DNA of 64,000 nucleotides from Marivibrio halodurans (lineage in GTDB: Bacteria; Pseudomonadota; Alphaproteobacteria; UBA8366; Aestuariispiraceae). Below are positions 1 to 64,000 of the stretch, piece after piece. Where the stretch lies: assembly GCF_017963645.1 (NCBI RefSeq), contig NZ_JAGMWN010000002.1:186001-250000 (forward strand), given 5' to 3'. Position 1 is the first letter of the stretch. Every line of letters begins with the position of its first letter. The notes beneath the pieces were generated by a model that saw only the letters and a program-made list of their open reading frames with translations, did no database searches and was not told the DNA's origin. Both the position numbers and the translations under genes were made by a program.

Positions 1-1
1 C

Positions 2-2137
2 GTCGCGACCCTGCTCGTCGGCCTAGTCCTTACCGAGGCGGCGCGCATGGCCGACAGCCGGCGGCGCGAGATTCAGACCCGCGAGGAACTCCGTAAGCTC
101 GCCTTGGTCGCCGACCGCACGACCAACGGCGTGATCATCTCCGACCGGTTCGGCATGATCGACTGGGTCAATGAGGGCTTCACCCGAATGACCGGCTATT
201 CCCTCGACGAGGTGCGCGGCCTGAAACCCGGCGCGTTCCTGCAGGGACCGGGAACCGATCCGGAAACGCGCGCCCATATCAGCGAACAGCTTAACGCCGG
301 CCTGCCCGTGTCCACGGAAATCCTGAACTATCATAAGTCGGGGGGGGAATATTGGGTGGCCGTCGACATCCAACCCGTGGAGACGGTGGGTGAACTGACA
401 GGTTTCATCGCTATCCAGTCCGATATCACGCGTCGCAAGAAGCTGGAACTCAATCTTCTTCAGGCGGAAACGGTCGCGCGGACCGGCAATTGGGAATATG
501 ATCTGCGAACCGGCGCGGCGGTATGGTCGCGCGGTGTCTTCGAGCTGTTCGAGGTGCGCGAGGCGGATGGCGCGCTCGATTTCGATCAGGTTCTCTCCAT
601 CATCCATTCCGAGGACCGCGACCGGCTGCGCAACAAGATCACGCAGACCCGGAAGACCGGGGCGGCGTTTCGGGTCCGGGTCCGCGCCCTGGTTCACGGC
701 AGGACGGTGTGGGTCGAACTGGTCGGCGATGCGGATCGCGCCCGTGGCCAGACCCAGCGCGTCTTCGGCATCATACAGGATGTGACGATGATCGCGGAGC
801 GCGAGGAGCAATTGCTGGCCGCGCGCGAGCAGGCGGAACTCGCCAACCGCTCCAAGAGCCAGTTCCTCGCCAATATGAGCCACGAAATCCGCACCCCCAT
901 GAATGGGGTGCTCGGCATGGCTTCCTTGCTGTTGCAATCCGATCTGAGTCCGGAGCAGAAGCGTTTCGTGCGCACGATTCATGAATCGGGCACGATTTTG
1001 CTGACGACAATCAACGAGATCCTCGATTTCTCCAAGATCGAGGCGGGGCACGTCGATATCACGCCGGGCCCGTTCGACATCCGCCTCCAGGTCGACAGGG
1101 TCCGGGATCTGTTCATGGTCCAAGCGAGCGAGAAGGGGCTGACCTTCTCCGTCGAGGTCGCTGACGACGTGCCGCGCGCCTTGGTGGGCGACGGCGATCG
1201 TATCCATCAGATCCTGGTCAATCTGCTCGGCAATGCGATCAAGTTCACGGCCGAGGGCGTCGTTCAGCTTTCCGTTTCCGTCGAACGGGAGCGATTGGAC
1301 CAAGCCGCCGGCGATGCGACGCATGTCGTGCGTTTCGACGTGGCCGATACCGGGATCGGGATTGAATCGGAGGCGTGTGAACGACTCTTCTCCAGCTTCA
1401 CCCAGGCGGACAGCAGCATCGCCCGGCGTTATGGCGGCACGGGGCTTGGTCTCGCCATCTCGCGCCATCTGTGTAGCTTGATGGACGGGACGATCGAGGT
1501 CGAGAGCGCGCCGGGCAAGGGCAGTGTCTTCACGCTTCGATTACCGCTCCGCGAGACCGCCGGGACGGGCGGGAACCGGACGGAGGCATGGGGCTCGCCC
1601 ATGGATGTGGGATCGCTCTCCATCCTGCTGGCCGAGGATAATGAGGTGAATCAACTCGTCGTCGGCGCGATGCTCTCCGCGCTGGGTCATCGCTATGAGG
1701 TCGCGAACAACGGCGCGGAAGCGATCCGGGCCTTGCGCGGCGCACGCTATGATCTCGTCCTGATGGATGTCCATATGCCGGAGGTCGACGGCGTGACGGC
1801 GGTGAAATCGATCCGGGCCTCCGATATGGATCAGCGCGACATTCCCGTGATCGCCTTGACCGCGGACGCTCTGGACGGCCGTCGGGAGCATTATCTCTCG
1901 CTCGGCATGAATGACTATCTGACCAAGCCGATCGATATGCGCGCGCTGGCCGCCGCGCTTCGCCGCGCGGTGCCGGGGCGCCGGCCGGCCGTCCTTCGCG
2001 AGCCGGTCTCCACCGCGCTGCGGCCGGGCCGCGTCCGTGGGCGGTCCGGTGCCGGCCATGACGCGGCACCTGGAAGCGTCATGGCGGACATGGCGCGGAC
2101 CGGCGATAATCAGGAGGCACGGAAGGCCGAGCGGTAA
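2..2137 (+). CDS. Hybrid sensor histidine kinase, 5'-truncated by window edge
   Basis: Membrane-linked two-component kinase with its own receiver. The first ATG in the window is at 47, but the frame stays open to base 2 and reads VATLLVGLVLTEAAR, the end of a transmembrane helix, so the true start lies upstream. Residue numbers here count from that ATG. There are two PAS domains (about 15-130 and 135-250), a HisKA domain with SHEIRTPMNG (His279), a HATPase_c domain (N box NLLGNAIKF, G boxes DTGIGI and GGTGLGL) and a C-terminal REC domain with phospho-acceptor Asp574 in LMDVHMP. The first PAS is LOV-like (PGAFLQGPGTDP), but the photoactive Cys of NCRFLQ is absent. No HPt domain follows, so phosphotransfer to a separate HPt protein is likely. 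The ligand is unknown. Confidence 0.93.
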   Translation, partial: VATLLVGLVLTEAARMADSRRREIQTREELRKLALVADRTTNGVIISDRFGMIDWVNEGFTRMTGYSLDEVRGLKPGAFLQGPGTDPETRAHISEQLNAGLPVSTEILNYHKSGGEYWVAVDIQPVETVGELTGFIAIQSDITRRKKLELNLLQAETVARTGNWEYDLRTGAAVWSRGVFELFEVREADGALDFDQVLSIIHSEDRDRLRNKITQTRKTGAAFRVRVRALVHGRTVWVELVGDADRARGQTQRVFGIIQDVTMIAEREEQLLAAREQAELANRSKSQFLANMSHEIRTPMNGVLGMASLLLQSDLSPEQKRFVRTIHESGTILLTTINEILDFSKIEAGHVDITPGPFDIRLQVDRVRDLFMVQASEKGLTFSVEVADDVPRALVGDGDRIHQILVNLLGNAIKFTAEGVVQLSVSVERERLDQAAGDATHVVRFDVADTGIGIESEACERLFSSFTQADSSIARRYGGTGLGLAISRHLCSLMDGTIEVESAPGKGSVFTLRLPLRETAGTGGNRTEAWGSPMDVGSLSILLAEDNEVNQLVVGAMLSALGHRYEVANNGAEAIRALRGARYDLVLMDVHMPEVDGVTAVKSIRASDMDQRDIPVIALTADALDGRREHYLSLGMNDYLTKPIDMRALAAALRRAVPGRRPAVLREPVSTALRPGRVRGRSGAGHDAAPGSVMADMARTGDNQEARKAER

Positions 2138-2152
2138 GGTCTTTCCCCTCTA

Positions 2153-2200
2153 TCCGGGTCCCCAATCCGGGTCCCCAGTCCGGGTCCCCAGTCCGGGTCA
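2153..2200. repeat. 13-bp tandem repeat, about 3.7 copies
   Basis: The unit TCCGGGTCCCCAG (first copy ending in A) recurs head to tail at 2153, 2166 and 2179, with a 9-base partial copy at 2192. It fills the gap between two convergent genes. The last partial copy contains the stop codon of the minus-strand PAS protein. Confidence 0.9.
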
Positions 2201-2809
2201 GCGTCTTTGGTCCGGAATCCCCGCGCGCGGGGGACCGGGGATGTTGCCGACGACGAACCGTGTCACACGGCCGTCCCCTCCGGCTAGGGGCAGGATCAGG
2301 CGACGCCAGCTCGCGACCATAACCGATTGGGGGGGCGCGTGCTCGGTCAGGACGGGTTCGCGCCGTGCCATGGACGCCAGATAGACGGCCCGGAAAAAAG
2401 CCGCGATATAGGGGTCCACGGCGGTCTCCGATAGGAGCAGGCCGGTCAGATCCCGCCCGAACCGCTCCGCGATCTCGCGCCCATAGACGCGGTATCGGAA
2501 ATCCGCGCCTTCGTTCACGACGTCAAGCAACATGACATAGGGCAGGGTGGCCGACACCTCCAGCGGATCGAACTCCATCTGCGCGGGCAGGTCCAACCCG
2601 TCCCGCCGCCGCGAATCCCGCAAGCTGGTCCAGTAGGTGAAAAGGGTATCCAGATTTGGATTCCGCAATTGGCCTACCGCCGGCTCGAAGTCGATCACCG
2701 GCCTGGGCGCGTTGAATTCGCGGAAATAATCGATGGTTCGATCCGCTCGTCCTTCCGTCAACTCACGCGTCATCGCGTCAAGCATGTCCTCGAGAGGAAG
2801 CCGCGCCAT
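2198..2809 (-). CDS. PAS_5-type domain protein
   Basis: A 203-residue soluble protein resembling the PAS_5 family of alphaproteobacteria. The landmarks are LDTLFTYWTSLRDSRR, a hydrophobic LPYVMLLDVV strand, FRYRVYGREIAERFGRDLTG and a final RLILPLAGGDGRVTRFVVG strand, a typical PAS alpha/beta pattern. No output domain is attached, so it may act as a small sensory or partner protein. It is convergent with the histidine kinase and separated from it only by a tandem repeat, so a functional link cannot be inferred from an operon. The ligand is not predictable. Confidence 0.8.
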   Translation of the reverse strand: MARLPLEDMLDAMTRELTEGRADRTIDYFREFNAPRPVIDFEPAVGQLRNPNLDTLFTYWTSLRDSRRRDGLDLPAQMEFDPLEVSATLPYVMLLDVVNEGADFRYRVYGREIAERFGRDLTGLLLSETAVDPYIAAFFRAVYLASMARREPVLTEHAPPQSVMVASWRRLILPLAGGDGRVTRFVVGNIPGPPRAGIPDQRR

Positions 2810-3020
2810 CGATCAAGCCTATTCCCATGTCCGTTAATTGTTCCGTGAAAAGCGAGTGCAGCATAACGGCGCATGATAAGCGAGCATTGTTTCGCCTCGT
2901 CGGCGGGTTGCCGCCACTCCCCCTTTCCGGCCTGTCCGGCGCTTTCCCGTCCCGGAGTCTTCCTTCGGGAACAAGGAAGGCGACGGGGATGATTGCACCA
3001 TGGGCGTGGTATTGTTAAAA

Positions 3021-3039
3021 GCAAATAAGAATTATTCGC
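3021..3039 (+). promoter_or_regulatory. Fur-box-like palindrome upstream of fecI-type gene 1
   Basis: GCAAATAAGAATTATTCGC is a 19-bp near-perfect inverted repeat (arms GCAAATAA and TTATTCGC, 7 of 8 matching) inside an AT-rich patch in otherwise GC-rich DNA. Its size, AT-rich core and position 36 bases before the sigma-factor start fit an alphaproteobacterial Fur operator. Iron control is inferred; a sharp sigma-70 promoter could not be assigned. Confidence 0.6.
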
Positions 3040-3075
3040 ATCTAAATTCCTGCTCAAGGCACGGATCGGCAGCCG

Positions 3076-3612
3076 GTGCAACGAACGCGCATCACATTGG
3101 CCTTGTTTTCCCGGCACAGGGCCGCGCTTATCGACTATGCCCAACGCATTCTCGGCAATCGGGAGGGGGCGGAGGACGTGGTTCAGGATGCGTGGCTTCG
3201 CGTCGCGCATGCCGATGGGTCGTCGACCGGCGCCATGGTCGACCGACCGCTCGGCTATCTCTATCGTGTCGTGCGCAATCGGGCGATCGACATGCGCCGC
3301 CGCGATATGGAGCGCGCGCCCTCCACTGCCCCGGCCCAGGCCGGATCGGCCGACCCGTCGCCGGAGGCCGTGGCCGCGGACCGTCAGGCGTTGGCGGTGA
3401 TGTCGGCCGCCCTCGACGAGTTGCCGGCGCGTACGCGCCGTGCCGTTCTCTTGCATCGCGTGGACGGAATGCGCATGGTTGAAATCGCGCGCGAACTCGA
3501 CCTTTCCGTCGCATCGGTTCATGGCTTGATCCATGATGGTCTTGCCCATTGCCGAGATCGGTTGAGGCGCGAAGGCGTTCTGCCACAGTCGATCGATGGG
3601 GACGGGCGATAG
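3076..3612 (+). CDS. FecI-type ECF RNA polymerase sigma factor (system 1)
   Basis: A 178-residue ECF sigma of the iron-uptake (FecI) group. Region 2 reads LIDYAQRILGNREGAEDVVQDAWLRVA and continues to YLYRVVRNRAIDMRRR. Region 4 reads LDELPARTRRAVLLHRVDGMRMVEIARELDLSVASVHGLIHDGLAHCRDRL. The start is GTG, chosen because FecI homologs begin a few residues before the ALF..HRAALIDYA block. A FecR-type regulator gene follows 69 bases downstream and a TonB receptor after that. The predicted role is transcription of the receptor gene after a surface signal. Regulation is probably by Fur through the palindrome at 3021-3039. Confidence 0.92.
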   Translation: MQRTRITLALFSRHRAALIDYAQRILGNREGAEDVVQDAWLRVAHADGSSTGAMVDRPLGYLYRVVRNRAIDMRRRDMERAPSTAPAQAGSADPSPEAVAADRQALAVMSAALDELPARTRRAVLLHRVDGMRMVEIARELDLSVASVHGLIHDGLAHCRDRLRREGVLPQSIDGDGR

Positions 3613-3681
3613 GGCGGGTGTGAAATATCGCCGGTCTCGTTCGTCCTAGAGGGTATGGATCATCTTCCAAAGGGAAACGCC

Positions 3682-4779
3682 ATGCACGGACAGCGCCTTT
3701 CGCGCGGTCGCGGTCCGACCGATAGGCCGGACGGGCGGGCGGTCGACGCGACGGCGCTGGATTTCGCCATCGCGCTGCGCGACGCCCCGGAAGATGAGGC
3801 CCTGGCCGAAAGGTTCGAGGCATGGTTGGCGGCGGATATGGCGCATCGGGCCGCATGGCGTGAGGTGCGAAGCCTTATGGCGCTGACCGACGCGATTGGC
3901 GCCGGTCGGTGGGCGGCGTCGCCCGACCCTTCGCCCGACGCCGGTTTCGCGCCGGAAACCGGGTCGGCGTCCGGGCGTTCGGGCCGGCCACGGGCGGCGC
4001 GATGGCGCGGCGGCCGGGTATCGCGGCCGCGACGCGTGACGGCGGGCCTGTGCGCGGCGGCCGTCATCATGATGCTGGCGGTTGTCATCGGAACGGGCGT
4101 GCGGGGGCCGGAGGCGGATTACGCGACCGGCATGGGGGAACGGCGCGCCGTCTCCCTGCCCGATGGTTCGCGACTCGATCTCTCGGCGGAGAGCGCGGTC
4201 GCCCTTTCCTTCGACGCGGAACGGCGTGTCGTCGATCTGATCGACGGCGCGGTCTTCGCGACCGTCGTGCCGGATCCGACACGGCCCTTCACCATACGTG
4301 CCGGCGCGCTCGAGGGCACGGCGGTCGGCACGGCCTTCGAGGTGCGACGGCTCGACGATGGCGCGCGCCTCGCGGTTGCCGAGGGGGTGGTGCGTGTCGA
4401 CCGGCCCGGTACTTCCGTTTCGAACACCGATACCGACCCCGTGCCCGGCACGGTGCGGCTCGTCGCGGGCGAATGGGCGCGCGTCGACGCCGATGCGACA
4501 CGCGCTCTCGCGCGCGGCCGCCAGTCCGCGGCAAGCGTCGCCAGTTGGCGCGAGGGCGTGCTCAGCGTCACGGATTGGCCCGTCGCGGATGTGGTCGATG
4601 CGATCCGCGACCAGTTTCCGGGAACCATCCTGGTGCTCGGGTCGGCGGCGACGGGGACCCATGTCACCGGCGTCTACGACCTCTCCCAACCGTTGCGGGC
4701 CCTGCGCGCGGTGGCGCATCCGCATGGCTTCGTCGTCCGGCCCTTCGGGGATTGGCTGATCGTCCTCTCGCCGGTTTGA
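3682..4779 (+). CDS. FecR-type anti-sigma/signal transducer (system 1)
   Basis: A 365-residue inner-membrane regulator that should hold or activate the adjacent sigma factor and contact the receptor STN domain in the periplasm. The N-terminal FecR_N-like segment reads LDFAIALRDAPEDEALAERFEAWLA. It is followed by an Arg-rich stretch and one membrane segment (AGLCAAAVIMMLAVVIG). The FecR domain has DYATGMGERRAVSLPDGSRLDL and GTAVGTAFEVRRLDDGARLAVAEGVVRV, and the C-terminal lobe has VTGVYDLSQPLRALRAV. An in-frame ATG at 3655 exists. I prefer 3682 because AGGGA sits 6 bases before it. Confidence 0.9.
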   Translation: MHGQRLSRGRGPTDRPDGRAVDATALDFAIALRDAPEDEALAERFEAWLAADMAHRAAWREVRSLMALTDAIGAGRWAASPDPSPDAGFAPETGSASGRSGRPRAARWRGGRVSRPRRVTAGLCAAAVIMMLAVVIGTGVRGPEADYATGMGERRAVSLPDGSRLDLSAESAVALSFDAERRVVDLIDGAVFATVVPDPTRPFTIRAGALEGTAVGTAFEVRRLDDGARLAVAEGVVRVDRPGTSVSNTDTDPVPGTVRLVAGEWARVDADATRALARGRQSAASVASWREGVLSVTDWPVADVVDAIRDQFPGTILVLGSAATGTHVTGVYDLSQPLRALRAVAHPHGFVVRPFGDWLIVLSPV

Positions 4780-4818
4780 GGGCGCGAGGGCCGCGCAATT
4801 CCGCGGAAGGGGCCGGTG

Positions 4819-4854
4819 CGGAACTTTTTCTGAAATCCGGGGATACCCAGCCGT
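4819..4854 (+). promoter_or_regulatory. Putative FecI-type ECF promoter of receptor gene 1
   Basis: CGGAACTTTTTCTG (4819-4832) is followed by AAAT and, 15 bases later, CGT (4852-4854), about 93 bases before the preferred receptor start. The same 14-mer, RAAT and 15-base spacing to CGT occur upstream of the second receptor gene on the other strand (36906-36941). Conservation at two paralogous receptor genes argues for an ECF sigma target. Assignment to the FecI-type sigmas is inference. Confidence 0.65.
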
Positions 4855-4889
4855 CCTAGGAGTCGGACGCGATCATGACGGTCGCGGCG

Positions 4890-4910
4890 CGCCCACTCTC
4901 GGGGTGGGCG
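4890..4910 (+). promoter_or_regulatory. Hairpin in the leader of receptor gene 1
   Basis: Arms CGCCCAC (4890-4896) and GTGGGCG (4904-4910) are perfectly complementary with a 7-base loop. The hairpin lies between the putative ECF promoter and the receptor start. There is no T-run, so it is more likely a leader structure than a terminator. Confidence 0.4.
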
Positions 4911-4947
4911 TCGGTTTCGGTCACGGATGAGTGGAGAAGGGGAAGTC

Positions 4948-4977
4948 ATGCTCAGCACTGGCATGCTCAGCACTGGG
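4948..4977 (+). repeat. 15-bp tandem duplication of the receptor start region
   Basis: ATGCTCAGCACTGGC is followed directly by ATGCTCAGCACTGGG, one mismatch in 15 bases. This gives two in-frame ATG codons five codons apart and the peptide MLSTGMLSTG. Confidence 0.9.
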
Positions 4978-7476
4978 AGGAACGCGCGGACGGTGGGCCA
5001 AGCGCCGCGCCGGGAGGCACCGCGCCGTCGGCTTGTCGAGGCGGGCTGGATCGTGCCGGCGGCGTTCTTGGTGGCGTCGATGGCGTCGCCCGCCGTGCTG
5101 GCCGAACCGGCGAACATCGAAATGGCGAGAGCCGCGCAACTCGCGCAAGCGTCCGAGGAGAGCGTCGATTTCGCGATTCCCAGCCAAGCGCTGAGCGAGG
5201 CGCTGACCGCCTTCGGTCGTCAGGCCGGCCTGCAGGTCACGGTCGAGTCGGAGCTTCCGGCCGGGCGCACGGCGCCCGCGGTCAACGGGACGATGACGCC
5301 GAGCGCGGCGTTGCGGATGCTTCTTTCCGGAAGCGGCCTGACCTGGGCGTTCCTGGATGACGACACGGTCGCCCTGCGCCGGGTCGAGGCGGGGAACGAT
5401 CAGATGGTCCTGGACCCGATCATGGTCGAAGGCAGCGGCACGCCCGCGACCGGCGATATCGGCCGTCAACTGGCCCCCTATGCCGGTGGGCAAGTCGCGC
5501 GCGGCGGGCGCAGCGGTATCCTGGGGAACCAGGACATGATGGACGCGCCCTTCAACGTCACGGCCTATACCGAGGATACGATCCGCCTGCAGCAGGCCGA
5601 GACGATCGGCGACGTGATGGAGAACGACCCCTCCGTGCGTACCGGCTACGGCTTCGGCAATTTCTCCGAACGCTTCCGGATTCGCGGCTTCGACGTCTAT
5701 GGCGAGGATGTGTCGGTCGACGGCCTCTATGGCAACGCGCCGCGCCAGCTCGTGTCCATGGAAATGTATGAGCGCGTCGAGGTGACGAAGGGCGCGAATG
5801 CCTTCCTGAACGGTGTCGGCCCTGGAAACAGCGGCGTCGGCGGCGGCATCAATCTCGTCCCGAAGCGCGCGGGCGACGAGCCCCTGACCCGCCTGTCCGG
5901 CGATCTGGCGAACAATGCGCGGGCCGGCGCCCATGTCGATTTCGGGCGGCGCTTCGGCAAGAACGATGTCTTCGGCCTGCGTGTCAACGTCGCCCATCGC
6001 GACGGTGAAACCTCGATCGAGGATGAGGAGCGCCGGATGAGCCTCGGCTCCGCCGCCTTCGATTATCGTGGCGAGGATACCCGCGTCACCCTCGACATCG
6101 CCGCCCAGGAACATCGCATCGACCAGGGACGCCCGATGGTGCAGGTCGGCACGTCGCTGGTACCCGACGCCCCCGACGCGGAAACCAACTACGGCCGGGA
6201 TTGGAGCTATGCCGAGATGGACGATCGTTACGTCCAGGCCCGGGTGGAACATGATCTGTTCGATCGGTGGACGGCGCATCTCGCCGCCGGTCTGCGCAAT
6301 ATGGAGGAGGACGGCGACTACGCCACCCCGACCATCAATAATCTGTCCGGCACGGCGACGGTCGGCCGGATGGCGGTCCCGCGCGAGGATTCGAACCGCA
6401 GCATCGATGCCGGTATTCGCGGTGCCTTCGAAACCGGGCCGGTCGGCCACGAACTGACCTTCGGCGCCAATCGCCTGGAGACGGAGAACCGGAACTCCTA
6501 CGACCTCGCGCTGACCAACGCGACGATCAATATCTACGATCCGCGACAGACGGCGCGGCCGGGGCCCGGCCTCGTCGCCGGCAGCCTGACCGACCCGCCG
6601 CTGGTTTCGGAAAGCGAGCTTCAGAGCACCTATATCGGCGATACGCTCTCGATCATGGACGACATGGCCTCCCTGACGGTCGGCCTGCGCAACCAGGAGA
6701 TCGAGGTGCGCGGTTATAACCGCACGACCCAGGCCCAGACGTCGTATTATTCCGAGAGCGCGCTGACCCCGGCCGTCGGCCTCGTGGTGCGGCCGACGGA
6801 GCAGTTCTCCCTCTACGGCAACTATATCGAGGCGCTGGAGCAGGGACCGACCGCGCCGAGCACCGCGACAAATGCCGGCGAAATCTTCGCGCCCCATATC
6901 TCGGAGCAGTTCGAGATCGGCACGAAGCTCGATTTCGGAACTATCGGGGGATCGCTGGCGCTGTTCCAGATCAGCAAGCCGAGCGGCCTGACCGACCCGG
7001 CGACCAATCTTTATAGCGTCGACGGCGAGCAGCGCCATCGCGGTGTCGAACTGACACTGTTCGGCGAGCCGGTGGAGGGAACGCGCCTGATCGGTGGCGT
7101 CGCCTATACCCGGGCCGAACTGGTCGCGACGGCGGGTGGCGCCAATGACGGCAATGATGCGGTCGGCGTGCCGGACCTTCAGGCCAATCTGGGCGTGGAA
7201 TATGACCTGCCCTTCCTGGACCGGGCGACGATCGGCGCGCGTGCCCTCTATACCGCGCCGCAATATCTCGACGCGGCCAATAGCCAGGAGGTTCCGTCCT
7301 GGGCGCGGCTCGATCTCGCCGCGCGCATGACGCGGACGATCGACGACCGGGACGTGCTCTTCAACCTGTCGGTGGAGAATGTGACGAACGAGGCTTATTG
7401 GGCCTCGGCCGCCGGGGGGTATCTGACCCAGGGCGCGCCGGTGACCGGCAAGTTCTCGGTCTCGATGGATTTTTAA
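4948..7476 (+). CDS. TonB-dependent siderophore receptor with STN signalling domain (system 1)
   Basis: A FecA/FpvA-type outer-membrane transporter of 842 residues. It has a signal peptide, then an STN domain beginning VDFAIPSQALSEALTAFGRQAGLQVTVES and ending near DDDTVALRR. A TonB-box-like LDPIMVEG follows, then a plug with YERVEVTKGANAFLNGVGPGNSGVGGGINLVPKRA, and a 22-strand-type barrel ending in KFSVSMDF with a terminal aromatic. The STN domain should signal to the adjacent FecR protein. An upstream in-frame ATG at 4927 exists. I prefer 4948 because an AAGGGGA-type ribosome site precedes it. The first ten codons encode MLSTGMLSTG from a 15-bp duplication of the start region. The cognate siderophore is not identifiable. 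Confidence 0.93.
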   Translation: MLSTGMLSTGRNARTVGQAPRREAPRRRLVEAGWIVPAAFLVASMASPAVLAEPANIEMARAAQLAQASEESVDFAIPSQALSEALTAFGRQAGLQVTVESELPAGRTAPAVNGTMTPSAALRMLLSGSGLTWAFLDDDTVALRRVEAGNDQMVLDPIMVEGSGTPATGDIGRQLAPYAGGQVARGGRSGILGNQDMMDAPFNVTAYTEDTIRLQQAETIGDVMENDPSVRTGYGFGNFSERFRIRGFDVYGEDVSVDGLYGNAPRQLVSMEMYERVEVTKGANAFLNGVGPGNSGVGGGINLVPKRAGDEPLTRLSGDLANNARAGAHVDFGRRFGKNDVFGLRVNVAHRDGETSIEDEERRMSLGSAAFDYRGEDTRVTLDIAAQEHRIDQGRPMVQVGTSLVPDAPDAETNYGRDWSYAEMDDRYVQARVEHDLFDRWTAHLAAGLRNMEEDGDYATPTINNLSGTATVGRMAVPREDSNRSIDAGIRGAFETGPVGHELTFGANRLETENRNSYDLALTNATINIYDPRQTARPGPGLVAGSLTDPPLVSESELQSTYIGDTLSIMDDMASLTVGLRNQEIEVRGYNRTTQAQTSYYSESALTPAVGLVVRPTEQFSLYGNYIEALEQGPTAPSTATNAGEIFAPHISEQFEIGTKLDFGTIGGSLALFQISKPSGLTDPATNLYSVDGEQRHRGVELTLFGEPVEGTRLIGGVAYTRAELVATAGGANDGNDAVGVPDLQANLGVEYDLPFLDRATIGARALYTAPQYLDAANSQEVPSWARLDLAARMTRTIDDRDVLFNLSVENVTNEAYWASAAGGYLTQGAPVTGKFSVSMDF

Positions 7477-7489
7477 TCGAAGCTCACGA

Positions 7490-7568
7490 CCCGCGCGTCA
7501 TTGCGCGGGACCGGAAGATCTTTGGGGAGGCGAAGCCGGCGTATCGCGCCGCGCGGTCGCCTCCCCAA
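7490..7568 (+). terminator. Two inverted repeats between receptor and PepSY genes
   Basis: Hairpin one has arms CCCGCGC (7490-7496) and GCGCGGG (7503-7509). Hairpin two has perfect 12-bp arms TTGGGGAGGCGA (7522-7533) and TCGCCTCCCCAA (7557-7568) around a 23-base loop. Neither ends in a T-run. Their place after an abundant outer-membrane protein gene suggests mRNA stabilisation or partial termination before the PepSY gene. Confidence 0.55.
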
Positions 7569-7609
7569 TCGTCGTAAGGGCCGGTGGGCCGTAAGACGGA
7601 GGAGAAGGC

Positions 7610-8776
7610 GTGAGTCCGGTCGCGGTTAAACGATGGGTCTGGGTTCATAAGTGGACCAGTCTGATCTGCACGGTCTTCATGCTGTTGCTGTGCGTGACGG
7701 GTCTGCCCCTGATCTTCCATGATGAGATCGACGCGGCGCTGGAGGGCGATACCACCCTGCCGCCAGTGCCGGAGGGCACGGGCCTTCGCACCCTGGACGA
7801 AGCGGTCGCGGCCGCCCTCGCCGCCTATCCGGGGGAGCGGCCGCTGTTCCTCAGCTTCGACATCGACCGCCCGGTCGTGAACGTGACGACGGGGCCGCGC
7901 GCGCGTTCGACGCTGGCGGAGATGCACCTGACCGCCATCGATCTGCGCACCGCGGAAATCATCGGTTCGATCAAGGAGGAGGGGATCATGCATGTGATCC
8001 TGCGCCTCCATGTCGATATGTTCGCGGGTCTGCCGGGGGAGCTTTTCCTGGGGTTCATGGGGCTGTTGCTGGTCGTCTCCATCGTCTCCGGCGTTGTCGT
8101 CTATGCGCCTTTCATGCGGCGGCTGCGGTTCGGGACGGTGCGGACCACGCGTTCGATCCGGCTGAAATGGCTCGACCTGCATAATCTGATCGGGATCGTC
8201 ACCTTGATGTGGCTGACGGTGGTGGCGATCACGGGCGTGATCAACACACTCTCCACGCCGCTGGTGGACCTCTGGCGGGCGGATGAATTGGCGGAGCTGA
8301 CCGCGCCCTATGAAGGCATGCCGCTTCCGGAAAGCTTCACCGACATCGATGCCGCGGTCGATACCGCCATGGCGGCGGCGCCAGGGATGAGCCCGCGTTT
8401 CATCGCCTTTCCCGGCGTCCGGTTCAGCACCAACCACCATTATGCCGTCTGGCTTCGCGGTGCCACCACGGCGACGGAACGGCTCAGTACCCCGGTGTTG
8501 ATCGATGCCACCGACGGCGACCTGACCGCCGTCGGCTCGCGCCCCTGGTACATGACGGCGCTCGGTCTTTCCCAGCCGCTGCATTTCGGGGACTACGGTG
8601 GGCTGCCGTTGAAGATCCTGTGGGCGGTCCTGGATATCCTGGCGATCGTCCTGCTGGGAAGCGGCGTTTATCTCTGGGCGGTCAAGCGTTCCGGCGGCTC
8701 GGCGGAGGCGTTGGTGGCACGCCGCGCGCGGGCCGTGTCGGAGGGATCGGGACCGGAAGCGGAGGCGGCGGAATGA
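7610..8776 (+). CDS. PepSY-associated TM helix protein (system 1)
   Basis: A 388-residue inner-membrane protein of the PepSY_TM/PiuB-like family found with siderophore receptors and proposed to act in iron release or ferric reduction. It begins with KRWVWVHKWTSLICTVFMLLLCVTGLPLIFHDEI (TM1 with a conserved His). TM2 is near LFLGFMGLLLVVSIVSGVVVYAPF, TM3 near LIGIVTLMWLTVVAITGVI, and TM4 near LPLKILWAVLDILAIVLLGSGVYLW. Two periplasmic PepSY-like segments separate them. The start is GTG, preceded by GGAGAAGG. It overlaps the next small gene by ATGA, so the two are translationally coupled. Confidence 0.88.
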   Translation: MSPVAVKRWVWVHKWTSLICTVFMLLLCVTGLPLIFHDEIDAALEGDTTLPPVPEGTGLRTLDEAVAAALAAYPGERPLFLSFDIDRPVVNVTTGPRARSTLAEMHLTAIDLRTAEIIGSIKEEGIMHVILRLHVDMFAGLPGELFLGFMGLLLVVSIVSGVVVYAPFMRRLRFGTVRTTRSIRLKWLDLHNLIGIVTLMWLTVVAITGVINTLSTPLVDLWRADELAELTAPYEGMPLPESFTDIDAAVDTAMAAAPGMSPRFIAFPGVRFSTNHHYAVWLRGATTATERLSTPVLIDATDGDLTAVGSRPWYMTALGLSQPLHFGDYGGLPLKILWAVLDILAIVLLGSGVYLWAVKRSGGSAEALVARRARAVSEGSGPEAEAAE

Positions 8777-8940
8777 CCCTGTGGGCGATTTTTCGGGCGC
8801 CGGTCGTCATCGCGGTGGCCAGCATCGTCGGGCTCGTCGCCGCGCTTGTCGGCAACGGGTTGGCGGACGCGGCCTCCTGGGTTGGGCTGTTGGTGCCGGT
8901 TGCCGCGGTGGTCTGGGCCTGGATGGCGCGGCGGCAGTAA
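8773..8940 (+). CDS. Small two-TM membrane protein coupled to PepSY gene
   Basis: A 55-residue protein starting MTLWAIFRAPVVIAVASIVGLVAALVGNGLADAA and ending VVWAWMARRQ. It has two hydrophobic segments (about 8-27 and 34-50) linked by a short polar turn. Its ATG overlaps the PepSY stop in an ATGA junction and it shares the operon of the siderophore receptor. Such small proteins commonly accompany PepSY_TM genes in iron operons. Its own function is unknown. Confidence 0.75.
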   Translation: MTLWAIFRAPVVIAVASIVGLVAALVGNGLADAASWVGLLVPVAAVVWAWMARRQ

Positions 8941-8961
8941 CGACGGCGACCGCGATCGATC

Positions 8962-9990
8962 CTATCGCGCGTCGGCCTTGCCATAGTGTCGCTCGATCCG
9001 GGCCTGGATCATCTCGAAGCAGATCGACAGCGCCCAATAGACCAGCGCGGCGGTGATCAGCATCTCCATATGCTTGAATTCGCTGCGCCCCTGGGTCTTG
9101 GCAAGGAAGGTCAGTTCCCACACCCCCACGACGGAAACGAGGGAGCTGTCCTTCAGCATGGCGATGAACTGGTTGCCGGTCGGGGGGACGATCAGCTTCA
9201 TCGCTTGCGGCATGACGATCTTGCGGAAGATGATGCCGCCGCGCAGGCCGAGCGCCATGGCGGCTTCCCGCTGGCCGCGCGGCACACCCTGGATGCCGGC
9301 GCGGAAGATCTCCGCCAGATAGGCGCCGTAGCATATCGACAGCGCCGCGATCCCCGCCGGTACCGGATCGACGACGAAGCCGAGCTGCGGCAGGCCGATA
9401 TAGATCAGATAGATCTGCATCAACAGCGGCAGGCCGCGGAAGAAGCTGATGTAGAAGGTGGAGACGCCAAAGGCGAAGGGGTTCCGCGACATCCGCGCCA
9501 GCGCCGCGAACAGCGCGATGACGCAGGCGATCGCGATCGAGACGAGCGAGATATAGATCGTCGTGAAAGCCCCGCGCCCGACCAGGAAGCCGATCTTCTT
9601 GGCGATGAATTCATAGGAAAGATCGAAGGAATAGAAGAAGGTGAGAAACAGCAGGAAGAGTTCGAGCCAGACGAGCGGAAGCTGAAGCCGCCCGGGGCAG
9701 AGCGTGATCAGGAAGACGTTGATGGCGATCGCGACCGTCATGACGACGGCGGTCGCGAAGAGGCCCCAGAGCCCGCTCTCCATCGGATCGCCGATCGCCG
9801 GGCGCAGCAGTTCGCCGACCCCGGTGCCGCGCAAATCCGTGATCATGAAGAAGACGACGCCGATGACGGCGAGCGCGATGCGCTGGTTCCGCCGGCCCTC
9901 CAGCCAGGCGAAGCCGTTCTCGAAGGCGGTACCGAGGATGTTGAGGAGCGACTTGCGCGCTCGCGCTGGGACGGCGTCTCGCTCGGACAT
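8962..9990 (-). CDS. Polar amino-acid ABC transporter permease, HisM/AapM-like
   Basis: A 342-residue inner-membrane permease. The C-terminal two thirds is a BPD_transp_1 domain starting GAFTTIYISLVSIAIACVIALFAAL. Its EAA-type loop reads EIFRAGIQGVPRGQREAAMALGL and contacts the ATPase. Extra N-terminal membrane helices make it longer than the usual 220-250 residues, as in AapM-type permeases. The start MSERDAVPAR is preferred over an upstream frame extension because AGAGG lies just before it. It follows the binding-protein gene on the same strand after a strong hairpin. No ATP-binding gene and no second permease are adjacent, so it must borrow an ATPase or form a homodimer with one encoded elsewhere. 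Confidence 0.9.
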   Translation of the reverse strand: MSERDAVPARARKSLLNILGTAFENGFAWLEGRRNQRIALAVIGVVFFMITDLRGTGVGELLRPAIGDPMESGLWGLFATAVVMTVAIAINVFLITLCPGRLQLPLVWLELFLLFLTFFYSFDLSYEFIAKKIGFLVGRGAFTTIYISLVSIAIACVIALFAALARMSRNPFAFGVSTFYISFFRGLPLLMQIYLIYIGLPQLGFVVDPVPAGIAALSICYGAYLAEIFRAGIQGVPRGQREAAMALGLRGGIIFRKIVMPQAMKLIVPPTGNQFIAMLKDSSLVSVVGVWELTFLAKTQGRSEFKHMEMLITAALVYWALSICFEMIQARIERHYGKADAR

Positions 9991-10061
9991 GAGCCTCTGG
10001 CCGGTGCTGCGCCGTCCGGAGCCCGTGGCTGGGACGGCGGTGGTTTGGAACGGGATAGGGG

Positions 10062-10111
10062 CCGGCCGCGCCCGCCACCGGCCCGGACGGGCGGGGACGG
10101 GGCGCGGCCGG
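10062..10111 (-). terminator. Strong 12-bp inverted repeat between binding protein and permease genes
   Basis: CCGGCCGCGCCC (10062-10073) and GGGCGCGGCCGG (10100-10111) are perfect complements around a 26-base loop. No T-tract follows, so this is best read as an attenuator or mRNA-stabilising structure giving more binding protein than permease. Confidence 0.6.
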
Positions 10112-10124
10112 TATCCGATCGCGT

Positions 10125-10958
10125 TTATTCGGTCGTGGTATAGTCCACGCCGTACCACTTCTCGGACAGCTCGCTCAGCGTGCCATCCTCATGCATGGCG
10201 TTGATGATCTCCTTGATCTTGGCGTCGAATTCCTCGTCGCCCTTGTCGGTCGCGACCGCCAGCGGCTCGTAGAAGGCCGGCGTGCCGACGATCTCCATCG
10301 GATAGCCGTTCTTGATCGCTTCCTGGATGGTCGGCTGGGCCGAGAGCACGGCGTCGAGGCGCGTGCCGTCGCCGAGGCGCAGATCGTCGAAGGCATTGGT
10401 ATCCGTCTCGTAGGTACGGATTTCCCCGGCCTTGACGTCGTAGGAGAAGTCCGGCGCGCCGAGCGCGTCGATCACCAGGTTCTCGTTCAGGTAATTCTCG
10501 TAGGTGCAGCCGCCGCAAACGCCGATGGTCTTGCCGTTCAGCGCTTCCTTGCTGTCGATCGCGGAATCCGCGTGCACCGCGAAGGAGGCTGGCACGTAGT
10601 AATAGACCGCCGGGAAGTCGAGCACCTCCGCCCGCGTCTTCGTCGGCGTCATTGAGCCGACCGAGATATCCCAGCGGCCGTTCCAATTGCCGGCCGTGAT
10701 GACTTCCCAGGCCGGGGTGACGATCTCGATCTCGACGCCCATGCGCTTGGCGATCTCGCGGCCGACATCGACGTCGAAGCCGTCCATCTCGTTGTCGTCG
10801 TTCAGGAAGGACTGCGGCGGATAGGCCGGGTCCGAGGACAAGGTGAGCGTGCCGGTGGACGTCACCCGGTCGAGCGTCTCGCCCGCCTGGGCGAGGGCGG
10901 GGGCGACGAGAAGCGTGGCGGCCGTGAGCAGGCCGATGAGCGTGCGGGTCGGTTTCAT
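10125..10958 (-). CDS. Amino-acid ABC transporter periplasmic binding protein (SBP_bac_3)
   Basis: A 277-residue periplasmic protein with a clear Sec signal peptide (MKPTRTLIGLLTAATLLVAPALAQA). The SBP_bac_3 signature reads GTLTLSSDPAYPPQSFLNDDNEMDGFDVDVGREIAKRMGVEIEIV, followed by WDISVGSMTPTKTRAEVLDF and the hinge-proximal GKTIGVCGGCTYENYL. The C-terminal lobe ends LSELSEKWYGVDYTTTE. The start is set by the signal peptide and a GGAGG site 10 bases upstream. The likely ligand is a polar amino acid, not specified by the sequence. It is transcribed ahead of the permease. Confidence 0.92.
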   Translation of the reverse strand: MKPTRTLIGLLTAATLLVAPALAQAGETLDRVTSTGTLTLSSDPAYPPQSFLNDDNEMDGFDVDVGREIAKRMGVEIEIVTPAWEVITAGNWNGRWDISVGSMTPTKTRAEVLDFPAVYYYVPASFAVHADSAIDSKEALNGKTIGVCGGCTYENYLNENLVIDALGAPDFSYDVKAGEIRTYETDTNAFDDLRLGDGTRLDAVLSAQPTIQEAIKNGYPMEIVGTPAFYEPLAVATDKGDEEFDAKIKEIINAMHEDGTLSELSEKWYGVDYTTTE

Positions 10959-11258
10959 GGTGTTCGAGCCTCCAAACCGTTCTTTAGCCGGATCGTGTCC
11001 GTTCTTCGTGGTATGTTTCGTCGTGTTCGTGACCGGATCGCCGCCCGGCGCATCGATATGATCCCCTACGATACGACCCGCACGACGGGTAGCAGCATAG
11101 AGAATCCACGCGCGCGCAACAATCGCCCAATCCACCGGCCCCAATCCGGAGGCCCCCAATCCGAAAGCCTCCGTGCGGGCGGCGCGAAGGGGCTCGCATG
11201 CGGGAAAGGAATCATGCTAGGCGAATGAACGGTTAGGATCGCGTCGATACGCGGCGCG
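10959..11258. other. Divergent intergenic region with direct and inverted repeats, no gene seen
   Basis: This lies between the binding-protein gene (minus) and a lipoprotein gene (plus). It contains an imperfect direct repeat (GGCCCCAATCCGGA at 11137 and GGCCCCCAATCCGA at 11151) and a possible hairpin with arms CGGAGGC (11147-11153) and GCCTCCG (11167-11173). It must hold promoters for both genes, but no clear pair of boxes was found. Confidence 0.5.
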
Positions 11259-11669
11259 ATGGCGAGTCAATATATGGGCGTGGGGCCGGTGGCAGCTTCC
11301 TTCTTGAAATTCTTCGCGATGCTTCTTCTTGTCGGCATGGTCGCCGGATGCGCGCAGATCGAACCGTCCCCGACCGTTCGGGAGGACGGTACGTTTCAGT
11401 TCTGCCCGAATCCCTTCAATCGCCATCATGTCCTGATGGCCGCCCGACGCCATTGCGCGCCGTTGCCGGCCCAGCCGCTCGGCTTCGAGACCTGTCCGGA
11501 CGATCCGCTGGTCGATGGCTGGGTCTTCGCCTGCCGCTACAATCCCGGCTATGACCGCCTCGAAATCGACGATGTGCGGACGAAGGAGCCGGAGGAAGCG
11601 AAGGACGCGGACGACCCGATCACCGATCCGGACGGCGACGGGGCGAAGGCCGTGGAGCCGGCCGAGTAA
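11259..11669 (+). CDS. Small putative lipoprotein
   Basis: A 136-residue protein with a lipoprotein signal. A hydrophobic segment FLKFFAMLLLVGMVAGC ends in the lipobox VAGC with Cys at about residue 31. The mature part is short and holds four more Cys residues (FCPN, HCAP, ETCPDD, FACRYN) that could form two disulfides. It ends with an acidic low-complexity tail (EEAKDADDPITDPDGDG). The long N-terminus suggests the real start may be GTG at 11289. The family was not recognised. The protein is probably anchored in the outer or inner membrane facing the periplasm. Confidence 0.7.
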   Translation: MASQYMGVGPVAASFLKFFAMLLLVGMVAGCAQIEPSPTVREDGTFQFCPNPFNRHHVLMAARRHCAPLPAQPLGFETCPDDPLVDGWVFACRYNPGYDRLEIDDVRTKEPEEAKDADDPITDPDGDGAKAVEPAE

Positions 11670-11783
11670 CCTTCCCCGTCCGGGTGACCGGGCGGGCTTG
11701 TCCGGCCGCGTCCCGCTCCTATTTGAACAAGGGCCTCGGGCGGTAAATCGTTCGATCATCGCTTCCCTGGACAGGTTCAGCTC

Positions 11784-12827
11784 TTGGATTCCCTCACGCA
11801 ATTCGCGCTCGGCGCCGCGATCGGCACGGCGGTGCTCGGCCGGCGGATCGGGCCGCGCCGTGCCGCCATCGCCGGCGGCGTGCTCGGCACCCTGCCGGAT
11901 CTCGATGTCCTGTTGCCCTTCGACGGCCCGATCGATGGTTTCGTGGAGCATCGCGGCTGGACCCACTCGCTGTTCGTCCACAGCCTGCTCGCGGTGCCGA
12001 TCGGGGAGGGGCTGCGGCGGCTCTGGCGGGCGCGCGGGCGGGTGCCGGACCTTCCCCGCCTGGAGGTTTGGGCGGCGGTTTGGCTCGTGTTGACGACGCA
12101 TGCGCTGCTCGATTGGACGACGACCTACGGCACGCGCATCCTCTGGCCGCTCAGCGACGTGCCCTATGCGCTGTCCTGGATCTTCATCATCGATCCGCTC
12201 TATACCCTGCCCTTGTTGATCGCCGTGCTGGGGGCGTTGATCCTGGGCGCGCGCTGGCGCGGCGTTCGGCGGGGCGCGGTCGTCGGCCTCGTGCTCAGCA
12301 CGGCCTATCTCGGCTGGACCGGCGTCGCCCAGGGCATCGCGGAGGCGAAGGTGCGCGCCGCGCTGGCCGCCGGCGGGGTGACGCCCGAGCGGATCACGAT
12401 GATCCCCATGCCCTTCAACAGCCTGCTCTGGCGCGGGATCGCGATCGATGGTGCGCGCTATATCAACGTCTATCGCTCCGTCCTAGACGACCGGGTCGAG
12501 GCGCCGCTTCACATCCATCCACGGCATCTTGCCCATGACCGGGCCCTCGACGCCTATCCGCCGCCGCAGCGGGTGGAACGGTTCAGCGACGGCAATTACG
12601 CCTATCGCCGCGATGGCGAGGATATCCTGATCGCCGATATTCGCATGGGGGTCACGCCGAACTATGTTTTCACCTTCCGGGTCGGCCGGGTGGTGGCGGG
12701 GGAAGACGCCGGCTCGGCCGTGATCGAGCCCGCCCCCGTCGAACGCCGGGAAGGCGGGCACGATCCCGCCGGGATCGGATGGCTGTGGACACGGATATTC
12801 GACGAGGACGCCGTGCGCGCGGAATGA
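11784..12827 (+). CDS. YdjM/DUF457-type membrane-bound metal-dependent hydrolase
   Basis: A 347-residue integral membrane protein. The N-terminus MDSLTQFALGAAIGTAVLG is the standard opening of this family, which supports the TTG start. Candidate metal-binding motifs are LPDLDVLLPF and EHRGWTHSLFVHSLL, with a later His/Asp pair in TTHALLDWTTTYGT. Several membrane helices follow (for example IIDPLYTLPLLIAVLGALILGA), then a C-terminal soluble region of about 130 residues. The physiological substrate is unknown for the family. It is monocistronic, with no obvious operon partner. Confidence 0.85.
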   Translation: MDSLTQFALGAAIGTAVLGRRIGPRRAAIAGGVLGTLPDLDVLLPFDGPIDGFVEHRGWTHSLFVHSLLAVPIGEGLRRLWRARGRVPDLPRLEVWAAVWLVLTTHALLDWTTTYGTRILWPLSDVPYALSWIFIIDPLYTLPLLIAVLGALILGARWRGVRRGAVVGLVLSTAYLGWTGVAQGIAEAKVRAALAAGGVTPERITMIPMPFNSLLWRGIAIDGARYINVYRSVLDDRVEAPLHIHPRHLAHDRALDAYPPPQRVERFSDGNYAYRRDGEDILIADIRMGVTPNYVFTFRVGRVVAGEDAGSAVIEPAPVERREGGHDPAGIGWLWTRIFDEDAVRAE

Positions 12828-12856
12828 CCGGCGGCCGCCCGCGCGGAACCGGGCCG

Positions 12857-12913
12857 GTCAGCCGGCGTTGGGCCAGTCAGCCGGTGTTGGCCCAGTCAGT
12901 CGGCGTTGGCCTT
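12857..12913. repeat. Three 19-bp tandem repeats containing the PilZ gene stop
   Basis: GTCAGCCGGCGTTGGGCCA (12857), GTCAGCCGGTGTTGGCCCA (12876) and GTCAGTCGGCGTTGGCCTT (12895) are head-to-tail imperfect copies. On the minus strand each copy carries a TGA. The innermost copy encodes the last residues KANAD and the stop of the PilZ protein, so the gene end has been duplicated twice. Confidence 0.88.
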
Positions 12914-13231
12914 GATGAAATCGAGAACCATAGCGCGGTGATAGGGCGCCTGATAGGTGATGGCCGCGCCGACGTAGTCCTCGATGCGGCGCCGCACCTC
13001 GAATCCGACGGGAATCTCGAACTGATCCTCGAGATTCTGCAGCACGAGGAAGGCCTGATGCTTCTCGCCCTCGACCAGCGGCAGCGCGGCGTCGGTATAG
13101 AAGCCGACGCCGTCCTCGCTGACATTGTCGACCTTCAGGGTACGATCCGCGATCTCCAGGAAGCCGACGGAGACGGTATAGCGGGGCTGTCTGCGCCGTT
13201 CGATATGTTTCATCGCCTCGCCGTCCGCCAT
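12896..13231 (-). CDS. PilZ domain protein
   Basis: A 111-residue stand-alone PilZ domain, a likely cyclic-di-GMP receptor. The two signature motifs are present: RRRQPR near residue 12 (RxxxR) and DNVSEDGVG near residue 35 ((D/N)xSxxG). The beta-barrel core continues through FEVRRRIEDYVGAAITYQ. A second in-frame ATG at 13213 is a possible start. There is no attached enzymatic or motility domain. It is convergent with the membrane hydrolase, and its target process is unknown. Confidence 0.9.
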   Translation of the reverse strand: MADGEAMKHIERRRQPRYTVSVGFLEIADRTLKVDNVSEDGVGFYTDAALPLVEGEKHQAFLVLQNLEDQFEIPVGFEVRRRIEDYVGAAITYQAPYHRAMVLDFIKANAD

Positions 13232-13483
13232 CGGTCCACGCCACTTGATCCTTGAAAATCCGCTACACTATATCGACTTCGGCGCGAATATCCACCGCGA
13301 CGCGGGAGGAAGGGCGAGCGCGAAAGAACCCCATGTCTTTTCGGCGATATCGATGCGGGACGCTATAGTCCGGGGAGGGTCCGTGTGGTAGTTATTGGGC
13401 AAGGGTGGGAGAGGGGCGGCGCCGTGCGATCGCCAATGCCCAATGTTTGTGCAATTTCTTGAGGAACTGGGTCAGGCGATTCC

Positions 13484-14692
13484 ATGAATCGGCGTGCGTT
13501 GAAAATGCTCCTGCGCTCGGGGCGATTCCTGTGTTTTGACTGTCGTGGTCCTTATCACGACCTCAAGCAGCGCAACGCGGAAGAAGACGACAAGACGATG
13601 GTGGATGACGGCTTCAAGCGTCAATCGCCGTCGCGCGGGATGCTGTTCGACCTCTCCACGCTCAACCTCGGAATCTTCTTCAAGGAGGTTTCCTATTCGG
13701 ACGAGCAGGACGAGGTGTTCGTTTCGACCCGTGTCTACTTCCCCTATAACGACGAGGACGTGGGGCAGGGCGGGGAGAGCACCTCGGCCGAGCCGGAGAC
13801 GATCATCCGCGTACTTGCCAAGCGCGGGGCCATCAAGGACACCAGCGCGCTTTCCACCCATGACCAGCGCGTGCTGGAGGTATTGTCCCAACTTCCGACC
13901 TTCGATCCCTTCCTGCTGCTTTCCCAGCGCCGGGAGATGGAAGGGGACCGGAAGATTTCCGCCAAATATTTCGACATCACCGAGGACGATTGGGTGATGA
14001 TCCGCCGGCCGGTGATGGAGAAGATATCCCTGCTGGTCTCGAAGGCGAACCGGGATCACGAGGTCGATGTCTTCGAGCAATATATGGGCGGCGAGGACGA
14101 GGACGACGAGACCCGCCGCCTGATGACATCGGCCGTCATCGATTCGATCTGGCGCGGCGAGGCGACCCAGGGCTGCCGACAATTGATCCGCAGCTTCAAG
14201 CTGGACGAGGACAAGACGACCGAGATCCTGTTCGCCTGGAAGGGGATCAACTACTACGAGTTCCAATACAAGAAGTATCAACAGCAGTTCTACGACTTCT
14301 TCAAATGGCTCGGCGGCGCCGGGTCCATGCCGAAGGACCACAAGACGCTGCAATCCAGCCAGATCGACCGTTTCGAATATCGGCGCGAGCGGGCCCGCAA
14401 GCTGATCCGTGCGACGCATGCCACGGTGATGCAGATCATCGCCGACTATAATTCCTCCTTCGAGCGGTTGGTCGACGAGGATTCCCCGCGCGAGTTCCAG
14501 CTTTTCCTGTCGAACGCGCCGAAGAACTTCCTGACCGTGGGCCTCGCCATCGGCGTGCTGGCGCATACCACCACGGCCTGGGTCCAGATGACCCAGTCGG
14601 GCAAGAAGCCGAGCGTGAAATCGACCGAGTTGGAGCCGTTCTACGACTTCATCATCGCCGTCAATGGCCAGGATTTCTACGTCGCGCGGTGA
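13484..14692 (+). CDS. Conserved-looking 402-residue protein of unknown function
   Basis: Not recognised. The frame is 402 codons with normal host codon use, so it is probably real. It has a basic N-terminus with a CFDC pair. An Asp/Glu-rich region (YSDEQDEVFVSTRVYFPYNDEDVG) leads to a helical middle with many aromatics (WKGINYYEFQYKKYQQQFYDFFKWLGG), and the C-terminus ends FYDFIIAVNGQDFYVAR. There is no signal peptide; a weak hydrophobic segment is FLTVGLAIGVLAHTTTAW. An internal ATG at 13598 (MVDDGFKRQ) is an alternative start because no good ribosome site precedes 13484. Its last 16 bases overlap the 3' end of the convergent GntR gene. A cytoplasmic role is likely. Confidence 0.72.
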   Translation: MNRRALKMLLRSGRFLCFDCRGPYHDLKQRNAEEDDKTMVDDGFKRQSPSRGMLFDLSTLNLGIFFKEVSYSDEQDEVFVSTRVYFPYNDEDVGQGGESTSAEPETIIRVLAKRGAIKDTSALSTHDQRVLEVLSQLPTFDPFLLLSQRREMEGDRKISAKYFDITEDDWVMIRRPVMEKISLLVSKANRDHEVDVFEQYMGGEDEDDETRRLMTSAVIDSIWRGEATQGCRQLIRSFKLDEDKTTEILFAWKGINYYEFQYKKYQQQFYDFFKWLGGAGSMPKDHKTLQSSQIDRFEYRRERARKLIRATHATVMQIIADYNSSFERLVDEDSPREFQLFLSNAPKNFLTVGLAIGVLAHTTTAWVQMTQSGKKPSVKSTELEPFYDFIIAVNGQDFYVAR

Positions 14693-15405
14693 TCCGCCGC
14701 CCCCTTCGCGAAGGGCAGCTTGCCACGCGGCAGGGAGCCCATGCCGTCACGGATATCCTGCTCGATCGCATGGGCGAGCGCGTCGATCTCCCGGCCCCGC
14801 AGGGCGGCCACCGCCTCCTTGTGCCGGTCCTCGTTATAGGTGACCCCCAGGGTTTCGCGCGTCAGATAGAGGAAGGGGCCGATCTGCAGCCACAGGCTCT
14901 CGATCAACGGGACCGTGACGCGCGAACGCGCCGCGTCGTAGAGCGTGAAATGGAAATCCAGGTTCTTCTGCAGATAGGCCTCCCAATCGCCCGTCTCGAT
15001 GGCGACGTCCTGTTCGGCGTCGATCCGCTCCAGACGCGCGGCGAGGGCGTCGAGGTTCCCCCGCGCCGCCGCCGCCTCATAGGCCCGGCGCGCCGCCAGA
15101 ACCTCCAGCGCGACGCGCGCCTCGGCCAGTTCCTCGAAGGCCTCGACCGTCATCGCCGGCACCTCGACCCGGCGGTTGGGCTTCAGCGTCAGGGCATGTT
15201 CGCTGACCAGCCGGCGCAGAGCTTCGCGCACCGGCATGCTGCTGACGCCGAGACTGTCCGCCAGCCCCCGGATCGTGACCGACCGGCCGGGCCGGAAGCG
15301 GCCCGTCATGATTTCCGCGCGCAGCGTTTGATAGACGCGCTCCTGAAGCGTCGTCTTGCCCTCGCCCACCTTACCGTCGTCCGTTATGCCGTCGTCCGGT
15401 GACAT
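14677..15405 (-). CDS. GntR-family transcriptional regulator, FCD subfamily
   Basis: A DNA-binding repressor/activator of the FadR/FCD type, 242 residues from the chosen start. The winged helix reads LQERVYQTLRAEIMTGRFRPGRSVTIRGLADSLGVSSMPVREALRRLVSEHAL. The all-helical FCD domain follows (EAFEELAEARVALEVLAARRA to DALAHAIEQDIRDGM), with DFHFTLYDAA contributing ligand and metal residues. The frame opens with an earlier ATG at 15444, but that codon lies inside the palindrome TGTGATCACA, so MSPDDGITDD at 15405 is preferred. It is divergent from the ICMT-like gene. The effector, usually an organic acid in this subfamily, is unknown. Confidence 0.88.
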   Translation of the reverse strand: MSPDDGITDDGKVGEGKTTLQERVYQTLRAEIMTGRFRPGRSVTIRGLADSLGVSSMPVREALRRLVSEHALTLKPNRRVEVPAMTVEAFEELAEARVALEVLAARRAYEAAAARGNLDALAARLERIDAEQDVAIETGDWEAYLQKNLDFHFTLYDAARSRVTVPLIESLWLQIGPFLYLTRETLGVTYNEDRHKEAVAALRGREIDALAHAIEQDIRDGMGSLPRGKLPFAKGAADHRAT

Positions 15406-15435
15406 CCGGCCCTTTACCCTCTCGCCCGAAGCATA

Positions 15436-15445
15436 TGTGATCACA
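15436..15445. promoter_or_regulatory. Palindrome TGTGATCACA, candidate GntR operator
   Basis: A perfect 10-bp palindrome in the short divergent region upstream of the GntR gene and the ICMT-like gene. Its placement suits autoregulation by the adjacent FCD regulator. The match to any published operator was not assessed. Confidence 0.4.
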
Positions 15446-15521
15446 GTTTCCCAGATCGCGCGTGTCGCGGCAATGACGCTGCCACGAGGGGTGTTCGGAT
15501 GGGTAGGAAACAGGAGTGACC

Positions 15522-16097
15522 ATGGAACCGGACGGACAGACCCTGGAGGCCGCAGGTCTGGCGCGCGAAGCCGGGCCGATGATCGGCGCCGGCGCGATCG
15601 CGCTCGGCATCGTCATCGCGATCCTGTTCCAGCGGATCGGGGAATGGATGGTCGCGCGGCGCAACGAGGCCGCGTTGCGCGCCCATGGTTTCCACGAGGC
15701 GGGGCCGCGCTTCCTCCACTCGGCCGGCATATTGCTTCAGGGCGCGTGGCTCATCGCTTGCGGCTGGGTGGCCCTGACGCCGGAGACGATCCATTGGCCC
15801 GCGATCGTGCTCTATGCCGGGCTTCAGGTCGCGCGGCTCTGGGTGATCCTGTCGCTCGGACCTTTCTGGACGGGACGAATCCTCACCCATGACGAGGCGC
15901 CCGTGCTGCGGCGCGGCCCCTATCGCCACCTGCGTCACCCGTTGCATTGGATCGTCGCGGTGGAGGTGGCGCTGCTGCCGCTGGCCTTCGGGGCCTGGCC
16001 GGTCGCGCTGGCCTTCACGCCGCCGATGGTGGCCCTTCTGATCCTGCGCGCGCGGGCGGAGGACGCGGCGCTCGCAGGGCGTCCGGCGATCCGGTAG
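15522..16097 (+). CDS. Isoprenylcysteine carboxyl methyltransferase-like membrane protein
   Basis: A 191-residue multi-pass membrane protein resembling the ICMT/YpbQ family. The key motif RRGPYRHLRHPLHWIVAVEVALLPLAF near residues 128-155 is the conserved cofactor-binding helix-loop of ICMT-like methyltransferases. Helices include MIGAGAIALGIVIAILFQ and LLQGAWLIACGWVAL. The start ATG has AGGAG five bases upstream. An in-frame GTG lies six bases earlier. Bacterial members methylate small molecules or lipid precursors, and the substrate here is not predictable. It is divergent from the GntR regulator and possibly its target. Confidence 0.8.
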   Translation: MEPDGQTLEAAGLAREAGPMIGAGAIALGIVIAILFQRIGEWMVARRNEAALRAHGFHEAGPRFLHSAGILLQGAWLIACGWVALTPETIHWPAIVLYAGLQVARLWVILSLGPFWTGRILTHDEAPVLRRGPYRHLRHPLHWIVAVEVALLPLAFGAWPVALAFTPPMVALLILRARAEDAALAGRPAIR

Positions 16098-16133
16098 GGC
16101 GGCGCGCCCGGGCGGGGCTCGGCCGGGCGGGGA

Positions 16134-16973
16134 TCAGCCGACCGTCATCCGGGGTTCCCGCGCGCCATAGACGGTTTCGTTCACTTGCGGGTCGCCGATG
16201 ACGCCGGGCTCGGTCTCGTAGACGAAGACCCCCATGACGCGCAGGCGGTCCCCGCGCACGGGCGAGACGCGGTGGAGCGAATTGCAGCCCCGGAAGAGGC
16301 AAAGCGCCCCGGCTTCCCGCGCGACGGTGCGGATGCCGTCATCCGCCTCGCCCTTCAGCACGCGGGCGACCCGGTCATAGCATTGGTCGTCGTCGGCGCG
16401 CGTGTTGGGCCAGATCTGGAAATCGCCGCCCGATTCCGGCTCCTGCAGCATCAGGGTCATGGTGAAGGCGTTCACCGAATCGAAATGCCAGGCCGACCGG
16501 TCGCCATCCCGATAGCAGACGGTGTTGACCGGCTGCATCGGGTCCTCGTTCACATAGAGCGTTTCCTCCCCGACGATCGCGGCGATCAGGCGGCGCGTCG
16601 GCTCCCAGTAGTAAAGCGTCTTGAGCGGGGAATCGGCTGGCAGAAGATCGGCGGCGAGCATCCGGGTGCTGGCCTCCAGCATCATGTTGCGCGGATGATC
16701 CGCCGGCAGGTCGGGGTCCGCGGCGCGCTGGAGATAGCAGTTACGCCGCGCGCTGTTGTCATGCCCCATCGGCAGGGCGGCATTGGCGTCCGCGATGGCG
16801 CGCAGGCGCGCGGCCTCGGTGATGAAATGCGGCAGTTCGCAATATTGGTCGCGGTCGAGCTTCGCGCGCAGGCGCTTTACCGTCTCGACAAGGCCCGGAT
16901 CCTTCGGCCGGTCCAGCGGATAGCGCGCCAGGTCGATGACGGCCTCGGGGCGGGTGAAATCGATGTCGCTCAT
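16134..16973 (-). CDS. 2OG-Fe(II) dioxygenase-like protein with HxD...H triad
   Basis: A 279-residue soluble enzyme of the non-haem Fe(II)/2-oxoglutarate superfamily. His163 and Asp165 (AWHFDSVNAF) with His234 (SLHRVSPVRGDR) form the iron triad, and Arg240 or Arg243 probably binds 2-oxoglutarate. The region QPVNTVCYRDGDRSAWHFDS and LMLQEPESGGDFQIWPN resembles the family that also contains BesD-type amino-acid halogenases. The carboxylate Asp is retained here, so hydroxylation rather than halogenation is expected (inference). The start has GGAGGA upstream. It is divergent from a Tat-exported binding protein, hinting that an imported compound is the substrate. Confidence 0.82.
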   Translation of the reverse strand: MSDIDFTRPEAVIDLARYPLDRPKDPGLVETVKRLRAKLDRDQYCELPHFITEAARLRAIADANAALPMGHDNSARRNCYLQRAADPDLPADHPRNMMLEASTRMLAADLLPADSPLKTLYYWEPTRRLIAAIVGEETLYVNEDPMQPVNTVCYRDGDRSAWHFDSVNAFTMTLMLQEPESGGDFQIWPNTRADDDQCYDRVARVLKGEADDGIRTVAREAGALCLFRGCNSLHRVSPVRGDRLRVMGVFVYETEPGVIGDPQVNETVYGAREPRMTVG

Positions 16974-17113
16974 GATCGGGCTCCTCCGAATAGGCGAAGT
17001 TCTTTGCTGCCGGGACAATGCCAGAAAAAATTTTGAACGACCAATATATTTTTTGTTATGCTACGATCGGATCGTCGGCGATCGACGTCGACGGCGGGCA
17101 TGGGAGATAGAAA

Positions 17114-18733
17114 ATGGACGAGGACAGGATGAGAGGCAGCGGGAACGGAACCGGAGTCGGATCGAACCGGGGGCCGAACCGCCGGCGGGTACTGACCGGC
17201 GCGGCGGCGGCCGCGGCCGGCTTCTATGCCGGGCCGATGCTCTGGACGGCCGGGCGTGCCCGGGCCGCGACGCCCAAGGCCGGCGGCCATATGACTTTCG
17301 GCGTCAGCGCCGGATCGACCAGCGATACCTTCGATCCGGGCAAGGTCGGCAATGCCTTCGAATCCGTGATGCAATACACGGTCGGCAGCATGCTGACGGA
17401 GATCGACGCCGACGGCGGGGTTCAGCCGAAACTGGCGACCGGCTGGGACTCCTCGGCCGACGCGACGCGCTGGACGTTCGAGTTGCGAAAGGACGCGGTC
17501 TTCCATGACGGGCGGAAGGTCACGTCCGAGGATGTGATCGCCTCCCTCAACCATCACCGGGGCGAGAAGTCGGAATCGACCGCGAAGCCGATCATGGCCG
17601 CGGTCGAGGATATCAGCGCCGACGGGCCGAGCACCGTCGTCGTCGCCCTGTCGGCGGCGGACGCGGACTTCCCTTTCAAGCTCAGCAGCTTCAATTTCCC
17701 CATATATCCCGCCAATGCGGACGGCACGATGGATTGGCAAAGCCGCAATGGCTGCGGCCCCTATCGGGTCACCGCGTTCGATGCCGGCGTCCGCGCCGAG
17801 TTCGAACGTCATCCGGATTATTTCGCGCGCGGCCCGCGCGCCCATTTCGACAGCGTGTCGCTGCTCTGCCTTTCGGACACGGCGGCGCGTCAGAACGCCC
17901 TGATGACGGGCGAGGTGGATGCGATCGACCGAGTCGATCTGGCGACCTTCGATCTACTGGCGAAGGCGACGGGCATCACCGTGGAGGAAGTGCCGAACAA
18001 GACGCACTATACCTTCCCGATGCGCACCGATACCGCCCCCTTCACCGACCTCAATGTGCGCCTCGCGCTCAAGCACGCGGTCGATCGGGAGGCGTTGCTG
18101 AAGACGATCCTGCGCGGTCATGGGGTGATCGGCAACGATACGCCGATCAACAGCACCTACCGCTATTACAGCGACGAGGTCCCGCAGCGGACCTATGATC
18201 CGGATCGCGCGCGCCACTACTTGAAGAAGGCCGGCCATGAGGGGCTGGCGCTCGATCTCCACGCCTCCGACGCGGCCTTCACGCGCGCGGTCGATGCCTC
18301 CGTCCTGTTGGCGGAGAATGCCAAGGCGGCGGGTTTCGACATATCCGTCAAGCGCGCGGCGCAGGACGGTTACTGGAACGATGTTTGGATGAAGGTTCCG
18401 TGGAGCGCCTGCTATTGGTACGGCACGCCGACGGAGGACGGTATCTTCACGACCGCCTATTCGGCGGGGGCGGATTGGAACGACACGTTCTGGGATAACG
18501 AGCGGTTCAACGAACTGCTGGTCGCCGCGCGCGGCGAACTGGACGAAGCGCTCCGGGCGGAGATGTATCACGAGATGCAGCTTATCCTGAACGAGGATGG
18601 CGGGCTGATCGCGCCGGTCTTCGCGAACGATGTCTTCGCCACCCGCGACGGAATCGCGCACGGGCCGCTCGCCAATAACTTCGAGGTCGACGGGCGCCTC
18701 TTCTTCGAGCGCTGGTGGCGCGAGGACGCCTGA
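17114..18733 (+). CDS. Family-5 ABC transporter substrate-binding protein, Tat-exported
   Basis: A 539-residue periplasmic binding protein of the DppA/OppA (SBP_bac_5) class. The N-terminus has a twin-arginine signal (NRRRVLTGAAAAAAGFYAGP), followed by an Ala-rich cleavage region. The SBP_bac_5 signature appears as LATGWDSSADATRWTFELRKDAVFHDGRKVTSEDVIASLNHH. The later block TAPFTDLNVRLALKHAVDREALLKTILRGHG is typical of the family. The start is preceded by GGGAG. Its ligand is probably a peptide, opine or similar compound. No permease or ATPase gene is adjacent. Its neighbours are the divergent 2OG oxygenase and a downstream TetR regulator. Confidence 0.9.
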   Translation: MDEDRMRGSGNGTGVGSNRGPNRRRVLTGAAAAAAGFYAGPMLWTAGRARAATPKAGGHMTFGVSAGSTSDTFDPGKVGNAFESVMQYTVGSMLTEIDADGGVQPKLATGWDSSADATRWTFELRKDAVFHDGRKVTSEDVIASLNHHRGEKSESTAKPIMAAVEDISADGPSTVVVALSAADADFPFKLSSFNFPIYPANADGTMDWQSRNGCGPYRVTAFDAGVRAEFERHPDYFARGPRAHFDSVSLLCLSDTAARQNALMTGEVDAIDRVDLATFDLLAKATGITVEEVPNKTHYTFPMRTDTAPFTDLNVRLALKHAVDREALLKTILRGHGVIGNDTPINSTYRYYSDEVPQRTYDPDRARHYLKKAGHEGLALDLHASDAAFTRAVDASVLLAENAKAAGFDISVKRAAQDGYWNDVWMKVPWSACYWYGTPTEDGIFTTAYSAGADWNDTFWDNERFNELLVAARGELDEALRAEMYHEMQLILNEDGGLIAPVFANDVFATRDGIAHGPLANNFEVDGRLFFERWWREDA

Positions 18734-18863
18734 TCGTCTCGACACCACCGCCTCGTCGGCCATCCTTGGCCCGGTCGACGGGGCCATCGGTTGGGCCGTC
18801 CGCGCGGACGATCCTGGGAGGGGTCGGGGGGCGCGTCGCTTGGCGCGGCGCGCCCCTTGACTC

Positions 18864-18869
18864 TATAAT
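18864..18869 (+). promoter_or_regulatory. Consensus -10 box (TATAAT) ahead of the TetR gene
   Basis: A perfect TATAAT with a weak TTGGCG about 19 bases upstream, 40 bases before the chosen GTG start of the regulator. It supports the later start, because an in-frame ATG at 18868 would overlap the promoter. Confidence 0.45.
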
Positions 18870-18909
18870 GAGGTGGATCGTTGCATTTCCTGTTGGAGTA
18901 TCCAGTCCC

Positions 18910-19551
18910 GTGGCAAATAGGTCGTCCGCGAGTCCGGCGAAGCGCGAACGCCCGCGCACCCATGCCGAGATCAATGATTTCCGGCGGCGGGCGTTGTTGG
19001 AAGGGACGATCCGGTCCTTCGCCGAACATGGCGTCGCCGGCACCACGAACCGGACGATCTGCCAGGCGGCCGGTACGTCCAGCGGATTGATCCAGCATTA
19101 TTTCGAAACCAAGGAGAAACTGGTCGCGGCGGCCTTCTCCCATCTCTTCACGCATCTCGCCGATGCCGTGGGGGAGGCCGTGGCCGCCGCCGGGCCGGGC
19201 GCGGTGGACCGATTGCGCGCCATGCCGCGCGCGATCCTCTCGCCGGAGATCGCGACCGACGAGATCAAGAACGCCTTCCTGACCTTTTGGCACGAGATCC
19301 GATTCAACCCGATGGTGCGGGCCGAGAATAAAGAATTCTACCGAGACTATACACGCCGTACCGAGATGCTGTTCGCCGATGCCGCGGAGGAACTCGGCCG
19401 GAAGATCGATATCGCGCAATCGACGCACGGGCTGGTCTGCCTGTTGGATGGGCTTTGGCTCAATCTGACGATGGAGAAGCCGGTGCTGTCCGCCGAGGAG
19501 GCGGAGACGATCTGCCAACGCTATATCGATGGGGAATTGGGATTGCGATGA
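18910..19551 (+). CDS. TetR-family transcriptional regulator, BetI-like
   Basis: A 213-residue regulator. The N-terminal helix-turn-helix reads RRRALLEGTIRSFAEHGVAGTTNRTICQAAGTSSGLIQHYFETKEKLVAAAF, with the GLIQHYFxxKEKL pattern seen in BetI-type members. The C-terminal helical ligand domain runs to CQRYIDGELGLR and includes FLTFWHEIRFNPMVRAENKEFYRDY. The GTG start is chosen because of the TATAAT box just upstream. An in-frame ATG at 18868 is the alternative. It is downstream of, and co-oriented with, the family-5 binding protein, and may control it or the 2OG oxygenase. Confidence 0.87.
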   Translation: MANRSSASPAKRERPRTHAEINDFRRRALLEGTIRSFAEHGVAGTTNRTICQAAGTSSGLIQHYFETKEKLVAAAFSHLFTHLADAVGEAVAAAGPGAVDRLRAMPRAILSPEIATDEIKNAFLTFWHEIRFNPMVRAENKEFYRDYTRRTEMLFADAAEELGRKIDIAQSTHGLVCLLDGLWLNLTMEKPVLSAEEAETICQRYIDGELGLR

Positions 19552-19554
19552 CCG

Positions 19555-19566
19555 CCCCCCCCCCCC
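19555..19566. repeat. Poly-C homopolymer of 12 bases
   Basis: Twelve consecutive C residues lie four bases after the TetR stop, in the 43-bp gap before the convergent VWA gene. It is non-coding in both neighbours. Confidence 0.8.
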
Positions 19567-19594
19567 GGCGCGCGCGGTCCAAACCGGGCGCCCG

Positions 19595-20407
19595 TCACGA
19601 CACGGTCTTGGCGCCGCAGGCCTCGATGATTTCCGCGATGGCTTCCGCCGCGCCGCTGCCGGATCGCTGGATTTGGATGAAGAGCCCGCCGGTCAGCAGG
19701 GCATAGGCGCGCATGACCTCCGCCTTGCGCGGGTCGGGCGTGGGCTGGTTGCCGTCGGTGGGGATATAGATCGCCGATATGCGGATGTCGCGCGCCAGCG
19801 CCGCGCCCGCCACCGCGCGGGCGTTGGCGCCGTCCACGGCTTCCACGAAAAGATCGTCGAACCCGCCCGGCAGATTGTCCGTGATCAGCACCAGGATACG
19901 CGAGGCGGCGCGCCAATCGCCGGAGAAATCGCCCCGTTGCGGCCGTGCACCCCCACCGGCCAACCCTTCCACCGCCGTGCGCAGCGCCTCGTCGGAAGCT
20001 TCCGGCCCGCCGCCTCCCCCTTCCGCGCGGAGCCGGAAGAGCGCCCGGCGAAACAACTCGTCCGCCGCCTCGGGACCTTCGCCGTCCACCAGATCGAGGT
20101 CGACGTCGATATCGTCGCGGAAACTGATCAGACCCAGGCGGTATCGCCCCGCCGACACATCGGCGACGCGGTCCAGCAGGCGGCGGACCTCCGCCTTCGC
20201 CTCGCCGATTGCGCGACCGATGGAGTATGTCTTGTCGATCGCGAAGACCAGATCGACGCTACCGCAACGCGCGCCGTCTCCGGGCTTTTCCACGCCGGCG
20301 GGGGCGGCGGTGGGGCCGCAGAGAGCGAAGACCATCGAAAGAGCCAGCAGGCCCGCCGGGATCAGCGGGCTTCCACGGGGATGGCGTATTCCGCTAAAGC
20401 GCCTCAT
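19595..20407 (-). CDS. Secreted von Willebrand factor A domain protein
   Basis: A 270-residue exported protein. It has an N-terminal signal peptide (RRFSGIRHPRGSPLIPAGLLALSMVFALCGPTAAPAG) and a single VWA domain. The MIDAS-type motif is DKTYS, where the second position of DxSxS is Thr. Further metal-site elements are FRDDID and ITDNLPGG. Two Cys residues (ARCGSVDLVF and EACGAKTVS) may bridge the domain ends. The start is the first ATG consistent with a signal peptide, and it overlaps the 3' end of the acyl-CoA dehydrogenase gene by 14 bases. Its partner is unknown. It probably mediates periplasmic protein-protein contacts. Confidence 0.82.
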   Translation of the reverse strand: MRRFSGIRHPRGSPLIPAGLLALSMVFALCGPTAAPAGVEKPGDGARCGSVDLVFAIDKTYSIGRAIGEAKAEVRRLLDRVADVSAGRYRLGLISFRDDIDVDLDLVDGEGPEAADELFRRALFRLRAEGGGGGPEASDEALRTAVEGLAGGGARPQRGDFSGDWRAASRILVLITDNLPGGFDDLFVEAVDGANARAVAGAALARDIRISAIYIPTDGNQPTPDPRKAEVMRAYALLTGGLFIQIQRSGSGAAEAIAEIIEACGAKTVS

Positions 20408-22190
20408 CCGGAATGGCGCGCAGGCTCGCCGGCCCCCGCGCGATCGGCGTGACGAGCCCCGCGGAGAGGGGCAGGATATTCTCCGCATAGAACAGCGCGG
20501 TGGCGAGCTTGGCCTCGTAGAAGCCGCGGTCGATCTCCTCCCCGCCGCCGTCCAGCTTGTCCTGGGCCACGATCGCCGCGCGCGCCATCATCGCCCCGCC
20601 CGCGGTCAGACCGAACAGCCTCATGTAATAGGCGGCGGCGCCATGGGCGGCGTCCGGGTTCTCCGCGCCATGCTCCAGCAGATGGCCGGTGGCGTTGTCG
20701 AGGTGATCGACCGCGAGGGCGAGTTGCCGGCGGATTATCGCCATATCCTCGCCGCCGCGCTCGTTCAGGCCGTTGATCAGCGCGTGCAGCTCGTCGATAT
20801 ATTCGCCGATCGCCTCGCCGCCGTCGCGGATCAGTTTCCGCCCGACGAGGTCGTTCGCCTGGATGCCGTTGGTGCCCTCGTAGATCGGCAGGATGCGGCT
20901 GTCCCGGAAATGCTGGGCGGCGCCCGTTTCCTCGATATAGCCCATGCCGCCATGGACCTGCACGCCCATGGAGGTCAACTCCACCGCCATGTCGGTGCAC
21001 CAGCCCTTGACCACCGGCGTCAGGACGCCGACCCGGCGCTTGGCATAGAGGCGGTAGCTCTCCTCCGGATGGCGCCGCGCGGTATCCTGCATCAGCATCG
21101 CATCCAGGATCAGCGCGCGCATCGCCTCCGAATAGGCCCGCATGGTCATCAGCATGCGGCGGATGTCCGCGTGCCGGATGATCGCGGCCGGATAGGTACC
21201 GTCGATGGCGCGGCCCTGCCGGCGTTCCCGCGCATAGTCGCGGGCCTGCTGATAGGCCCGTTCGACGGCGGCCAATCCCTGGACGCCGACCGCCAGACGG
21301 GCGTTGTTCATCATGGTGAACATGTATTCCAGGCCGCGGTTCTCCTCCCCGACCAGATAGCCGACGGCCCCCTCGTCGTCGCCATAGGCCATGACGCAGG
21401 TGGGGCTGCCGTTGATGCCGAGCTTGCGCTCCAGCGAGACGCAGCGCACATCGTTGCGTTGCCCCGGCGCGCCGGTTTCGTCCGGCAGGAACTTCGGCAC
21501 GATGAAGAGGGAAATACCCTTCACCCCCTCCGGGGCGTCGTCGCAGCGGGCCAGCACCAGATGGACGATGTTCTCCGCCAGATCATGCTCGCCATAGGTG
21601 ATGTAGATCTTCTGTCCACGGATGCGGTAGTGATCCTCCCGCCGTTCCGCCCGGGTCTTGACCTGGCTGAGGTCCGAGCCCGCCTGCGGCTCGGTCAGGT
21701 TCATGGTCCCGGTCCACTCGCCGCTGATCATTCGCGGCAGGTAGAGCTGCTTCTGCGCCTCGCTGCCATGGGCCTGCAAGGCCTCCACCGCGCCTTGATT
21801 CAGGATCGGGCAGAGCCCGAAGGCGAGGTTGGCGGATTGCCACATCTCCTGCACCGCCGTGGCGATTGTCCAGGGCAAGTCCTGGCCGCCGTAATCGGCC
21901 TCGAAGGGGACGGAGTTCCACCCGCCCTCGACATAGGCGCGATAGGCCTCGGCATAGCCGTCGGGGGTGCGCACCACGCCGTTTTCCAGGCGGGAATGCT
22001 GACGGTCGCCCGCGTGATTGATCGGGGCCAGCACGTCGCGGGCGAGCTTGCCGGCCTCCTCCAGCACGGCCTCGACGAGGTCGGGCGTGATCTCCTCGCC
22101 GCCATGCAGTTGCTGGACCTGACCGAGCAGGCCGAGATCCTTCAGCACGAAACGCATATCGGCGATCGGTGCGTTATAGGGAACCATCAT
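20394..22190 (-). CDS. Acyl-CoA dehydrogenase, large C-terminal-extension type
   Basis: A 598-residue flavoenzyme of fatty-acid or acyl-CoA oxidation. The middle domain has NLTEPQAGSDLSQVKTRAE (FAD/substrate loop) and KIYITYGEHDLAENIVHLVLAR. The C-terminal helical domain has GGMGYIEETGAAQHFRDSRILPIYEGTNGIQ, where Glu in YEGTNGIQ is the likely catalytic base. An extra C-terminal domain of about 130 residues matches the long FadE/DmdC-like subclass. It is cytoplasmic, working with an electron-transfer flavoprotein not encoded here. It is followed on the same strand by the VWA gene and preceded by a FAD oxidoreductase gene 72 bases upstream, suggesting one transcript. Confidence 0.93.
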   Translation of the reverse strand: MMVPYNAPIADMRFVLKDLGLLGQVQQLHGGEEITPDLVEAVLEEAGKLARDVLAPINHAGDRQHSRLENGVVRTPDGYAEAYRAYVEGGWNSVPFEADYGGQDLPWTIATAVQEMWQSANLAFGLCPILNQGAVEALQAHGSEAQKQLYLPRMISGEWTGTMNLTEPQAGSDLSQVKTRAERREDHYRIRGQKIYITYGEHDLAENIVHLVLARCDDAPEGVKGISLFIVPKFLPDETGAPGQRNDVRCVSLERKLGINGSPTCVMAYGDDEGAVGYLVGEENRGLEYMFTMMNNARLAVGVQGLAAVERAYQQARDYARERRQGRAIDGTYPAAIIRHADIRRMLMTMRAYSEAMRALILDAMLMQDTARRHPEESYRLYAKRRVGVLTPVVKGWCTDMAVELTSMGVQVHGGMGYIEETGAAQHFRDSRILPIYEGTNGIQANDLVGRKLIRDGGEAIGEYIDELHALINGLNERGGEDMAIIRRQLALAVDHLDNATGHLLEHGAENPDAAHGAAAYYMRLFGLTAGGAMMARAAIVAQDKLDGGGEEIDRGFYEAKLATALFYAENILPLSAGLVTPIARGPASLRAIPDEAL

Positions 22191-22262
22191 CCACCCCTCG
22201 ATTCCTCCCGCCCGGACGTGCCGGCCTCGTTCGCGAGGGGCCGGTCGCGCGTGGGCGTTCCT

Positions 22263-23777
22263 TCAAGCTTCCGGCAGCAATGCGCCGGGATTCATCAAGC
22301 CCTTCGGGTCGAGCGCGCGCTTGACCTGGCGCATGATGTCCAGCTCCACCGCGCTCTTGTACCGGGTCAGTTCGTCGCGTTTGCTGCGGCCGATGCCGTG
22401 CTCCGCGCTGATCGAGCCCTTCAGGTCGTGAACGATATCGTGCACCGCCCGGTGCAGGTCCGGCGCGCGGGCCTTGAAGGTCTCGCCGTCCATGTCCTCG
22501 GGCTGGCTCAGATTGTAATGGATATTCCCGTCGCCGACATGGCCGAACGGATAGGGTCGGGTGCCGGGCTGGACGCGCTCCACCGCCTCGGCGGCGCGGC
22601 GGATGAAATCCGGGATCGCGCTGACGGGGACGGAGATGTCGTGCTTGATCTGCGCGCCCTCTCGGTTCTGGGCGTCCACGATGGCCTCGCGCAGGAACCA
22701 GAGCTGACCGCGCTGATCCTCCGACTGGGCGATCACCGCGTCCACGATCCGCTCCGCCTCGAAGGCTTCCTCCAGCAGCGTCTGCAAGGCCGCCTCCACC
22801 GCCTCGCCGCCGGCGAATTCCAGCAACACGGTCCAGTCATAGGTCTGCTCGAAGGGCGCGCGGGCGCCCTCGACCAATTTCTCCGCCCAATCCAGGGCGA
22901 AGCCCGGCATCAATTCGAAACTGGTGAGCGCGCCGCCGCCCTTCGCCTTCGCATCGGCCAGCAGGGTCAGCGCGGCGTCCAGGTCGCTCAACGCCACCAG
23001 CGCCGTTGCCCGCGTCCTTGGCCGGGGGAAGAGTTTCAACACCGCGCCCGTGATGATTCCCAACGTCCCTTCCGATCCAAGGAACAGATGCTTCATGTCA
23101 TAGCCGGTATTGTTCTTCCGCAGCCCCGTCAGCCCGTCCCAGACACGCCCGTCGGGCAGCACGACCTCCAGCCCCAGCACCAGCTCGCGCGCATTGCCGT
23201 AACGCACGACGTTGATCCCGCCCGCGTTGGAGGCGAGATTGCCGCCGATCTGGCAGGTCCCCTCCGCGCCGAGGCTGAGGGGGAACAGCCGATCGGCCGC
23301 CGCCGCCTCGTCCTGCAGGCTCTTCAGGATGCAGCCGGCCTCCACCGTCATGGTGTCGTTGGCGGCGTCGATGGCGCGCACCTTGTTCATGCGGGAGAGG
23401 TTGATCAGCAGCATCCGGCCCGACCCGTCGGGGGTGGAGCCGCCGACGCGGCCCGTGTTGCCGCCCTGCGGGACGACGGGGATGCCGGCCTCGTAGGCGA
23501 TCCGCATGACCGCCGCGACTTCCGCCGTGCTCGCCGGGCGGGCCATGCCGAGGCATTTGCCGTGATAGATGCCCCGGCTGTCGACCAGCCAGGAGTCGAG
23601 CGCCGCGGGGTCCGTCACCCAGCCCTTGTCGTCGAGGGCGGCGCGGATCTCGCCCACCGCCCGCTCGACCGCCGCCGCGTCGGGCGAAGAGGCGGTCGGT
23701 GGGGCATCGCCCGTCCGGGTGTCGATCACGCTATCTCGGCTCATCGGGGGGCACCGTTCATCGGGACTGCCGACCAT
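22263..23777 (-). CDS. FAD-linked 2-hydroxyacid dehydrogenase (GlcD/D2HGDH-like)
   Basis: A 504-residue VAO-type flavoprotein. The FAD_binding_4 region contains GIPVVPQGGNTGRVGGSTPDGSGRMLLINLSRMNKV, then CQIGGNLASNAGGINVVRYGNARELVLGLEVVLPDG. The FAD-oxidase C domain has PFGHVGDGNIHYNLSQPE (metal-binding His cluster) and SAEHGIGRSKRDELTRYK, and ends LDPKGLMNPGALLPEA. This pattern fits D-2-hydroxyglutarate or D-lactate dehydrogenases. The exact hydroxyacid cannot be told. A second in-frame ATG at 23744 (MSRDSVID) is a plausible start, as neither has a clear ribosome site. It is probably co-transcribed with the acyl-CoA dehydrogenase. Confidence 0.92.
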   Translation of the reverse strand: MVGSPDERCPPMSRDSVIDTRTGDAPPTASSPDAAAVERAVGEIRAALDDKGWVTDPAALDSWLVDSRGIYHGKCLGMARPASTAEVAAVMRIAYEAGIPVVPQGGNTGRVGGSTPDGSGRMLLINLSRMNKVRAIDAANDTMTVEAGCILKSLQDEAAAADRLFPLSLGAEGTCQIGGNLASNAGGINVVRYGNARELVLGLEVVLPDGRVWDGLTGLRKNNTGYDMKHLFLGSEGTLGIITGAVLKLFPRPRTRATALVALSDLDAALTLLADAKAKGGGALTSFELMPGFALDWAEKLVEGARAPFEQTYDWTVLLEFAGGEAVEAALQTLLEEAFEAERIVDAVIAQSEDQRGQLWFLREAIVDAQNREGAQIKHDISVPVSAIPDFIRRAAEAVERVQPGTRPYPFGHVGDGNIHYNLSQPEDMDGETFKARAPDLHRAVHDIVHDLKGSISAEHGIGRSKRDELTRYKSAVELDIMRQVKRALDPKGLMNPGALLPEA

Positions 23778-23940
23778 TCATTGACCATGCTGAACAGGGT
23801 AACAGGTAGCCCGCTGCGGGGGCGCCCGCAAGATATTGCTCGTGCGGTCCCGCCCGCCGGGGGCGCGACCCCTTGTCCCGTCGTTTTCCGATACCGCGAC
23901 GATTTCCGGCGCGGGCGAATGGCCTTAGTCTCGGGACATC

Positions 23941-25416
23941 ATGTCGCGATCGATTCCTGCTCCGTTGTCCCTGTTGCTGTTCGTCCTGGCGGTCGTCGCC
24001 GGGTGCGCCGGGCCGCCGCCCGCCCCCGACACAGGGGGCGACACCGCGCGCGCCCGGGCCGAGCCCGTGATCGGGCCGGATCACCTCGGCTATCTGTTTC
24101 TCGAAATCGGCACGGGCCGGGTGGTCGCCGGGCATCGCGCGGACGAGGGATTCATTCCGGCCTCCACCGTGAAGCTGATCACCGCCGCCGGGGCGCGTGG
24201 GGCGCTCGCCCCGGATCTTCGCTTCGTGACCCGTCTTTGCATGGGTCGGGTGCTCGATGCACAGGGGCGGTTGACGGGCGACCTGATCCTGGTCGGCGGG
24301 GGCGACCCGACCCTCGACATGGACGATCTGTTGACGTTGGCGGAAAGGGCGCGGGGCGCGGGCCTGCGCGGTGTGACGGGGCGGCTGCTGTTGGACGATG
24401 CGTTGTTGCCGCCCACCGGGCCGATCGCGCCGCGCCAGCCACCGGATGCGGCCTATAACCCGCCGCTTTCCGCCCTGATGGTGGCGGAGGGCGCGCGGCG
24501 TCTTGAATGGCGGCGCGAGGGGGCGGCGACGCAGGCCTGGTTCGTGCCCGAGGCGCATGGGCATGGCCCCGATGAGGGGGATGATCCCGATGAGGCGGCG
24601 GCCCGCGCGGCGCGGGAGGGGGCCGCGACGGGCCATCGCTGGCTGCCCGTCACCGCGCCGAGCCTGGCGACGGGTCGGCTGTTCCGGCGCATGCTGGGCG
24701 ATCTCGGCCTGGAGGTGTCGGAGGTGGCGCGCGCGCCGGGGGCCGGCTGTCCGGTCGAACTCGCCCGGGTGGAGAGCGCGCCGCGCGATTCCGTCCTGGC
24801 CGAGATGCTGGCGACCAGCAGCAATCCGATGGCGGAACTGGTCGGCCTCGCCACCGACCGGGCGCGCGGCGGGACCGGCACCGCCATCGCGGCGGCGGCG
24901 CGGGGGACGGTCGATTGGCTGCGCGCGGCGGTGCCGGGGGTGACATGGCGCGGGCTGCGCCTGCCCAATCATTCGGGACTGGATGCCGGCGCGCGCGTCA
25001 GCCCGCGCCAGATGGCGGGACTGCTCGCCCATGCCTATCGCGCGGATGCGCGTGCGAAGGCGGATCGGGGGACGGCGGCGCGGCCCTTCCCCGCCCTGCT
25101 GGCGGCGGGCGGTTGGGACAAGAGCCTGCGCGGCCGTCTGGCCTCGCCGGAAACGGCGCTGCGTGTCTGGGCCAAGACCGGCACGATGCATTTCGGCATC
25201 GCGCTCGCCGGCTATCTCTATGCGGGCGACGGGCGGGTTCTGGCTTTCGCGATCGATGCGCACGACCCGGCGCTTCGGGCCGCCTACGACCCGGTCGCGG
25301 CTGATCCCCCGGCGGCGGTCGAGGCGCGGGCCGCCGCCTGGGATGCCGCCGCCCGCCGGGCGATCGACGCGATCCTGATCGAACAGGCGCGCGGGCTCCA
25401 CGCCGTCGAGGGGTGA
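23941..25416 (+). CDS. dacB: D-Ala-D-Ala carboxypeptidase/endopeptidase, PBP4 (S13) lipoprotein
   Basis: A 491-residue periplasmic penicillin-binding protein of the PBP4/DacB class, acting on peptidoglycan peptides. The N-terminus is a lipoprotein signal with lipobox VVAGC (Cys22), unusual for DacB proteins, which are normally soluble. The three active-site motifs are present: SxxK at Ser75-Lys78 (FIPASTVKLITAAG), SxN in LATSSNPMAELVG, and KTG in WAKTGTMHFGIALAGYL. An insertion domain lies between the first two motifs (GGGDPTLDMDDLLTLAERARG). It is monocistronic and convergent with the metal-sensor gene, their stops being 3 bases apart. Confidence 0.9.
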   Translation: MSRSIPAPLSLLLFVLAVVAGCAGPPPAPDTGGDTARARAEPVIGPDHLGYLFLEIGTGRVVAGHRADEGFIPASTVKLITAAGARGALAPDLRFVTRLCMGRVLDAQGRLTGDLILVGGGDPTLDMDDLLTLAERARGAGLRGVTGRLLLDDALLPPTGPIAPRQPPDAAYNPPLSALMVAEGARRLEWRREGAATQAWFVPEAHGHGPDEGDDPDEAAARAAREGAATGHRWLPVTAPSLATGRLFRRMLGDLGLEVSEVARAPGAGCPVELARVESAPRDSVLAEMLATSSNPMAELVGLATDRARGGTGTAIAAAARGTVDWLRAAVPGVTWRGLRLPNHSGLDAGARVSPRQMAGLLAHAYRADARAKADRGTAARPFPALLAAGGWDKSLRGRLASPETALRVWAKTGTMHFGIALAGYLYAGDGRVLAFAIDAHDPALRAAYDPVAADPPAAVEARAAAWDAAARRAIDAILIEQARGLHAVEG

Positions 25417-25419
25417 CGG

Positions 25420-26037
25420 TCAGTCGGGACGGTCGCGCCGGGGCGGGCCACCGCGCTCCACCAGCGCTTCCAATTCCTCCGGCGTCAGGACATCGGCCGC
25501 GTCCAGCAGCGTGGCGTGCATCCGCTCCTGCACCGCCCTGGTGGTTCGCCGCACCTCCGCCAGCGCACCATCCAACGCCGCCTTGTCGAGGCCGTCGCCC
25601 TCCGCCGCGCCGGCCATGAGATCGCGCAGCCGGCGCCGCGCGTCGCGTGCCTCCCTGAAGGCCGCGCGCAGGGCCGGGCCGTGCCGTTCGAAGATCGGCC
25701 TCAAGCGCGCGTCGTCGCCGATGCCCCGTTCATCGAGGAAGGCGCGGAACAGGCCGCGCGGCCGTTGGAAGCCGCGCCCTTCCCCGGCATGATGCGATGG
25801 GCCGCCGGGCCCGCTTTCCCATTGGCGCGCGTCGTGATGGCCGAAGCCGCCGCGATGATCGATCACCCCGGACCAATGCAGGGCCGCCATGCCGAGCCAT
25901 GCCAGCACCAGGAGATTGAGCGCCAGCGAGCCGATCAGCAACCAGCGCCGCCATCCGCCCCCCGCGCGCCCTGTGTTGCCCCCCGCCACGTCGTTCTTCG
26001 CCACGTCGCCCGAATTCAGGTCGTTCGGATCGCTCAT
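25420..26037 (-). CDS. Periplasmic heavy-metal-sensor-like protein (Metal_resist/CnrX-like)
   Basis: A 205-residue protein with one N-terminal membrane anchor (WRRWLLIGSLALNLLVLAWLGMAAL, about 29-53) and a periplasmic part. A His/Gly-rich linker (GGFGHHDARQWESGPGGPSHHAGEG) precedes a helical hairpin of the Metal_resist type (ALRAAFREARDARRRLRDLMAGAAEGDGLDKAALDGALAEVRRTTRAVQERMHATLLDAADVLTPEELEAL). The LTPEE ending recurs in CnrX/Spy-like proteins. Its ATG overlaps the stop of the probable anti-sigma gene in an ATGA junction. It is the last gene of the EF-hand/sigma/anti-sigma unit, so metal sensing feeding the sigma factor is inferred. Confidence 0.82.
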   Translation of the reverse strand: MSDPNDLNSGDVAKNDVAGGNTGRAGGGWRRWLLIGSLALNLLVLAWLGMAALHWSGVIDHRGGFGHHDARQWESGPGGPSHHAGEGRGFQRPRGLFRAFLDERGIGDDARLRPIFERHGPALRAAFREARDARRRLRDLMAGAAEGDGLDKAALDGALAEVRRTTRAVQERMHATLLDAADVLTPEELEALVERGGPPRRDRPD

Positions 26038-26591
26038 TGCATGCCCTCCTGCGACACGCCCGCATCCGGCGCGGCGGGACCATAGAGGAAGAGCGCGATA
26101 TCGACGCCCTCGCCGGTTTCATCCATGGCTATTCCGTTCGATTCCGGCGGGGTGGCGGTCGGCGTCTCCGCCGAGACCAAACCACCCAACGGCGCCATGT
26201 CCGGCGCGCCCACACCGAGACCGAGGCCCAGCATCAGGGCCGCCGCGAAGGCACCCGCCGGTTGCCAGATCGGCCCCGGCCATTGCAGCAGGCGCCGCAA
26301 CCGGGCGGCCGTGCCCGGCCGCGCGTGCCCCGCGAGACGCGGCGCCAGATTCGCCGGCATGTCGGGCGCCGCCCATTCATCCAGCATCCGGTCGAGCGTG
26401 GCGGCCTCCGCCAGCAGCCGCGCCGCCTCTGCCGGCGCGGCCGCTCGGAAGTCCCGCGCCGGGCCGCGTTCCGCCGCCGGCCAGCGCGCGATCGACGCGC
26501 CATAGGCCTCGGCCAGGGCGGCGAAGCGCGCCGCGCCCATCCCAACCCGGTCTCCGCCGTTGCCCGTCATCGTCCTGTCGCCTTCCGTCAT
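26034..26591 (-). CDS. Probable anti-sigma factor, single-pass
   Basis: A 185-residue protein starting MTEGDRTMTGNGGDRVGMG. The cytoplasmic N-terminal half is a helical segment (RFAALAEAYGASIARWPAAERGPARDFRAAAPAEAARLLAEAATLDRMLDEW) like other small anti-sigma proteins. A membrane segment IWQPAGAFAAALMLGLGLGVGA follows at about 115-135. The short periplasmic tail ends DIALFLYGPAAPDAGVSQEGMQ. It begins two bases after the ECF sigma stop and overlaps the metal-sensor start, the standard sigma/anti-sigma order. The family assignment rests mainly on position, size and topology. Confidence 0.78.
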   Translation of the reverse strand: MTEGDRTMTGNGGDRVGMGAARFAALAEAYGASIARWPAAERGPARDFRAAAPAEAARLLAEAATLDRMLDEWAAPDMPANLAPRLAGHARPGTAARLRRLLQWPGPIWQPAGAFAAALMLGLGLGVGAPDMAPLGGLVSAETPTATPPESNGIAMDETGEGVDIALFLYGPAAPDAGVSQEGMQ

Positions 26592-26593
26592 GG

Positions 26594-27193
26594 TTAGAGA
26601 TCCCCCCGCCGGTCGAGCAGCGCGGCCTTCAACGCCCGGCGTCCCCGCGCCAGCAGGCTCTCCAACGCGTCCTCGCCGATATCGAGTGTCCGGGCGGCCT
26701 CCCGGCCGCTCAGCCCCTGATAATGCACCAGTAGGATCGCGGCCTTCTGCCGTTCCGGCAAGGCATGGATCGCGCCGCGCACGGCCTGGGCCCGCGCGGC
26801 GCTTTGCAGGCGCTCCTCGCCGCTCGGGCTTTCGTCCAGCCCATGCCGGCCGAGCGCGTCGTCGGCGGGAAGCGGCATGGTCCGCCCGCGCCGCCGCAGC
26901 CGGTCGATACATAGATTATGCGCCGTGCGATAGAGCCAGGCGCGCACCGGCCCGCGCGGCGGGGACAGGTCGTAGGCCCGCCATAGGCGCGCGAAGCTTT
27001 CCTGGGTCACGTCCTCGGCCTCCGCGGTTTCGCCCAACAGCCGGGCGGCATAGCCGTGCAGCGGCCGCGCCAGCCGGTCGAGCAGGGCGCGATAGGCGGC
27101 CGCCTCCCCGGCCGCCGCCGCGCGCGAGAGCGCGTCGAGCCTGGCGCTTTCATCGTCCGGCGGCGCGTCCTGGCCGGTCTGGTCCTCCCGCAT
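26594..27193 (-). CDS. ECF RNA polymerase sigma factor with metal-sensor cluster
   Basis: A 199-residue ECF sigma. Region 2 has LHGYAARLLGETAEAEDVTQESFARLWRAYD and VRAWLYRTAHNLCIDRLRRRGR. Region 4 has IHALPERQKAAILLVHYQGLSGREAARTLDIGEDALESLLARGRRALKAAL. The ATG is preferred to an in-frame GTG two codons earlier because AGG lies about five bases before the ATG. Unlike the FecI-type sigmas in this window, it sits with a small anti-sigma and a periplasmic metal-binding-like protein. That arrangement resembles CnrH/CnrY/CnrX logic, but the order and sequences are not the same. Confidence 0.9.
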   Translation of the reverse strand: MREDQTGQDAPPDDESARLDALSRAAAAGEAAAYRALLDRLARPLHGYAARLLGETAEAEDVTQESFARLWRAYDLSPPRGPVRAWLYRTAHNLCIDRLRRRGRTMPLPADDALGRHGLDESPSGEERLQSAARAQAVRGAIHALPERQKAAILLVHYQGLSGREAARTLDIGEDALESLLARGRRALKAALLDRRGDL

Positions 27194-27292
27194 CGGCACC
27201 TATCCGTGATCCGGTCCGGGCGCGCCGGCCGCTCCCATACCGACCGCGCACGGTCGGGATGGGATGCCCGGCACGCCGTGGCCGGTGGGCGG

Positions 27293-27946
27293 TCAGCCCT
27301 GCTTCCTCGGCCCCTCGACCTGGATTTCCCCGGCCTCGATCGTGCCGCTTTCGTCACGGTCGAGGCGCTTGAACAGCCGGTCGGTCGCGGTCTCGACCTG
27401 GGCACGTTCCATGCCGGCGGCGCGCATCAGCATGGCCATCGGATGCCGGCCGTGATGCTTGCCCCAGCGGCCGTCACGATAGCCGTGCCGCTTGCCGTCG
27501 TCATCGCCGCGATGATCGTCCCGGCCACCATGCCACGCGGCGCGCATGCGCATGCGCATCTTCTGGCCGAAGGCCGTGAACTCGGCCTCGCTCAACATGC
27601 CGTCGCCGTCGCTGTCGGCGTTCCGGAAGATCAGGCCCTGGAAGCCCTCGCGCACCTCCCGGCGGCTCAGCGTGCCGTTGCCGTCGGCATCGACCTTGTC
27701 GAACAGCGCCAGCGTACGCGCGCCCAGTTCCTCCCGGCTGATCGCGCCGTCGCCGTCTGCGTCGGCATCCGTCAGGATTTCCTGCATCATCGGGCTCGCC
27801 AACATGTGGCGATGATGGGCCTCGCCGCGTTCGGCCTTGTCGCCATGGGCCTGGGCGAGACCGGCGAGCCCGGCCAGACCCAGCGTGGAGGCGAGGCCGA
27901 GGGCGGCGGCACCGCGAAGCGCGGCGCGTTTGCGGGAAAGGGTCAT
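27293..27946 (-). CDS. Exported four-EF-hand calcium-binding-like protein
   Basis: A 217-residue exported protein with a Sec signal peptide (SRKRAALRGAAALGLASTLGLAGLAGLAQAHG). It contains four EF-hand loops: DADADGDGAISREE near 60, DKVDADGNGTLSRRE near 83, NADSDGDGMLSEAE near 109 and DRDESGTIEAGE near 196. Between loops three and four is a His/Asp/Arg-rich low-complexity stretch (HGGRDDHRGDDDGKRHGYRDGRWGKHHGRH, about 139-168) likely to bind metal ions. The start is set by the signal peptide. It is the first gene of the minus-strand unit with the ECF sigma, 99 bases ahead of it. It may be the effector or buffer of the sensed cation. Confidence 0.88.
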   Translation of the reverse strand: MTLSRKRAALRGAAALGLASTLGLAGLAGLAQAHGDKAERGEAHHRHMLASPMMQEILTDADADGDGAISREELGARTLALFDKVDADGNGTLSRREVREGFQGLIFRNADSDGDGMLSEAEFTAFGQKMRMRMRAAWHGGRDDHRGDDDGKRHGYRDGRWGKHHGRHPMAMLMRAAGMERAQVETATDRLFKRLDRDESGTIEAGEIQVEGPRKQG

Positions 27947-28049
27947 GTGTCGAAATCTCCTTGGTGACGTTCGGGGGATACGATCCGGGGACCGGACGGG
28001 ATTGTCCGCGCCCATCCATGCCCTTCGAACGCGGCAAGCGATCCTTTCC

Positions 28050-28073
28050 GTCGCGGTCCCGTGAAATTTTTCC
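28050..28073 (-). promoter_or_regulatory. AT-rich GGAAAAATTT element, candidate promoter for the EF-hand/sigma unit
   Basis: On the minus strand, GGAAAAATTT (28073-28064) is followed within about 10 bases by GACCGCGACGG, in the otherwise GC-rich region upstream of the EF-hand gene. A GGAA-type -35 with a CG-rich -10 would fit ECF autoregulation. There is no second copy to compare, so this is tentative. Confidence 0.3.
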
Positions 28074-28191
28074 GCAAATCAGTAAATATACGTAATTCGA
28101 TGCCTGGGGGAGCGTCCTTGACGCCCGGGCGGGCGGGCCCTACCCATTTCCGGACCGATCGGGGCGGCACGTCCCGGATAAGGCCACGGAA

Positions 28192-28617
28192 ATGAAGCCG
28201 CGTATCTCCGTCATCACGCTCGGCGTCGACGATCTGGAACGGTCGCTCGTCTTCTATCGCGACGGCCTCGGGTTGCCGACGGCGGGGATCGTCGGTCGTG
28301 AATTCGCGCATGGCGCGGTCGCTTTCTTCGATCTGGCGGGGGGAGTGAAGCTGGCGCTCTGGGCGCGGGCGGATATCGCGCACGACACCGGCCTGCCGGT
28401 GTCCCGGGTCAGCCCGACGGCCTGCACCATCGGACATAACGTCGCCAGCAGGGCGGAGGTCGATGAAGTCATGGCGGCCGCCGCGCGCGCCGGCGCCACG
28501 ATCCTGAAGCCCGCGCGGGAGACGTTCTATGGCGGCTATGCCGGCTATTTCGGCGATCCCGACGGCCATCTGTGGGAGGTTGTGTGGAATCCGGACTTGA
28601 TTCCGGTGGCGGACTGA
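28192..28617 (+). CDS. VOC (glyoxalase/dioxygenase superfamily) protein
   Basis: A 141-residue single VOC domain of two beta-alpha-beta-beta-beta modules. Module one starts ISVITLGVDDLERSLVFYRDGLGLPTAGIV. Module two carries HNVASRAEVDEVMAAAARAGATILKPARETFYGGYAGYFGDPDGHLWEVVWNP, whose FxDPDGHxWE ending supplies the usual metal-binding Glu. It could be a lyase, a resistance protein or a non-enzymatic binder. The sequence does not decide. It is alone on the plus strand and convergent with the Sua5 gene. Confidence 0.88.
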   Translation: MKPRISVITLGVDDLERSLVFYRDGLGLPTAGIVGREFAHGAVAFFDLAGGVKLALWARADIAHDTGLPVSRVSPTACTIGHNVASRAEVDEVMAAAARAGATILKPARETFYGGYAGYFGDPDGHLWEVVWNPDLIPVAD

Positions 28618-28687
28618 TCGGGCTTCCTGGCGACGGCGGGGCTGGCGAGTGCGTGGCGATTGACGGGCGCGCGCGTGCCCGGTTCGC

Positions 28688-29656
28688 TTAATCCCGGGGC
28701 GCGGCGGCCCGGCGCAGCCGGTCGTTGATCGCGCGGCCGAGGCCGGTTTCCGGCACGGGCGCCACCGCGATCCCGGTGAAGCGCGCCGGGTCGTCCGCCC
28801 GGTGGAGAAGCGGGAACAGGTTCGCGGCCGCCTCCCGCAAATCCCCCGCCGCGCTCAAGCTGGCGAAGGTGTCGGGCGGGTTGATGTCGGCGAACCCGAT
28901 GAAGGCCTCGCCCTCGCGCGCGGCGCGCGCCGCCAGCCGGATCGGCAGGCCGGGCGCGTAATGGCTCGCCAACATGCCGGGGGCCTTGGGCGCGGATTTG
29001 CCCGCGGCATCGCCGTCATGGGCGCGCAGCGGCGCCGCCAGCAGCGCCTCGATCTCCTCCGCCGCCACGCCGCCGGGGCGCAGCAGGGTCGGGCGCGGGC
29101 CGCTCATATCGACGATCGTGCTTTCCAGCCCGATATCGCAGCGCCCCCCGTCGAGGATCAGGTCCACCGCCCCGCCCAGCGAGGCCTCGACATGCGCGGC
29201 CTCGACCGGGCTCAACCGGCCGGAGCGGTTGGCGCTGGGGGCCGCCACCGGCCCATCGACGGCGCGCAGCAACGCGCGGCTGCGCGCATGTCCCGGAATC
29301 CGCACCGCCACCGTGGGCAGGCCCGCGCTCGCCAGCAGCGATAACGGCGCGCCCGCCTTGCGCGGCAGGACGAGGGTCAGCGCCCCGGGCCAGAAGGCGG
29401 CCGCCAACCGCTCCGCCTCCTGCGGCACCACGACATAGCGGTCGAGGGCCGCGCGGTCCGGCAGATGGACGATCAACGGATTGAAGCGCGGGCGGCCCTT
29501 GGCCTCGAAGATCCGGGCGACGGGCCCCTCGCTCTCCGCCAGCGCGCCGAGGCCGTAGACGGTCTCGGTCGGGAAGGCGACAAGGCCGCCGCCGCGCAGC
29601 ATGTCGGCCGCGCGCGTCAGCGCCTTATCGTCCTCTATCGGAAGGATCGGGGTCAT
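28688..29656 (-). CDS. tsaC: L-threonylcarbamoyladenylate synthase, Sua5 type
   Basis: Makes threonylcarbamoyl-AMP from Thr, bicarbonate and ATP, the first step of the universal t6A37 tRNA modification. The 322-residue length shows the Sua5 architecture: an N-terminal YrdC domain and a C-terminal Sua5 domain. The YrdC part has GGLVAFPTETVYGLGALAESEGPVARIFEAKGRPRFNPLIVHL and the lysine/arginine pocket KxRPRxxPL. The sequences PGALTLVL, VAAPSANRSGRLSPVEAAHV and CDIGLESTIVDMSG line the active site. The C-terminal domain contains PGMLASHYAPGLPI, the linker typical of Sua5. Confidence 0.95.
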   Translation of the reverse strand: MTPILPIEDDKALTRAADMLRGGGLVAFPTETVYGLGALAESEGPVARIFEAKGRPRFNPLIVHLPDRAALDRYVVVPQEAERLAAAFWPGALTLVLPRKAGAPLSLLASAGLPTVAVRIPGHARSRALLRAVDGPVAAPSANRSGRLSPVEAAHVEASLGGAVDLILDGGRCDIGLESTIVDMSGPRPTLLRPGGVAAEEIEALLAAPLRAHDGDAAGKSAPKAPGMLASHYAPGLPIRLAARAAREGEAFIGFADINPPDTFASLSAAGDLREAAANLFPLLHRADDPARFTGIAVAPVPETGLGRAINDRLRRAAAPRD

Positions 29657-29831
29657 GACGGGCGGCTATATGCCGAAGCGATGCCGATCGGGCAAGCGCG
29701 GCGCGCGCCCTGGCCGGTAAAGGCGCGGAAACTGGCCCCGCCGTACGCTATGCTTCTCGCAGTTGCGAAATGCGCGCATGCGCGCGTAAGCTCACCCCAC
29801 GGCTTCTCGAGCGGATCGCGAAAGGGACATC

Positions 29832-30467
29832 ATGCCCGGAACCGTCCTAACCGTCGCCCAGCAGAAGGGCGGTGCGGGAAAATCGACATTGGCCGCCCAT
29901 CTGGCGGTCGCCCTTCTTCTCAAGAAGAAGAAGGTGGCCTTGGTCGATATCGACCCGCAATCGACGCTCGCCGCCTGGTTCGAGGCGCGGCGCGAAAGCC
30001 TGGACGAGGCGGCGGGCGGCCTGATTTTCGAGAGCGTCACCGGCTGGCGCGCCGCGAAGACGGTGGAGACGCTGGCGCGGGAGGCGGATTTCGTCGTCGT
30101 GGACAGCCCCCCGCATGCCGAGACGGATGCCCGCGTCGCGGTGCGCGCCGCCGATCTGGTGGTGATCCCGACCCAGCCGAGCCCGCCGGACGTCTGGGCG
30201 ACGCGCCCGACGCTGGACCTGGCGGAGAAGGAGAAGCGCCCGGCCGTCCTCGTGCTCAACCGCGTGCCGCCGCGCGCGCTGCTGACGGACCAGATGGCGG
30301 AGAAGCTCGGCGATTATAAGGTCCGCATCGCCAAGGCGCGCCTCGGCAACCGCGTCGCCTTCGCGGAGGCCATGGCCCTCGGCCTCACCGCCCCCGAATT
30401 CAAGAAATCAAGCCAAGCCGCCCGCGAGGTCCGCGCGCTCGCCACCGAACTCATGCGGGTGAAATAG
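29832..30467 (+). CDS. ParA-family P-loop ATPase
   Basis: A 211-residue deviant-Walker ATPase. The Walker A-type loop is AQQKGGAGKSTLAAHLAVALLLKKKKVALVDIDPQSTLAAWFEAR, with the signature Lys of ParA/MinD proteins. Switch I/II is represented by FVVVDSPPHAETDARVAVRAADLVVIPTQPSPPDVWA. No N-terminal DNA-binding helix is present, so it belongs to the short orphan ParA group. Members position plasmids, chromosomes or protein clusters. No parB or centromere-like repeat is adjacent. AAAGGGA precedes the start. It is followed 111 bases later by the Ala-tract gene. Confidence 0.92.
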   Translation: MPGTVLTVAQQKGGAGKSTLAAHLAVALLLKKKKVALVDIDPQSTLAAWFEARRESLDEAAGGLIFESVTGWRAAKTVETLAREADFVVVDSPPHAETDARVAVRAADLVVIPTQPSPPDVWATRPTLDLAEKEKRPAVLVLNRVPPRALLTDQMAEKLGDYKVRIAKARLGNRVAFAEAMALGLTAPEFKKSSQAAREVRALATELMRVK

Positions 30468-30578
30468 CCGCGTTGGCTGCCGGAACCGCGAATCCCGGTC
30501 GCCTTATAATTCCTGGGTGTCGGGCGCGCGCTTTACAATCCGCTTTGTGTCATGCTGCCGGATCGGTAGACTCCTGAA

Positions 30579-32384
<1,806 letters not shown>

Positions 32385-32444
32385 GCCGCATAGGAAGAGT
32401 GCTCTGCCGACAGCGGCAAGGCCCAACGTCGCAAGTGCCGTCAT
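32385..32444 (-). pseudogene. Possible truncated small-protein gene coupled to PepSY gene 2
   Basis: An ATG overlaps the stop of the PepSY gene in an ATGA junction. It reads MTALATLGLAAVGRALFLCG before running into the 3' end of the oppositely oriented 601-residue gene, where the frame continues as an antisense shadow. In many siderophore operons the PepSY gene is followed by a small DUF3325 membrane protein. This could be the stump of one, or chance. Confidence 0.3.
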
Positions 32445-34033
32445 TCGGCTGCCTCGGTTTTTCGTCGGGCGGATATCTGGGCTTTTTTGCCGGGGGTCGG
32501 GTCGGATCGGCGGTGTCGTGCGACCTGCCGGGCGGCGACGGCGAAGGCGGCCCCGAAAGCCAGGACCGTCAGGTCGAAGCCGGCGAGTTCCCAGGCCCTG
32601 GCTGGCAGGGTGACGCCGAGGTGTCTGTCGGTGGTCAGCGCGTTCAGGATCGGCAGCAGGCCGAACGCGCCGGCTGCGATCCAAAGCTGTTCCACCCATC
32701 CGCGCGCGGCGGGGCGGGTGAAGGCATGCAGGGACATGACGGCCCAGGCGATGAACATCGCATGGGCTTCCCAGGCCGCGCGGTTCTCGATTCCGAGGGG
32801 GATCAGCCGGTTGGCCCAGAAATACGCGGCGATGGCCACGGGCAGGCCGACGATGGTGGCGATGTTCAGCCGCTCGACCAGCCTGAACCCGAAGCCGTCG
32901 CCGATCTTCAGCCGTCGCTTCACGGTCCATAGAATGAGCCCGGCCCCGATCATGGCCGTCCCCATGAGACCGGACAGGAAGTAAATCCAACGCAGGACGG
33001 GTCCGGCGAACAGCCCCTCGTGGAGGCCGAGGAGAGTCTGAAACGTCACAAGTGGCACGGATCGAGGAACGGCCTCGTGGAGTAACATTCCTGTCGTCCC
33101 GTCGAAGGTCATTTCGGCCAGTGCCCGGGATGGGTTGAGTTCGCCTCCCCTGATTACAACGCGGGCATTGGCGTCTCCTGGGTTGTAGACCCTGATGGAT
33201 TTAACTTCGCCGACACCCATTCGGGTTTCCGACGCGTGCAATAACGGCTCGAGTGGAACAAGTGGCATGGTGAGGCCAGCCGGATCCGGTGCATCCGTCC
33301 GGTTATACAACTCGTTGAAAAAGGTCTTCTGTGAGTCTTCACCTTCTCCAACGCCATAGCTGGCCCACATCACCGGCGCCATGTAGATGTAAGCTAGAAA
33401 GATCAAGCCCGACCACGTGATCATCAAATGGAAGGGTAGTGCGAGCACGCTGAGAACGTTGTGTGCATCGAGCCAGGATCGCTGCCCTTTGTGCGGACGG
33501 AACGTGAAGAAATCCTTGAAGATGCGTCTGTGGACGATGATGCCGGTAATGATGGCGACCAGCATGAACATGGTGCAGACACCGACGATCCACTCCGCCG
33601 TTCGCATGGGCATGTAGTGGAGTCGCCAGTGCATACGGTACAGAAGATTGCCGCCACCGGTCTCGCGGTGTGCTATCGGTTCGGCCGTGGCGGGATTCAA
33701 GAATACTCTACCGCTACCGCTCGTCTTGCCACCCGGTTGGGGTGTATCGCGCCAGAAAATATAAAGATCCGATGAACGGTAGCCGGGAAAGCTGATAGTC
33801 CAGTATTCGGCATCCGACGATGCTGATTCAAGATGCGCGCGCGCCAAACCAAGCAGCTTTTCCGTGGGCATGGCGACCTCCGGCAAAGGTCGCTCTGGCT
33901 CCATCCAGCGATCAATTTCTTCATCGAAATAGCCTGCCGTTCCTGTCAGGAAGACGAAGAACAGTACCCAGCCGACCACCAGTCCGGCCCAGATATGCAG
34001 CCATCCCATCGACTGCCGGAAAGTGCCTTTCAT
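32441..34033 (-). CDS. PepSY-associated TM helix protein (system 2)
   Basis: A 530-residue inner-membrane protein of the PepSY_TM family. TM1 is in QSMGWLHIWAGLVVGWVLFFVFLTGTAGYFDEEIDRWM with the conserved His. It is followed by LLYRMHWRLHYMPMRTAEWIVGVCTMFMLVAIITGIIVHRRIF, then HNVLSVLALPFHLMITWSGLIFLAYIYM and a C-terminal set of helices (GLPVAIAAYFWANRLIPLG and beyond). It is longer than the system 1 paralog, carrying extra C-terminal helices. The start MKGTFRQSMGWLH overlaps the DUF3649 stop by ATGA. From the N-terminus through the middle the GC content is visibly lower than the window average. Confidence 0.9.
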   Translation of the reverse strand: MKGTFRQSMGWLHIWAGLVVGWVLFFVFLTGTAGYFDEEIDRWMEPERPLPEVAMPTEKLLGLARAHLESASSDAEYWTISFPGYRSSDLYIFWRDTPQPGGKTSGSGRVFLNPATAEPIAHRETGGGNLLYRMHWRLHYMPMRTAEWIVGVCTMFMLVAIITGIIVHRRIFKDFFTFRPHKGQRSWLDAHNVLSVLALPFHLMITWSGLIFLAYIYMAPVMWASYGVGEGEDSQKTFFNELYNRTDAPDPAGLTMPLVPLEPLLHASETRMGVGEVKSIRVYNPGDANARVVIRGGELNPSRALAEMTFDGTTGMLLHEAVPRSVPLVTFQTLLGLHEGLFAGPVLRWIYFLSGLMGTAMIGAGLILWTVKRRLKIGDGFGFRLVERLNIATIVGLPVAIAAYFWANRLIPLGIENRAAWEAHAMFIAWAVMSLHAFTRPAARGWVEQLWIAAGAFGLLPILNALTTDRHLGVTLPARAWELAGFDLTVLAFGAAFAVAARQVARHRRSDPTPGKKAQISARRKTEAAE

Positions 34034-34347
34034 AATAAGAAGCCGGGTGAAAGCAGACCCCAAAGCCCGGAGAAGCCGGCGATCGTGCCGCCAATTCCCA
34101 AGCACATCCGTCGCAATGATTTCACTGCGAAGACCCAGAGGACCGCGCCTGAATAGGTGAGGAAGCTCACCATCAAGCCGATCAATACAGCTTCGGCGCG
34201 GGCCATGGGAAGAACGAGGGAAAGACAAGCGGAAGCAGCTATAGCTAGCGCATATCCCCCTATTACGGCTGCACCAATCCGTAAGATGATCTCGCCAGTA
34301 CGTCCCGCTATTTTTCCGCTAGTCACAGATGCGAACGAACGATTCAT
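34030..34347 (-). CDS. DUF3649-like small membrane protein of siderophore operon
   Basis: A 105-residue protein with three hydrophobic segments (ILRIGAAVIGGYALAIAASACLSLVLP, AEAVLIGLMVSFLTYSGAVLWVFAV and MCLGIGGTIAGFSGLWGLL). The GGYALA and TYSGAVLWVFA elements and its place between a TonB receptor and a PepSY gene match DUF3649, a family tied to iron transport. GAGGA precedes the ATG. It lies 10 bases after the receptor stop and overlaps the PepSY start by ATGA, so the three genes are translated as a unit. Confidence 0.85.
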   Translation of the reverse strand: MNRSFASVTSGKIAGRTGEIILRIGAAVIGGYALAIAASACLSLVLPMARAEAVLIGLMVSFLTYSGAVLWVFAVKSLRRMCLGIGGTIAGFSGLWGLLSPGFLL

Positions 34348-34357
34348 CGCCGCATCC

Positions 34358-36823
34358 TCAGAAGTTCTTTCTCAGCGTGAGCCAGAAGCTTCGCGGTTCT
34401 CCGAAACGGTTGCCGAGCGACGTGCCTTGCAGTTTCTCGTAATAGGTTTCGTCAAGTATGTTGTTCACGGACAACGAAACGGAGGCATCCTCCGTTAGGT
34501 CGTAGCCGAGTTGCGCGTTGGCGACGACGTAACCATCCTCTTCGATCCGCAAATTGCCGGATTGGACGAAGAAACTGCTCGCAACTTTGCCGCCGCCCCC
34601 AATGCTTAGACCTTCTAGCGGGCCTTCATAGAATTTGTAGCGCGCCCAGAGATTGAACACGTGCTTTGGAATTGTTGGCCTGAACGCGGTGCCGGTTTGA
34701 CTGGCGGAGCCCTTGATATACTCACTCTCGGTATACGCGTAACCGGTGAGCAATTGCCAACCTTCGGCCGGGCTGCCGCTGATCTCGGCCTCGATGCCCC
34801 GGCTACGGACCTCCCCGGCGGAGATGGAGAAACCAGGATTATTGGGATCGGAAAGAGCGCGGTTCTGGTCTTGAACCTGAAATGCTGCGAGATGTCCGAT
34901 TAGGTTGTCGTTGAACAACCCAATTTTAACGCCTGCTTCATATTGATCTCCCACGCGGGGGGGCAGGACGTCGCCCGCCACGGTTGTGGCTGTTTGTGGC
35001 TGGAATATGCTCGCATAGCTGCCATAGAAGGAAGCCGCATCATTGGCGTCAATAACGATTGCCGCGTAGGGAGTTCCCTCTGCCTCAATGCTCGTGTCCG
35101 ACGTTGTCTGGCCGATAAGGTTATCTCGGGCTTCGGATTGCCACCAACTCAGTCTGCCGCCGAAGATACCCGTGAGCCATCCGGTCGGTTTCAGGCGCGC
35201 TTGACCGTAGAGGCCGTACTGCTCCGTATTCAATCCGCTGGCAGATGACGCTACGAAGTTGGGTTCCGGTATATCCGATCTCGGGGCATATACGTTGGTC
35301 GATGCAAATATACCGGAATCCCAGTAGTTCTTGTCGAAGTCTGAGTATTTGTAGTCAAAGCCCCCAAGCAGTTTCTGGGTCTGGCCGAATGCCTGCAAGG
35401 GAACATATCCATGCGCGTCGATGGATATGTCTTCTTGCTTGGAGTTGAATTTTTGCCCGTGCAGCTGGACCAATCCCGTATTCGGATCGGCGCCACCGCC
35501 CAGGGAAAAGGCATACTTACCGCCTGCGCTCCGATCCACATAACGTGTGGTCAACTGCAACTTCGCGCCATCATCGAAGCTGTGTTCGATATCAGCAAAA
35601 GTGCTCACGGTTTCAAGTTCGTAGCGGTTCCAGTCAGCCCCGATGAAGGTTGAACGATCGACATCCAGCAATTCGCCGTTATCGAACGTCGGTAATCCAT
35701 AAGATATGACGGCGTCATCTTGCTGATACGTGGAGCCGACAGACAACGTTGTCGATTCCGTAATGTCCGCTTCGATGGTGCCGTAAAGGACTGGTCGTTC
35801 CTTGCGCGCCACATCATAAAAGTACTCACGATCCTCATAGGCAGCGACGATACGACCTCTAACCCGCTTATTGTCAGTAAGCGGCCCCGTGACATCAGCT
35901 TCGCCACGATAGTAATTCCATGATCCGACGCGTGCCGCACCGCCGTAGGCAAAGTCATCCAGAGGACGCTTCCGGACAAAGTTGATTGCGCCACCAGGTT
36001 CTCCGGAACCTTGAAACAGTCCAGAAGGCCCTCGGAGAACCTCCACGCGATCGTAAGTATAGAGGTCGAGGCTTTTGCCGAATGAGTTATCGTTGCGTAC
36101 GGTGACTCCGTCGTATTGGAACGTATCTACTTCGAAGCCCCGCGAATAAACTGGAGAGCGGGTTTCATCGGTTCGCACGACATTCATACCGGTCGTTTGC
36201 CGCATGGCGTCTTCCAGTGAGGTGTAGTTGCGATCTTCCATGAGTTGGCGAGTAACGACGCTCACCGACTGTGGCGTTTCCCGGATGCTCGTCGGAATTT
36301 TTGAGCCGACAGAAACTTGTGATCCTGCATAGGAACCGGTCCCTTCTGTCTGGCCGGGGTCTCGGAGAGTGCTTCCTTCGACAGTAATGGGATCGAGCAC
36401 AATAGCGCTGCCGTTGTTGTCGCTAGGCCGTTCGATGGCGACGGTCGCGTCGTCGGAACGCGTGTAGATAAGGCCGCTCCCCGCCAGCAGGCGGTTCAGC
36501 GCCTCTTCGCTTGTCATCGGGCCGCGCACGGCGGGCGCGGTCAGGTCACGGGGAAGCGTGCCGTGGACCGTCACCTGCATTCCTGACTGCTGGCCGAACT
36601 GGGTGAGCGCCGTTGTCAAGGGCTGGGAGGGGAGATCGAATGCCTTCTCGTTGGAGAGTTGCACGACCTGGACTTGGCCGTCGACGGCCTGCGCCCGTGC
36701 CGGCGGCACTGCGACGACAATTGAAAGGGCGGTGGCGGAAAGGGCGGTGGCTATCGCCAGGGAAACACGTAAGGTCGCACCATGGCCGGTTCCTTCCGGT
36801 TGCTGTTCAATCCCGCAATTCAT
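34358..36823 (-). CDS. TonB-dependent siderophore receptor with STN domain (system 2)
   Basis: An 821-residue outer-membrane siderophore transporter. After a signal peptide (LAIATALSATALSIVVAVPPARAQA) comes the STN domain (KAFDLPSQPLTTALTQFGQQSGMQVTVHGTLPRDLTAPAVRGPMTSEEALNRLLAGSGLIY). Then come a TonB-box-like LDPITVEG and a plug with SIRETPQSVSVVTRQLMEDRNYTSLEDAMRQTTGMNV and YDRVEVLRGPSGLFQGSGEPGGAINFVRKRP. The barrel ends with RSFWLTLRKNF. The plug pattern is that of hydroxamate/catecholate-type siderophore receptors. TTGGAG lies 9 bases before the ATG. Base composition changes inside the gene: the signal/STN segment is GC-rich like the host, the plug and barrel are more AT-rich. Confidence 0.94.
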   Translation of the reverse strand: MNCGIEQQPEGTGHGATLRVSLAIATALSATALSIVVAVPPARAQAVDGQVQVVQLSNEKAFDLPSQPLTTALTQFGQQSGMQVTVHGTLPRDLTAPAVRGPMTSEEALNRLLAGSGLIYTRSDDATVAIERPSDNNGSAIVLDPITVEGSTLRDPGQTEGTGSYAGSQVSVGSKIPTSIRETPQSVSVVTRQLMEDRNYTSLEDAMRQTTGMNVVRTDETRSPVYSRGFEVDTFQYDGVTVRNDNSFGKSLDLYTYDRVEVLRGPSGLFQGSGEPGGAINFVRKRPLDDFAYGGAARVGSWNYYRGEADVTGPLTDNKRVRGRIVAAYEDREYFYDVARKERPVLYGTIEADITESTTLSVGSTYQQDDAVISYGLPTFDNGELLDVDRSTFIGADWNRYELETVSTFADIEHSFDDGAKLQLTTRYVDRSAGGKYAFSLGGGADPNTGLVQLHGQKFNSKQEDISIDAHGYVPLQAFGQTQKLLGGFDYKYSDFDKNYWDSGIFASTNVYAPRSDIPEPNFVASSASGLNTEQYGLYGQARLKPTGWLTGIFGGRLSWWQSEARDNLIGQTTSDTSIEAEGTPYAAIVIDANDAASFYGSYASIFQPQTATTVAGDVLPPRVGDQYEAGVKIGLFNDNLIGHLAAFQVQDQNRALSDPNNPGFSISAGEVRSRGIEAEISGSPAEGWQLLTGYAYTESEYIKGSASQTGTAFRPTIPKHVFNLWARYKFYEGPLEGLSIGGGGKVASSFFVQSGNLRIEEDGYVVANAQLGYDLTEDASVSLSVNNILDETYYEKLQGTSLGNRFGEPRSFWLTLRKNF

Positions 36824-36870
36824 CCAACATCTCCAACAAGTGTTTCGTGTTCAGGCGCATATGTTGAAAG

Positions 36871-36891
36871 CGCGAATGAGAGGCATTCGCG
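36871..36891 (-). promoter_or_regulatory. Palindrome CGCGAATG-N5-CATTCGCG upstream of receptor gene 2
   Basis: Perfect 8-bp arms flank AGAGG, 48 bases before the receptor start and 14 bases after the CGT of the putative ECF promoter. The inner 19 bases resemble the Fur-like site at 3021-3039 in layout (GCRAAT at one end, ATTCGC at the other). It may be a second iron-responsive operator, or the terminator hairpin of the upstream fecR-type gene. The T-run after it is weak. Confidence 0.5.
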
Positions 36892-36905
36892 TATTCAATC
36901 ACGAA

Positions 36906-36941
36906 ACGCTGTGGGAGATTTCAATTCCAGAAAAAGTTCCG
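36906..36941 (-). promoter_or_regulatory. Putative FecI-type ECF promoter of receptor gene 2
   Basis: Read on the minus strand, CGGAACTTTTTCTG (36941-36928) is followed by GAAT and, after 15 bases, CGT (36908-36906). The element and spacing equal those before receptor gene 1 at 4819-4854. The sequences between and around them differ, so the match is not just recent duplication of a whole region. Confidence 0.65.
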
Positions 36942-36974
36942 ACTTTCTCGTAACCCCCTGGAATCAAGAGCGGC

Positions 36975-38033
36975 CTAAAAACGAGAGACGACGAGAAGCC
37001 AGGGGCTGAACGCGCGGACTACGGCCTTCTGGGAACGGGCGATAGCGCGAAGCGCGGCTTCGGAATCGGTCAGATTGTAGACGCCGGTCACGGGCTCGTC
37101 GCCGAGCGAGCCGTCGGCGATAATAATCGCCCCCGAATGGTAACGGCGCAGTCGATCGACGACGTCGGCGAATGCCTGATCCTGCGCGATGAGCTGGTTT
37201 TGACGCCAGGCACCGATTTCCGATACGGGCTGCCGGCCAAATCGTGCATGCCCCGACAGGCCCACGCGCACGAACTCACCCGCCTGTAGGGCCTCCGCCA
37301 CGGGTGAGGTGCCTTCCCCCAGATCGACCCGGACGACGCCATGGACGACGCCCACTTCGGCGCCCCGGTCGCTGTGGGTGACGTTGAAGGCGGTGCCCAG
37401 GACGGTCACACGAACGGCGCCCGCCGACACCCGGAACGGCAGGTCCGCATTGGGCCGAACGTCGAGGAATATCTCTCCTTCGAGCAACCGGATGCTGCGT
37501 TCCGTGTCCGTGTAATCGACGGCGATGGCGCTGCCGGGGGCCACGGTGACCGTGCTGTCGTCCGGTAGGCGGATCGTGCGTGTCTTGGCGACGTCGGTTG
37601 TGTAGTCGGCATTCAGGGTGCGCATGACCTCGGGCCCCGCGACCGTGGCCGCGACCGTGGCGGCGGCGGCCACCCCGGCGAGGGTCAAAACCTTCCGGCG
37701 GTTGACGCGGCGGGCGGGAGGCGGGGACCATGTCGCGTCGCCGGTCGTCGCGTGCCTCGCGGGATGGGCGGCACGCGTATGCATGTCACCCGGAGCCGCG
37801 CGGACCCGTTGAAGGAATGGCTCCCAGCTCTCCGCGTGGGTCGGTACCGCGCCGCCGACGGCTTGTGCCATCCGTTGCGTTTCCGCCCACGCGGCGGCGT
37901 TGACGGGCTCCGCGAGCCAGCTCTCGAACTCACGTCGAAGCTTGCCGTCATTCGGGGCTTCTTGAAGGGAAATCATCCAGAGGCTGGCTGCTCTCGATGC
38001 TTCCTGCTCAATCGAATGGTTCTGTCGGGACAT
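36975..38033 (-). CDS. FecR-type anti-sigma/signal transducer with Tat-like anchor (system 2)
   Basis: A 352-residue inner-membrane regulator. The N-terminal FecR_N-like block reads ASLWMISLQEAPNDGKLRREFESWLAEPVNAAAWAE. The membrane segment is preceded by a twin-arginine motif (NRRKVLTLAGVAAAATVAATVA), consistent with Tat insertion reported for some FecR proteins. The FecR domain has ADYTTDVAKTRTIRLPDDSTVTVAPGSAIAVDY and VRVTVLGTAFNVTHSDRGAEVGVVHGVVRVDLGEG. The C-terminal lobe has VTGVYNLTDSEAALRAIARS, parallel to VTGVYDLSQPLRALRAV in the system 1 protein. It lies between the sigma gene and the receptor. Confidence 0.92.
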   Translation of the reverse strand: MSRQNHSIEQEASRAASLWMISLQEAPNDGKLRREFESWLAEPVNAAAWAETQRMAQAVGGAVPTHAESWEPFLQRVRAAPGDMHTRAAHPARHATTGDATWSPPPARRVNRRKVLTLAGVAAAATVAATVAGPEVMRTLNADYTTDVAKTRTIRLPDDSTVTVAPGSAIAVDYTDTERSIRLLEGEIFLDVRPNADLPFRVSAGAVRVTVLGTAFNVTHSDRGAEVGVVHGVVRVDLGEGTSPVAEALQAGEFVRVGLSGHARFGRQPVSEIGAWRQNQLIAQDQAFADVVDRLRRYHSGAIIIADGSLGDEPVTGVYNLTDSEAALRAIARSQKAVVRAFSPWLLVVSRF

Positions 38034-38158
38034 ACCCTTCTCTCAGCCCTGCATTGAGTGAGCTTTATGGTTCCTGCCTCGGGGAGCGCATCGCACGGCT
38101 TCCTCTACACAAAACGCATGACGCAGGGCAGGCTTCCAAAAATAATCGGGTGCGAGGG

Positions 38159-38671
38159 TCATGATCGGGCAAGGCGCTGTTTGCAATGCTCCGCCCCGTC
38201 GATGACGAGGGTCTGTGCAAGCGACACGGAAATATTCAGGTAGGCGGCGATTTCCTTAAGGGTCGCGCCGCCGAAACGATGCATCTCGAAAGCGATGCGG
38301 GTGCGTTCCGGGAGTTCCGCCATGGCTTCCATGACGCACCGAATTTCGTCGCGATAAAGCGCGATGGTTTCCGGCGACGGCATCCCGTCGGGAGAGGTCT
38401 CGGCGGCCTCTTCGAATCCATCCCTGGCGATCAGCCGGTGCTCACGCGTAAGGCGCCGCTGTCCATCGACGGCAAGGTTCCGGACGATACGGTAGAGATA
38501 TCCCTTGGCATCCTCGAGGAACTTGCCTTTGTGGGCCTCGTCGAACCGCAGCCACGCTTCCTGGACAATATCCTCCGCCTGCGCCCGGTTCCCGGTGATG
38601 CTGCTGGCATAATCGACCAAGGCGCGCTGATAGGCCGCGAATAGGGCGAGTGCATTAGAATTCTTGGCCAA
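38159..38671 (-). CDS. FecI-type ECF RNA polymerase sigma factor (system 2)
   Basis: A 170-residue sigma factor. Region 2 is YQRALVDYASSITGNRAQAEDIVQEAWLRFDEAHKGKFLEDAKGYLYRIVRNLAVDGQRR. Region 4 is MAELPERTRIAFEMHRFGGATLKEIAAYLNISVSLAQTLVIDGAEHCKQRLA. The start codon is TTG, with GGAAG close upstream. The FecR-type gene follows 125 bases downstream on the same strand. A sigma-70-type promoter and a Fur-box-like palindrome lie upstream (38751-38797). Confidence 0.92.
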   Translation of the reverse strand: MAKNSNALALFAAYQRALVDYASSITGNRAQAEDIVQEAWLRFDEAHKGKFLEDAKGYLYRIVRNLAVDGQRRLTREHRLIARDGFEEAAETSPDGMPSPETIALYRDEIRCVMEAMAELPERTRIAFEMHRFGGATLKEIAAYLNISVSLAQTLVIDGAEHCKQRLARS

Positions 38672-38750
38672 CGCTTCCGAGCCCCTCCTCCTCAGGCAAG
38701 CGTAATCCCAGCATGGACGATCATCGCATCATGCCGCAAACAGGATATCG

Positions 38751-38797
38751 TTGAGAATGATTCGCAATACTATAGAAGGCCCATCCAGCCACCGCAA
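38751..38797 (-). promoter_or_regulatory. Promoter with Fur-box-like operator for fecI-type gene 2
   Basis: On the minus strand TTGCGG (38797-38792) and TATAGT (38774-38769) are separated by exactly 17 bases. Immediately after the -10 is TTGCGAATCATTCTCAA (38767-38751; plus-strand TTGAGAATGATTCGCAA), a near-perfect inverted repeat of the GAGAATGATTCTC Fur-box type. This would let Fur block initiation. Confidence 0.65.
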
Positions 38798-38847
38798 GAA
38801 TTGTTCAATCCGGCCCAATAGGCAGAAGCCAGTCCGGCGGTCGGTCG

Positions 38848-41800
38848 TCAGCTCGCGCGGAACGGGTTGCCGATGACGATGCGGTAGAAGCCCTGGCTGT
38901 CGTCGATGCCGGCCAGTTTCAGGTGGACGAAGACGGGGCGGGCCCGGTCGTGGTCCGGCCAATAGCCGAAATAGGCGCCCTGGTTGATCTCCGGGCGCAG
39001 GGCGTGGAAGAAGCTGGAATCCTCCGGCGCGCGGCGGTTGGTGAAGCCGCCGTGGTCGCTGGGCAGGCGGTCCTCGATGGCGCTGGCGACCTCCTCGAAG
39101 CGCCGGCGCGCGGCCGTAGGGTCGCCGATCGGGCGGCTGTCGATCTGCAGGGCGACGAGGCGCCCACCGGCGCGCCGGTCGAACTGCCCGACCACGACCG
39201 AGGCATCGTCGAGCCATGCGTCGGTCCGGAGCTTGCAGGCGGTGAAGCCGTCGCCGATGTCCTTGCAGCGCTCGATCCGCGCGGCCAGCGTGTCCATCGT
39301 GTCGGTCCAGCTCATGCCGAACATCAGCGCGCGATAGCGCTGTTCCTGGGCGGCGAGCAGCAGGGTTTCCTGCAATTCCGGGCGGCCCGCGCGATGGGCG
39401 AAGTCCGCCGCCGTGCGCCCGTCTTCCGTCGCCTTGCCGGGGTCGGCGCCGGCGGCGAGCAGCGTCTCCGCGATGTCCGCGCGCCCGCGCAGCGCCGCGC
39501 GCATCAGCGGCGTCAGCCCGTCGATCCGCGCGTCGATATCGACGCCCTTGCCGTCCAGCAGCCAATCGACCGTGCCCGCCAGTTCCGGGCGGTCGGCGTT
39601 CGCGATGGCCGCATGCAGCGCCGCCGGCGTGGGGGCGAGCCCGCGCGCCATCAACATATCGGCGATGCGGCGCCGCCCGCGCAGGACGGCATGATCGACC
39701 AGCCCCCGCTCGCCCGCGCCATAGCGGTCGTCGGCGACGATGGTGAAATGGGAGAGCGTCGCGACCGGGACATCGGCGGTCAGCCGCTCGACCTCCTCGA
39801 TCCGGCCCTGATCGATGGCGGTGGCGATGGTGGCGGCCTTGCTGTCGGCATCCTGGGGCTTGCGCGGCACGGAGGCGGTTTGAACCCGGGCGGCGGCCTC
39901 GGCCGTTTCGGTCGTATCTGCGGTCACGACCGTCGGCGGCGGTGGCGTCGGCTTGACCCGGGGGACCGGTGGCGGGTTCCCGGCGCTCGGGTCCCCGGCC
40001 GTGGGAAGCGGCGCCGCCTTGGCGGTCAGGCCGGCCACTTCGATCGCCTCTTGCGGCGCGGCGGTTCGGGGGGTGGGGGCGGGCGCCTCGACATTGGAGT
40101 CGCCGCGTGGGGCGGTGCCGGTGGATGCGGACTCGACCGGCGCCAGCGGCGCGCCCGCCGCCGTCTTGAGCGCGGCCGCGCCGTTCGCGGCCCTCCCCGG
40201 CTCCCTTCCAGGGCGGTTCGCATCGTTATTATCGGCCACGGCCTCGGGGCCTGCATCGGGTCCGTCTTCAGGATGTAGAAGGTCGTTCTCGGCGATGGCG
40301 CGGGGTCCGGTGACGGTAGGGGCGACGGTAGGGGCGACGGTGGGGGCGTCGGGAAGGGCGGAGGGCGGCGCCATCATCGGCACGGCGGAGGCGACGGCGA
40401 CCGGCGCGCCGCTTCTGTCCCCCGCCGCCGGCGCGGTGGCGGCCTGTCCGTCCATGTCGGGTGTTTCCGTGCCCTGCGTTGCCGGACCTTGTGCTTGCGT
40501 ATCCGTGTGGCGCGGTTCCTCCTGCGGCGGGCGGGGGCCGGTCGCCAATCTGATCCATCCCTCGCGCTCCGCCCGGATGGCCTCCAGCCGGCCGAGCAGC
40601 AGCGGATGCGCGGCGGCGATCTCCATCGGCCCGGCGGCGCAGTCCGGCTGTGGGTCGAGCGAGGCCCCACGCTCCGCCAGGATCGAGGCGGCGCGCGCCA
40701 TCCCGGCCGATGCCGCCGCCGAAAGCGGCGTGACGCAGCCATAGGTCCCGCCCGCGAGATCGACCGGCGCGCCCGCGTCGAGCATCCGGGCGAGCGCCAG
40801 CGACAAGCCCTCCGCCGCCGCGCGGTGCAGGACCGACCGGCCGTCGGGGCCCGGCAGCGTCGGGTCGGCACCCGCCTGGAGCAACAGCGAGACGGCCTGG
40901 AGATTGCCCCCCCGCGCCGCGCGCAGCAGCAGCGGCGTGCCTTCCGAATCGCGCGCGTTCGGGTTGGCCCCGGCGGCGAGCCGCCCGTGCAGCGCGGCGA
41001 TATCCCCGGCCGCGACCGCCTCGTCCAGCGAAAGGTCGGGCGCCAGCACGCGCAGATCGCGCAGCGCGGCGGCGTAGAGGTCGGCGGCGCGGTCCGGCGC
41101 CGCCGCCGAAATGGCGAGGCCGATCGCGATGGCGCCGGCGAAAACGCCGCTCATCAAGGCCACGCGGCCGTCCGGCCGGCGCGCGCGCTCCTCCGCGCGG
41201 CCCCGGCGGCGCCCGACGCGGGCGAGCAATCCCCGGTCGCGCCCGGCCTTGCGCGTATCGTCCGACGGCTCGTCGCGTTGGCGGCGGGCGAAGACGCGCG
41301 CGTCCTCCCGCTCCACCGCGAGGCCGGCTTTCGCCGGCTTCCCGGCTTTTTCCCCGATGCCCCGGGGGGCTTCCTCGTGATCCGCCTCGTCGATCGCGGC
41401 ATGCGCGGCCTCCGAGATGCGCCAGCCGCCGACATCCCAGCTTCCGTCGTCGAGACGGCGCGCGGGCACGCGGCGATCCGGGACCGGCGGGCCCGAGGTG
41501 CGCCGGGTCCGCTCCTCCAGCACCTCCTTCAGGGGCAGGGGATGCTGGCGGTCGGCCTCGTCCTCCTCCGCTTCGGGCCAGAGCAGAAGTTGCGGCATCT
41601 GGTCGGGCGCGGGCTCGCCCTCGTCGGGTTGCGCGCGCGCGGCGGCGGGGAAGGGCGTGCCGTCCGGCGTCAGCACCTGACCGTCGCGCACCGTCACGAT
41701 ATGCTGATAGTCGGTCGCGCCGGTGATGGGCGAAATCTCGGCCTGGATCAGGCGCAGTTCATCATAGCGGCCCCGGCCGACCAGCACGCCGAGACGCGCG

Positions 41801-41913
41801 ATCGCCGCCTGCCCATCCTCGATATCCTCAAGATTCTGCCAATAGACGCCGCTGCGGCCCTGAATCCAGAAGGTCCGCCCGACCGCGCCGCCCATGTTCT
41901 CCCGCTCGGTCAT
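38848..41913 (-). CDS. Large ankyrin-repeat membrane protein
   Basis: A protein of 1021 residues from MTERENMGGAV; MGGAVGRTFW six codons later is an alternative start. A cytoplasmic N-terminal region of about 245 residues includes a segment with GRTFWIQGRSGVYWQNL and an Arg-rich stretch. One membrane helix follows (VALMSGVFAGAIAIGLAISAA). Ankyrin block one lies at roughly 330-430 (TPLLLRAARGGNLQAVSLLLQAGADPTLPGPDGRSVLHRAA). A Pro/Thr/Ala-rich linker of some 250 residues then contains a three-fold VAPT repeat. Ankyrin block two (LTPLMRAALRGRADIAETLLAAGADPGKATEDGRTAADFA) is followed by a C-terminal domain of unknown type. The C-terminal two thirds should face the periplasm. The partner is unknown. 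Confidence 0.85.
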   Translation of the reverse strand: MTERENMGGAVGRTFWIQGRSGVYWQNLEDIEDGQAAIARLGVLVGRGRYDELRLIQAEISPITGATDYQHIVTVRDGQVLTPDGTPFPAAARAQPDEGEPAPDQMPQLLLWPEAEEDEADRQHPLPLKEVLEERTRRTSGPPVPDRRVPARRLDDGSWDVGGWRISEAAHAAIDEADHEEAPRGIGEKAGKPAKAGLAVEREDARVFARRQRDEPSDDTRKAGRDRGLLARVGRRRGRAEERARRPDGRVALMSGVFAGAIAIGLAISAAAPDRAADLYAAALRDLRVLAPDLSLDEAVAAGDIAALHGRLAAGANPNARDSEGTPLLLRAARGGNLQAVSLLLQAGADPTLPGPDGRSVLHRAAAEGLSLALARMLDAGAPVDLAGGTYGCVTPLSAAASAGMARAASILAERGASLDPQPDCAAGPMEIAAAHPLLLGRLEAIRAEREGWIRLATGPRPPQEEPRHTDTQAQGPATQGTETPDMDGQAATAPAAGDRSGAPVAVASAVPMMAPPSALPDAPTVAPTVAPTVTGPRAIAENDLLHPEDGPDAGPEAVADNNDANRPGREPGRAANGAAALKTAAGAPLAPVESASTGTAPRGDSNVEAPAPTPRTAAPQEAIEVAGLTAKAAPLPTAGDPSAGNPPPVPRVKPTPPPPTVVTADTTETAEAAARVQTASVPRKPQDADSKAATIATAIDQGRIEEVERLTADVPVATLSHFTIVADDRYGAGERGLVDHAVLRGRRRIADMLMARGLAPTPAALHAAIANADRPELAGTVDWLLDGKGVDIDARIDGLTPLMRAALRGRADIAETLLAAGADPGKATEDGRTAADFAHRAGRPELQETLLLAAQEQRYRALMFGMSWTDTMDTLAARIERCKDIGDGFTACKLRTDAWLDDASVVVGQFDRRAGGRLVALQIDSRPIGDPTAARRRFEEVASAIEDRLPSDHGGFTNRRAPEDSSFFHALRPEINQGAYFGYWPDHDRARPVFVHLKLAGIDDSQGFYRIVIGNPFRAS

Positions 41914-42237
41914 CGGCTCCGCTATGCGTTCCGACCCGCGCCGGCCCGGGGACCGGGCGCGCGGCTCCATCAAGATAGATCAATGGAGCATGCTATATAC
42001 GGTGTTTCCATGGGGGCAACCGACAAGATTTAGAAGTATCCGCAAGTCCGGGGCGGTGAGTCCGAAAGTGAATCACGTGCCTTTGAAATCAGGAACTTCC
42101 CCTTGGCGCGGGAACGAAAACGGGGTGAATGGTGATTCATGGCGGTGGCGGAGATGGGGCGGAATGCACCGCCCGGCCGCCCGCTTTCCACCAAATGATT
42201 CGCGCGGTCGCGGATCGGGGTGTCCTGTTCCCCGGCT
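41914..42237. other. Intergenic region upstream of the ankyrin gene, no gene seen
   Basis: A 324-base stretch, AT-richer near 41975-42130, between the ankyrin start and the folB end on the same strand. It contains the short inverted repeat TGAAT-GGTG-ATTCA (42126-42139). It probably carries the ankyrin promoter and the folB terminator, but no consensus boxes or T-tailed hairpin were identified. Confidence 0.5.
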
Positions 42238-42753
42238 CTATTCCCCGGCCGGGCGGACGCAGACGACCTCCACCCCGACGGAGCCGGCGTTCTTCAACGC
42301 CTCCGGTTTCTCGATCCGGACGACCGCGCGCAGGATACGCTCGTCCTCCAGGCAGAGTTGGGCGATCCGATGGGCGAGGGTTTCGACGAGACGGACATGA
42401 CCCTCCGCCGCCAGGGCGCGGATACGCTCGGCGATGCTGGCATAGCAGGGGACGGCGGCATAATCGTCGGCCTCCCAATCCTCCAGCCCCCGGGCGTCGA
42501 GTTCCAGATTGATGCGGATTGGCTGCACCGCGTCATGCTCATGATCGAATACACCGATCGACCAGGCGATATCGAGGTCGCGCACCAGGATGCGATAGGT
42601 CGGCGCGGGCGCGATCTTGTCCGGAGCCGGGGTCGGGCGCGGGCTCGACGCGGGGCTGCCCTCGCCGAGCCGGTCGGAGCGCTGGCTGCGGTTCTCCTGC
42701 TCCAAGGCGGTGGCGGCGCTCGCGATCGCGGTGCTGTTGGCAACGATGCGCAT
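42238..42753 (-). CDS. folB: Dihydroneopterin aldolase-like protein
   Basis: A 171-residue FolB-type protein for conversion of dihydroneopterin to 6-hydroxymethyl-dihydropterin plus glycolaldehyde in folate synthesis. The domain starts after a poorly conserved 50-residue N-terminal extension: YRILVRDLDIAWSIGVFDHEHDAVQPIRINLELDARG, then DDYAAVPCYASIAERIRALAAEGHVRLVETLAHRIAQLCLEDERILRAVVRIEKPEAL. The LVETLAHRIA element and KPEAL near the end are family signatures. AGGGA lies upstream of the chosen ATG. It is divergent from folP, so the folate genes are clustered but split over two transcripts. Confidence 0.88.
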   Translation of the reverse strand: MRIVANSTAIASAATALEQENRSQRSDRLGEGSPASSPRPTPAPDKIAPAPTYRILVRDLDIAWSIGVFDHEHDAVQPIRINLELDARGLEDWEADDYAAVPCYASIAERIRALAAEGHVRLVETLAHRIAQLCLEDERILRAVVRIEKPEALKNAGSVGVEVVCVRPAGE

Positions 42754-43056
42754 GCTAACATCCCTTCTGTCGGTCGATGGACCCTTGAGGTGGACCGTGC
42801 CCGGTTGCCGTGCCCGGTTGCCGTGGGCGCGCGGCCTGTCGGTGGCGGCCTTTCGGTGAATGATCGGCGCGTTCGCGCGAGGGCGGTCGTTTTCTTCTCC
42901 TGGCCCCATCTCTTTGCAAACCGGCGCCGATCGTGTAAGCGCCCGATCGTGAGCCCGGCCGAAACACTAGCCAAACCGGGCCATGCGGACAATCCCGCCC
43001 GCGCCGGCCCGGCCCATGGCCCGGCCGTCCCGGGCCGAAGACAGCGGAGGCCGGTC
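42754..43056. other. Divergent folB/folP promoter region, no gene seen
   Basis: A 303-base region rich in G and C with simple internal duplication (TGCCCGGTTGCCG twice near 42800). It must contain both promoters. No clear -35/-10 pair, riboswitch or terminator was recognised. Confidence 0.45.
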
Positions 43057-43968
43057 ATGACCGACAGCGTCCTCGACACCCGCCCGGCGCCTTCGGATGG
43101 CGCCGCGCGCGGCCGGTTCATCTGGGGCCGGCGTCCGCACATCATGGGTATCGTGAATGTGACGCCGGACTCCTTCTCCGGCGACGGCCTTCTGCGCGAA
43201 CGCGACATGCGCGCCGCCGCCCTGGATCAGGCGGAGCGATTCCTGGCGGACGGCGCCGATATCCTCGATATCGGCGGAGAGAGCACGCGTCCGGGCGCCG
43301 AGCCCGTCCAGGAGGCGGAGGAAATCGCCCGCGTCGTGCCCGTGATCGAGGCGATCCGCGCGCGCTTCCCCCAGGCCGTGATCTCGATCGACAGCTTCAA
43401 GGCCGGTACGGCGGCGGCCGCGCTCGACGCCGGGGCGGATTGGATCAACGACGTCTGGGGGCTGGCCGCCGATCCGGGGATGGCGCCGCTGGCGGTGGCG
43501 CGCGGCTGCCCCATCGTGTTGATGCACAACCGCTCCAAGCCCGGCCATGCGGAGATCGACGCCCGCCTCGGCGGCAGTTATCGCGCCCCGGACTACGGCG
43601 ATTTCCTGCCGGAGGTGCTGGCGGAGATGCGGACGATGCTGGACCGGGCGCTCGGCGCCGGGATCGCCTCGGAGAACATCATCCTCGATCCCGGCGTCGG
43701 CTTCGGCAAGACGGTGGCGCAGAACATGATGCTGATCGACAAGCTCGACCGCGTGCGCGCCCTCGGCCATCCGGTTCTGCTGGGGGCCAGCCGGAAGAGC
43801 TTCATCGGCCGCGTCCTGGATGTCGAGCCGGAGGAGCGCGTGGACGGCACGGCCGCGACCACGGCCGTGGGCGTCATGCGCGGGGCGGATATCCTGCGCG
43901 TCCACGATGTGCGGCAAATGGCCCATGTCGCGCGCATGACCCATGCGATCGTGACCGCGGAAGGGTAA
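43057..43968 (+). CDS. folP: Dihydropteroate synthase
   Basis: Condenses hydroxymethyl-dihydropterin pyrophosphate with p-aminobenzoate. The 303-residue TIM-barrel protein carries both family signatures: IMGIVNVTPDSFSGDG near residue 29 and DGADILDIGGESTRPGAEPV near residue 66. It also has WINDVWGLAADP, PIVLMHNRSKPG, IILDPGVGFGKT and LLGASRKSFIGRVL, the sulfonamide/pABA and phosphate pocket. GGAGG lies six bases before the ATG. The folK gene follows six bases after its stop. Confidence 0.97.
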   Translation: MTDSVLDTRPAPSDGAARGRFIWGRRPHIMGIVNVTPDSFSGDGLLRERDMRAAALDQAERFLADGADILDIGGESTRPGAEPVQEAEEIARVVPVIEAIRARFPQAVISIDSFKAGTAAAALDAGADWINDVWGLAADPGMAPLAVARGCPIVLMHNRSKPGHAEIDARLGGSYRAPDYGDFLPEVLAEMRTMLDRALGAGIASENIILDPGVGFGKTVAQNMMLIDKLDRVRALGHPVLLGASRKSFIGRVLDVEPEERVDGTAATTAVGVMRGADILRVHDVRQMAHVARMTHAIVTAEG

Positions 43969-43974
43969 GGCCGG

Positions 43975-44478
43975 ATGGGCGAGGTCCTGATCGCGCTGGG
44001 CGCCAATCTGGGCGACCGCCGCGCGCATTTGGCGCGGGCGGTCGAGGCGTTGCGCGCCGACATGGCCCTGGATGCCCTGTCCCGGCTTTACGAGACGGCG
44101 CCGATGTATGTCGCCGACCAGCCGGCCTTCCTCAACATGGCGGTGCGCGGGCGGACGGCGCTGGCGCCGCGCGCCCTGCTCGACCGGTTGAAGGAAATCG
44201 AGGACGCGTTGGGGCGCGAGACGACCTATCGCAACGGGCCGCGCGCGATCGACCTCGACATCCTCTATCACGGCGACCGGATCGTGTCGGATGACCGGTT
44301 GACGGTTCCGCATCCCCGGATCGCCGAGCGGGCCTTCGTGCTGGTCCCGCTGATGGATATCGCGCCCGACTGGATCGACCCGGCGCGGGGCGAGAGCGTG
44401 CGGGCGATGCATGACGCGGTGCCGGGTCGGGATACGGTGCGGCTGGCGGAACCGCCGGAACTCGACGCCGGCTCATAA
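43975..44478 (+). CDS. folK: 6-hydroxymethyl-7,8-dihydropterin pyrophosphokinase
   Basis: Transfers pyrophosphate from ATP to hydroxymethyl-dihydropterin, just before the FolP step. The 167-residue HPPK fold starts VLIALGANLGDRRAHLARAVEAL. It holds LYETAPMYVADQPAFLNMAVRG and the signature NGPRAIDLDILYHGDRIVSDDRLTVPHPRIAERAFVLVPLMDIAPDW, with the RxxDxDxL metal-binding Asp pair. It is the second gene of the folP-folK operon. Confidence 0.96.
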   Translation: MGEVLIALGANLGDRRAHLARAVEALRADMALDALSRLYETAPMYVADQPAFLNMAVRGRTALAPRALLDRLKEIEDALGRETTYRNGPRAIDLDILYHGDRIVSDDRLTVPHPRIAERAFVLVPLMDIAPDWIDPARGESVRAMHDAVPGRDTVRLAEPPELDAGS

Positions 44479-44514
44479 GGTCCCCGGCGCGCCCTTGCCC
44501 GCCGGTCCCCCATG

Positions 44515-44616
44515 CCGTTCATGCATGAACGGGTTGCATATCCTGATCATCCAGCTTTGTGGAAGACGCATGCCTGTGCTTCCACCTTTGCAGAACAACG
44601 CATGCTGCATTGCAAT
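44515..44616. promoter_or_regulatory. Palindrome-rich AT-leaning leader of the XRE-type gene
   Basis: An 18-bp perfect palindrome CCGTTCATGCATGAACGG lies at 44515-44532. It is followed by repeated TGCAT/GCATGC words and the 8-bp palindrome ATTGCAAT at 44609-44616, all within 100 bases of non-coding DNA. The adjacent downstream gene is a helix-turn-helix regulator, so operator sites are likely. Confidence 0.5.
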
Positions 44617-44724
44617 AATGTGACGCACAGATATGCCCCGCACGGACGGGGCAGCGCCCGGCCGGGGCGTATTCGCGTCTGGCCGCGCGGCGCTTTCCCA
44701 CGAATTGGATGACAAGGATCGAAT

Positions 44725-45051
44725 ATGATGACGATGATGCATGAGACGAAAAGCCCCTGGCACCTCGGCGGCGAATGGATCGCCGGCCTGCGTGCCGCGC
44801 AGCAGATCACCCAGGCCGAACTGGCCGAGCAGGTTGGCGCGCCCTCCACGCTGTGGATCGAGGAGTTGGAAGCCGGCCGTCATCCGGTTCCCTCGGTCTA
44901 TTTCCAGGCTTTCGCGAAACAGTTCGGCTGGGCCGAGCATGATTTCGCCGCCCGCTGCCTTAGCTATTTCGACCCGACCGCCTATCGCGCGCTGTTCGGC
45001 GAAATCGCCCCCTCCGCGCCGGTCCTGGCCGCGGTGCGCCGCGCCGCCTGA
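44725..45051 (+). CDS. XRE-type helix-turn-helix protein
   Basis: A 108-residue protein with an HTH of the Cro/CI (XRE) kind: GGEWIAGLRAAQQITQAELAEQVGAPSTLWIEELEAGRHPVPSVYFQAFAKQFG. The C-terminal 40 residues (FAARCLSYFDPTAYRALFGEIAPSAPVLAAVRR) carry no recognised domain. AAGGA precedes the ATG. It is a stand-alone regulator; no toxin partner is adjacent. The palindromes at 44515-44616 are its most likely binding sites (inference). Confidence 0.82.
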   Translation: MMTMMHETKSPWHLGGEWIAGLRAAQQITQAELAEQVGAPSTLWIEELEAGRHPVPSVYFQAFAKQFGWAEHDFAARCLSYFDPTAYRALFGEIAPSAPVLAAVRRAA

Positions 45052-45090
45052 TCGCCCCCCGGCTGATGGTTCCCCGCCTCTGGGTGCCGG

Positions 45091-45990
45091 TCAGACCGGC
45101 GTCGTCCAGGCGGGGTCGCGATGCTTCTCCCAATAGAGGTCGCGTAACGCGCGCGTCACCGGACCCGGCCGGCCGTCGCCGATCGGCCTGTCGTCCGCGC
45201 GCGCGATCGGCATGATGCCGCCTGCGGTGGAGGTGATGAAGGCCTCGTCCGCCGCGCGGAAGGTGGCGGTGGGTAGCGGCGCCTCGACCGTCTCATGGCC
45301 GAGTTCGGCCGCGAGGCGGAGCGCCGTATCGCGCGAGATGCCGCGCAGCACGCCGCGATCCGGCGTCAGGACCCGGCCGTCCTTGACCGCGAAGACGTTG
45401 AAGCCCGGCCCCTCGCAGATATTCTCCGCCGGGTCGGTCAGCACCACGTTCTCCGCGCCCGCGTCATAGGCGGCATAGAGTCCCTGAACCAGATCGTGCC
45501 AGTGATAGTTCTTGGCCGTGGGGTCGACGCTTTCCGGTGGGATGCGGCGGATGCCGCTGATATGGACATGCAGCCCCTCGTCCCATCGGTCCCTCGGCAG
45601 GATGAAGCCGAGCGGCACCGCGAAGACGATGAAGGTCGGAACGGCGTCGCGCGGATCGCGGCTGAAGGTCGGGGAAAGGCCGCGCGTGATCAGGCATTCG
45701 ACATAGCCGGCCTCGCCCACGCCGCCCCGGCGCACGCATTCGCGCATGATCTCCGCGCAGTCCGCCTTGGCGACCGGGATATCCAACCGCAATTTCTCGG
45801 CCGAGGCGTAGAACCGATCCAGATGCGCGTCGAGGCGGAAGAACCGCCCATCGATGCAATGCGCGACGTCGTAGGTCGCGTCGGAGCGCAGCAATCCCCA
45901 ATCCAGCACCGACAGGGTCGCGTCCGCGATGGCGCAATACTGCCCGCGCGCATAGGCCGCGCCGGGCGGGAAGGTCTGGCTGTCGCTCAT
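45091..45990 (-). CDS. Class IV PLP-dependent aminotransferase
   Basis: A 299-residue fold-type IV enzyme related to branched-chain and D-amino-acid aminotransferases. Landmarks are ATLSVLDWGLLRSDATYDVAHCIDGRFFRLDAHLDRFYASAEKLRLD at the N-terminus, PTAKNYHWHDLVQG with the PLP-binding Lys, and VVLTDPAENICEGPGFNVFAVKDGRVLTPDRGVLRGISRDTALRLA. The ITSTAGGIMPI motif binds the phosphate. It lies 81 bases downstream of phnF on the same strand and could be co-transcribed with it. Whether it acts on a phosphonate-related amine or an ordinary amino acid is not known. Confidence 0.9.
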   Translation of the reverse strand: MSDSQTFPPGAAYARGQYCAIADATLSVLDWGLLRSDATYDVAHCIDGRFFRLDAHLDRFYASAEKLRLDIPVAKADCAEIMRECVRRGGVGEAGYVECLITRGLSPTFSRDPRDAVPTFIVFAVPLGFILPRDRWDEGLHVHISGIRRIPPESVDPTAKNYHWHDLVQGLYAAYDAGAENVVLTDPAENICEGPGFNVFAVKDGRVLTPDRGVLRGISRDTALRLAAELGHETVEAPLPTATFRAADEAFITSTAGGIMPIARADDRPIGDGRPGPVTRALRDLYWEKHRDPAWTTPV

Positions 45991-46071
45991 GAAGCTCTCC
46001 GGTTCGATGAAACAGGGCGGGCCGGAAGATTGGCATGGGCGGCCGCCCGTCGATAGGGGCCATTCCCCCCT

Positions 46072-46863
46072 CTATTCCGGGGCCACCTGCTCACGGGCGG
46101 CCTCTTCGCGAAACGGCTCCACCACCAATTGGACGCGGTCGCTGGAGAAACGGGTGACGCCATATTCGATGGCGCGGCCGTCGGCATCGACATCGACATT
46201 CTCGGTCTGGAGCAGGGGGCGGCCCACCGGTTGCTTGAGGAGCGCCGCTTCCTCCCGCGTCGGCATGCGTGCCGTGACGCGGGTCGATAGGCGGCGATAA
46301 TCCGCCACGCCCATCCGCCGCAGCGATTCCGTCAGCGACCGGCACTCCCGATAATGCGCGTCGATGCCGGCGAACCGTTTGGCCGGCAGGTAATGCAGGC
46401 CGAGGGCGAGGGGGCGGTCGTCCGCCTCGCTCATCGCCTCGATCACGATGATGGGGGCGCCGACGCGCAGATTCAGGTGGCGCGCGATGACGCGGTCGGC
46501 CACCGCCTGCTCCGCCCGCAGCAGCCGATGGCCGGGCAGACGGTTCGCCCCCGCGATATTCTGGGAGAAGCGGGTGCGGTTGCCGATCGGATAGTCGATC
46601 GTCTCCTCCTGGACGAAGGTGCCGCGCCCCTGCTCGATCCGGACGGCGCCCCGCTCCGCCAAGGCCGCCATGGCGCGGCGCAGCGTGTGGCGGTTGACCG
46701 CGAAGCGCCGGGCCAGCGCCGCCTCCGCCGGCAGGCGTTCGCCGCGCGGATAGGTGCCGGCGCGGATATCCTCCATCAGCGTTTCGGCGATCCGGCTCCA
46801 TGTCGTGCGGCCGGTCCCCATGCCGTCCCTATCGTCCGGCGGTGTCATGCGGCGGGTCTCCAT
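46072..46863 (-). CDS. phnF: PhnF-type GntR/UTRA regulator of phosphonate genes
   Basis: A 263-residue HutC-subfamily repressor. The winged helix reads RIAETLMEDIRAGTYPRGERLPAEAALARRFAVNRHTLRRAMAALAERGAVRIEQGRGTFV. The UTRA domain runs to VQLVVEPFREE and has GRPLLQTENVDVDADGRAIEYGVTRFSSDRVQ. MTPPDDRDG at 46848 is a better-spaced alternative start (GGAG upstream). It is divergent from the phnG operon across a region with a matching operator. The effector is unknown. Confidence 0.9.
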   Translation of the reverse strand: METRRMTPPDDRDGMGTGRTTWSRIAETLMEDIRAGTYPRGERLPAEAALARRFAVNRHTLRRAMAALAERGAVRIEQGRGTFVQEETIDYPIGNRTRFSQNIAGANRLPGHRLLRAEQAVADRVIARHLNLRVGAPIIVIEAMSEADDRPLALGLHYLPAKRFAGIDAHYRECRSLTESLRRMGVADYRRLSTRVTARMPTREEAALLKQPVGRPLLQTENVDVDADGRAIEYGVTRFSSDRVQLVVEPFREEAAREQVAPE

Positions 46864-46922
46864 GCGTTCGAATCATCCATCCGGCGTCACGGAATATTCA
46901 CCCCGTGCCGAGCGGCATTTCC

Positions 46923-46951
46923 TTTACAACACATCCATTCTAAGCGATAAA
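46923..46951 (+). promoter_or_regulatory. Sigma-70-type promoter of the phnG operon
   Basis: TTTACA (46923-46928) and GATAAA (46946-46951) are separated by exactly 17 bases, 45 bases before the phnG start. The PhnF-like palindrome begins two bases downstream of the -10 box. Confidence 0.55.
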
Positions 46952-46952
46952 A

Positions 46953-46970
46953 GATATAGACGTCTATACC
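46953..46970. promoter_or_regulatory. PhnF operator
   Basis: The core TATAGACGTCTATA (46955-46968) is a perfect palindrome. On the minus strand the sequence reads TTGGTATAGACGTC, containing GGTATAGAC, the half-site of the TGGTATAGACCA operator described for mycobacterial PhnF. Its position just after the phnG -10 box fits repression by steric block. Confidence 0.7.
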
Positions 46971-46995
46971 AATTTACGAACTGGTCGAGAAATCG

Positions 46996-47508
46996 ATGAC
47001 GACACCCTCTTCCACGAATGCCGGTTCCCCCACCGGGGAGGATGCTCCGCGCAAGCAATGGATGGCCGTCCTGGCCAAGGCCCCCGCCAAGCGGGTCGAG
47101 GCCTTGGCCACCGCCTATCTGGAGGGGGTGGCGGATGCGGTCGCGCCGCGCTTCCGCGTGCTGCGGCGGCCGGAAACCGGCCTCGTCATGGTGCGCGGGC
47201 GGGCGGGCGGTACCGGCGATCCCTTCAATATGGGGGAGATGACGGTCACGCGCTGCACCGTGGTGCTGGAGCGGGACGGCGCGGCGGCGGTCGCGGGCCA
47301 TGCCTATATCGCCGGGCGGGACCGGGCGCATGCGACGCTGGCCGCGAAGCTCGACGCCCTGCTGCAAACCGACGGCCATCATGGCCCGCTGATGGCCGCG
47401 CTGGTCGAGCCCCTGGCGCGCGAGGCGGAGGAACGCCGCGCCGCCCGGCGCCGCCGGGTGGGGGCGACCAAGGTTGATTTCTTCACCCTCGTCCGTGGGG
47501 AGGATTGA
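46996..47508 (+). CDS. phnG: Carbon-phosphorus lyase core subunit PhnG
   Basis: A 170-residue subunit of the PhnGHIJ core complex; with PhnI it helps exchange adenine of ATP for the phosphonate. Characteristic segments are RKQWMAVLAKAPAKRVEALATAYL, PETGLVMVRGRAGGTGDPFNMGEMTVTRCTVVL and HAYIAGRDRAHATLAAKLDALLQ. It is the first gene of the plus-strand phn operon, three bases before phnH. Confidence 0.95.
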   Translation: MTTPSSTNAGSPTGEDAPRKQWMAVLAKAPAKRVEALATAYLEGVADAVAPRFRVLRRPETGLVMVRGRAGGTGDPFNMGEMTVTRCTVVLERDGAAAVAGHAYIAGRDRAHATLAAKLDALLQTDGHHGPLMAALVEPLAREAEERRAARRRRVGATKVDFFTLVRGED

Positions 47509-47511
47509 GCG

Positions 47512-48126
47512 ATGGTAAGCGCCGCGATGATCGAGCCGCCGGCGGAAGGCTTCAGCGACCCCGTCCTGGATGCGGCCGAATGCTTTCGCGTCATCCTGGG
47601 CGCGTTGGCGACGCCGGGGACGCCGATGCGCCTGCCCCGCACCGTCGCCGCGCCCGACGCGTTGGGGCCCGAAGGGGCGGCGCTGGCGCTGACCCTGATG
47701 GATTTCGAGACGCGGGTCTGGCTGCATCCGGATATCGCGACCGAGGCGGTCGTCCGGTATCTCGCCTTCCATACCGGCGTCGTCCGCGCGTCGGAGGCGG
47801 GGGCGGCGGATTTCGCGGTGATGCCGATTGGCGCGGCAGTTTCGGTGCTGCCGACCCTCGTGGTCGGCACGGCGGATTATCCCGACCGTGCCGCCAGCGC
47901 GATCCTGCTGACAGATGGCATGGACGGCGGCGCGCCCGCGCGGTTGAGCGGGCCGGGCCTCGCCGCGCCGGTCGATTTCGCGCCGGCGGGGGCGACCTCC
48001 GCGCTCTGGTCGGTGTTGCGGGAGAATGCGGCGCGTTTCCCGCTGGGGGTCGATTGCTTCTTCGCCGGCGGCGGCGCCGTCGCCGGCCTGCCGCGCAGCA
48101 CGCGGATCGAGAGCGGGGAGGGCTGA
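47512..48126 (+). CDS. phnH: Carbon-phosphorus lyase core subunit PhnH
   Basis: A 204-residue core subunit with a PLP-transferase-like fold but no cofactor lysine role in the family. Typical elements are DAAECFRVILGALATPGTPMRLPRTV, ALTLMDFETRVWLHPD, FHTGVVRASEAGAADFAVMP and the C-terminal NAARFPLGVDCFFAGGGAVAGLPRSTRIE. It starts three bases after phnG. Confidence 0.95.
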   Translation: MVSAAMIEPPAEGFSDPVLDAAECFRVILGALATPGTPMRLPRTVAAPDALGPEGAALALTLMDFETRVWLHPDIATEAVVRYLAFHTGVVRASEAGAADFAVMPIGAAVSVLPTLVVGTADYPDRAASAILLTDGMDGGAPARLSGPGLAAPVDFAPAGATSALWSVLRENAARFPLGVDCFFAGGGAVAGLPRSTRIESGEG

Positions 48127-48130
48127 GCCC

Positions 48131-49279
48131 ATGTATGTCGCGGTGAAGGGTGGCGAACGCGCGATCGAGAACGCGCACGGCCTGCTGGCCGAGGACCGGC
48201 GCGGCGATACCGAGGTGCCGGAACTGACGCCCGATCAGATCCGGGAGCAGATGAAGCTCGCCGTCGACCGGGTGATGACGGAAGGCTCGCTCTATGACCG
48301 GGAACTGGCGGCATTGGCGCTCAAGCAGGCGCGCGGCGATCAGATCGAGGCGATCTTCCTGCTGCGCGCCTATCGCACGACGCTGCCGCGTTTCGCCGCT
48401 TCGCGCCCCGTCGATACCGGGGCGATGGTGGTGGAGCGCCGTGTTTCCGCCACCTTCAAGGATCTGCCCGGCGGCCAGATCCTGGGGCCGACCTTCGACT
48501 ATACCCATCGACTGATCGACCACGACCTTGCCGCGCCCCATCGACCCCGGCCGTGCGCGGAGGCGGCGCCGGTGGACGAGGCGATGCCGCGCGTCCTCGA
48601 CCTGCTGGCGTGCGAGGGGCTGATCGAGCCGGCCGACCCCGCCGACCCCGCCGCGCCCGATCCCCCCGACGCATCCGGCGCGGCGGATCGGGAGGACGGG
48701 CAACCCGCCGACATCACGCGCGAGCCGCCGCGGTTCCCGGCCGGCCGCGACGCGCGGCTCCAGACCCTGGCGCGCGGGGACGAGGGGTTCCTGCTGGCAC
48801 TGGCCTATTCCAGTCAGCGCGGCTATGGCCGCACCCATCCCTTCGCCGGGGAAATCCGGCTGGGCACGGTGCCGGTGTGCATCGCACCGGAGGAGTTGGG
48901 CTTCGAGATCGAGATCGGGGAGATCGAACTGACCGAATGCCAGATGGTGAACCAGTTCACCGGCGGCGCCGACCGCGCGCCCTGCTTCACGCGCGGCTAT
49001 GGCCTCGCCTTCGGTCATGGCGAGCGCAAGGCGATGTCGATGGCGCTGGTCGATCGGTCGTTGCGCGCCGACGCGTTCGAGGAGACGCGCGACGCCCCCG
49101 TGCAGGACGAGGAATTCGTCCTCTCCCATTGCGACAATGTGCAGGCGACGGGTTTCGTGGAGCATCTGAAGTTGCCCCACTATGTCGATTTCCAGTCGGA
49201 GCTTGAATTGCTGCGCCGCCTGCGGCGCGAGCATGACGCGCGGAACGGCCCGGACGACAAGGCGGAGGCGGCGGAATGA
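48131..49279 (+). CDS. phnI: Carbon-phosphorus lyase core subunit PhnI (nucleosidase)
   Basis: A 382-residue catalytic subunit that, with PhnG, PhnH and PhnL, forms alpha-D-ribose 1-methylphosphonate 5-triphosphate. It opens MYVAVKGGERAIENAHGLLAEDRRGD, which sets the start four bases after the phnH stop. Conserved blocks are LTPDQIREQMKLAVDRVMTEGSLYDRELAALALKQARGDQIEAIFLLRAYRTT, FKDLPGGQILGPTFDYTHRLID, YSSQRGYGRTHPFAGEIR and CQMVNQFTGGADRAPCFTRGYGLAFGHGERKAMSMALVDR. Confidence 0.95.
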   Translation: MYVAVKGGERAIENAHGLLAEDRRGDTEVPELTPDQIREQMKLAVDRVMTEGSLYDRELAALALKQARGDQIEAIFLLRAYRTTLPRFAASRPVDTGAMVVERRVSATFKDLPGGQILGPTFDYTHRLIDHDLAAPHRPRPCAEAAPVDEAMPRVLDLLACEGLIEPADPADPAAPDPPDASGAADREDGQPADITREPPRFPAGRDARLQTLARGDEGFLLALAYSSQRGYGRTHPFAGEIRLGTVPVCIAPEELGFEIEIGEIELTECQMVNQFTGGADRAPCFTRGYGLAFGHGERKAMSMALVDRSLRADAFEETRDAPVQDEEFVLSHCDNVQATGFVEHLKLPHYVDFQSELELLRRLRREHDARNGPDDKAEAAE

Positions 49280-50172
49280 ACATCCCGGCGGCAATGGTCG
49301 AGCCCGCGGGCGGGCGCGACGATACCTATAACTTCGCCTATCTGGACGAACAGACGAAGCGCATGATCCGCCGCGCGCTGCTGAAGGCGGTGGCGGTACC
49401 CGGCTATCAGGTGCCCTTCGCCGGGCGGGAAATGCCGATGCCCTATGGTTGGGGCACGGGCGGGGTGCAGGTGACGGCCGCGATCCTGAAGGCCGACGAT
49501 GTGCTGAAGGTGATCGACCAGGGGGCGGACGACACGACCAACGCGGTCTCCATCCGCAAGTTCTTCCGCCGCACGGCCGGCGTCGCGACGACGGAACGAA
49601 CGGAGGCGGCGAATGTCATCCAGACGCGTCACCGTATCCCGGAGACGCCGCTGCGCGCCGGGCAGATCCTGGTCTATCAGGTGCCGATCCCGGAGCCGCT
49701 GCGCTTCCTGGAGCCGCGCGAGACCGAGACCCGCCGCATGCACGCCCATGCCGATTACGGGCTGATGCATGTGAAGCTTTACGAGGATATCGCGCGGCAC
49801 GGCCATATCGCGACCACCTATGCCTATCCGGTGAAGGTGGCGGGGCGTTATGTCATGGACCCGTCGCCGACGCCTAAGTTCGACAATCCCAAAATGTCGG
49901 AATGCCCGGCGCTACAGCTTTTCGGCGCGGGGCGGGAGAAGCGGATCTATGCCATCCCGCCCTTCACGACGGTCGAGAGCCTGGATTTCGAGGATCATTC
50001 CTTCACCGTGCAGCGATGGGACCGGCCATGCGCGCTCTGCGGCGCGCGGGACAGCTTCCTGGACGAGGTGGTGACGGACGATCGCGGCGGGCGGATGTTC
50101 GTCTGTTCCGATACCGATTACTGCGCCCGGCGCCGCGACGCCGGCCACGGCCCGGAGGAGGAGGAGGCATGA
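49276..50172 (+). CDS. phnJ: Radical SAM C-P lyase PhnJ
   Basis: A 298-residue enzyme cleaving the carbon-phosphorus bond of ribose phosphonate with SAM and a [4Fe-4S] cluster. Cys252, Cys255 and Cys277 form the CX2CX21C ligand set (PCALCGARDSF and FVCSDTDYC). The Gly-rich YGWGTGGVQVTAAI near the N-terminus lies where the glycyl-radical residue is expected. Its ATG overlaps the phnI stop and its own stop overlaps phnK, so the core genes are tightly coupled. Confidence 0.96.
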   Translation: MNIPAAMVEPAGGRDDTYNFAYLDEQTKRMIRRALLKAVAVPGYQVPFAGREMPMPYGWGTGGVQVTAAILKADDVLKVIDQGADDTTNAVSIRKFFRRTAGVATTERTEAANVIQTRHRIPETPLRAGQILVYQVPIPEPLRFLEPRETETRRMHAHADYGLMHVKLYEDIARHGHIATTYAYPVKVAGRYVMDPSPTPKFDNPKMSECPALQLFGAGREKRIYAIPPFTTVESLDFEDHSFTVQRWDRPCALCGARDSFLDEVVTDDRGGRMFVCSDTDYCARRRDAGHGPEEEEA

Positions 50173-50999
50173 GCGTGGAAGCGACGGTGACGCCGGAAGA
50201 GGCCCCGCCCGTGATGGCGGGCGACGACACGCCCCCGATCCTGGCGGTCGAGGGGCTGGCCAAGCAGTATGGTGGGCGGATCGGCTGCGCCGATGTCGGC
50301 TTCCGCCTCTGGCCGGGCGAGGTGCTGGGCATCGTGGGGGAGAGTGGCTCGGGCAAGACCACCGTGCTCAATTGCGCCGCCGGCCGCCTCGCGCCGACGG
50401 CGGGGCGCGTGCTCTATAGCGCGGCTGACGGCGCCACCCATGATGTCCACGCGATCGCGGAGACCGACCGCCGCCGCCTGATGCGTACCGATTGGGCCTT
50501 CGTCCATCAGCATGCGCGCGACGGCCTGCGCATGGGGGTGAGCGCCGGGGCGAATGTGGGGGAACCCCTGATGGCGCTCGGCGCGCGGCATTATGGCCGC
50601 ATCCGTACCGCCGCCGGCGATTGGCTGACCCGCACGGAGATCGACGCGGATCGGATCGACGACCGGCCGACGACCTTCTCCGGCGGCATGCAGCAGCGCT
50701 TGCAGGTCGCCCGCGCGCTGGTGGCGGAACCGCGCCTCGTCTTCATGGACGAGCCGACCGGCGGCCTCGACGTGTCGGTTCAGGCGCGGCTGCTCGATCT
50801 CTTGCGGGGGTTGGTGACGGAACTCGGCCTCGCCGCCGTGATCGTGACGCATGATCTGGCGGTGGCGCGACTGCTTTCCCACCGGCTTCTGGTGATGCGG
50901 CGCGGCCGGGTGGTGGAAACCGGCCTGACCGATCAGGTGCTGGATGATCCGCAGCATCCCTATACCCAACTTCTCGTCGCCTCGGTGTTGCAGCCATGA
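50169..50999 (+). CDS. phnK: C-P lyase ATP-binding subunit PhnK
   Basis: A 276-residue ABC-type ATPase that binds the PhnGHIJ complex. It has Walker A GESGSGKTT, signature TFSGGMQQRLQVARALV, Walker B LVFMDEPTGGLDVSVQ and a switch His in VTHDLAVARLL. The YTQLLVASVLQP C-terminus is of oligopeptide-ATPase type. The start overlaps the phnJ stop (ATGA). The first 25 residues are a low-similarity extension. Confidence 0.94.
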   Translation: MSVEATVTPEEAPPVMAGDDTPPILAVEGLAKQYGGRIGCADVGFRLWPGEVLGIVGESGSGKTTVLNCAAGRLAPTAGRVLYSAADGATHDVHAIAETDRRRLMRTDWAFVHQHARDGLRMGVSAGANVGEPLMALGARHYGRIRTAAGDWLTRTEIDADRIDDRPTTFSGGMQQRLQVARALVAEPRLVFMDEPTGGLDVSVQARLLDLLRGLVTELGLAAVIVTHDLAVARLLSHRLLVMRRGRVVETGLTDQVLDDPQHPYTQLLVASVLQP

Positions 51000-51700
51000 C
51001 GGACCGCCTTCGTATCGAGAATGTCGGCAAGCGTTTCACGCTCCATAATCAGGGGGGCGTGGCGATTCCGGTCCTGCGCGGTGTATCGCTCGCCGTCGCG
51101 GGGGGCGAGTGCGTGGCGCTGACCGGCCCCTCCGGCGCGGGGAAGAGCACGCTGATGCGCATGATCCACGCGAACTACCGCACCGACGAGGGGTCGATCC
51201 GCCTGCGCGCGGATGGGCAGGCCCCGTGGATCGAGCTTGCCGGGGCCGACCCGCGCGCCGTGCTGGCCGTGCGGCGTGGGACGCTCGGCTATGTCAGCCA
51301 GTTCCTGCGCGTCGTGCCGCGCGTGCCCGCGCGCGAGGTGGTGGCGGAGCCCCTGATCGCGCTCGGCCGGCCGGTCGAGGCGGCGCGCGCGGCGGCGGAG
51401 GCTATGCTGGCGCGTCTCAACCTGCCGGAGGCGCTGTGGCGGCTACCGCCCGCCACCTTCTCCGGCGGGGAGCAGCAGCGCGTCAATATCGCGCGCGGCT
51501 TCATCCACCCCTATCCGGTGTTGTTGCTGGACGAGCCGACGGCCTCCCTCGACGGGGCGAACCGCGCGGTCGTGCTCGACCTGATCGGGGAGGCGAAGGC
51601 GCGGGGTGCCGCGATCGTCGGTATCTTCCACGATGCGCAAGCGCGCGCGGCGGTCTGCGACCGGGAATTCGAGATCGCGCCCCTTGGCGCGGTGGCGTAG
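50996..51700 (+). CDS. phnL: C-P lyase ATP-binding subunit PhnL
   Basis: A 234-residue ABC ATPase needed with PhnGHI for ribose-phosphonate formation. Walker A is GPSGAGKSTLMRMIHANYRTDEGSI, signature FSGGEQQRVNIARGFIHPYPVLLLDEPTASLDGANR. The block LGYVSQFLRVVPRVPAREVVAEPL is typical of PhnL. Its ATG overlaps the phnK stop. Confidence 0.95.
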   Translation: MTDRLRIENVGKRFTLHNQGGVAIPVLRGVSLAVAGGECVALTGPSGAGKSTLMRMIHANYRTDEGSIRLRADGQAPWIELAGADPRAVLAVRRGTLGYVSQFLRVVPRVPAREVVAEPLIALGRPVEAARAAAEAMLARLNLPEALWRLPPATFSGGEQQRVNIARGFIHPYPVLLLDEPTASLDGANRAVVLDLIGEAKARGAAIVGIFHDAQARAAVCDREFEIAPLGAVA

Positions 51701-51731
51701 AACAACGGACGGATAGCGGAGAGGAGCGGCG

Positions 51732-52922
51732 ATGCGCCGGCGCGACGGATTGACGGCACGGGAAGGAACGATGGGCGCGGAACGCGGCGAGACGGTACTG
51801 ACCAATGCGCGGCTGGTCCTGACGGACGAGGTGGTGACGGGCACCATCGCCCTTTCCGGCGGGCGGATCGCGGCCATCGACCAGGGGGCGTCCGCCCTGC
51901 CGGGCGCCATCGATTGCGTGGGCGATCTGGTCATGCCGGGGTTGGTCGAGCTTCATACCGACAATCTGGAAAAACATATGCTGCCCCGGCCGCGCGCGCA
52001 TTGGCCGGCCGTGCCGGCCGTGGTGGCGCATGATTCGCAGGTGATCGGCGCGGGCATCACGACGGTCTTCGATGCGCTCTCCGTCGGCGCGGTGGTGGAT
52101 AACGAGGTTCGCATCAAGCGCATCGGCGAGATGCTGGACGCGATCGAGGCCGCGCGGGCGGACGATCTGACCAAGGCGGAGCATCTGCTGCATCTGCGCT
52201 GCGAGATCAGCTATCCGCACTTGCAGGATGCGCTCGCCGGGCTGATCGACAAACCGGGCGTGCGGCTGATTTCGGTCATGGATCACACGCCGGGCCAGCG
52301 CCAATTCACCGACGAGCGGACCTATCGCGATTACTACGCCGCGAAATTCGGCCTGTCCCCGGCGGAGATGGATGCCTTCATCGTCGATCGACGGCGCGAT
52401 CAGGAACGCCACGCGGCGGCGAACCGCGCCCATGTCGTCCAGGCGGCGCGGGATCGTGGCCTATCGCTCGCCAGTCACGACGACGCGACGGCGGCGCATG
52501 TGGCCGAGGCCGTGGCCGACGGCATGACGCTGGCCGAATTCCCGACGACGGTGGAATCCGCCGCCGCCTCCCATGCGGAGGGGCTGGCCGTCATGATGGG
52601 CGCGCCGAACGTCGTGCGCGGCGGCTCGCACTCCGGCAATGTCTCGGCGCTCGAACTGGCCCGGCGCGGCACGTTGGACGCGATCTCCAGCGACTATGCC
52701 CCGGCGGCCCTGCTGCACGCCGCCTTCCTTTTGGCGGAGCAGGTGGAGGCGATCACCCTGCCCCGCGCGGTGGCGATGGTGACGGTGACGCCCGCGCGCG
52801 CCGCCGGCCTTGCCGACCGCGGCGATCTGGCGGTGGGCCAGCGCGCCGACATCATCCGTGTGCGCGCGGCGAGCCACCCGGTGCTGCGCGGTGTCTGGCG
52901 GGAGGGCGCGCGGGTTGCCTGA
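51732..52922 (+). CDS. phnM: Ribose 1-methylphosphonate 5-triphosphate diphosphatase PhnM
   Basis: A 396-residue amidohydrolase that removes pyrophosphate before C-P cleavage. It has DLVMPGLVELHTDNLEKHMLPRP (metal-binding His/Asp), VVAHDSQVIGAGITTVFDALS, HLRCEISYP, ISVMDHTPGQRQFTDERTY, LASHDDATAAHV and IALSGGRIAAIDQG at the N-terminus. GAGGAG five bases upstream supports this ATG. Another ATG at 51771 is possible. Confidence 0.94.
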   Translation: MRRRDGLTAREGTMGAERGETVLTNARLVLTDEVVTGTIALSGGRIAAIDQGASALPGAIDCVGDLVMPGLVELHTDNLEKHMLPRPRAHWPAVPAVVAHDSQVIGAGITTVFDALSVGAVVDNEVRIKRIGEMLDAIEAARADDLTKAEHLLHLRCEISYPHLQDALAGLIDKPGVRLISVMDHTPGQRQFTDERTYRDYYAAKFGLSPAEMDAFIVDRRRDQERHAAANRAHVVQAARDRGLSLASHDDATAAHVAEAVADGMTLAEFPTTVESAAASHAEGLAVMMGAPNVVRGGSHSGNVSALELARRGTLDAISSDYAPAALLHAAFLLAEQVEAITLPRAVAMVTVTPARAAGLADRGDLAVGQRADIIRVRAASHPVLRGVWREGARVA

Positions 52923-53532
52923 ACGGGCGCCTTCGCCTTTTCCGGGCCGCCTTGTCCTCGTCGTCGGGCCGAGCGGCGCGGGCAAGGATTCCGTCATGCG
53001 GGCGGCCCGCGACGGCCTGCCGGACGGCGAACCAGACGCTGGACGGGACATTCGCTTCGTCACCCGCTGGATCACCCGCCCGGCGGAGGACGAGGCCGCA
53101 ACCGTGGGCGAGGCGCATCGGCCCGTCGATCCCGAGACGTTCGAGCGGCTGGCCGGGGAAGGGGCCTTCGCCCTGCATTGGGCGGCGCACGGGCTGCGTT
53201 ACGGCCTTCCGGTGACGATCGAGGGGTGGCTGGCCGAGGGCGCGGTGGTGGTGGCCAATGTCTCCCGCACGGTGATCGATCGCGCGCGGGCCCGTTATCC
53301 GGGGCTGGTCGTCCTGCATATCACCGCCGCCCCGGCGGTGCGCGCCCGGCGCCTCGCCGCGCGCGGCCGGGAGGGCGAGGCGGAGGTCGCCGCGCGCCTC
53401 GCCCGCGCGGATCTGGCCGTGCCGGAGGGGGGCGACGTGGTGATGGTCGCGAATGACGGCGATCTGGCGGCGGCGGCGGCGCGCGTGCGCGACCTGCTGC
53501 TCACCCTCGTCCGAGAAGCGGGTAGGAGGTAA
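52915..53532 (+). CDS. phnN: Ribose 1,5-bisphosphate phosphokinase PhnN
   Basis: A 205-residue guanylate-kinase-like P-loop enzyme making PRPP from ribose 1,5-bisphosphate. Walker A is VGPSGAGKDSVMRAARDGL; RFVTRWITRPAEDE and FALHWAAHGLRYGLP follow. I infer a TTG start overlapping the phnM stop, with GGGAGGG nine bases upstream, because no ATG fits. Its last 32 bases overlap the 3' end of the convergent DUF1045 gene. Confidence 0.9.
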   Translation: MPERAPSPFPGRLVLVVGPSGAGKDSVMRAARDGLPDGEPDAGRDIRFVTRWITRPAEDEAATVGEAHRPVDPETFERLAGEGAFALHWAAHGLRYGLPVTIEGWLAEGAVVVANVSRTVIDRARARYPGLVVLHITAAPAVRARRLAARGREGEAEVAARLARADLAVPEGGDVVMVANDGDLAAAAARVRDLLLTLVREAGRR

Positions 53533-54181
53533 GCCGCATGAACGGCCGCCCGCCGCCCGGGTCCCCGAACAACGTCAGCGCGTCGAGCGTGAAGGGCGCG
53601 GCCAGCACCGGCGCCAGCGCCGGTTTGAGCGCGGCGGCCACCGCCCGCCGTGCCTCCCCGTCGAGCGGGCCGGTCAGCGTCAGATGGAACCGGAACGCCT
53701 CCATCACATAGGGATAGCCCCAGCGGTCGAGCAATTCCTCCTGCCGGGCGGTCAGGCCGGCGGCGCGGCGGCGTTGCCTCTCCGCCTCGCTCGCCTCGGC
53801 GCGGAAATCGTCCAGTTCGACGACGCAAGAGTCCGCGACCGGCCGGATCGGTCCGTCATCCGGAACGGGCACGAGGGCGAGGAAACGGCCGATCTCCTTG
53901 AGCGCCAGCCCCTCGGTTCGGGCGGGGGCGAGACGGGTGGCCAGTGCCTCCACCGCCGCTTCGATCGCTTCCCGCCCACCGCATCCGTCGGCGAGCGCGA
54001 AGGGCGGCTTCAACGTGCCGTGGAAGCCATAGCGCGCGGGCGCCTCGGTCGCTGCCGCCACCACCGCCGGGTTGAGCCCGATCGCCGGGTCCGGGGCGCC
54101 GCCCAGCCAGCCGGCGCCGAAACGATCCAAGGGGCTGCCCGCCGGCGGGGCGTAATAGATGGCGAAACGCGCGAATCTCAT
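53501..54181 (-). CDS. DUF1045 phosphonate-locus protein with 2H-phosphoesterase motifs
   Basis: A 226-residue protein of the DUF1045 family, regularly found beside phn genes. It begins MRFARFAIYYAPPAGSPLDRFGAGWLG. Two HxT motifs, His54-Gly-Thr56 (GFHGTLKPPF) and His166-Leu-Thr168 (FRFHLTLTGPL), match the paired catalytic histidines of 2H phosphoesterases, enzymes that open cyclic phosphates. No phnP gene is seen in this locus. PhnP is the phosphodiesterase that opens 5-phosphoribosyl 1,2-cyclic phosphate after C-P cleavage. This protein may fill that role (inference). It is convergent with phnN. Confidence 0.88.
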   Translation of the reverse strand: MRFARFAIYYAPPAGSPLDRFGAGWLGGAPDPAIGLNPAVVAAATEAPARYGFHGTLKPPFALADGCGGREAIEAAVEALATRLAPARTEGLALKEIGRFLALVPVPDDGPIRPVADSCVVELDDFRAEASEAERQRRRAAGLTARQEELLDRWGYPYVMEAFRFHLTLTGPLDGEARRAVAAALKPALAPVLAAPFTLDALTLFGDPGGGRPFMRLTSYPLLGRG

Positions 54182-54235
54182 GGCCCCAAGGACTATCCCG
54201 ATTGCGTTACCGTCTTACGGCGGTTCCGTTTTCGC

Positions 54236-56056
54236 TTACCCGAAGAAGGGCGCATAGAATACCAGCACCGCGCCCCCCGCCAGCGCCAGCAGGGCGAGGA
54301 GCGGGCGATCCCGGAAATGAACCGTCGCCCAACTGGTGGAGGCGAGGCCGACCGCGATCTTGGCGAAGGCGAAGAGGGCGGGGAAGACCCCGTCCTCCGG
54401 CCGGATCAGCGCCGGGTTCGCGACCATCGCCAGCGGCACCAGATAGAGCCCGAGGCCGAGCCGCATGGCATATCCCGCGACCCGCAGCCAGGGGGCGTCC
54501 GCCATGCCCGCGGCGATGAAGACCGTGCCGCAGACCGGCGGCGTGATGGTGGAGAGCAGCGCGTACCAGAAGACGAAGAGATGCACGGTCAGCGCCGGCA
54601 GGCCCAGCTCCTGAAGCGCCGGGCCGGCGACGGAGACGCAGATGACATAGGCCGCCGTCGTCGGCACCTCCATCCCCAGGATCAGGCAGGCAAGCGCGGT
54701 CAGCAGCAGCGCGATCCAAAGCTCCCCGCCGGAAAGCGCCAGGATCGCGGAGGTGACCTTCACCCCCAGCCCGGTCATGTTGAGGACGCCGATCACCAGC
54801 CCCGCGCAGATGATGATCGCCGCGATGGTCGCGATCTGACGGGCGGCGTCGATCGTGGCGGCCGATAGGCGGGCCAGCGCCGGCCGGATCGCCAGGCTGC
54901 CCGTGCGGTCGGTGACCAGCAGGGCGGTCGCCGCGAAGGCGGCGATGGCGGCGGCGTATTGCGGGGTCTTGCCGCTGGCGAATAGGATCGCGAGCAGCAC
55001 CGCGAAGGGAATCGCGAAGAAGGGAAGTGTCGCCAGGACGAGCCGCATGGAAGGCAGTTCCTCCGCCGCCATGCCGCGCAGATTGCCGCGCCGGGCAAAA
55101 AGCTCCACCCCGAACCAGGCGGCGACGAAGAACAGGATCGCCGGCAATACCGCCGCCATCATGATGGTGACGTAGGAGACGCCCAGCAGTTCCACCATGA
55201 CGAAGGCGCCCGCGCCCATCAGCGGTGGCATGATCTGCCCGCCGGAGGAGGCGACCGCCTCCACCGCCGCGGCGAGGGCCGGCGGATAGCCGAGGCGCTT
55301 CATCGCCGGCAGCGTCACCGCCCCTGTCGAGGCGACATTGGCCGAGGCCGAACCGCTGATCGAGCCGAACAGCGCCGATGCCAGGATCGAGACCTTGGCC
55401 GCGCCCGCCCGCAGACGACCCGCCAGCTTCGCCGCCAGCGCCATGAAGCCGGTTCCGCCCTCGCCCGCGCCGATGACGGCGCCCAGGATCACGAAGACCG
55501 CCACCACGTTCATGGATATCCCGGTGAGCGGCCCCCACAGGCCGCCCTCCGCCACGACCAGCGTGCCGAGGAAGCTGTCGACCGGCATGCCCGCATGGCC
55601 GAAACGCCCGGGTAGATACTGACCCAGCAGGCCATAGGCGAGGGCGACCACCGCGATGGCGGGCAGGGCCAGCTTCACCATGCGGCGCGCCGCCTCCAGC
55701 ACGACCAGGATCAACAGGATCGCGATGATCCGCTGATCGAGCCCCTGGAGACTGCCATATTGGTCGCCCAGCATGTCCTGGTTCAGCACGACCCAAAGAC
55801 AGCCACCGGCCCCCGCCAGGAACAACAGCCAGTCCACCGCCCCACGCCAGCCCCGCCACGACGCCGGCCGGTCCCCCGCCATCACGAAGATCCAGGGCAG
55901 TACCAGCAGCAGGTGGATCGGCCGGCTGATCAGGTTCGGCATCAGCCCGGCGAAGGTCAGCCAGAGGTGAAAGCCGACGGATGCGGCGGCCAGCAGCAGG
56001 GCCACCGGATGCGCGCGCCATCCGTCATCCACGCGGGGACTGGTCCACAAGGACAT
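54236..56056 (-). CDS. Fused TRAP transporter permease (DctQ-DctM type)
   Basis: A 606-residue inner-membrane permease with about 16-18 helices. The N-terminal DctQ-like part is short and joined to a DctM-like domain containing AVIGAGEGGTGFMALAAKLAGRLRAGAAKVSILASALFGSISGSASANVASTGAVTLPAMKRLGYPPALAAAVEAVASSGGQIMPPLMGAGAFVMVELLGVSYVTIMMAAV, the signature of TRAP fused 4TM/12TM proteins. The second half ends with LLALLALAGGAVLVFYAPFFG. It is co-oriented with the TAXI binding protein upstream, its expected partner. The substrate is unspecified. Its place beside the phn operon, which has no phnCDE here, raises organophosphonate or a related anion. Confidence 0.92.
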   Translation of the reverse strand: MSLWTSPRVDDGWRAHPVALLLAAASVGFHLWLTFAGLMPNLISRPIHLLLVLPWIFVMAGDRPASWRGWRGAVDWLLFLAGAGGCLWVVLNQDMLGDQYGSLQGLDQRIIAILLILVVLEAARRMVKLALPAIAVVALAYGLLGQYLPGRFGHAGMPVDSFLGTLVVAEGGLWGPLTGISMNVVAVFVILGAVIGAGEGGTGFMALAAKLAGRLRAGAAKVSILASALFGSISGSASANVASTGAVTLPAMKRLGYPPALAAAVEAVASSGGQIMPPLMGAGAFVMVELLGVSYVTIMMAAVLPAILFFVAAWFGVELFARRGNLRGMAAEELPSMRLVLATLPFFAIPFAVLLAILFASGKTPQYAAAIAAFAATALLVTDRTGSLAIRPALARLSAATIDAARQIATIAAIIICAGLVIGVLNMTGLGVKVTSAILALSGGELWIALLLTALACLILGMEVPTTAAYVICVSVAGPALQELGLPALTVHLFVFWYALLSTITPPVCGTVFIAAGMADAPWLRVAGYAMRLGLGLYLVPLAMVANPALIRPEDGVFPALFAFAKIAVGLASTSWATVHFRDRPLLALLALAGGAVLVFYAPFFG

Positions 56057-56199
56057 GGGGGATCGCTTTCAAAGCAGGCCCCCACCCGCCGGGGCGGGAT
56101 GGGGGCCAGGGTCGTTTCGCGATGCCGGCCCCTCCCCTTGCCCGGTTCCGCCGATATGTCGCGCGGCGGCCGGAGGAGGAGGGTCGGTCCGTGCGCGAT

Positions 56200-57168
56200 T
56201 TACTTCAAGGCGTCGGGAATGGCGATCCCGGCTTCCTCGTAATAGCGCAGCGCGCCCGGATGCAGCGGACCCGCCATGGTCGCCAGCATGGCCGGATCGA
56301 CACCGGCCCACCAGCGCGCGACCTCCGCCATGCTCTCCTTGCTCTCCCAATAGGATTTGGTGAGCTGATAGGCGGTCTCGTCGTCCATCTTGGTGGTGGT
56401 GTAGGCGCCGACCGGAAGGGAGGTGGTCAGCGTATCCGCCTCCACGCCCGGATAGGTGCCGCCCGGGATGACGAGGCGCGTGCGCCCGGTCTCCGCCACC
56501 TGCTCCTCGGTCATGGACAGCAGGGCGATATCGACGCTGGCGGCGGCCTCCATCACGTTCGGCGCGGGATAGGACCCGGCCGTGGCGAAACCGTCGACCT
56601 GGCCGTTCTGCAGGGCGGGGACGGCGGAGTTGAGCTCGACATCGACGAGATCGGGGCTGACGCCGAATTTCTCGAAATTCGCCTCCGCCTCGCGCGCGCC
56701 GAAGCTGCCCTTGCCGATGATGAAGCCCTTGCCGTCGAGGTCGGCGAAGGTGCCGATGCCCGCATCGGCGCGGACGACGTAATGCATGGTCAGCGACGGG
56801 ATGACGAACAGCGCGCGGATATCGCCATAGTCCTTCCCGTCCTCGAACATCTTCGTGTTGCCCTTGGCCAGCTTGATCAGCGCCGGCGGGGTGGTGAAGA
56901 CATAGGCCCCCTCGCGCAGGGCGGCTTCCTTGACGTTCTGGACGGAGCCCTGGCTCTCCTCGACCGTTACCTGGATGGCGCCGTCGGTCGCCTTCTGCAC
57001 GGCCTCTGCCACCTGAACCGCCATCTGGTAATAGGACGAGGTGGATTTCGCCGATTTATAGGTGACGCGCGTCTGCGCCGCGGCCGGATCGCCGGCGAGA
57101 CCGGTCGCCGCGATCGCGGCCGCCGCGCCGAGTGTCGCGAGGAATTTCGTGATGGTGCGTCGAGCCAT
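56200..57168 (-). CDS. TAXI-family TRAP transporter solute-binding protein
   Basis: A 322-residue periplasmic receptor for the fused TRAP permease, 143 bases downstream on the same strand. The signal peptide is RRTITKFLATLGAAAAIAATGLAGDPAAAQ. The TAXI features are TYKSAKSTSSYYQMAVQVAEAVQK, LDGKGFIIGKGSFGAREAEANFEKFG, ALQNGQVDGFATAGSYPAPNVMEAA and WWAGVDPAMLATMAGPLHPGALRYYEEAGI. The start is set by the signal and GGGAGGA upstream. The ligand is unknown; known TAXI ligands include glutamate and other carboxylates. Confidence 0.93.
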   Translation of the reverse strand: MARRTITKFLATLGAAAAIAATGLAGDPAAAQTRVTYKSAKSTSSYYQMAVQVAEAVQKATDGAIQVTVEESQGSVQNVKEAALREGAYVFTTPPALIKLAKGNTKMFEDGKDYGDIRALFVIPSLTMHYVVRADAGIGTFADLDGKGFIIGKGSFGAREAEANFEKFGVSPDLVDVELNSAVPALQNGQVDGFATAGSYPAPNVMEAAASVDIALLSMTEEQVAETGRTRLVIPGGTYPGVEADTLTTSLPVGAYTTTKMDDETAYQLTKSYWESKESMAEVARWWAGVDPAMLATMAGPLHPGALRYYEEAGIAIPDALK

Positions 57169-57323
57169 GGCTCGGTTCCTCCCATTCTCGTGGCATTGCC
57201 CCTTCGGACCTTGGGGACGGATCGTGGCACTTACCCCGTGGTGCGGCAACGGGCAAGGGCGGCAAGACACGGGATGGCGCCCATGTTCGAACGGCGCGGC
57301 AACGTCCCGGCCGGCATGACGGG

Positions 57324-58292
57324 CTATTGGCTGTGGCCGGTGGCGCTATCGTCTTCCGGGGGGCTCTCGGGGGCGCCGCCGGCCGGTTCCGCGTCGTTCT
57401 GCCCGGATTCGTCTTGTTCCGTTTCGTCCTGTTCCGTCCGGGTCGCGTCGGCCTCGTCGGCCATCTCCTCCGGCCGGGTGAAGGTGACGAGCAGGTCCGT
57501 CGCGCCGCGCGGCGGGTTGCTGACGCTGGTCTTGTACGCGACCGTCTCGCCCGGCAACACGCGCGGCTCCTCGGTGCCGAAGCTCCAGACATGGACTTCC
57601 ATGTCCTGGGCGTTGAGCAGCGCGCCGCGCAGCAGCGGCACGTCGATCGGCTCGGCGGAGGTGTTGGTGATGCCGCCGGTCACTTCCAATACCCGTTCGT
57701 CCTGCTTGATGAGGGCGCGGGTCGTCGGTTGCTCGATCTTCAGGCCGAAGCCGAGTGTATCCACCGGGAAGCCGATGGCGGCGAAGATCGCGTTGGCCGG
57801 CCGATAGGCCTTCACGATGTCGAAGCGCAGGAAGAATCCACCGATAGCGACGCCGAGCACGAGGACACCCAGCACGATCCAGGCGCCGAGCGGTGACTTC
57901 TTCTTCGGCTGCGGGCGGCGTTGGCGGGGAATGATTTCCTCGTCCGCGCCGAATGGTGGGGCTTCAAAGGCCGGTGCCTCGGATCGCACCGAGGAGGGGG
58001 GTGGCCCTATATCCACGTCGCTCGCATCCTCCTCCTCGTCGTCATCGAAGGACGCGCGGAAGGGGATGTCCTCCTCCGGTTCCGGTTCCGGTTCACGCCG
58101 GGGAGGGGGTTCTCGGCGTGGCGGGGGGCTCGGTGCCGCCTGGCCGGGGGCCGCGCTGTCCGGTTCCAGGTCGTCCTGTGTCGCGAACCAGACATGACTG
58201 CACTTCGCGCATCGCACCGACCGGCCCCGGTCACCCAACGCCTCGGGCTTGACCTTGAATCGGGTCGAGCAGTTCGGACAGGTAAGGGCCAT
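57324..58292 (-). CDS. Zinc-ribbon and DUF3426 membrane protein
   Basis: A 322-residue single-pass protein. The N-terminal MJ0042-type zinc ribbon uses four Cys (LTCPNCSTRFKV and VRCAKCSHVWFA). An acidic and proline-rich linker follows, then a membrane helix (GAWIVLGVLVLGVAIGGFFL, about 135-155). A periplasmic DUF3426 domain includes VTGGITNTSAEPIDVPLLRGALLNAQDMEVHVWSFGTEEPRVLPGETVAYKTSV. A Gln/Asp/Glu-rich tail ends the protein. The gene is divergent from ftsE, a common alphaproteobacterial arrangement, suggesting a link to cell envelope or division. Confidence 0.9.
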   Translation of the reverse strand: MALTCPNCSTRFKVKPEALGDRGRSVRCAKCSHVWFATQDDLEPDSAAPGQAAPSPPPRREPPPRREPEPEPEEDIPFRASFDDDEEEDASDVDIGPPPSSVRSEAPAFEAPPFGADEEIIPRQRRPQPKKKSPLGAWIVLGVLVLGVAIGGFFLRFDIVKAYRPANAIFAAIGFPVDTLGFGLKIEQPTTRALIKQDERVLEVTGGITNTSAEPIDVPLLRGALLNAQDMEVHVWSFGTEEPRVLPGETVAYKTSVSNPPRGATDLLVTFTRPEEMADEADATRTEQDETEQDESGQNDAEPAGGAPESPPEDDSATGHSQ

Positions 58293-58625
58293 TGCAGGAT
58301 GCGACCTTTATCGAGAATTCCGCACGGTTATAGGATCATGCCCCGATTCGTGCAATAAATCGCAAGGCTCGGCTTTACGCCGGCGCGCGAACCATGCGCC
58401 GCGCCGCCCGGCTTTACGCCGGCGCGCGAACCATGCGCCGCGCCGCCCGGCTTTACGCCGGCGCGCGAACCATGCGATTGTCGCGCATGATGGCAAGAAG
58501 CGCCGCGCCCTCCGTTGCTCGGGATGACCGCACCGCTTGGAAAGTATATTCCGGGCCGGGCGATGTCGGGGGCGTCGGGCGTCAACCCGATCGCGTCGAG
58601 CCCGCTATCCACCGGTGAGCCCCGC
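58293..58625. other. Divergent region before ftsE holding a 39-bp tandem repeat
   Basis: A 333-base region between the zinc-ribbon gene (minus) and ftsE (plus). Apart from the repeat at 58371-58476, I see no gene, terminator or clear promoter boxes. An in-frame extension of ftsE back to 58515 exists but precedes the conserved N-terminus. Confidence 0.5.
58371..58476. repeat. 39-bp tandem repeat, about 2.7 identical copies
   Basis: The unit starts GGCTTTACGCCGGCGCGCGA and ends CGCGCCGCCC. Copies begin at 58371, 58410 and 58449; the third is cut after 28 bases. Copies are identical where they overlap. The unit contains the inverted word GCCGGC, and 39 is a multiple of three, so open frames cross it on both strands. 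Confidence 0.93.
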
Positions 58626-59315
58626 ATGATCCGTTTCGAGAATGTCGGCATGCGCTACGGCGCCGGTCCGGAGGTTCTGCACGATGTCAGTTTCGAACTG
58701 GCGCCGGGCGCCTTCCGATTCCTGACGGGGGCGAGCGGTGCGGGGAAGTCCTCCCTGTTGCGGCTGATGTATCTCTTCCACCGGCCGAGCCGGGGGCTGA
58801 TCAATGTCTTCGACCAGGATATCTCGATGTTGCGGCGCGACGATCTGCCGGCGCTGCGCCGGCGCATCGGGGTCGTGTTCCAGGAGTTCCGACTACTCGA
58901 CCATTTGAGCGCCTTCGAGAATGTGGCCCTGCCCCTGCGCGTCGGCGGGCATGGCGAGGGGCTGATTCGCAAGAATGTGGGCGAATTGCTCGAATGGGTC
59001 GGTCTCAAGGATCACATGAACGCACGGCCGGCCACGCTTTCCGGTGGGCAGAAGCAGCGCGTCGCCATCGCGCGCGCGGTGATCAGCCGCCCGGCCCTGC
59101 TGCTCGCCGACGAGCCCACGGGCAATGTCGACGACCGTATCGCCATGCGCCTGCTCTATCTGCTGGAAGCGCTGAACCGCCAGGGAACGACGGTGGTCGT
59201 CGCGACGCATAACCAGGCGTTGATCGAACGGTTCGACTATCCCTCCATGCATTTGGAGGACGGAATCCTGCACAGCCGCGACGTGCCGGGACGCGGGCCG
59301 GAGGTGTCGCGATGA
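58626..59315 (+). CDS. ftsE: Cell-division ATP-binding protein FtsE
   Basis: A 229-residue ABC ATPase that with FtsX controls peptidoglycan hydrolases at the septum. It starts [25 protein letters not shown] and has Walker [24 protein letters not shown]. The [26 protein letters not shown] segment, the [33 protein letters not shown] signature/Walker B block and the [14 protein letters not shown] switch His follow. The MIRFENV start matches FtsE family N-termini. Its stop overlaps the ftsX start by four bases. Confidence 0.96.
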
Positions 59316-60229
59316 GTGCCGAGCGTGCCCGCGCCCGTGCCGTGATTCCCTTCTCGGCCGATCCGGCCGGGCGTCTGATGCCCTGGTTGATCGGCTTCAT
59401 GACGTTCGTCGCGGGACTGGCGCTCGCGGGGGCTTTGACGCTCGACACCTTCGCCGACAGTTGGAGCGAGGGGCTGGCCGACAGCATGACGGTACAAATC
59501 CCGCCGCCCGCCGACGAAATGGGCGATGCCCAGGCGGCCGAAGCCCGCATCGACGAGACGGTGGAAAGGGCGCTGCGGGTTCTGCGTCAGACCGACGGCG
59601 TGGCCAGCGCCGAATCACTGCCCGATGCGCGCATCCGCGCCTTGCTGGAGCCCTGGCTCGGCGCCACACTCGACCCCGGCAGCCTGCCGTTGCCTCGTTT
59701 GATCGCGGTCGAGATCGCCGGACCCGATGCGGTCGATCTGCCCACCCTGCGCAACCGGCTGGCGACGGTGGCGCCGGATGCGCGGCTGGATGATCACGGC
59801 CTGTGGCGCGCGCGTCTCGTCACCTTCCTAAACGCGCTGCAATTGGTCGGTCTCGCGGTGGTGGCGGTCGTGGTGCTGGCGGCGGCGACGGTTGTGGTTT
59901 TCGCGACGCGCGGCGGGCTTCTGGCCCATGGGGAGGCGATCGAATTGCTGCATCTGATCGGCGCGTCCGACGGCTATATCGCCCGGCAGTTCCAACGCCA
60001 GGCCCTGAAGGCGAGCCTGAAGGGCGGGATCGGCGGAATCCTGGTGGCGGGTGCCACGGTCGTGGCATTGGGGCAGGGCGCGGCGGCGACCGGGGCGGAC
60101 TTGCCATCGCCGCTCGTCCTGCGCACGGAGGACTGGCCCTATTTGGCGATTTTGCCGGCGGCGATGGCCGTGCTGGCCTTCCTGGCCGCGCGGCGTACCG
60201 TGCTGCGCAGTCTGCGCCGGATGCCGTGA
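59312..60229 (+). CDS. ftsX: Cell-division membrane protein FtsX
   Basis: A 305-residue protein with four membrane helices in the MacB/FtsX pattern. TM1 is LMPWLIGFMTFVAGLALAGALTL. A periplasmic domain of about 130 residues contains VERALRVLRQTDGVASAESLPDARIRALLEPWLG. TM2 is ALQLVGLAVVAVVVLAAATVVVFATR, TM3 LKGGIGGILVAGATVVAL and TM4 YLAILPAAMAVLAFLAARR. ELLHLIGASDGYIARQFQRQAL is the conserved cytoplasmic coupling segment. It overlaps ftsE and is followed after 15 bases by a ydcF-like gene. Confidence 0.94.
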   Translation: MSAERARARAVIPFSADPAGRLMPWLIGFMTFVAGLALAGALTLDTFADSWSEGLADSMTVQIPPPADEMGDAQAAEARIDETVERALRVLRQTDGVASAESLPDARIRALLEPWLGATLDPGSLPLPRLIAVEIAGPDAVDLPTLRNRLATVAPDARLDDHGLWRARLVTFLNALQLVGLAVVAVVVLAAATVVVFATRGGLLAHGEAIELLHLIGASDGYIARQFQRQALKASLKGGIGGILVAGATVVALGQGAAATGADLPSPLVLRTEDWPYLAILPAAMAVLAFLAARRTVLRSLRRMP

Positions 60230-60244
60230 CGGGTCGCCCGCGCC

Positions 60245-60898
60245 ATGCCGCTCACCTTCTCCTCCCGCGATCGTAGGCCCTGGCGCCGCCGTCTGTTGTT
60301 CTGGGCGGTGGTCCTGGCGCTTCTCGCCTGGACCGTCGGGTTGATCGGTTTCGCCTACGGCCTGCCGGACGAAGTCGGGGCGCCGAGCGAGCGCACGGAT
60401 GCGATCGTGGTTCTGACCGGGGGATCGCAACGGTTGGAGACGGGGCTGGATTTGCTGGCCCGGGGCATGGCGGGGAAGCTTTTCGTCTCCGGTGTCCATC
60501 GCGGGGTCGACGCGGCCGAGTTGCTGCATGTGGCGCAGCAGGAGCCGGGGCGCCTGGAATGCTGCATCGTGATCGACTACAACGCGGACGATACGATCGG
60601 CAACGCGCGCGAGACCGCGCGTTGGGTCAGCGCGCACGGCGTGGGCTCTATCCGGTTGGTGACCTCCGCCTATCACATGCCGCGCAGTCTTCTGGAATTC
60701 GAGGCGGCCTTGCCGAATGTCCGCATCCTGTCGCATCCGGTCTTCCCCCCCAATGTGAAGCAGGAAGGGTGGTACCGCTATCCGGGGACCGCGGCGCTGT
60801 TCGCGGTCGAATATACGAAATATCTGCTGGCGCGCCTTCGGTTGACGATCGAAAGGGTCGGCCGCGAGATCCTAGAGGAGGGAGAGCCGCAGACATGA
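60245..60898 (+). CDS. YdcF/DUF218-family membrane-anchored protein
   Basis: A 217-residue protein with one N-terminal membrane helix (RRRLLFWAVVLALLAWTVGLIGFAYG) and a periplasmic DUF218 domain. The domain has TDAIVVLTGGSQRLETGLDLLARGMAGKLFVSGVHRGV, IDYNADDTIGNARETARWVSAHGVGSIRLVTSAYHMPRSLLEFEAALP and FAVEYTKYLLARL. Members such as SanA/ElyC are tied to envelope integrity. It sits between ftsX and plsC and overlaps plsC by ATGA, so an envelope role fits. Confidence 0.9.
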   Translation: MPLTFSSRDRRPWRRRLLFWAVVLALLAWTVGLIGFAYGLPDEVGAPSERTDAIVVLTGGSQRLETGLDLLARGMAGKLFVSGVHRGVDAAELLHVAQQEPGRLECCIVIDYNADDTIGNARETARWVSAHGVGSIRLVTSAYHMPRSLLEFEAALPNVRILSHPVFPPNVKQEGWYRYPGTAALFAVEYTKYLLARLRLTIERVGREILEEGEPQT

Positions 60899-61671
60899 AC
60901 CCCAAGACCGTCCACCCACCCTCGACACCCCCGCCCGGCGGGCGCGCGCGGTTGCCCGTGCGTCCGCTCGACCGCGTGCGGTCGCTTCTGTTCGCGCTGC
61001 TGTTCTATTCGATATCGGCGGTCATGGCGCTTGGCCTGTTGCCGTTTCTGGTGCTGCCGGCCCGGTGGATCAAGCCGGTCTGCTATAGCTGGGTTTCCAT
61101 CTTCATGGTGTTGAGCCGGGAGGTTCTCGGCATCCGCATGCGGGTCAAGATGGACCGCGCCGCCTCGGACGCGATCGCCGCCGGACCGGTCGTCTTCGCG
61201 GCCCAGCATCAATCCATGTGGGAGACGATCGTCTTCAACGGCCTGTTGAACGCGCCCTCCTTCGTCCTGAAGCGCGAACTGATCCGCCTCCCGGTCTTCG
61301 GACTTTTCCTGCGCAAGTTCGGCATGATCGCGATTGATCGCGCGGCCGGGGCATCGGCGCTCAAGGGCATGGTCCGACAGGCCCGGGCCCAGATCGCCTC
61401 CGGCCGTTCCGTCGTGATCTATCCTCAGGGCACCCGCGTCCCCCCGGGCGAGAAGAAGCCCTACCTGCCCGGCGTGGCCGCGCTCTATACCCAACTCGAC
61501 GTTCCGGTGATTCCGATCGCGCTGGATTCCGGGCGGCTTTGGCCGCGAGGCGCCTTCGTCAAGCGCGCCGGAACGGTGACCGTCACCCTATTGTCCCCCA
61601 TTCCCGAGGGTCTCGACCGAAAGAGCTTCATGCGGACGCTTGAGAACCGAATCGAAAGCGCCTGTGGATAA
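60895..61671 (+). CDS. plsC: 1-acyl-sn-glycerol-3-phosphate acyltransferase
   Basis: A 258-residue PlsC-type enzyme making phosphatidic acid. A membrane helix (SLLFALLFYSISAVMALGLLPFLVLPARW) precedes the acyltransferase domain. Motif I is AAQHQSMWETIVFNGLL, in which Glu replaces the Asp of HX4D, as in alphaproteobacterial members. Motif II-like KRELIRLPVFGLFLRKFGMIAIDR and motif III YPQGTRVPPGEK follow; PVIPIALDSGRLWPR closes the domain. The start overlaps the ydcF-type stop. Confidence 0.94.
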   Translation: MNPKTVHPPSTPPPGGRARLPVRPLDRVRSLLFALLFYSISAVMALGLLPFLVLPARWIKPVCYSWVSIFMVLSREVLGIRMRVKMDRAASDAIAAGPVVFAAQHQSMWETIVFNGLLNAPSFVLKRELIRLPVFGLFLRKFGMIAIDRAAGASALKGMVRQARAQIASGRSVVIYPQGTRVPPGEKKPYLPGVAALYTQLDVPVIPIALDSGRLWPRGAFVKRAGTVTVTLLSPIPEGLDRKSFMRTLENRIESACG

Positions 61672-61795
61672 CCATGTTGATGAGACTCGCTGCTTTTCGC
61701 ACCGCTCCGATTTCTTCCCATTTGGCAGGGGGTTGGGAAGTTAGAGCGGGGTGAGCGTCCCTTCGGCGGCCAAAACAAAAGCCGAACAATGTCCC

Positions 61796-61843
61796 TGGAC
61801 AGCGCCGTCCCGCGTTCTATAATGATTTCCGATTGAAAATCAT
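61796..61843 (+). promoter_or_regulatory. Promoter with overlapping palindromic operator upstream of nrdJ
   Basis: TGGACA (61796-61801) and a perfect TATAAT (61818-61823) are 16 bases apart. An inverted repeat ATGATTT-N8-AAATCAT (61822-61843) begins inside the -10 box and covers the start site. A repressor bound there would shut off nrdJ. It does not resemble a B12 riboswitch, and I could not match it to the NrdR box. Confidence 0.6.
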
Positions 61844-61920
61844 GGACTTAACGCCATATCGCCAGAGCGGATGATGAACTCCGGCGTAAAAAGGGCGCGA
61901 TTTCAAGAGGGTCGCCGGGC

Positions 61921-64000
61921 GTGCGGGACACATTCTCCAAGCGTATCTGGGACATGAAGTACCGGTTGAAGAAACCGGACGGCACGCCTGTGGACAATTC
62001 CATCGAGGGGAGCTGGGAGCGTGTCGCCGACGCGCTTGCCGCGGCGGAGGCGGAGCCGGCGGTCTGGCGGGAACGGTTCCTGGAGGCGCTGCGGGATTTC
62101 CGTTTCATGCCGGCCGGGCGCATATTGGCGGGGGCGGGCTCGCGGCGCGACGTCACCCTGTTCAATTGCTTCGTGATGGGGACGATCCCGGACAATATCG
62201 CCGGAATCTTCGACGGGCTGAAGGAAGCCGCGCGGACCCTGCAGCAGGGGGGCGGCATCGGGTACGATTTCTCCACCCTGCGGCCGCGCGGCGCGCCGGT
62301 CGGCGGGGTCGGTTCCGACGCGTCCGGTCCCGTTTCCTTCATGGAGGTGTGGGACGCGATGTGCCGAACCATCATGTCGGCCGGCTATCGCCGGGGCGCG
62401 ATGATGGGAACAATGCGTTGCGACCATCCGGATATCGAGGAATTCGTGGACGCCAAGGCCGAGGCCGGGCGGCTGACGAACTTCAACATGTCGGTGCTGG
62501 CGAGCGATGCCTTCATGGAGGCGATCGACGCGGACGAGCCCTGGGACCTCGTCTTCGAGGGCAAGGTCTTCCGCACCGTGCGCGCGCGCGATCTGTGGGG
62601 CCGGATCATGCGCTCCACCTACGATCACGCGGAACCGGGGGTGATCTTCATCGACCGGATCAACGCGCGGAACAATCTGAATTATTGCGAGACGATCGCG
62701 GCCACCAACCCCTGTGGGGAGCAGCCGCTGCCGCCCTATGGCGCGTGCCTGCTGGGCTCGATCAATCTCGCGCGCTTCGTGACCGACCCGTTCGGCGACG
62801 CGGCCGCGCTCGACGAGGAGGCGATGGCCGCGACCGTCGCGACCGCCGTGCGCATGCTGGACGACGCGATCGATGTCTCGCGCTTCCCCTTGGAGGCGCA
62901 GCAGGAGGAGGCGCGGGCCAAACGGCGGATCGGCCTGGGTGTCACCGGGCTGGCGGATGCCTTCCTGATGCTGCGCGTGCGCTATGGCAGCGCGGAGTCG
63001 GTCGCCCTGACCGAACGCTGGCTCGGCCGGGTGCAGGAGGCCGCCTATGCCGCATCCAGCGATCTGGCGGCGGAGAAGGGGAGCTTCCCGCTCTATGACG
63101 CGGACGCCTTCGCCGCGTCGGAGACGGTGCGGCGCCTGCCGGAACCGGTGCGCGCGAGGATCGCGGCGCGGGGCATGCGCAACGGCCTCGTCACCTCGAT
63201 CGCGCCGACGGGCACGATCTCGCTGGTGGCGGAGAATGTTTCCTCGGGGATCGAGCCGGTCTTCTCCTTCCGGGCCAAGCGCTCCGTCCTCGCCCCCGAC
63301 GGCAGCCGGGAGGCGCATGACGTCGTCGATTACGCCTATCGCATATACCGCGACCTGTTCGGGGCGGAGGCCGAGGTGCCGGATTACTTCGTCGACGCCC
63401 AGACTCTGGCGCCCGACGACCATCTGGCGATTCAGGCGGCGGCCCAGCGCCATGTGGACAGTTCCATTTCCAAGACCATCAACCTGCCCGCCGACATTTC
63501 CTTCGAGGCCTTCAAGGACGTCTATGCCAAGGCTTTCGCCATGGGGTGCAAGGGCTGCACGACCTATCGACCGAACGCGGTCACCGGCGCCGTGCTGACG
63601 ACCGCCGAGGAGGAGGCACCCGCGCCCGGCGAAGGTGATCCGGCGGGGTCGGTGGGACCGGCGGCCGGGGAAGGCACGGCGCCCCGCGACCCCACCCGAC
63701 GTGACCATGCGCGGGCCCGCGCCGAGGGTGATATCGTCTATATGAGCGAACCGCTCGACCGGCCGTCCGCCCTGGAGGGGCGGACCTATAAGCTGCGCTG
63801 GCCGGAAAGCGACCACGCGATCTATATCACCTTGAACGATATCGAGGAGGCGGGCCGCTGGCGCCCGTTCGAGGTCTTCATCAATTCCAAGAACATGGAG
63901 CACTATGCCTGGACCGTGGCGCTGACCCGGATGATCAGCGCGGTCTTCCGGCGCGGCGGCGACGTCGCCTTCGTGGTGGAGGAGTTGAAGGCCGTGTTCG
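61921..64000 (+). CDS. nrdJ: Adenosylcobalamin-dependent ribonucleotide reductase, 3' end beyond window
   Basis: Class II reductase making deoxynucleotides with B12 instead of an oxygen-dependent radical subunit. The 693 visible codons start VRDTFSKRIWDMKYRLKKPDGTPVDNSIEGSWERVADAL. Conserved parts are AGRILAGAG, TLFNCFVMG, TLQQGGGIGYDFSTLRP, MMGTMRCDHPDIEEFV and ATNPCGEQPLPPYGACLLGSINL with active-site Cys265 and Glu267. TSIAPTGTISLVAENVSSGIEPVFSF and KGCTTYRPNA follow. Stops lie upstream at 61834 and 61846 and no ATG intervenes, so GTG at 61921 with AAGAGGG nine bases upstream is the likely start. Confidence 0.95.
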   Translation, partial: MRDTFSKRIWDMKYRLKKPDGTPVDNSIEGSWERVADALAAAEAEPAVWRERFLEALRDFRFMPAGRILAGAGSRRDVTLFNCFVMGTIPDNIAGIFDGLKEAARTLQQGGGIGYDFSTLRPRGAPVGGVGSDASGPVSFMEVWDAMCRTIMSAGYRRGAMMGTMRCDHPDIEEFVDAKAEAGRLTNFNMSVLASDAFMEAIDADEPWDLVFEGKVFRTVRARDLWGRIMRSTYDHAEPGVIFIDRINARNNLNYCETIAATNPCGEQPLPPYGACLLGSINLARFVTDPFGDAAALDEEAMAATVATAVRMLDDAIDVSRFPLEAQQEEARAKRRIGLGVTGLADAFLMLRVRYGSAESVALTERWLGRVQEAAYAASSDLAAEKGSFPLYDADAFAASETVRRLPEPVRARIAARGMRNGLVTSIAPTGTISLVAENVSSGIEPVFSFRAKRSVLAPDGSREAHDVVDYAYRIYRDLFGAEAEVPDYFVDAQTLAPDDHLAIQAAAQRHVDSSISKTINLPADISFEAFKDVYAKAFAMGCKGCTTYRPNAVTGAVLTTAEEEAPAPGEGDPAGSVGPAAGEGTAPRDPTRRDHARARAEGDIVYMSEPLDRPSALEGRTYKLRWPESDHAIYITLNDIEEAGRWRPFEVFINSKNMEHYAWTVALTRMISAVFRRGGDVAFVVEELKAVF

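Follow-up and report, generated by a model that had tools for sequence, protein, structure and literature searches.

A DUF1045 protein predicted to take the place of PhnP in an alphaproteobacterial C-P lyase cluster

In the account of the C-P lyase pathway given in PMC3463581, PhnP converts 5-phosphoribosyl 1,2-cyclic phosphate (PRcP) to ribose 1,5-bisphosphate, and PhnN converts ribose 1,5-bisphosphate to PRPP. It is through the opening of PRcP that phosphonate phosphorus re-enters central metabolism, as when glyphosate is broken down or methane is released from methylphosphonate. Some phn operons lack phnP; PMC10574752 reports a survey, which it attributes to the 2009 paper on the structure of PhnP, where phnP was present in 27 of 54 operons with phnM, and where the 16 without phnP carried rcsF, which is a 2H gene. 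The role of PhnP has been assigned to RcsF in a marine fosmid (PMC3840354), and DUF1045 itself is named for this role in PMC8235418, which cites a 2014 review. In addition, a DUF1045 protein appears in a table of the P-stress response (PMC10132767), and second copies of phnM outside the operon are mentioned in PMC9381506. The gene order phnM, rcsF, phnNL (PMC5649143) matches the order phnM-DUF1045-phnN-phnL that we find in many DUF1045 loci of the present set, and for this reason we infer that the RcsF of those papers is DUF1045. The PhnP role of DUF1045/RcsF is already in print, in work of 2009-2014, and is not new here; no assay of any DUF1045 protein was found in the open-licence literature searched.

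In this work we analyzed the phn cluster of Marivibrio halodurans and its DUF1045 gene, and surveyed the distribution of PhnP, DUF1045 and PhnM. The survey adds fresh support to the published proposal; a decayed PhnP beside an intact DUF1045 gene, and a PhnM-DUF1045 pair in genomes without C-P lyase, may be new parts of the picture.

The phn cluster and its DUF1045 protein

The window, that is, the whole stretch of 64,000 nucleotides analyzed, carries the genes listed in Table 1. The products of phnF, G, H, K, L, M and N all score above the NCBIfam cut-offs, PhnI and PhnJ were identified by Pfam matches, and tblastn found no PhnP in the window at E<=1e-6, which bears out the description of the locus in the first-pass annotation as phnGHIJKLMN without phnP. 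Neither phnD nor phnE gave a match in the window. The interval given for phnN is the longest reading of its frame, and homology begins near 52945; its 3' end overlaps the convergent DUF1045 gene by 32 bp. In Paracoccus denitrificans PD1222, too, DUF1045 is next to phnN, and the convergent order is repeated in three relatives of M. halodurans from its own family (G089, G320 and G179). Genes of a TAXI-type TRAP transporter lie on the same strand as DUF1045 and end 54 bp before it; a link between the two was discarded, given that the transporter is not beside DUF1045 in those three genomes.

Table 1. Coordinates of the features discussed (window positions unless a locus is named)
Feature	Position	Strand	Evidence or remark
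phnF, GntR-type regulator	46072..46863	(-), divergent	TIGR02325 266.4 bits, cut-off 156.8
phnG	46996..47508	(+)	TIGR03293 172.9 bits, cut-off 89
phnH	47512..48126	(+)	TIGR03292 145.8 bits, cut-off 91.5
phnI	48131..49279	(+)	PF05861 E 1.2e-161 (own genome, same place); start chosen by eye
phnJ, C-P lyase subunit	49276..50172	(+)	PF06007 E 1.0e-147 (own genome, same place)
phnK	50169..50999	(+)	TIGR02323 378.8 bits, cut-off 302.85; start chosen by eye
phnL	50996..51700	(+)	TIGR02324 324.9 bits, cut-off 256.3
phnM, ribose 1-methylphosphonate 5-triphosphate diphosphatase	51732..52922	(+)	TIGR02318 475.4 bits, cut-off 390.55
phnN, ribose 1,5-bisphosphokinase	52810..53532	(+)	TIGR02322 192.6 bits, cut-off 156
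DUF1045 gene	53501..54181	(-)	226 aa; predicted 2H phosphoesterase fold; H54xT56 and H166xT168
TAXI-type TRAP transporter genes	54236-57270	(-)	
DUF1045 match, uncultured Ruegeria	L040:2838-3506		two stops in the given frame
PhnP relative, gammaproteobacterial MAG	L091:5519-6253		245 aa
Calcineurin-like phosphoesterase gene	L252:5161-6015		directly upstream of phnG in G135
Divergent DUF1045 and Gate-match gene	L254:5728-7294		overlapping ends
Divergent DUF1045 and Gate-match gene	L255:5511-7080		overlapping ends
Divergent DUF1045 and Gate-match gene	L256:5669-7235		overlapping ends

The DUF1045 gene is a single open frame with an ATG start. Its product matches the DUF1045 profile (PF06299) with 182.9 bits against a Pfam cut-off of 24.3 and, more weakly, the LigT_PEase profile (26.2 bits, cut-off 23.3), and it gives no match to the PhnP profile TIGR03307 at E<=0.001, which places it in the DUF1045 family and outside the PhnP family. 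With the DUF1045/RcsF proteins of published phn clusters it shares the Pfam family, the place beside phnM/phnN and the lack of phnP; it differs from the corresponding NCBIfam group (TIGR03223, "putative phosphonate metabolism protein") in that its match of 230.5 bits, which is near full length, stays below the cut-off of 248.95 and leaves it outside that group as defined. It is an ordinary member of the known group, and the role put forward for that group is very likely correct.

The two HxT motifs pointed out in the first-pass annotation, His54/Thr56 and His166/Thr168, are present in the translated frame and in all of the 161 rows of a DUF1045 alignment, some of which are the same gene fetched twice, if serine is admitted at the last position: every row has H54, T56 and H166, and the residue at 168 is T in 158 rows and S in the other 3. 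Given this near-total conservation the motifs are not due to chance, and two HxT/S motifs are what is expected of a 2H protein. R5, Y51, P60, R127, G155 and Y156 are also invariant, and K58 varies in two rows. Sequences broken or cut by a contig end (L040, L073, L142 and L277) were excluded from this alignment; the first of them is the interrupted Ruegeria match of Table 1.

The fold was predicted with AlphaFold2 from an input of 68 sequences, the window protein together with 67 out of 78 intact ones from loci L033-L112 (pLDDT 95.8, pTM 0.91). In the Foldseek search with this model, rows 1-32 are of 2H type save three mitoribosomal chains (rows 8, 14 and 19), and include the Arabidopsis CPDase (1jh6/1fsi/1jh7); the 15 PDB rows at E<=0.001 comprise 2H-type proteins and two mitoribosomal chains. 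The VIA comparison gave Z scores of 15.3 for YjcG (2d4g), 13.9 for CPDase (1jh6) and 13.3 for LigT (5ldm). Here we take Usb1 and YjcG to be 2H proteins. The best rows of both searches being 2H proteins, the model has a 2H fold; a search by sequence for solved relatives found none at E<=10. A close functional parallel is the Arabidopsis CPDase, which aligns with the model over 170 residues (rmsd 3.5) and opens a ribose 1,2-cyclic phosphate, as predicted for DUF1045. In contrast, the two proteins are only 12% identical, and the substrate of CPDase is an ADP-ribose cyclic phosphate, not the 5-phosphoribosyl compound.

Distribution of PhnP and DUF1045 among C-P lyase genomes

The first-pass annotation allowed for a phnP elsewhere in the genome. 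None is found over the family cut-off: the best match scores 61 bits, where 272 are required, and was rejected as a hidden PhnP, given that it fits another metallo-beta-lactamase family better (NF038231, 207 bits, vs 60 for PhnP). Among 387 alphaproteobacterial genomes drawn from the class, none has PhnP over the cut-off (top score 102 bits). PhnJ is present in 74 of these genomes, and DUF1045 is over its cut-off in 72 of the 74 and in 17 of the 313 without PhnJ; two further genomes with DUF1045 matches below the cut-off (G382 and G098) were neither counted as DUF1045 nor placed in the control pool.

One could suppose that the step of PhnP is carried out by an unlinked protein of the metallo-beta-lactamase family, DUF1045 being accessory or regulatory. 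Weak matches to the PhnP model do exist, two of them in the M. halodurans genome and others in 11 of 14 control genomes (that of E. coli over the cut-off), and matches at E<=1e-20 occur in 88 of the 387 class-draw genomes. Nevertheless, the own-genome match fits another family better, and matches at E<=1e-20 are equally common without PhnJ (72/313) and with it (16/74), for which reason these general matches were rejected as hidden PhnPs. We regard this explanation as highly improbable.

A second draw, from the phylum Pseudomonadota, comprised 377 genomes, of which 96 have PhnJ over the cut-off; 13 of these also belong to the class draw. Out of the 83 others, 80 were tested for DUF1045 and PhnP, three PhnJ-bearing alphaproteobacteria (G705, G707 and G709) being omitted. 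The 50 alphaproteobacteria tested all have DUF1045 and none has PhnP over the cut-off, whereas the 30 genomes from outside the class divide into 24 with PhnP, four with DUF1045, two with neither and none with both. In no surveyed genome were both over their cut-offs. The anticorrelation that the first-pass annotation had proposed to look for by a genome survey thus took the form of mutual exclusion, and the general co-occurrence that would have spoken against a replacement was not seen.

The positions of the genes were compared by coordinates. All 24 PhnP genes of the phylum draw lie 3.9-4.6 kb from PhnJ. DUF1045 lies at most 15 kb from PhnJ in 56 of 71 class-draw alphaproteobacteria, and in 13 of the other 15 the two are on different contigs; one genome (G349), whose PhnJ was absent from the table used, was left out of this count.

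In terms of distribution, DUF1045 takes the place of PhnP in C-P lyase genomes. No exception to the exclusion was seen over the cut-offs, but the number of evolutionary switches underlying it is small: with 48 rows in a PhnJ tree, two changes suffice to separate DUF1045 from PhnP, and four when either group is set against all rows. In this tree the non-alphaproteobacterial DUF1045 clusters of G566 and G625 group with an alphaproteobacterium, and on this ground whole phn clusters may have moved. Two members of one family differ, one having DUF1045 and the other PhnP (G561 and G655); G561 pairs with G562, both with long branches, in a region of the tree without a clear branching order, and the branch of G655 is very long.

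A few C-P lyase genomes have neither enzyme. Two from outside the Alphaproteobacteria (G662 and G665, clusters L251 and L250) have PhnJ and phnN and neither PhnP nor DUF1045; going by these, there is a third solution for the step of PhnP, or a broken pathway. In the class draw, G135 and G333 have PhnJ and no DUF1045. G135 has no PhnP or PhnN over the cut-off either, and in its cluster a gene for a calcineurin-like phosphoesterase precedes phnG (Table 1), whose product could be a third enzyme able to catalyse the step.

A separate check of 80 named loci around DUF1045 for a PhnP-like stretch found two. The one in L050 was set aside, as it belongs to the other metallo-beta-lactamase family mentioned above (227 bits, vs 62 for PhnP). 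The other, in a gammaproteobacterial MAG from outside the genome survey (L091), follows phnIJKLM, DUF1045 and phnN, and encodes a protein that, among the NCBIfam models, fits PhnP best, with a score of 117 bits that is under the cut-off. Compared with 20 of the 24 survey PhnPs, this protein is changed at 28 of 44 invariant columns, the H, H, D and H of the HxHxDH motif being replaced by G, G, G and R, and it retains three invariant Cys and two C-terminal His; the residues lost presumably form the catalytic metal site and the Cys kept the structural zinc site, as we take them from the PhnP structure. The adjoining DUF1045 has its HxT motifs. Because of the loss of HxHxDH and the changes at invariant columns, the PhnP of this single MAG, which is the sole close co-occurrence with DUF1045 found, looks dead from its sequence. 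A plasmid search with this protein returned 18 records; among the 15 listed, known by annotation alone, 13 are annotated as phnP and two are unannotated.

The mutual exclusion and the decayed PhnP point to PhnP's own substrate, and count against the idea that DUF1045 stands beside phn genes as a part of general phosphorus scavenging. The substrates that this idea supposes are documented for 2H enzymes (PMC5283653), and in three genomes of 1.4 Mb, two of them without PhnJ, a divergent DUF1045 overlaps the end of a gene matching Gate (nucleoside recognition), the scores being 28.6-32.1 bits where the cut-off is 29.6. We consider this explanation unlikely.

DUF1045 and PhnM in genomes without C-P lyase

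The 17 class-draw genomes that retain DUF1045 without PhnJ also lack PhnI (0/17), and PhnN is over the cut-off in none of them. One (G236) has a PhnN fragment at a contig end and for that reason may merely be cut. Since DUF1045 is present in genomes without PhnJ and PhnI, it is not tied to C-P lyase alone, and it is unlikely that PRcP from C-P lyase is its sole business everywhere.

PhnM was found at E<=1e-20 in 11 of these 17 genomes, over the cut-off in 8, and in none of 80 controls (Fisher p 1.2e-10), which were taken at random, and not matched for size, from the 294 class-draw genomes with neither PhnJ nor DUF1045; the count remains 0 among the 35 controls of at least 2.6 Mb. phnM adjoins DUF1045 in four loci (L258, L262, L265 and L266). 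In these loci, and in L281 and L285, all from genomes without PhnJ or PhnI, phnM stands with phnF, DUF1045 or phnCD and permeases, and in G107 it heads a phnD-phnC-permease-permease run. In Tropicimonas isoalkanivorans DSM 19548, where no PhnJ match was found, phnM, DUF1045 and phnN are together. Within one genus (G138 vs G219) dN/dS is about 0.14 for PhnM, 0.13 for DUF1045 and 0.19 for PhnF; PhnM and DUF1045 are under purifying selection there.

A PhnM tree was made with 9 of the 11 PhnMs of these genomes, G209 and G100 being left out because their PhnM is split, and with one more from locus L075, which comes from a MAG without PhnJ. Eight of the nine fall among operon PhnMs and keep all of the 15 conserved acidic and His positions examined; the ninth, from G131, groups with the second-copy PhnMs and has a change at one of these positions. 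Well supported branches, with long branches flagged, force at least four changes of the PhnJ-free label, which was equally clustered in 9 of 500 shuffles. The second PhnMs of eleven roseobacter-type loci (L051, L053, L063, L065, L077, L079, L085, L087, L093, L095 and L111) form a clade of their own. Neighbours common to several DUF1045 loci were sought in 28 that have no PhnJ in reach, some of them from genomes with PhnJ elsewhere; one apparently ABC-type group recurs in 5 loci, and the others, PhnM among them, occur in at most 3.

The persistence of PhnM and DUF1045 without C-P lyase exceeds what a role in C-P lyase metabolism explains. DUF1045 and PhnM might act on a ribose phosphate from outside C-P lyase, such as PRcP arising by the spontaneous breakdown of PRPP, and DUF1045 would serve C-P lyase only where it is present. 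The excess of PhnM over the controls, the absence of PhnI and of PhnN over the cut-off, the adjacency in four loci, the low dN/dS and the intact operon-type PhnMs speak for this proposal. Against it, six of the 17 genomes have no PhnM match, in the other seven with PhnM its gene lies on another contig than DUF1045 or at least 11 kb away from it, the genes could be remnants of loss, and the controls were not matched for genome size. As it stands we hold it to be rather unlikely. A related and tentative suggestion is that PhnM and DUF1045 make up a two-enzyme module for ribose-phosphate salvage or repair in Alphaproteobacteria without C-P lyase, with C-P lyase as one user and not the reason for the module; PhnM would remove diphosphate from a 5-triphosphoribosyl compound, and DUF1045 would open a ribose 1,2-cyclic phosphate.

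Proposed role of DUF1045

From the gene, its motifs and predicted fold, the absence of PhnP, the mutual exclusion and the decayed PhnP of one locus, we propose that DUF1045 is, in all probability, a 2H cyclic phosphodiesterase performing PhnP's step. According to this proposal PhnJ would release PRcP, whose ring the two HxT motifs of DUF1045 would open at the 2-oxygen; the product, ribose 1,5-bisphosphate, would then be phosphorylated to PRPP by PhnN, which is encoded next to DUF1045. The substrate, PRcP, and the bond broken are predicted; catalysis would need no metal, and the conserved R5, Y51, K58, R127 and Y156 would hold the substrate. 2H enzymes are described in the literature as opening ribose 1,2-cyclic phosphate to the 1-phosphate, and on published evidence, therefore, this fold opens the same ring and yields the kind of product that PhnN requires. 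PhnP and DUF1045 would share the reaction and the slot in the pathway; in contrast, PhnP (TIGR03307) belongs to the metallo-beta-lactamase family and has a metal site. The replacement of PhnP by DUF1045 put forward in the first-pass annotation is thus supported, as far as sequence and structural model go, by the agreement of the missing phnP, the position, the fold, the chemistry and the mutual exclusion.

If the proposal is right, a non-homologous enzyme fills a missing step in the Alphaproteobacteria, where PhnJ occurs in close to a fifth of the class draw and PhnP over the cut-off in none. The decayed PhnP beside an intact DUF1045 represents a natural test of such an exchange of enzymes. 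Where C-P lyase is absent, the PhnM-DUF1045 pair suggests a further source of ribose cyclic phosphates.
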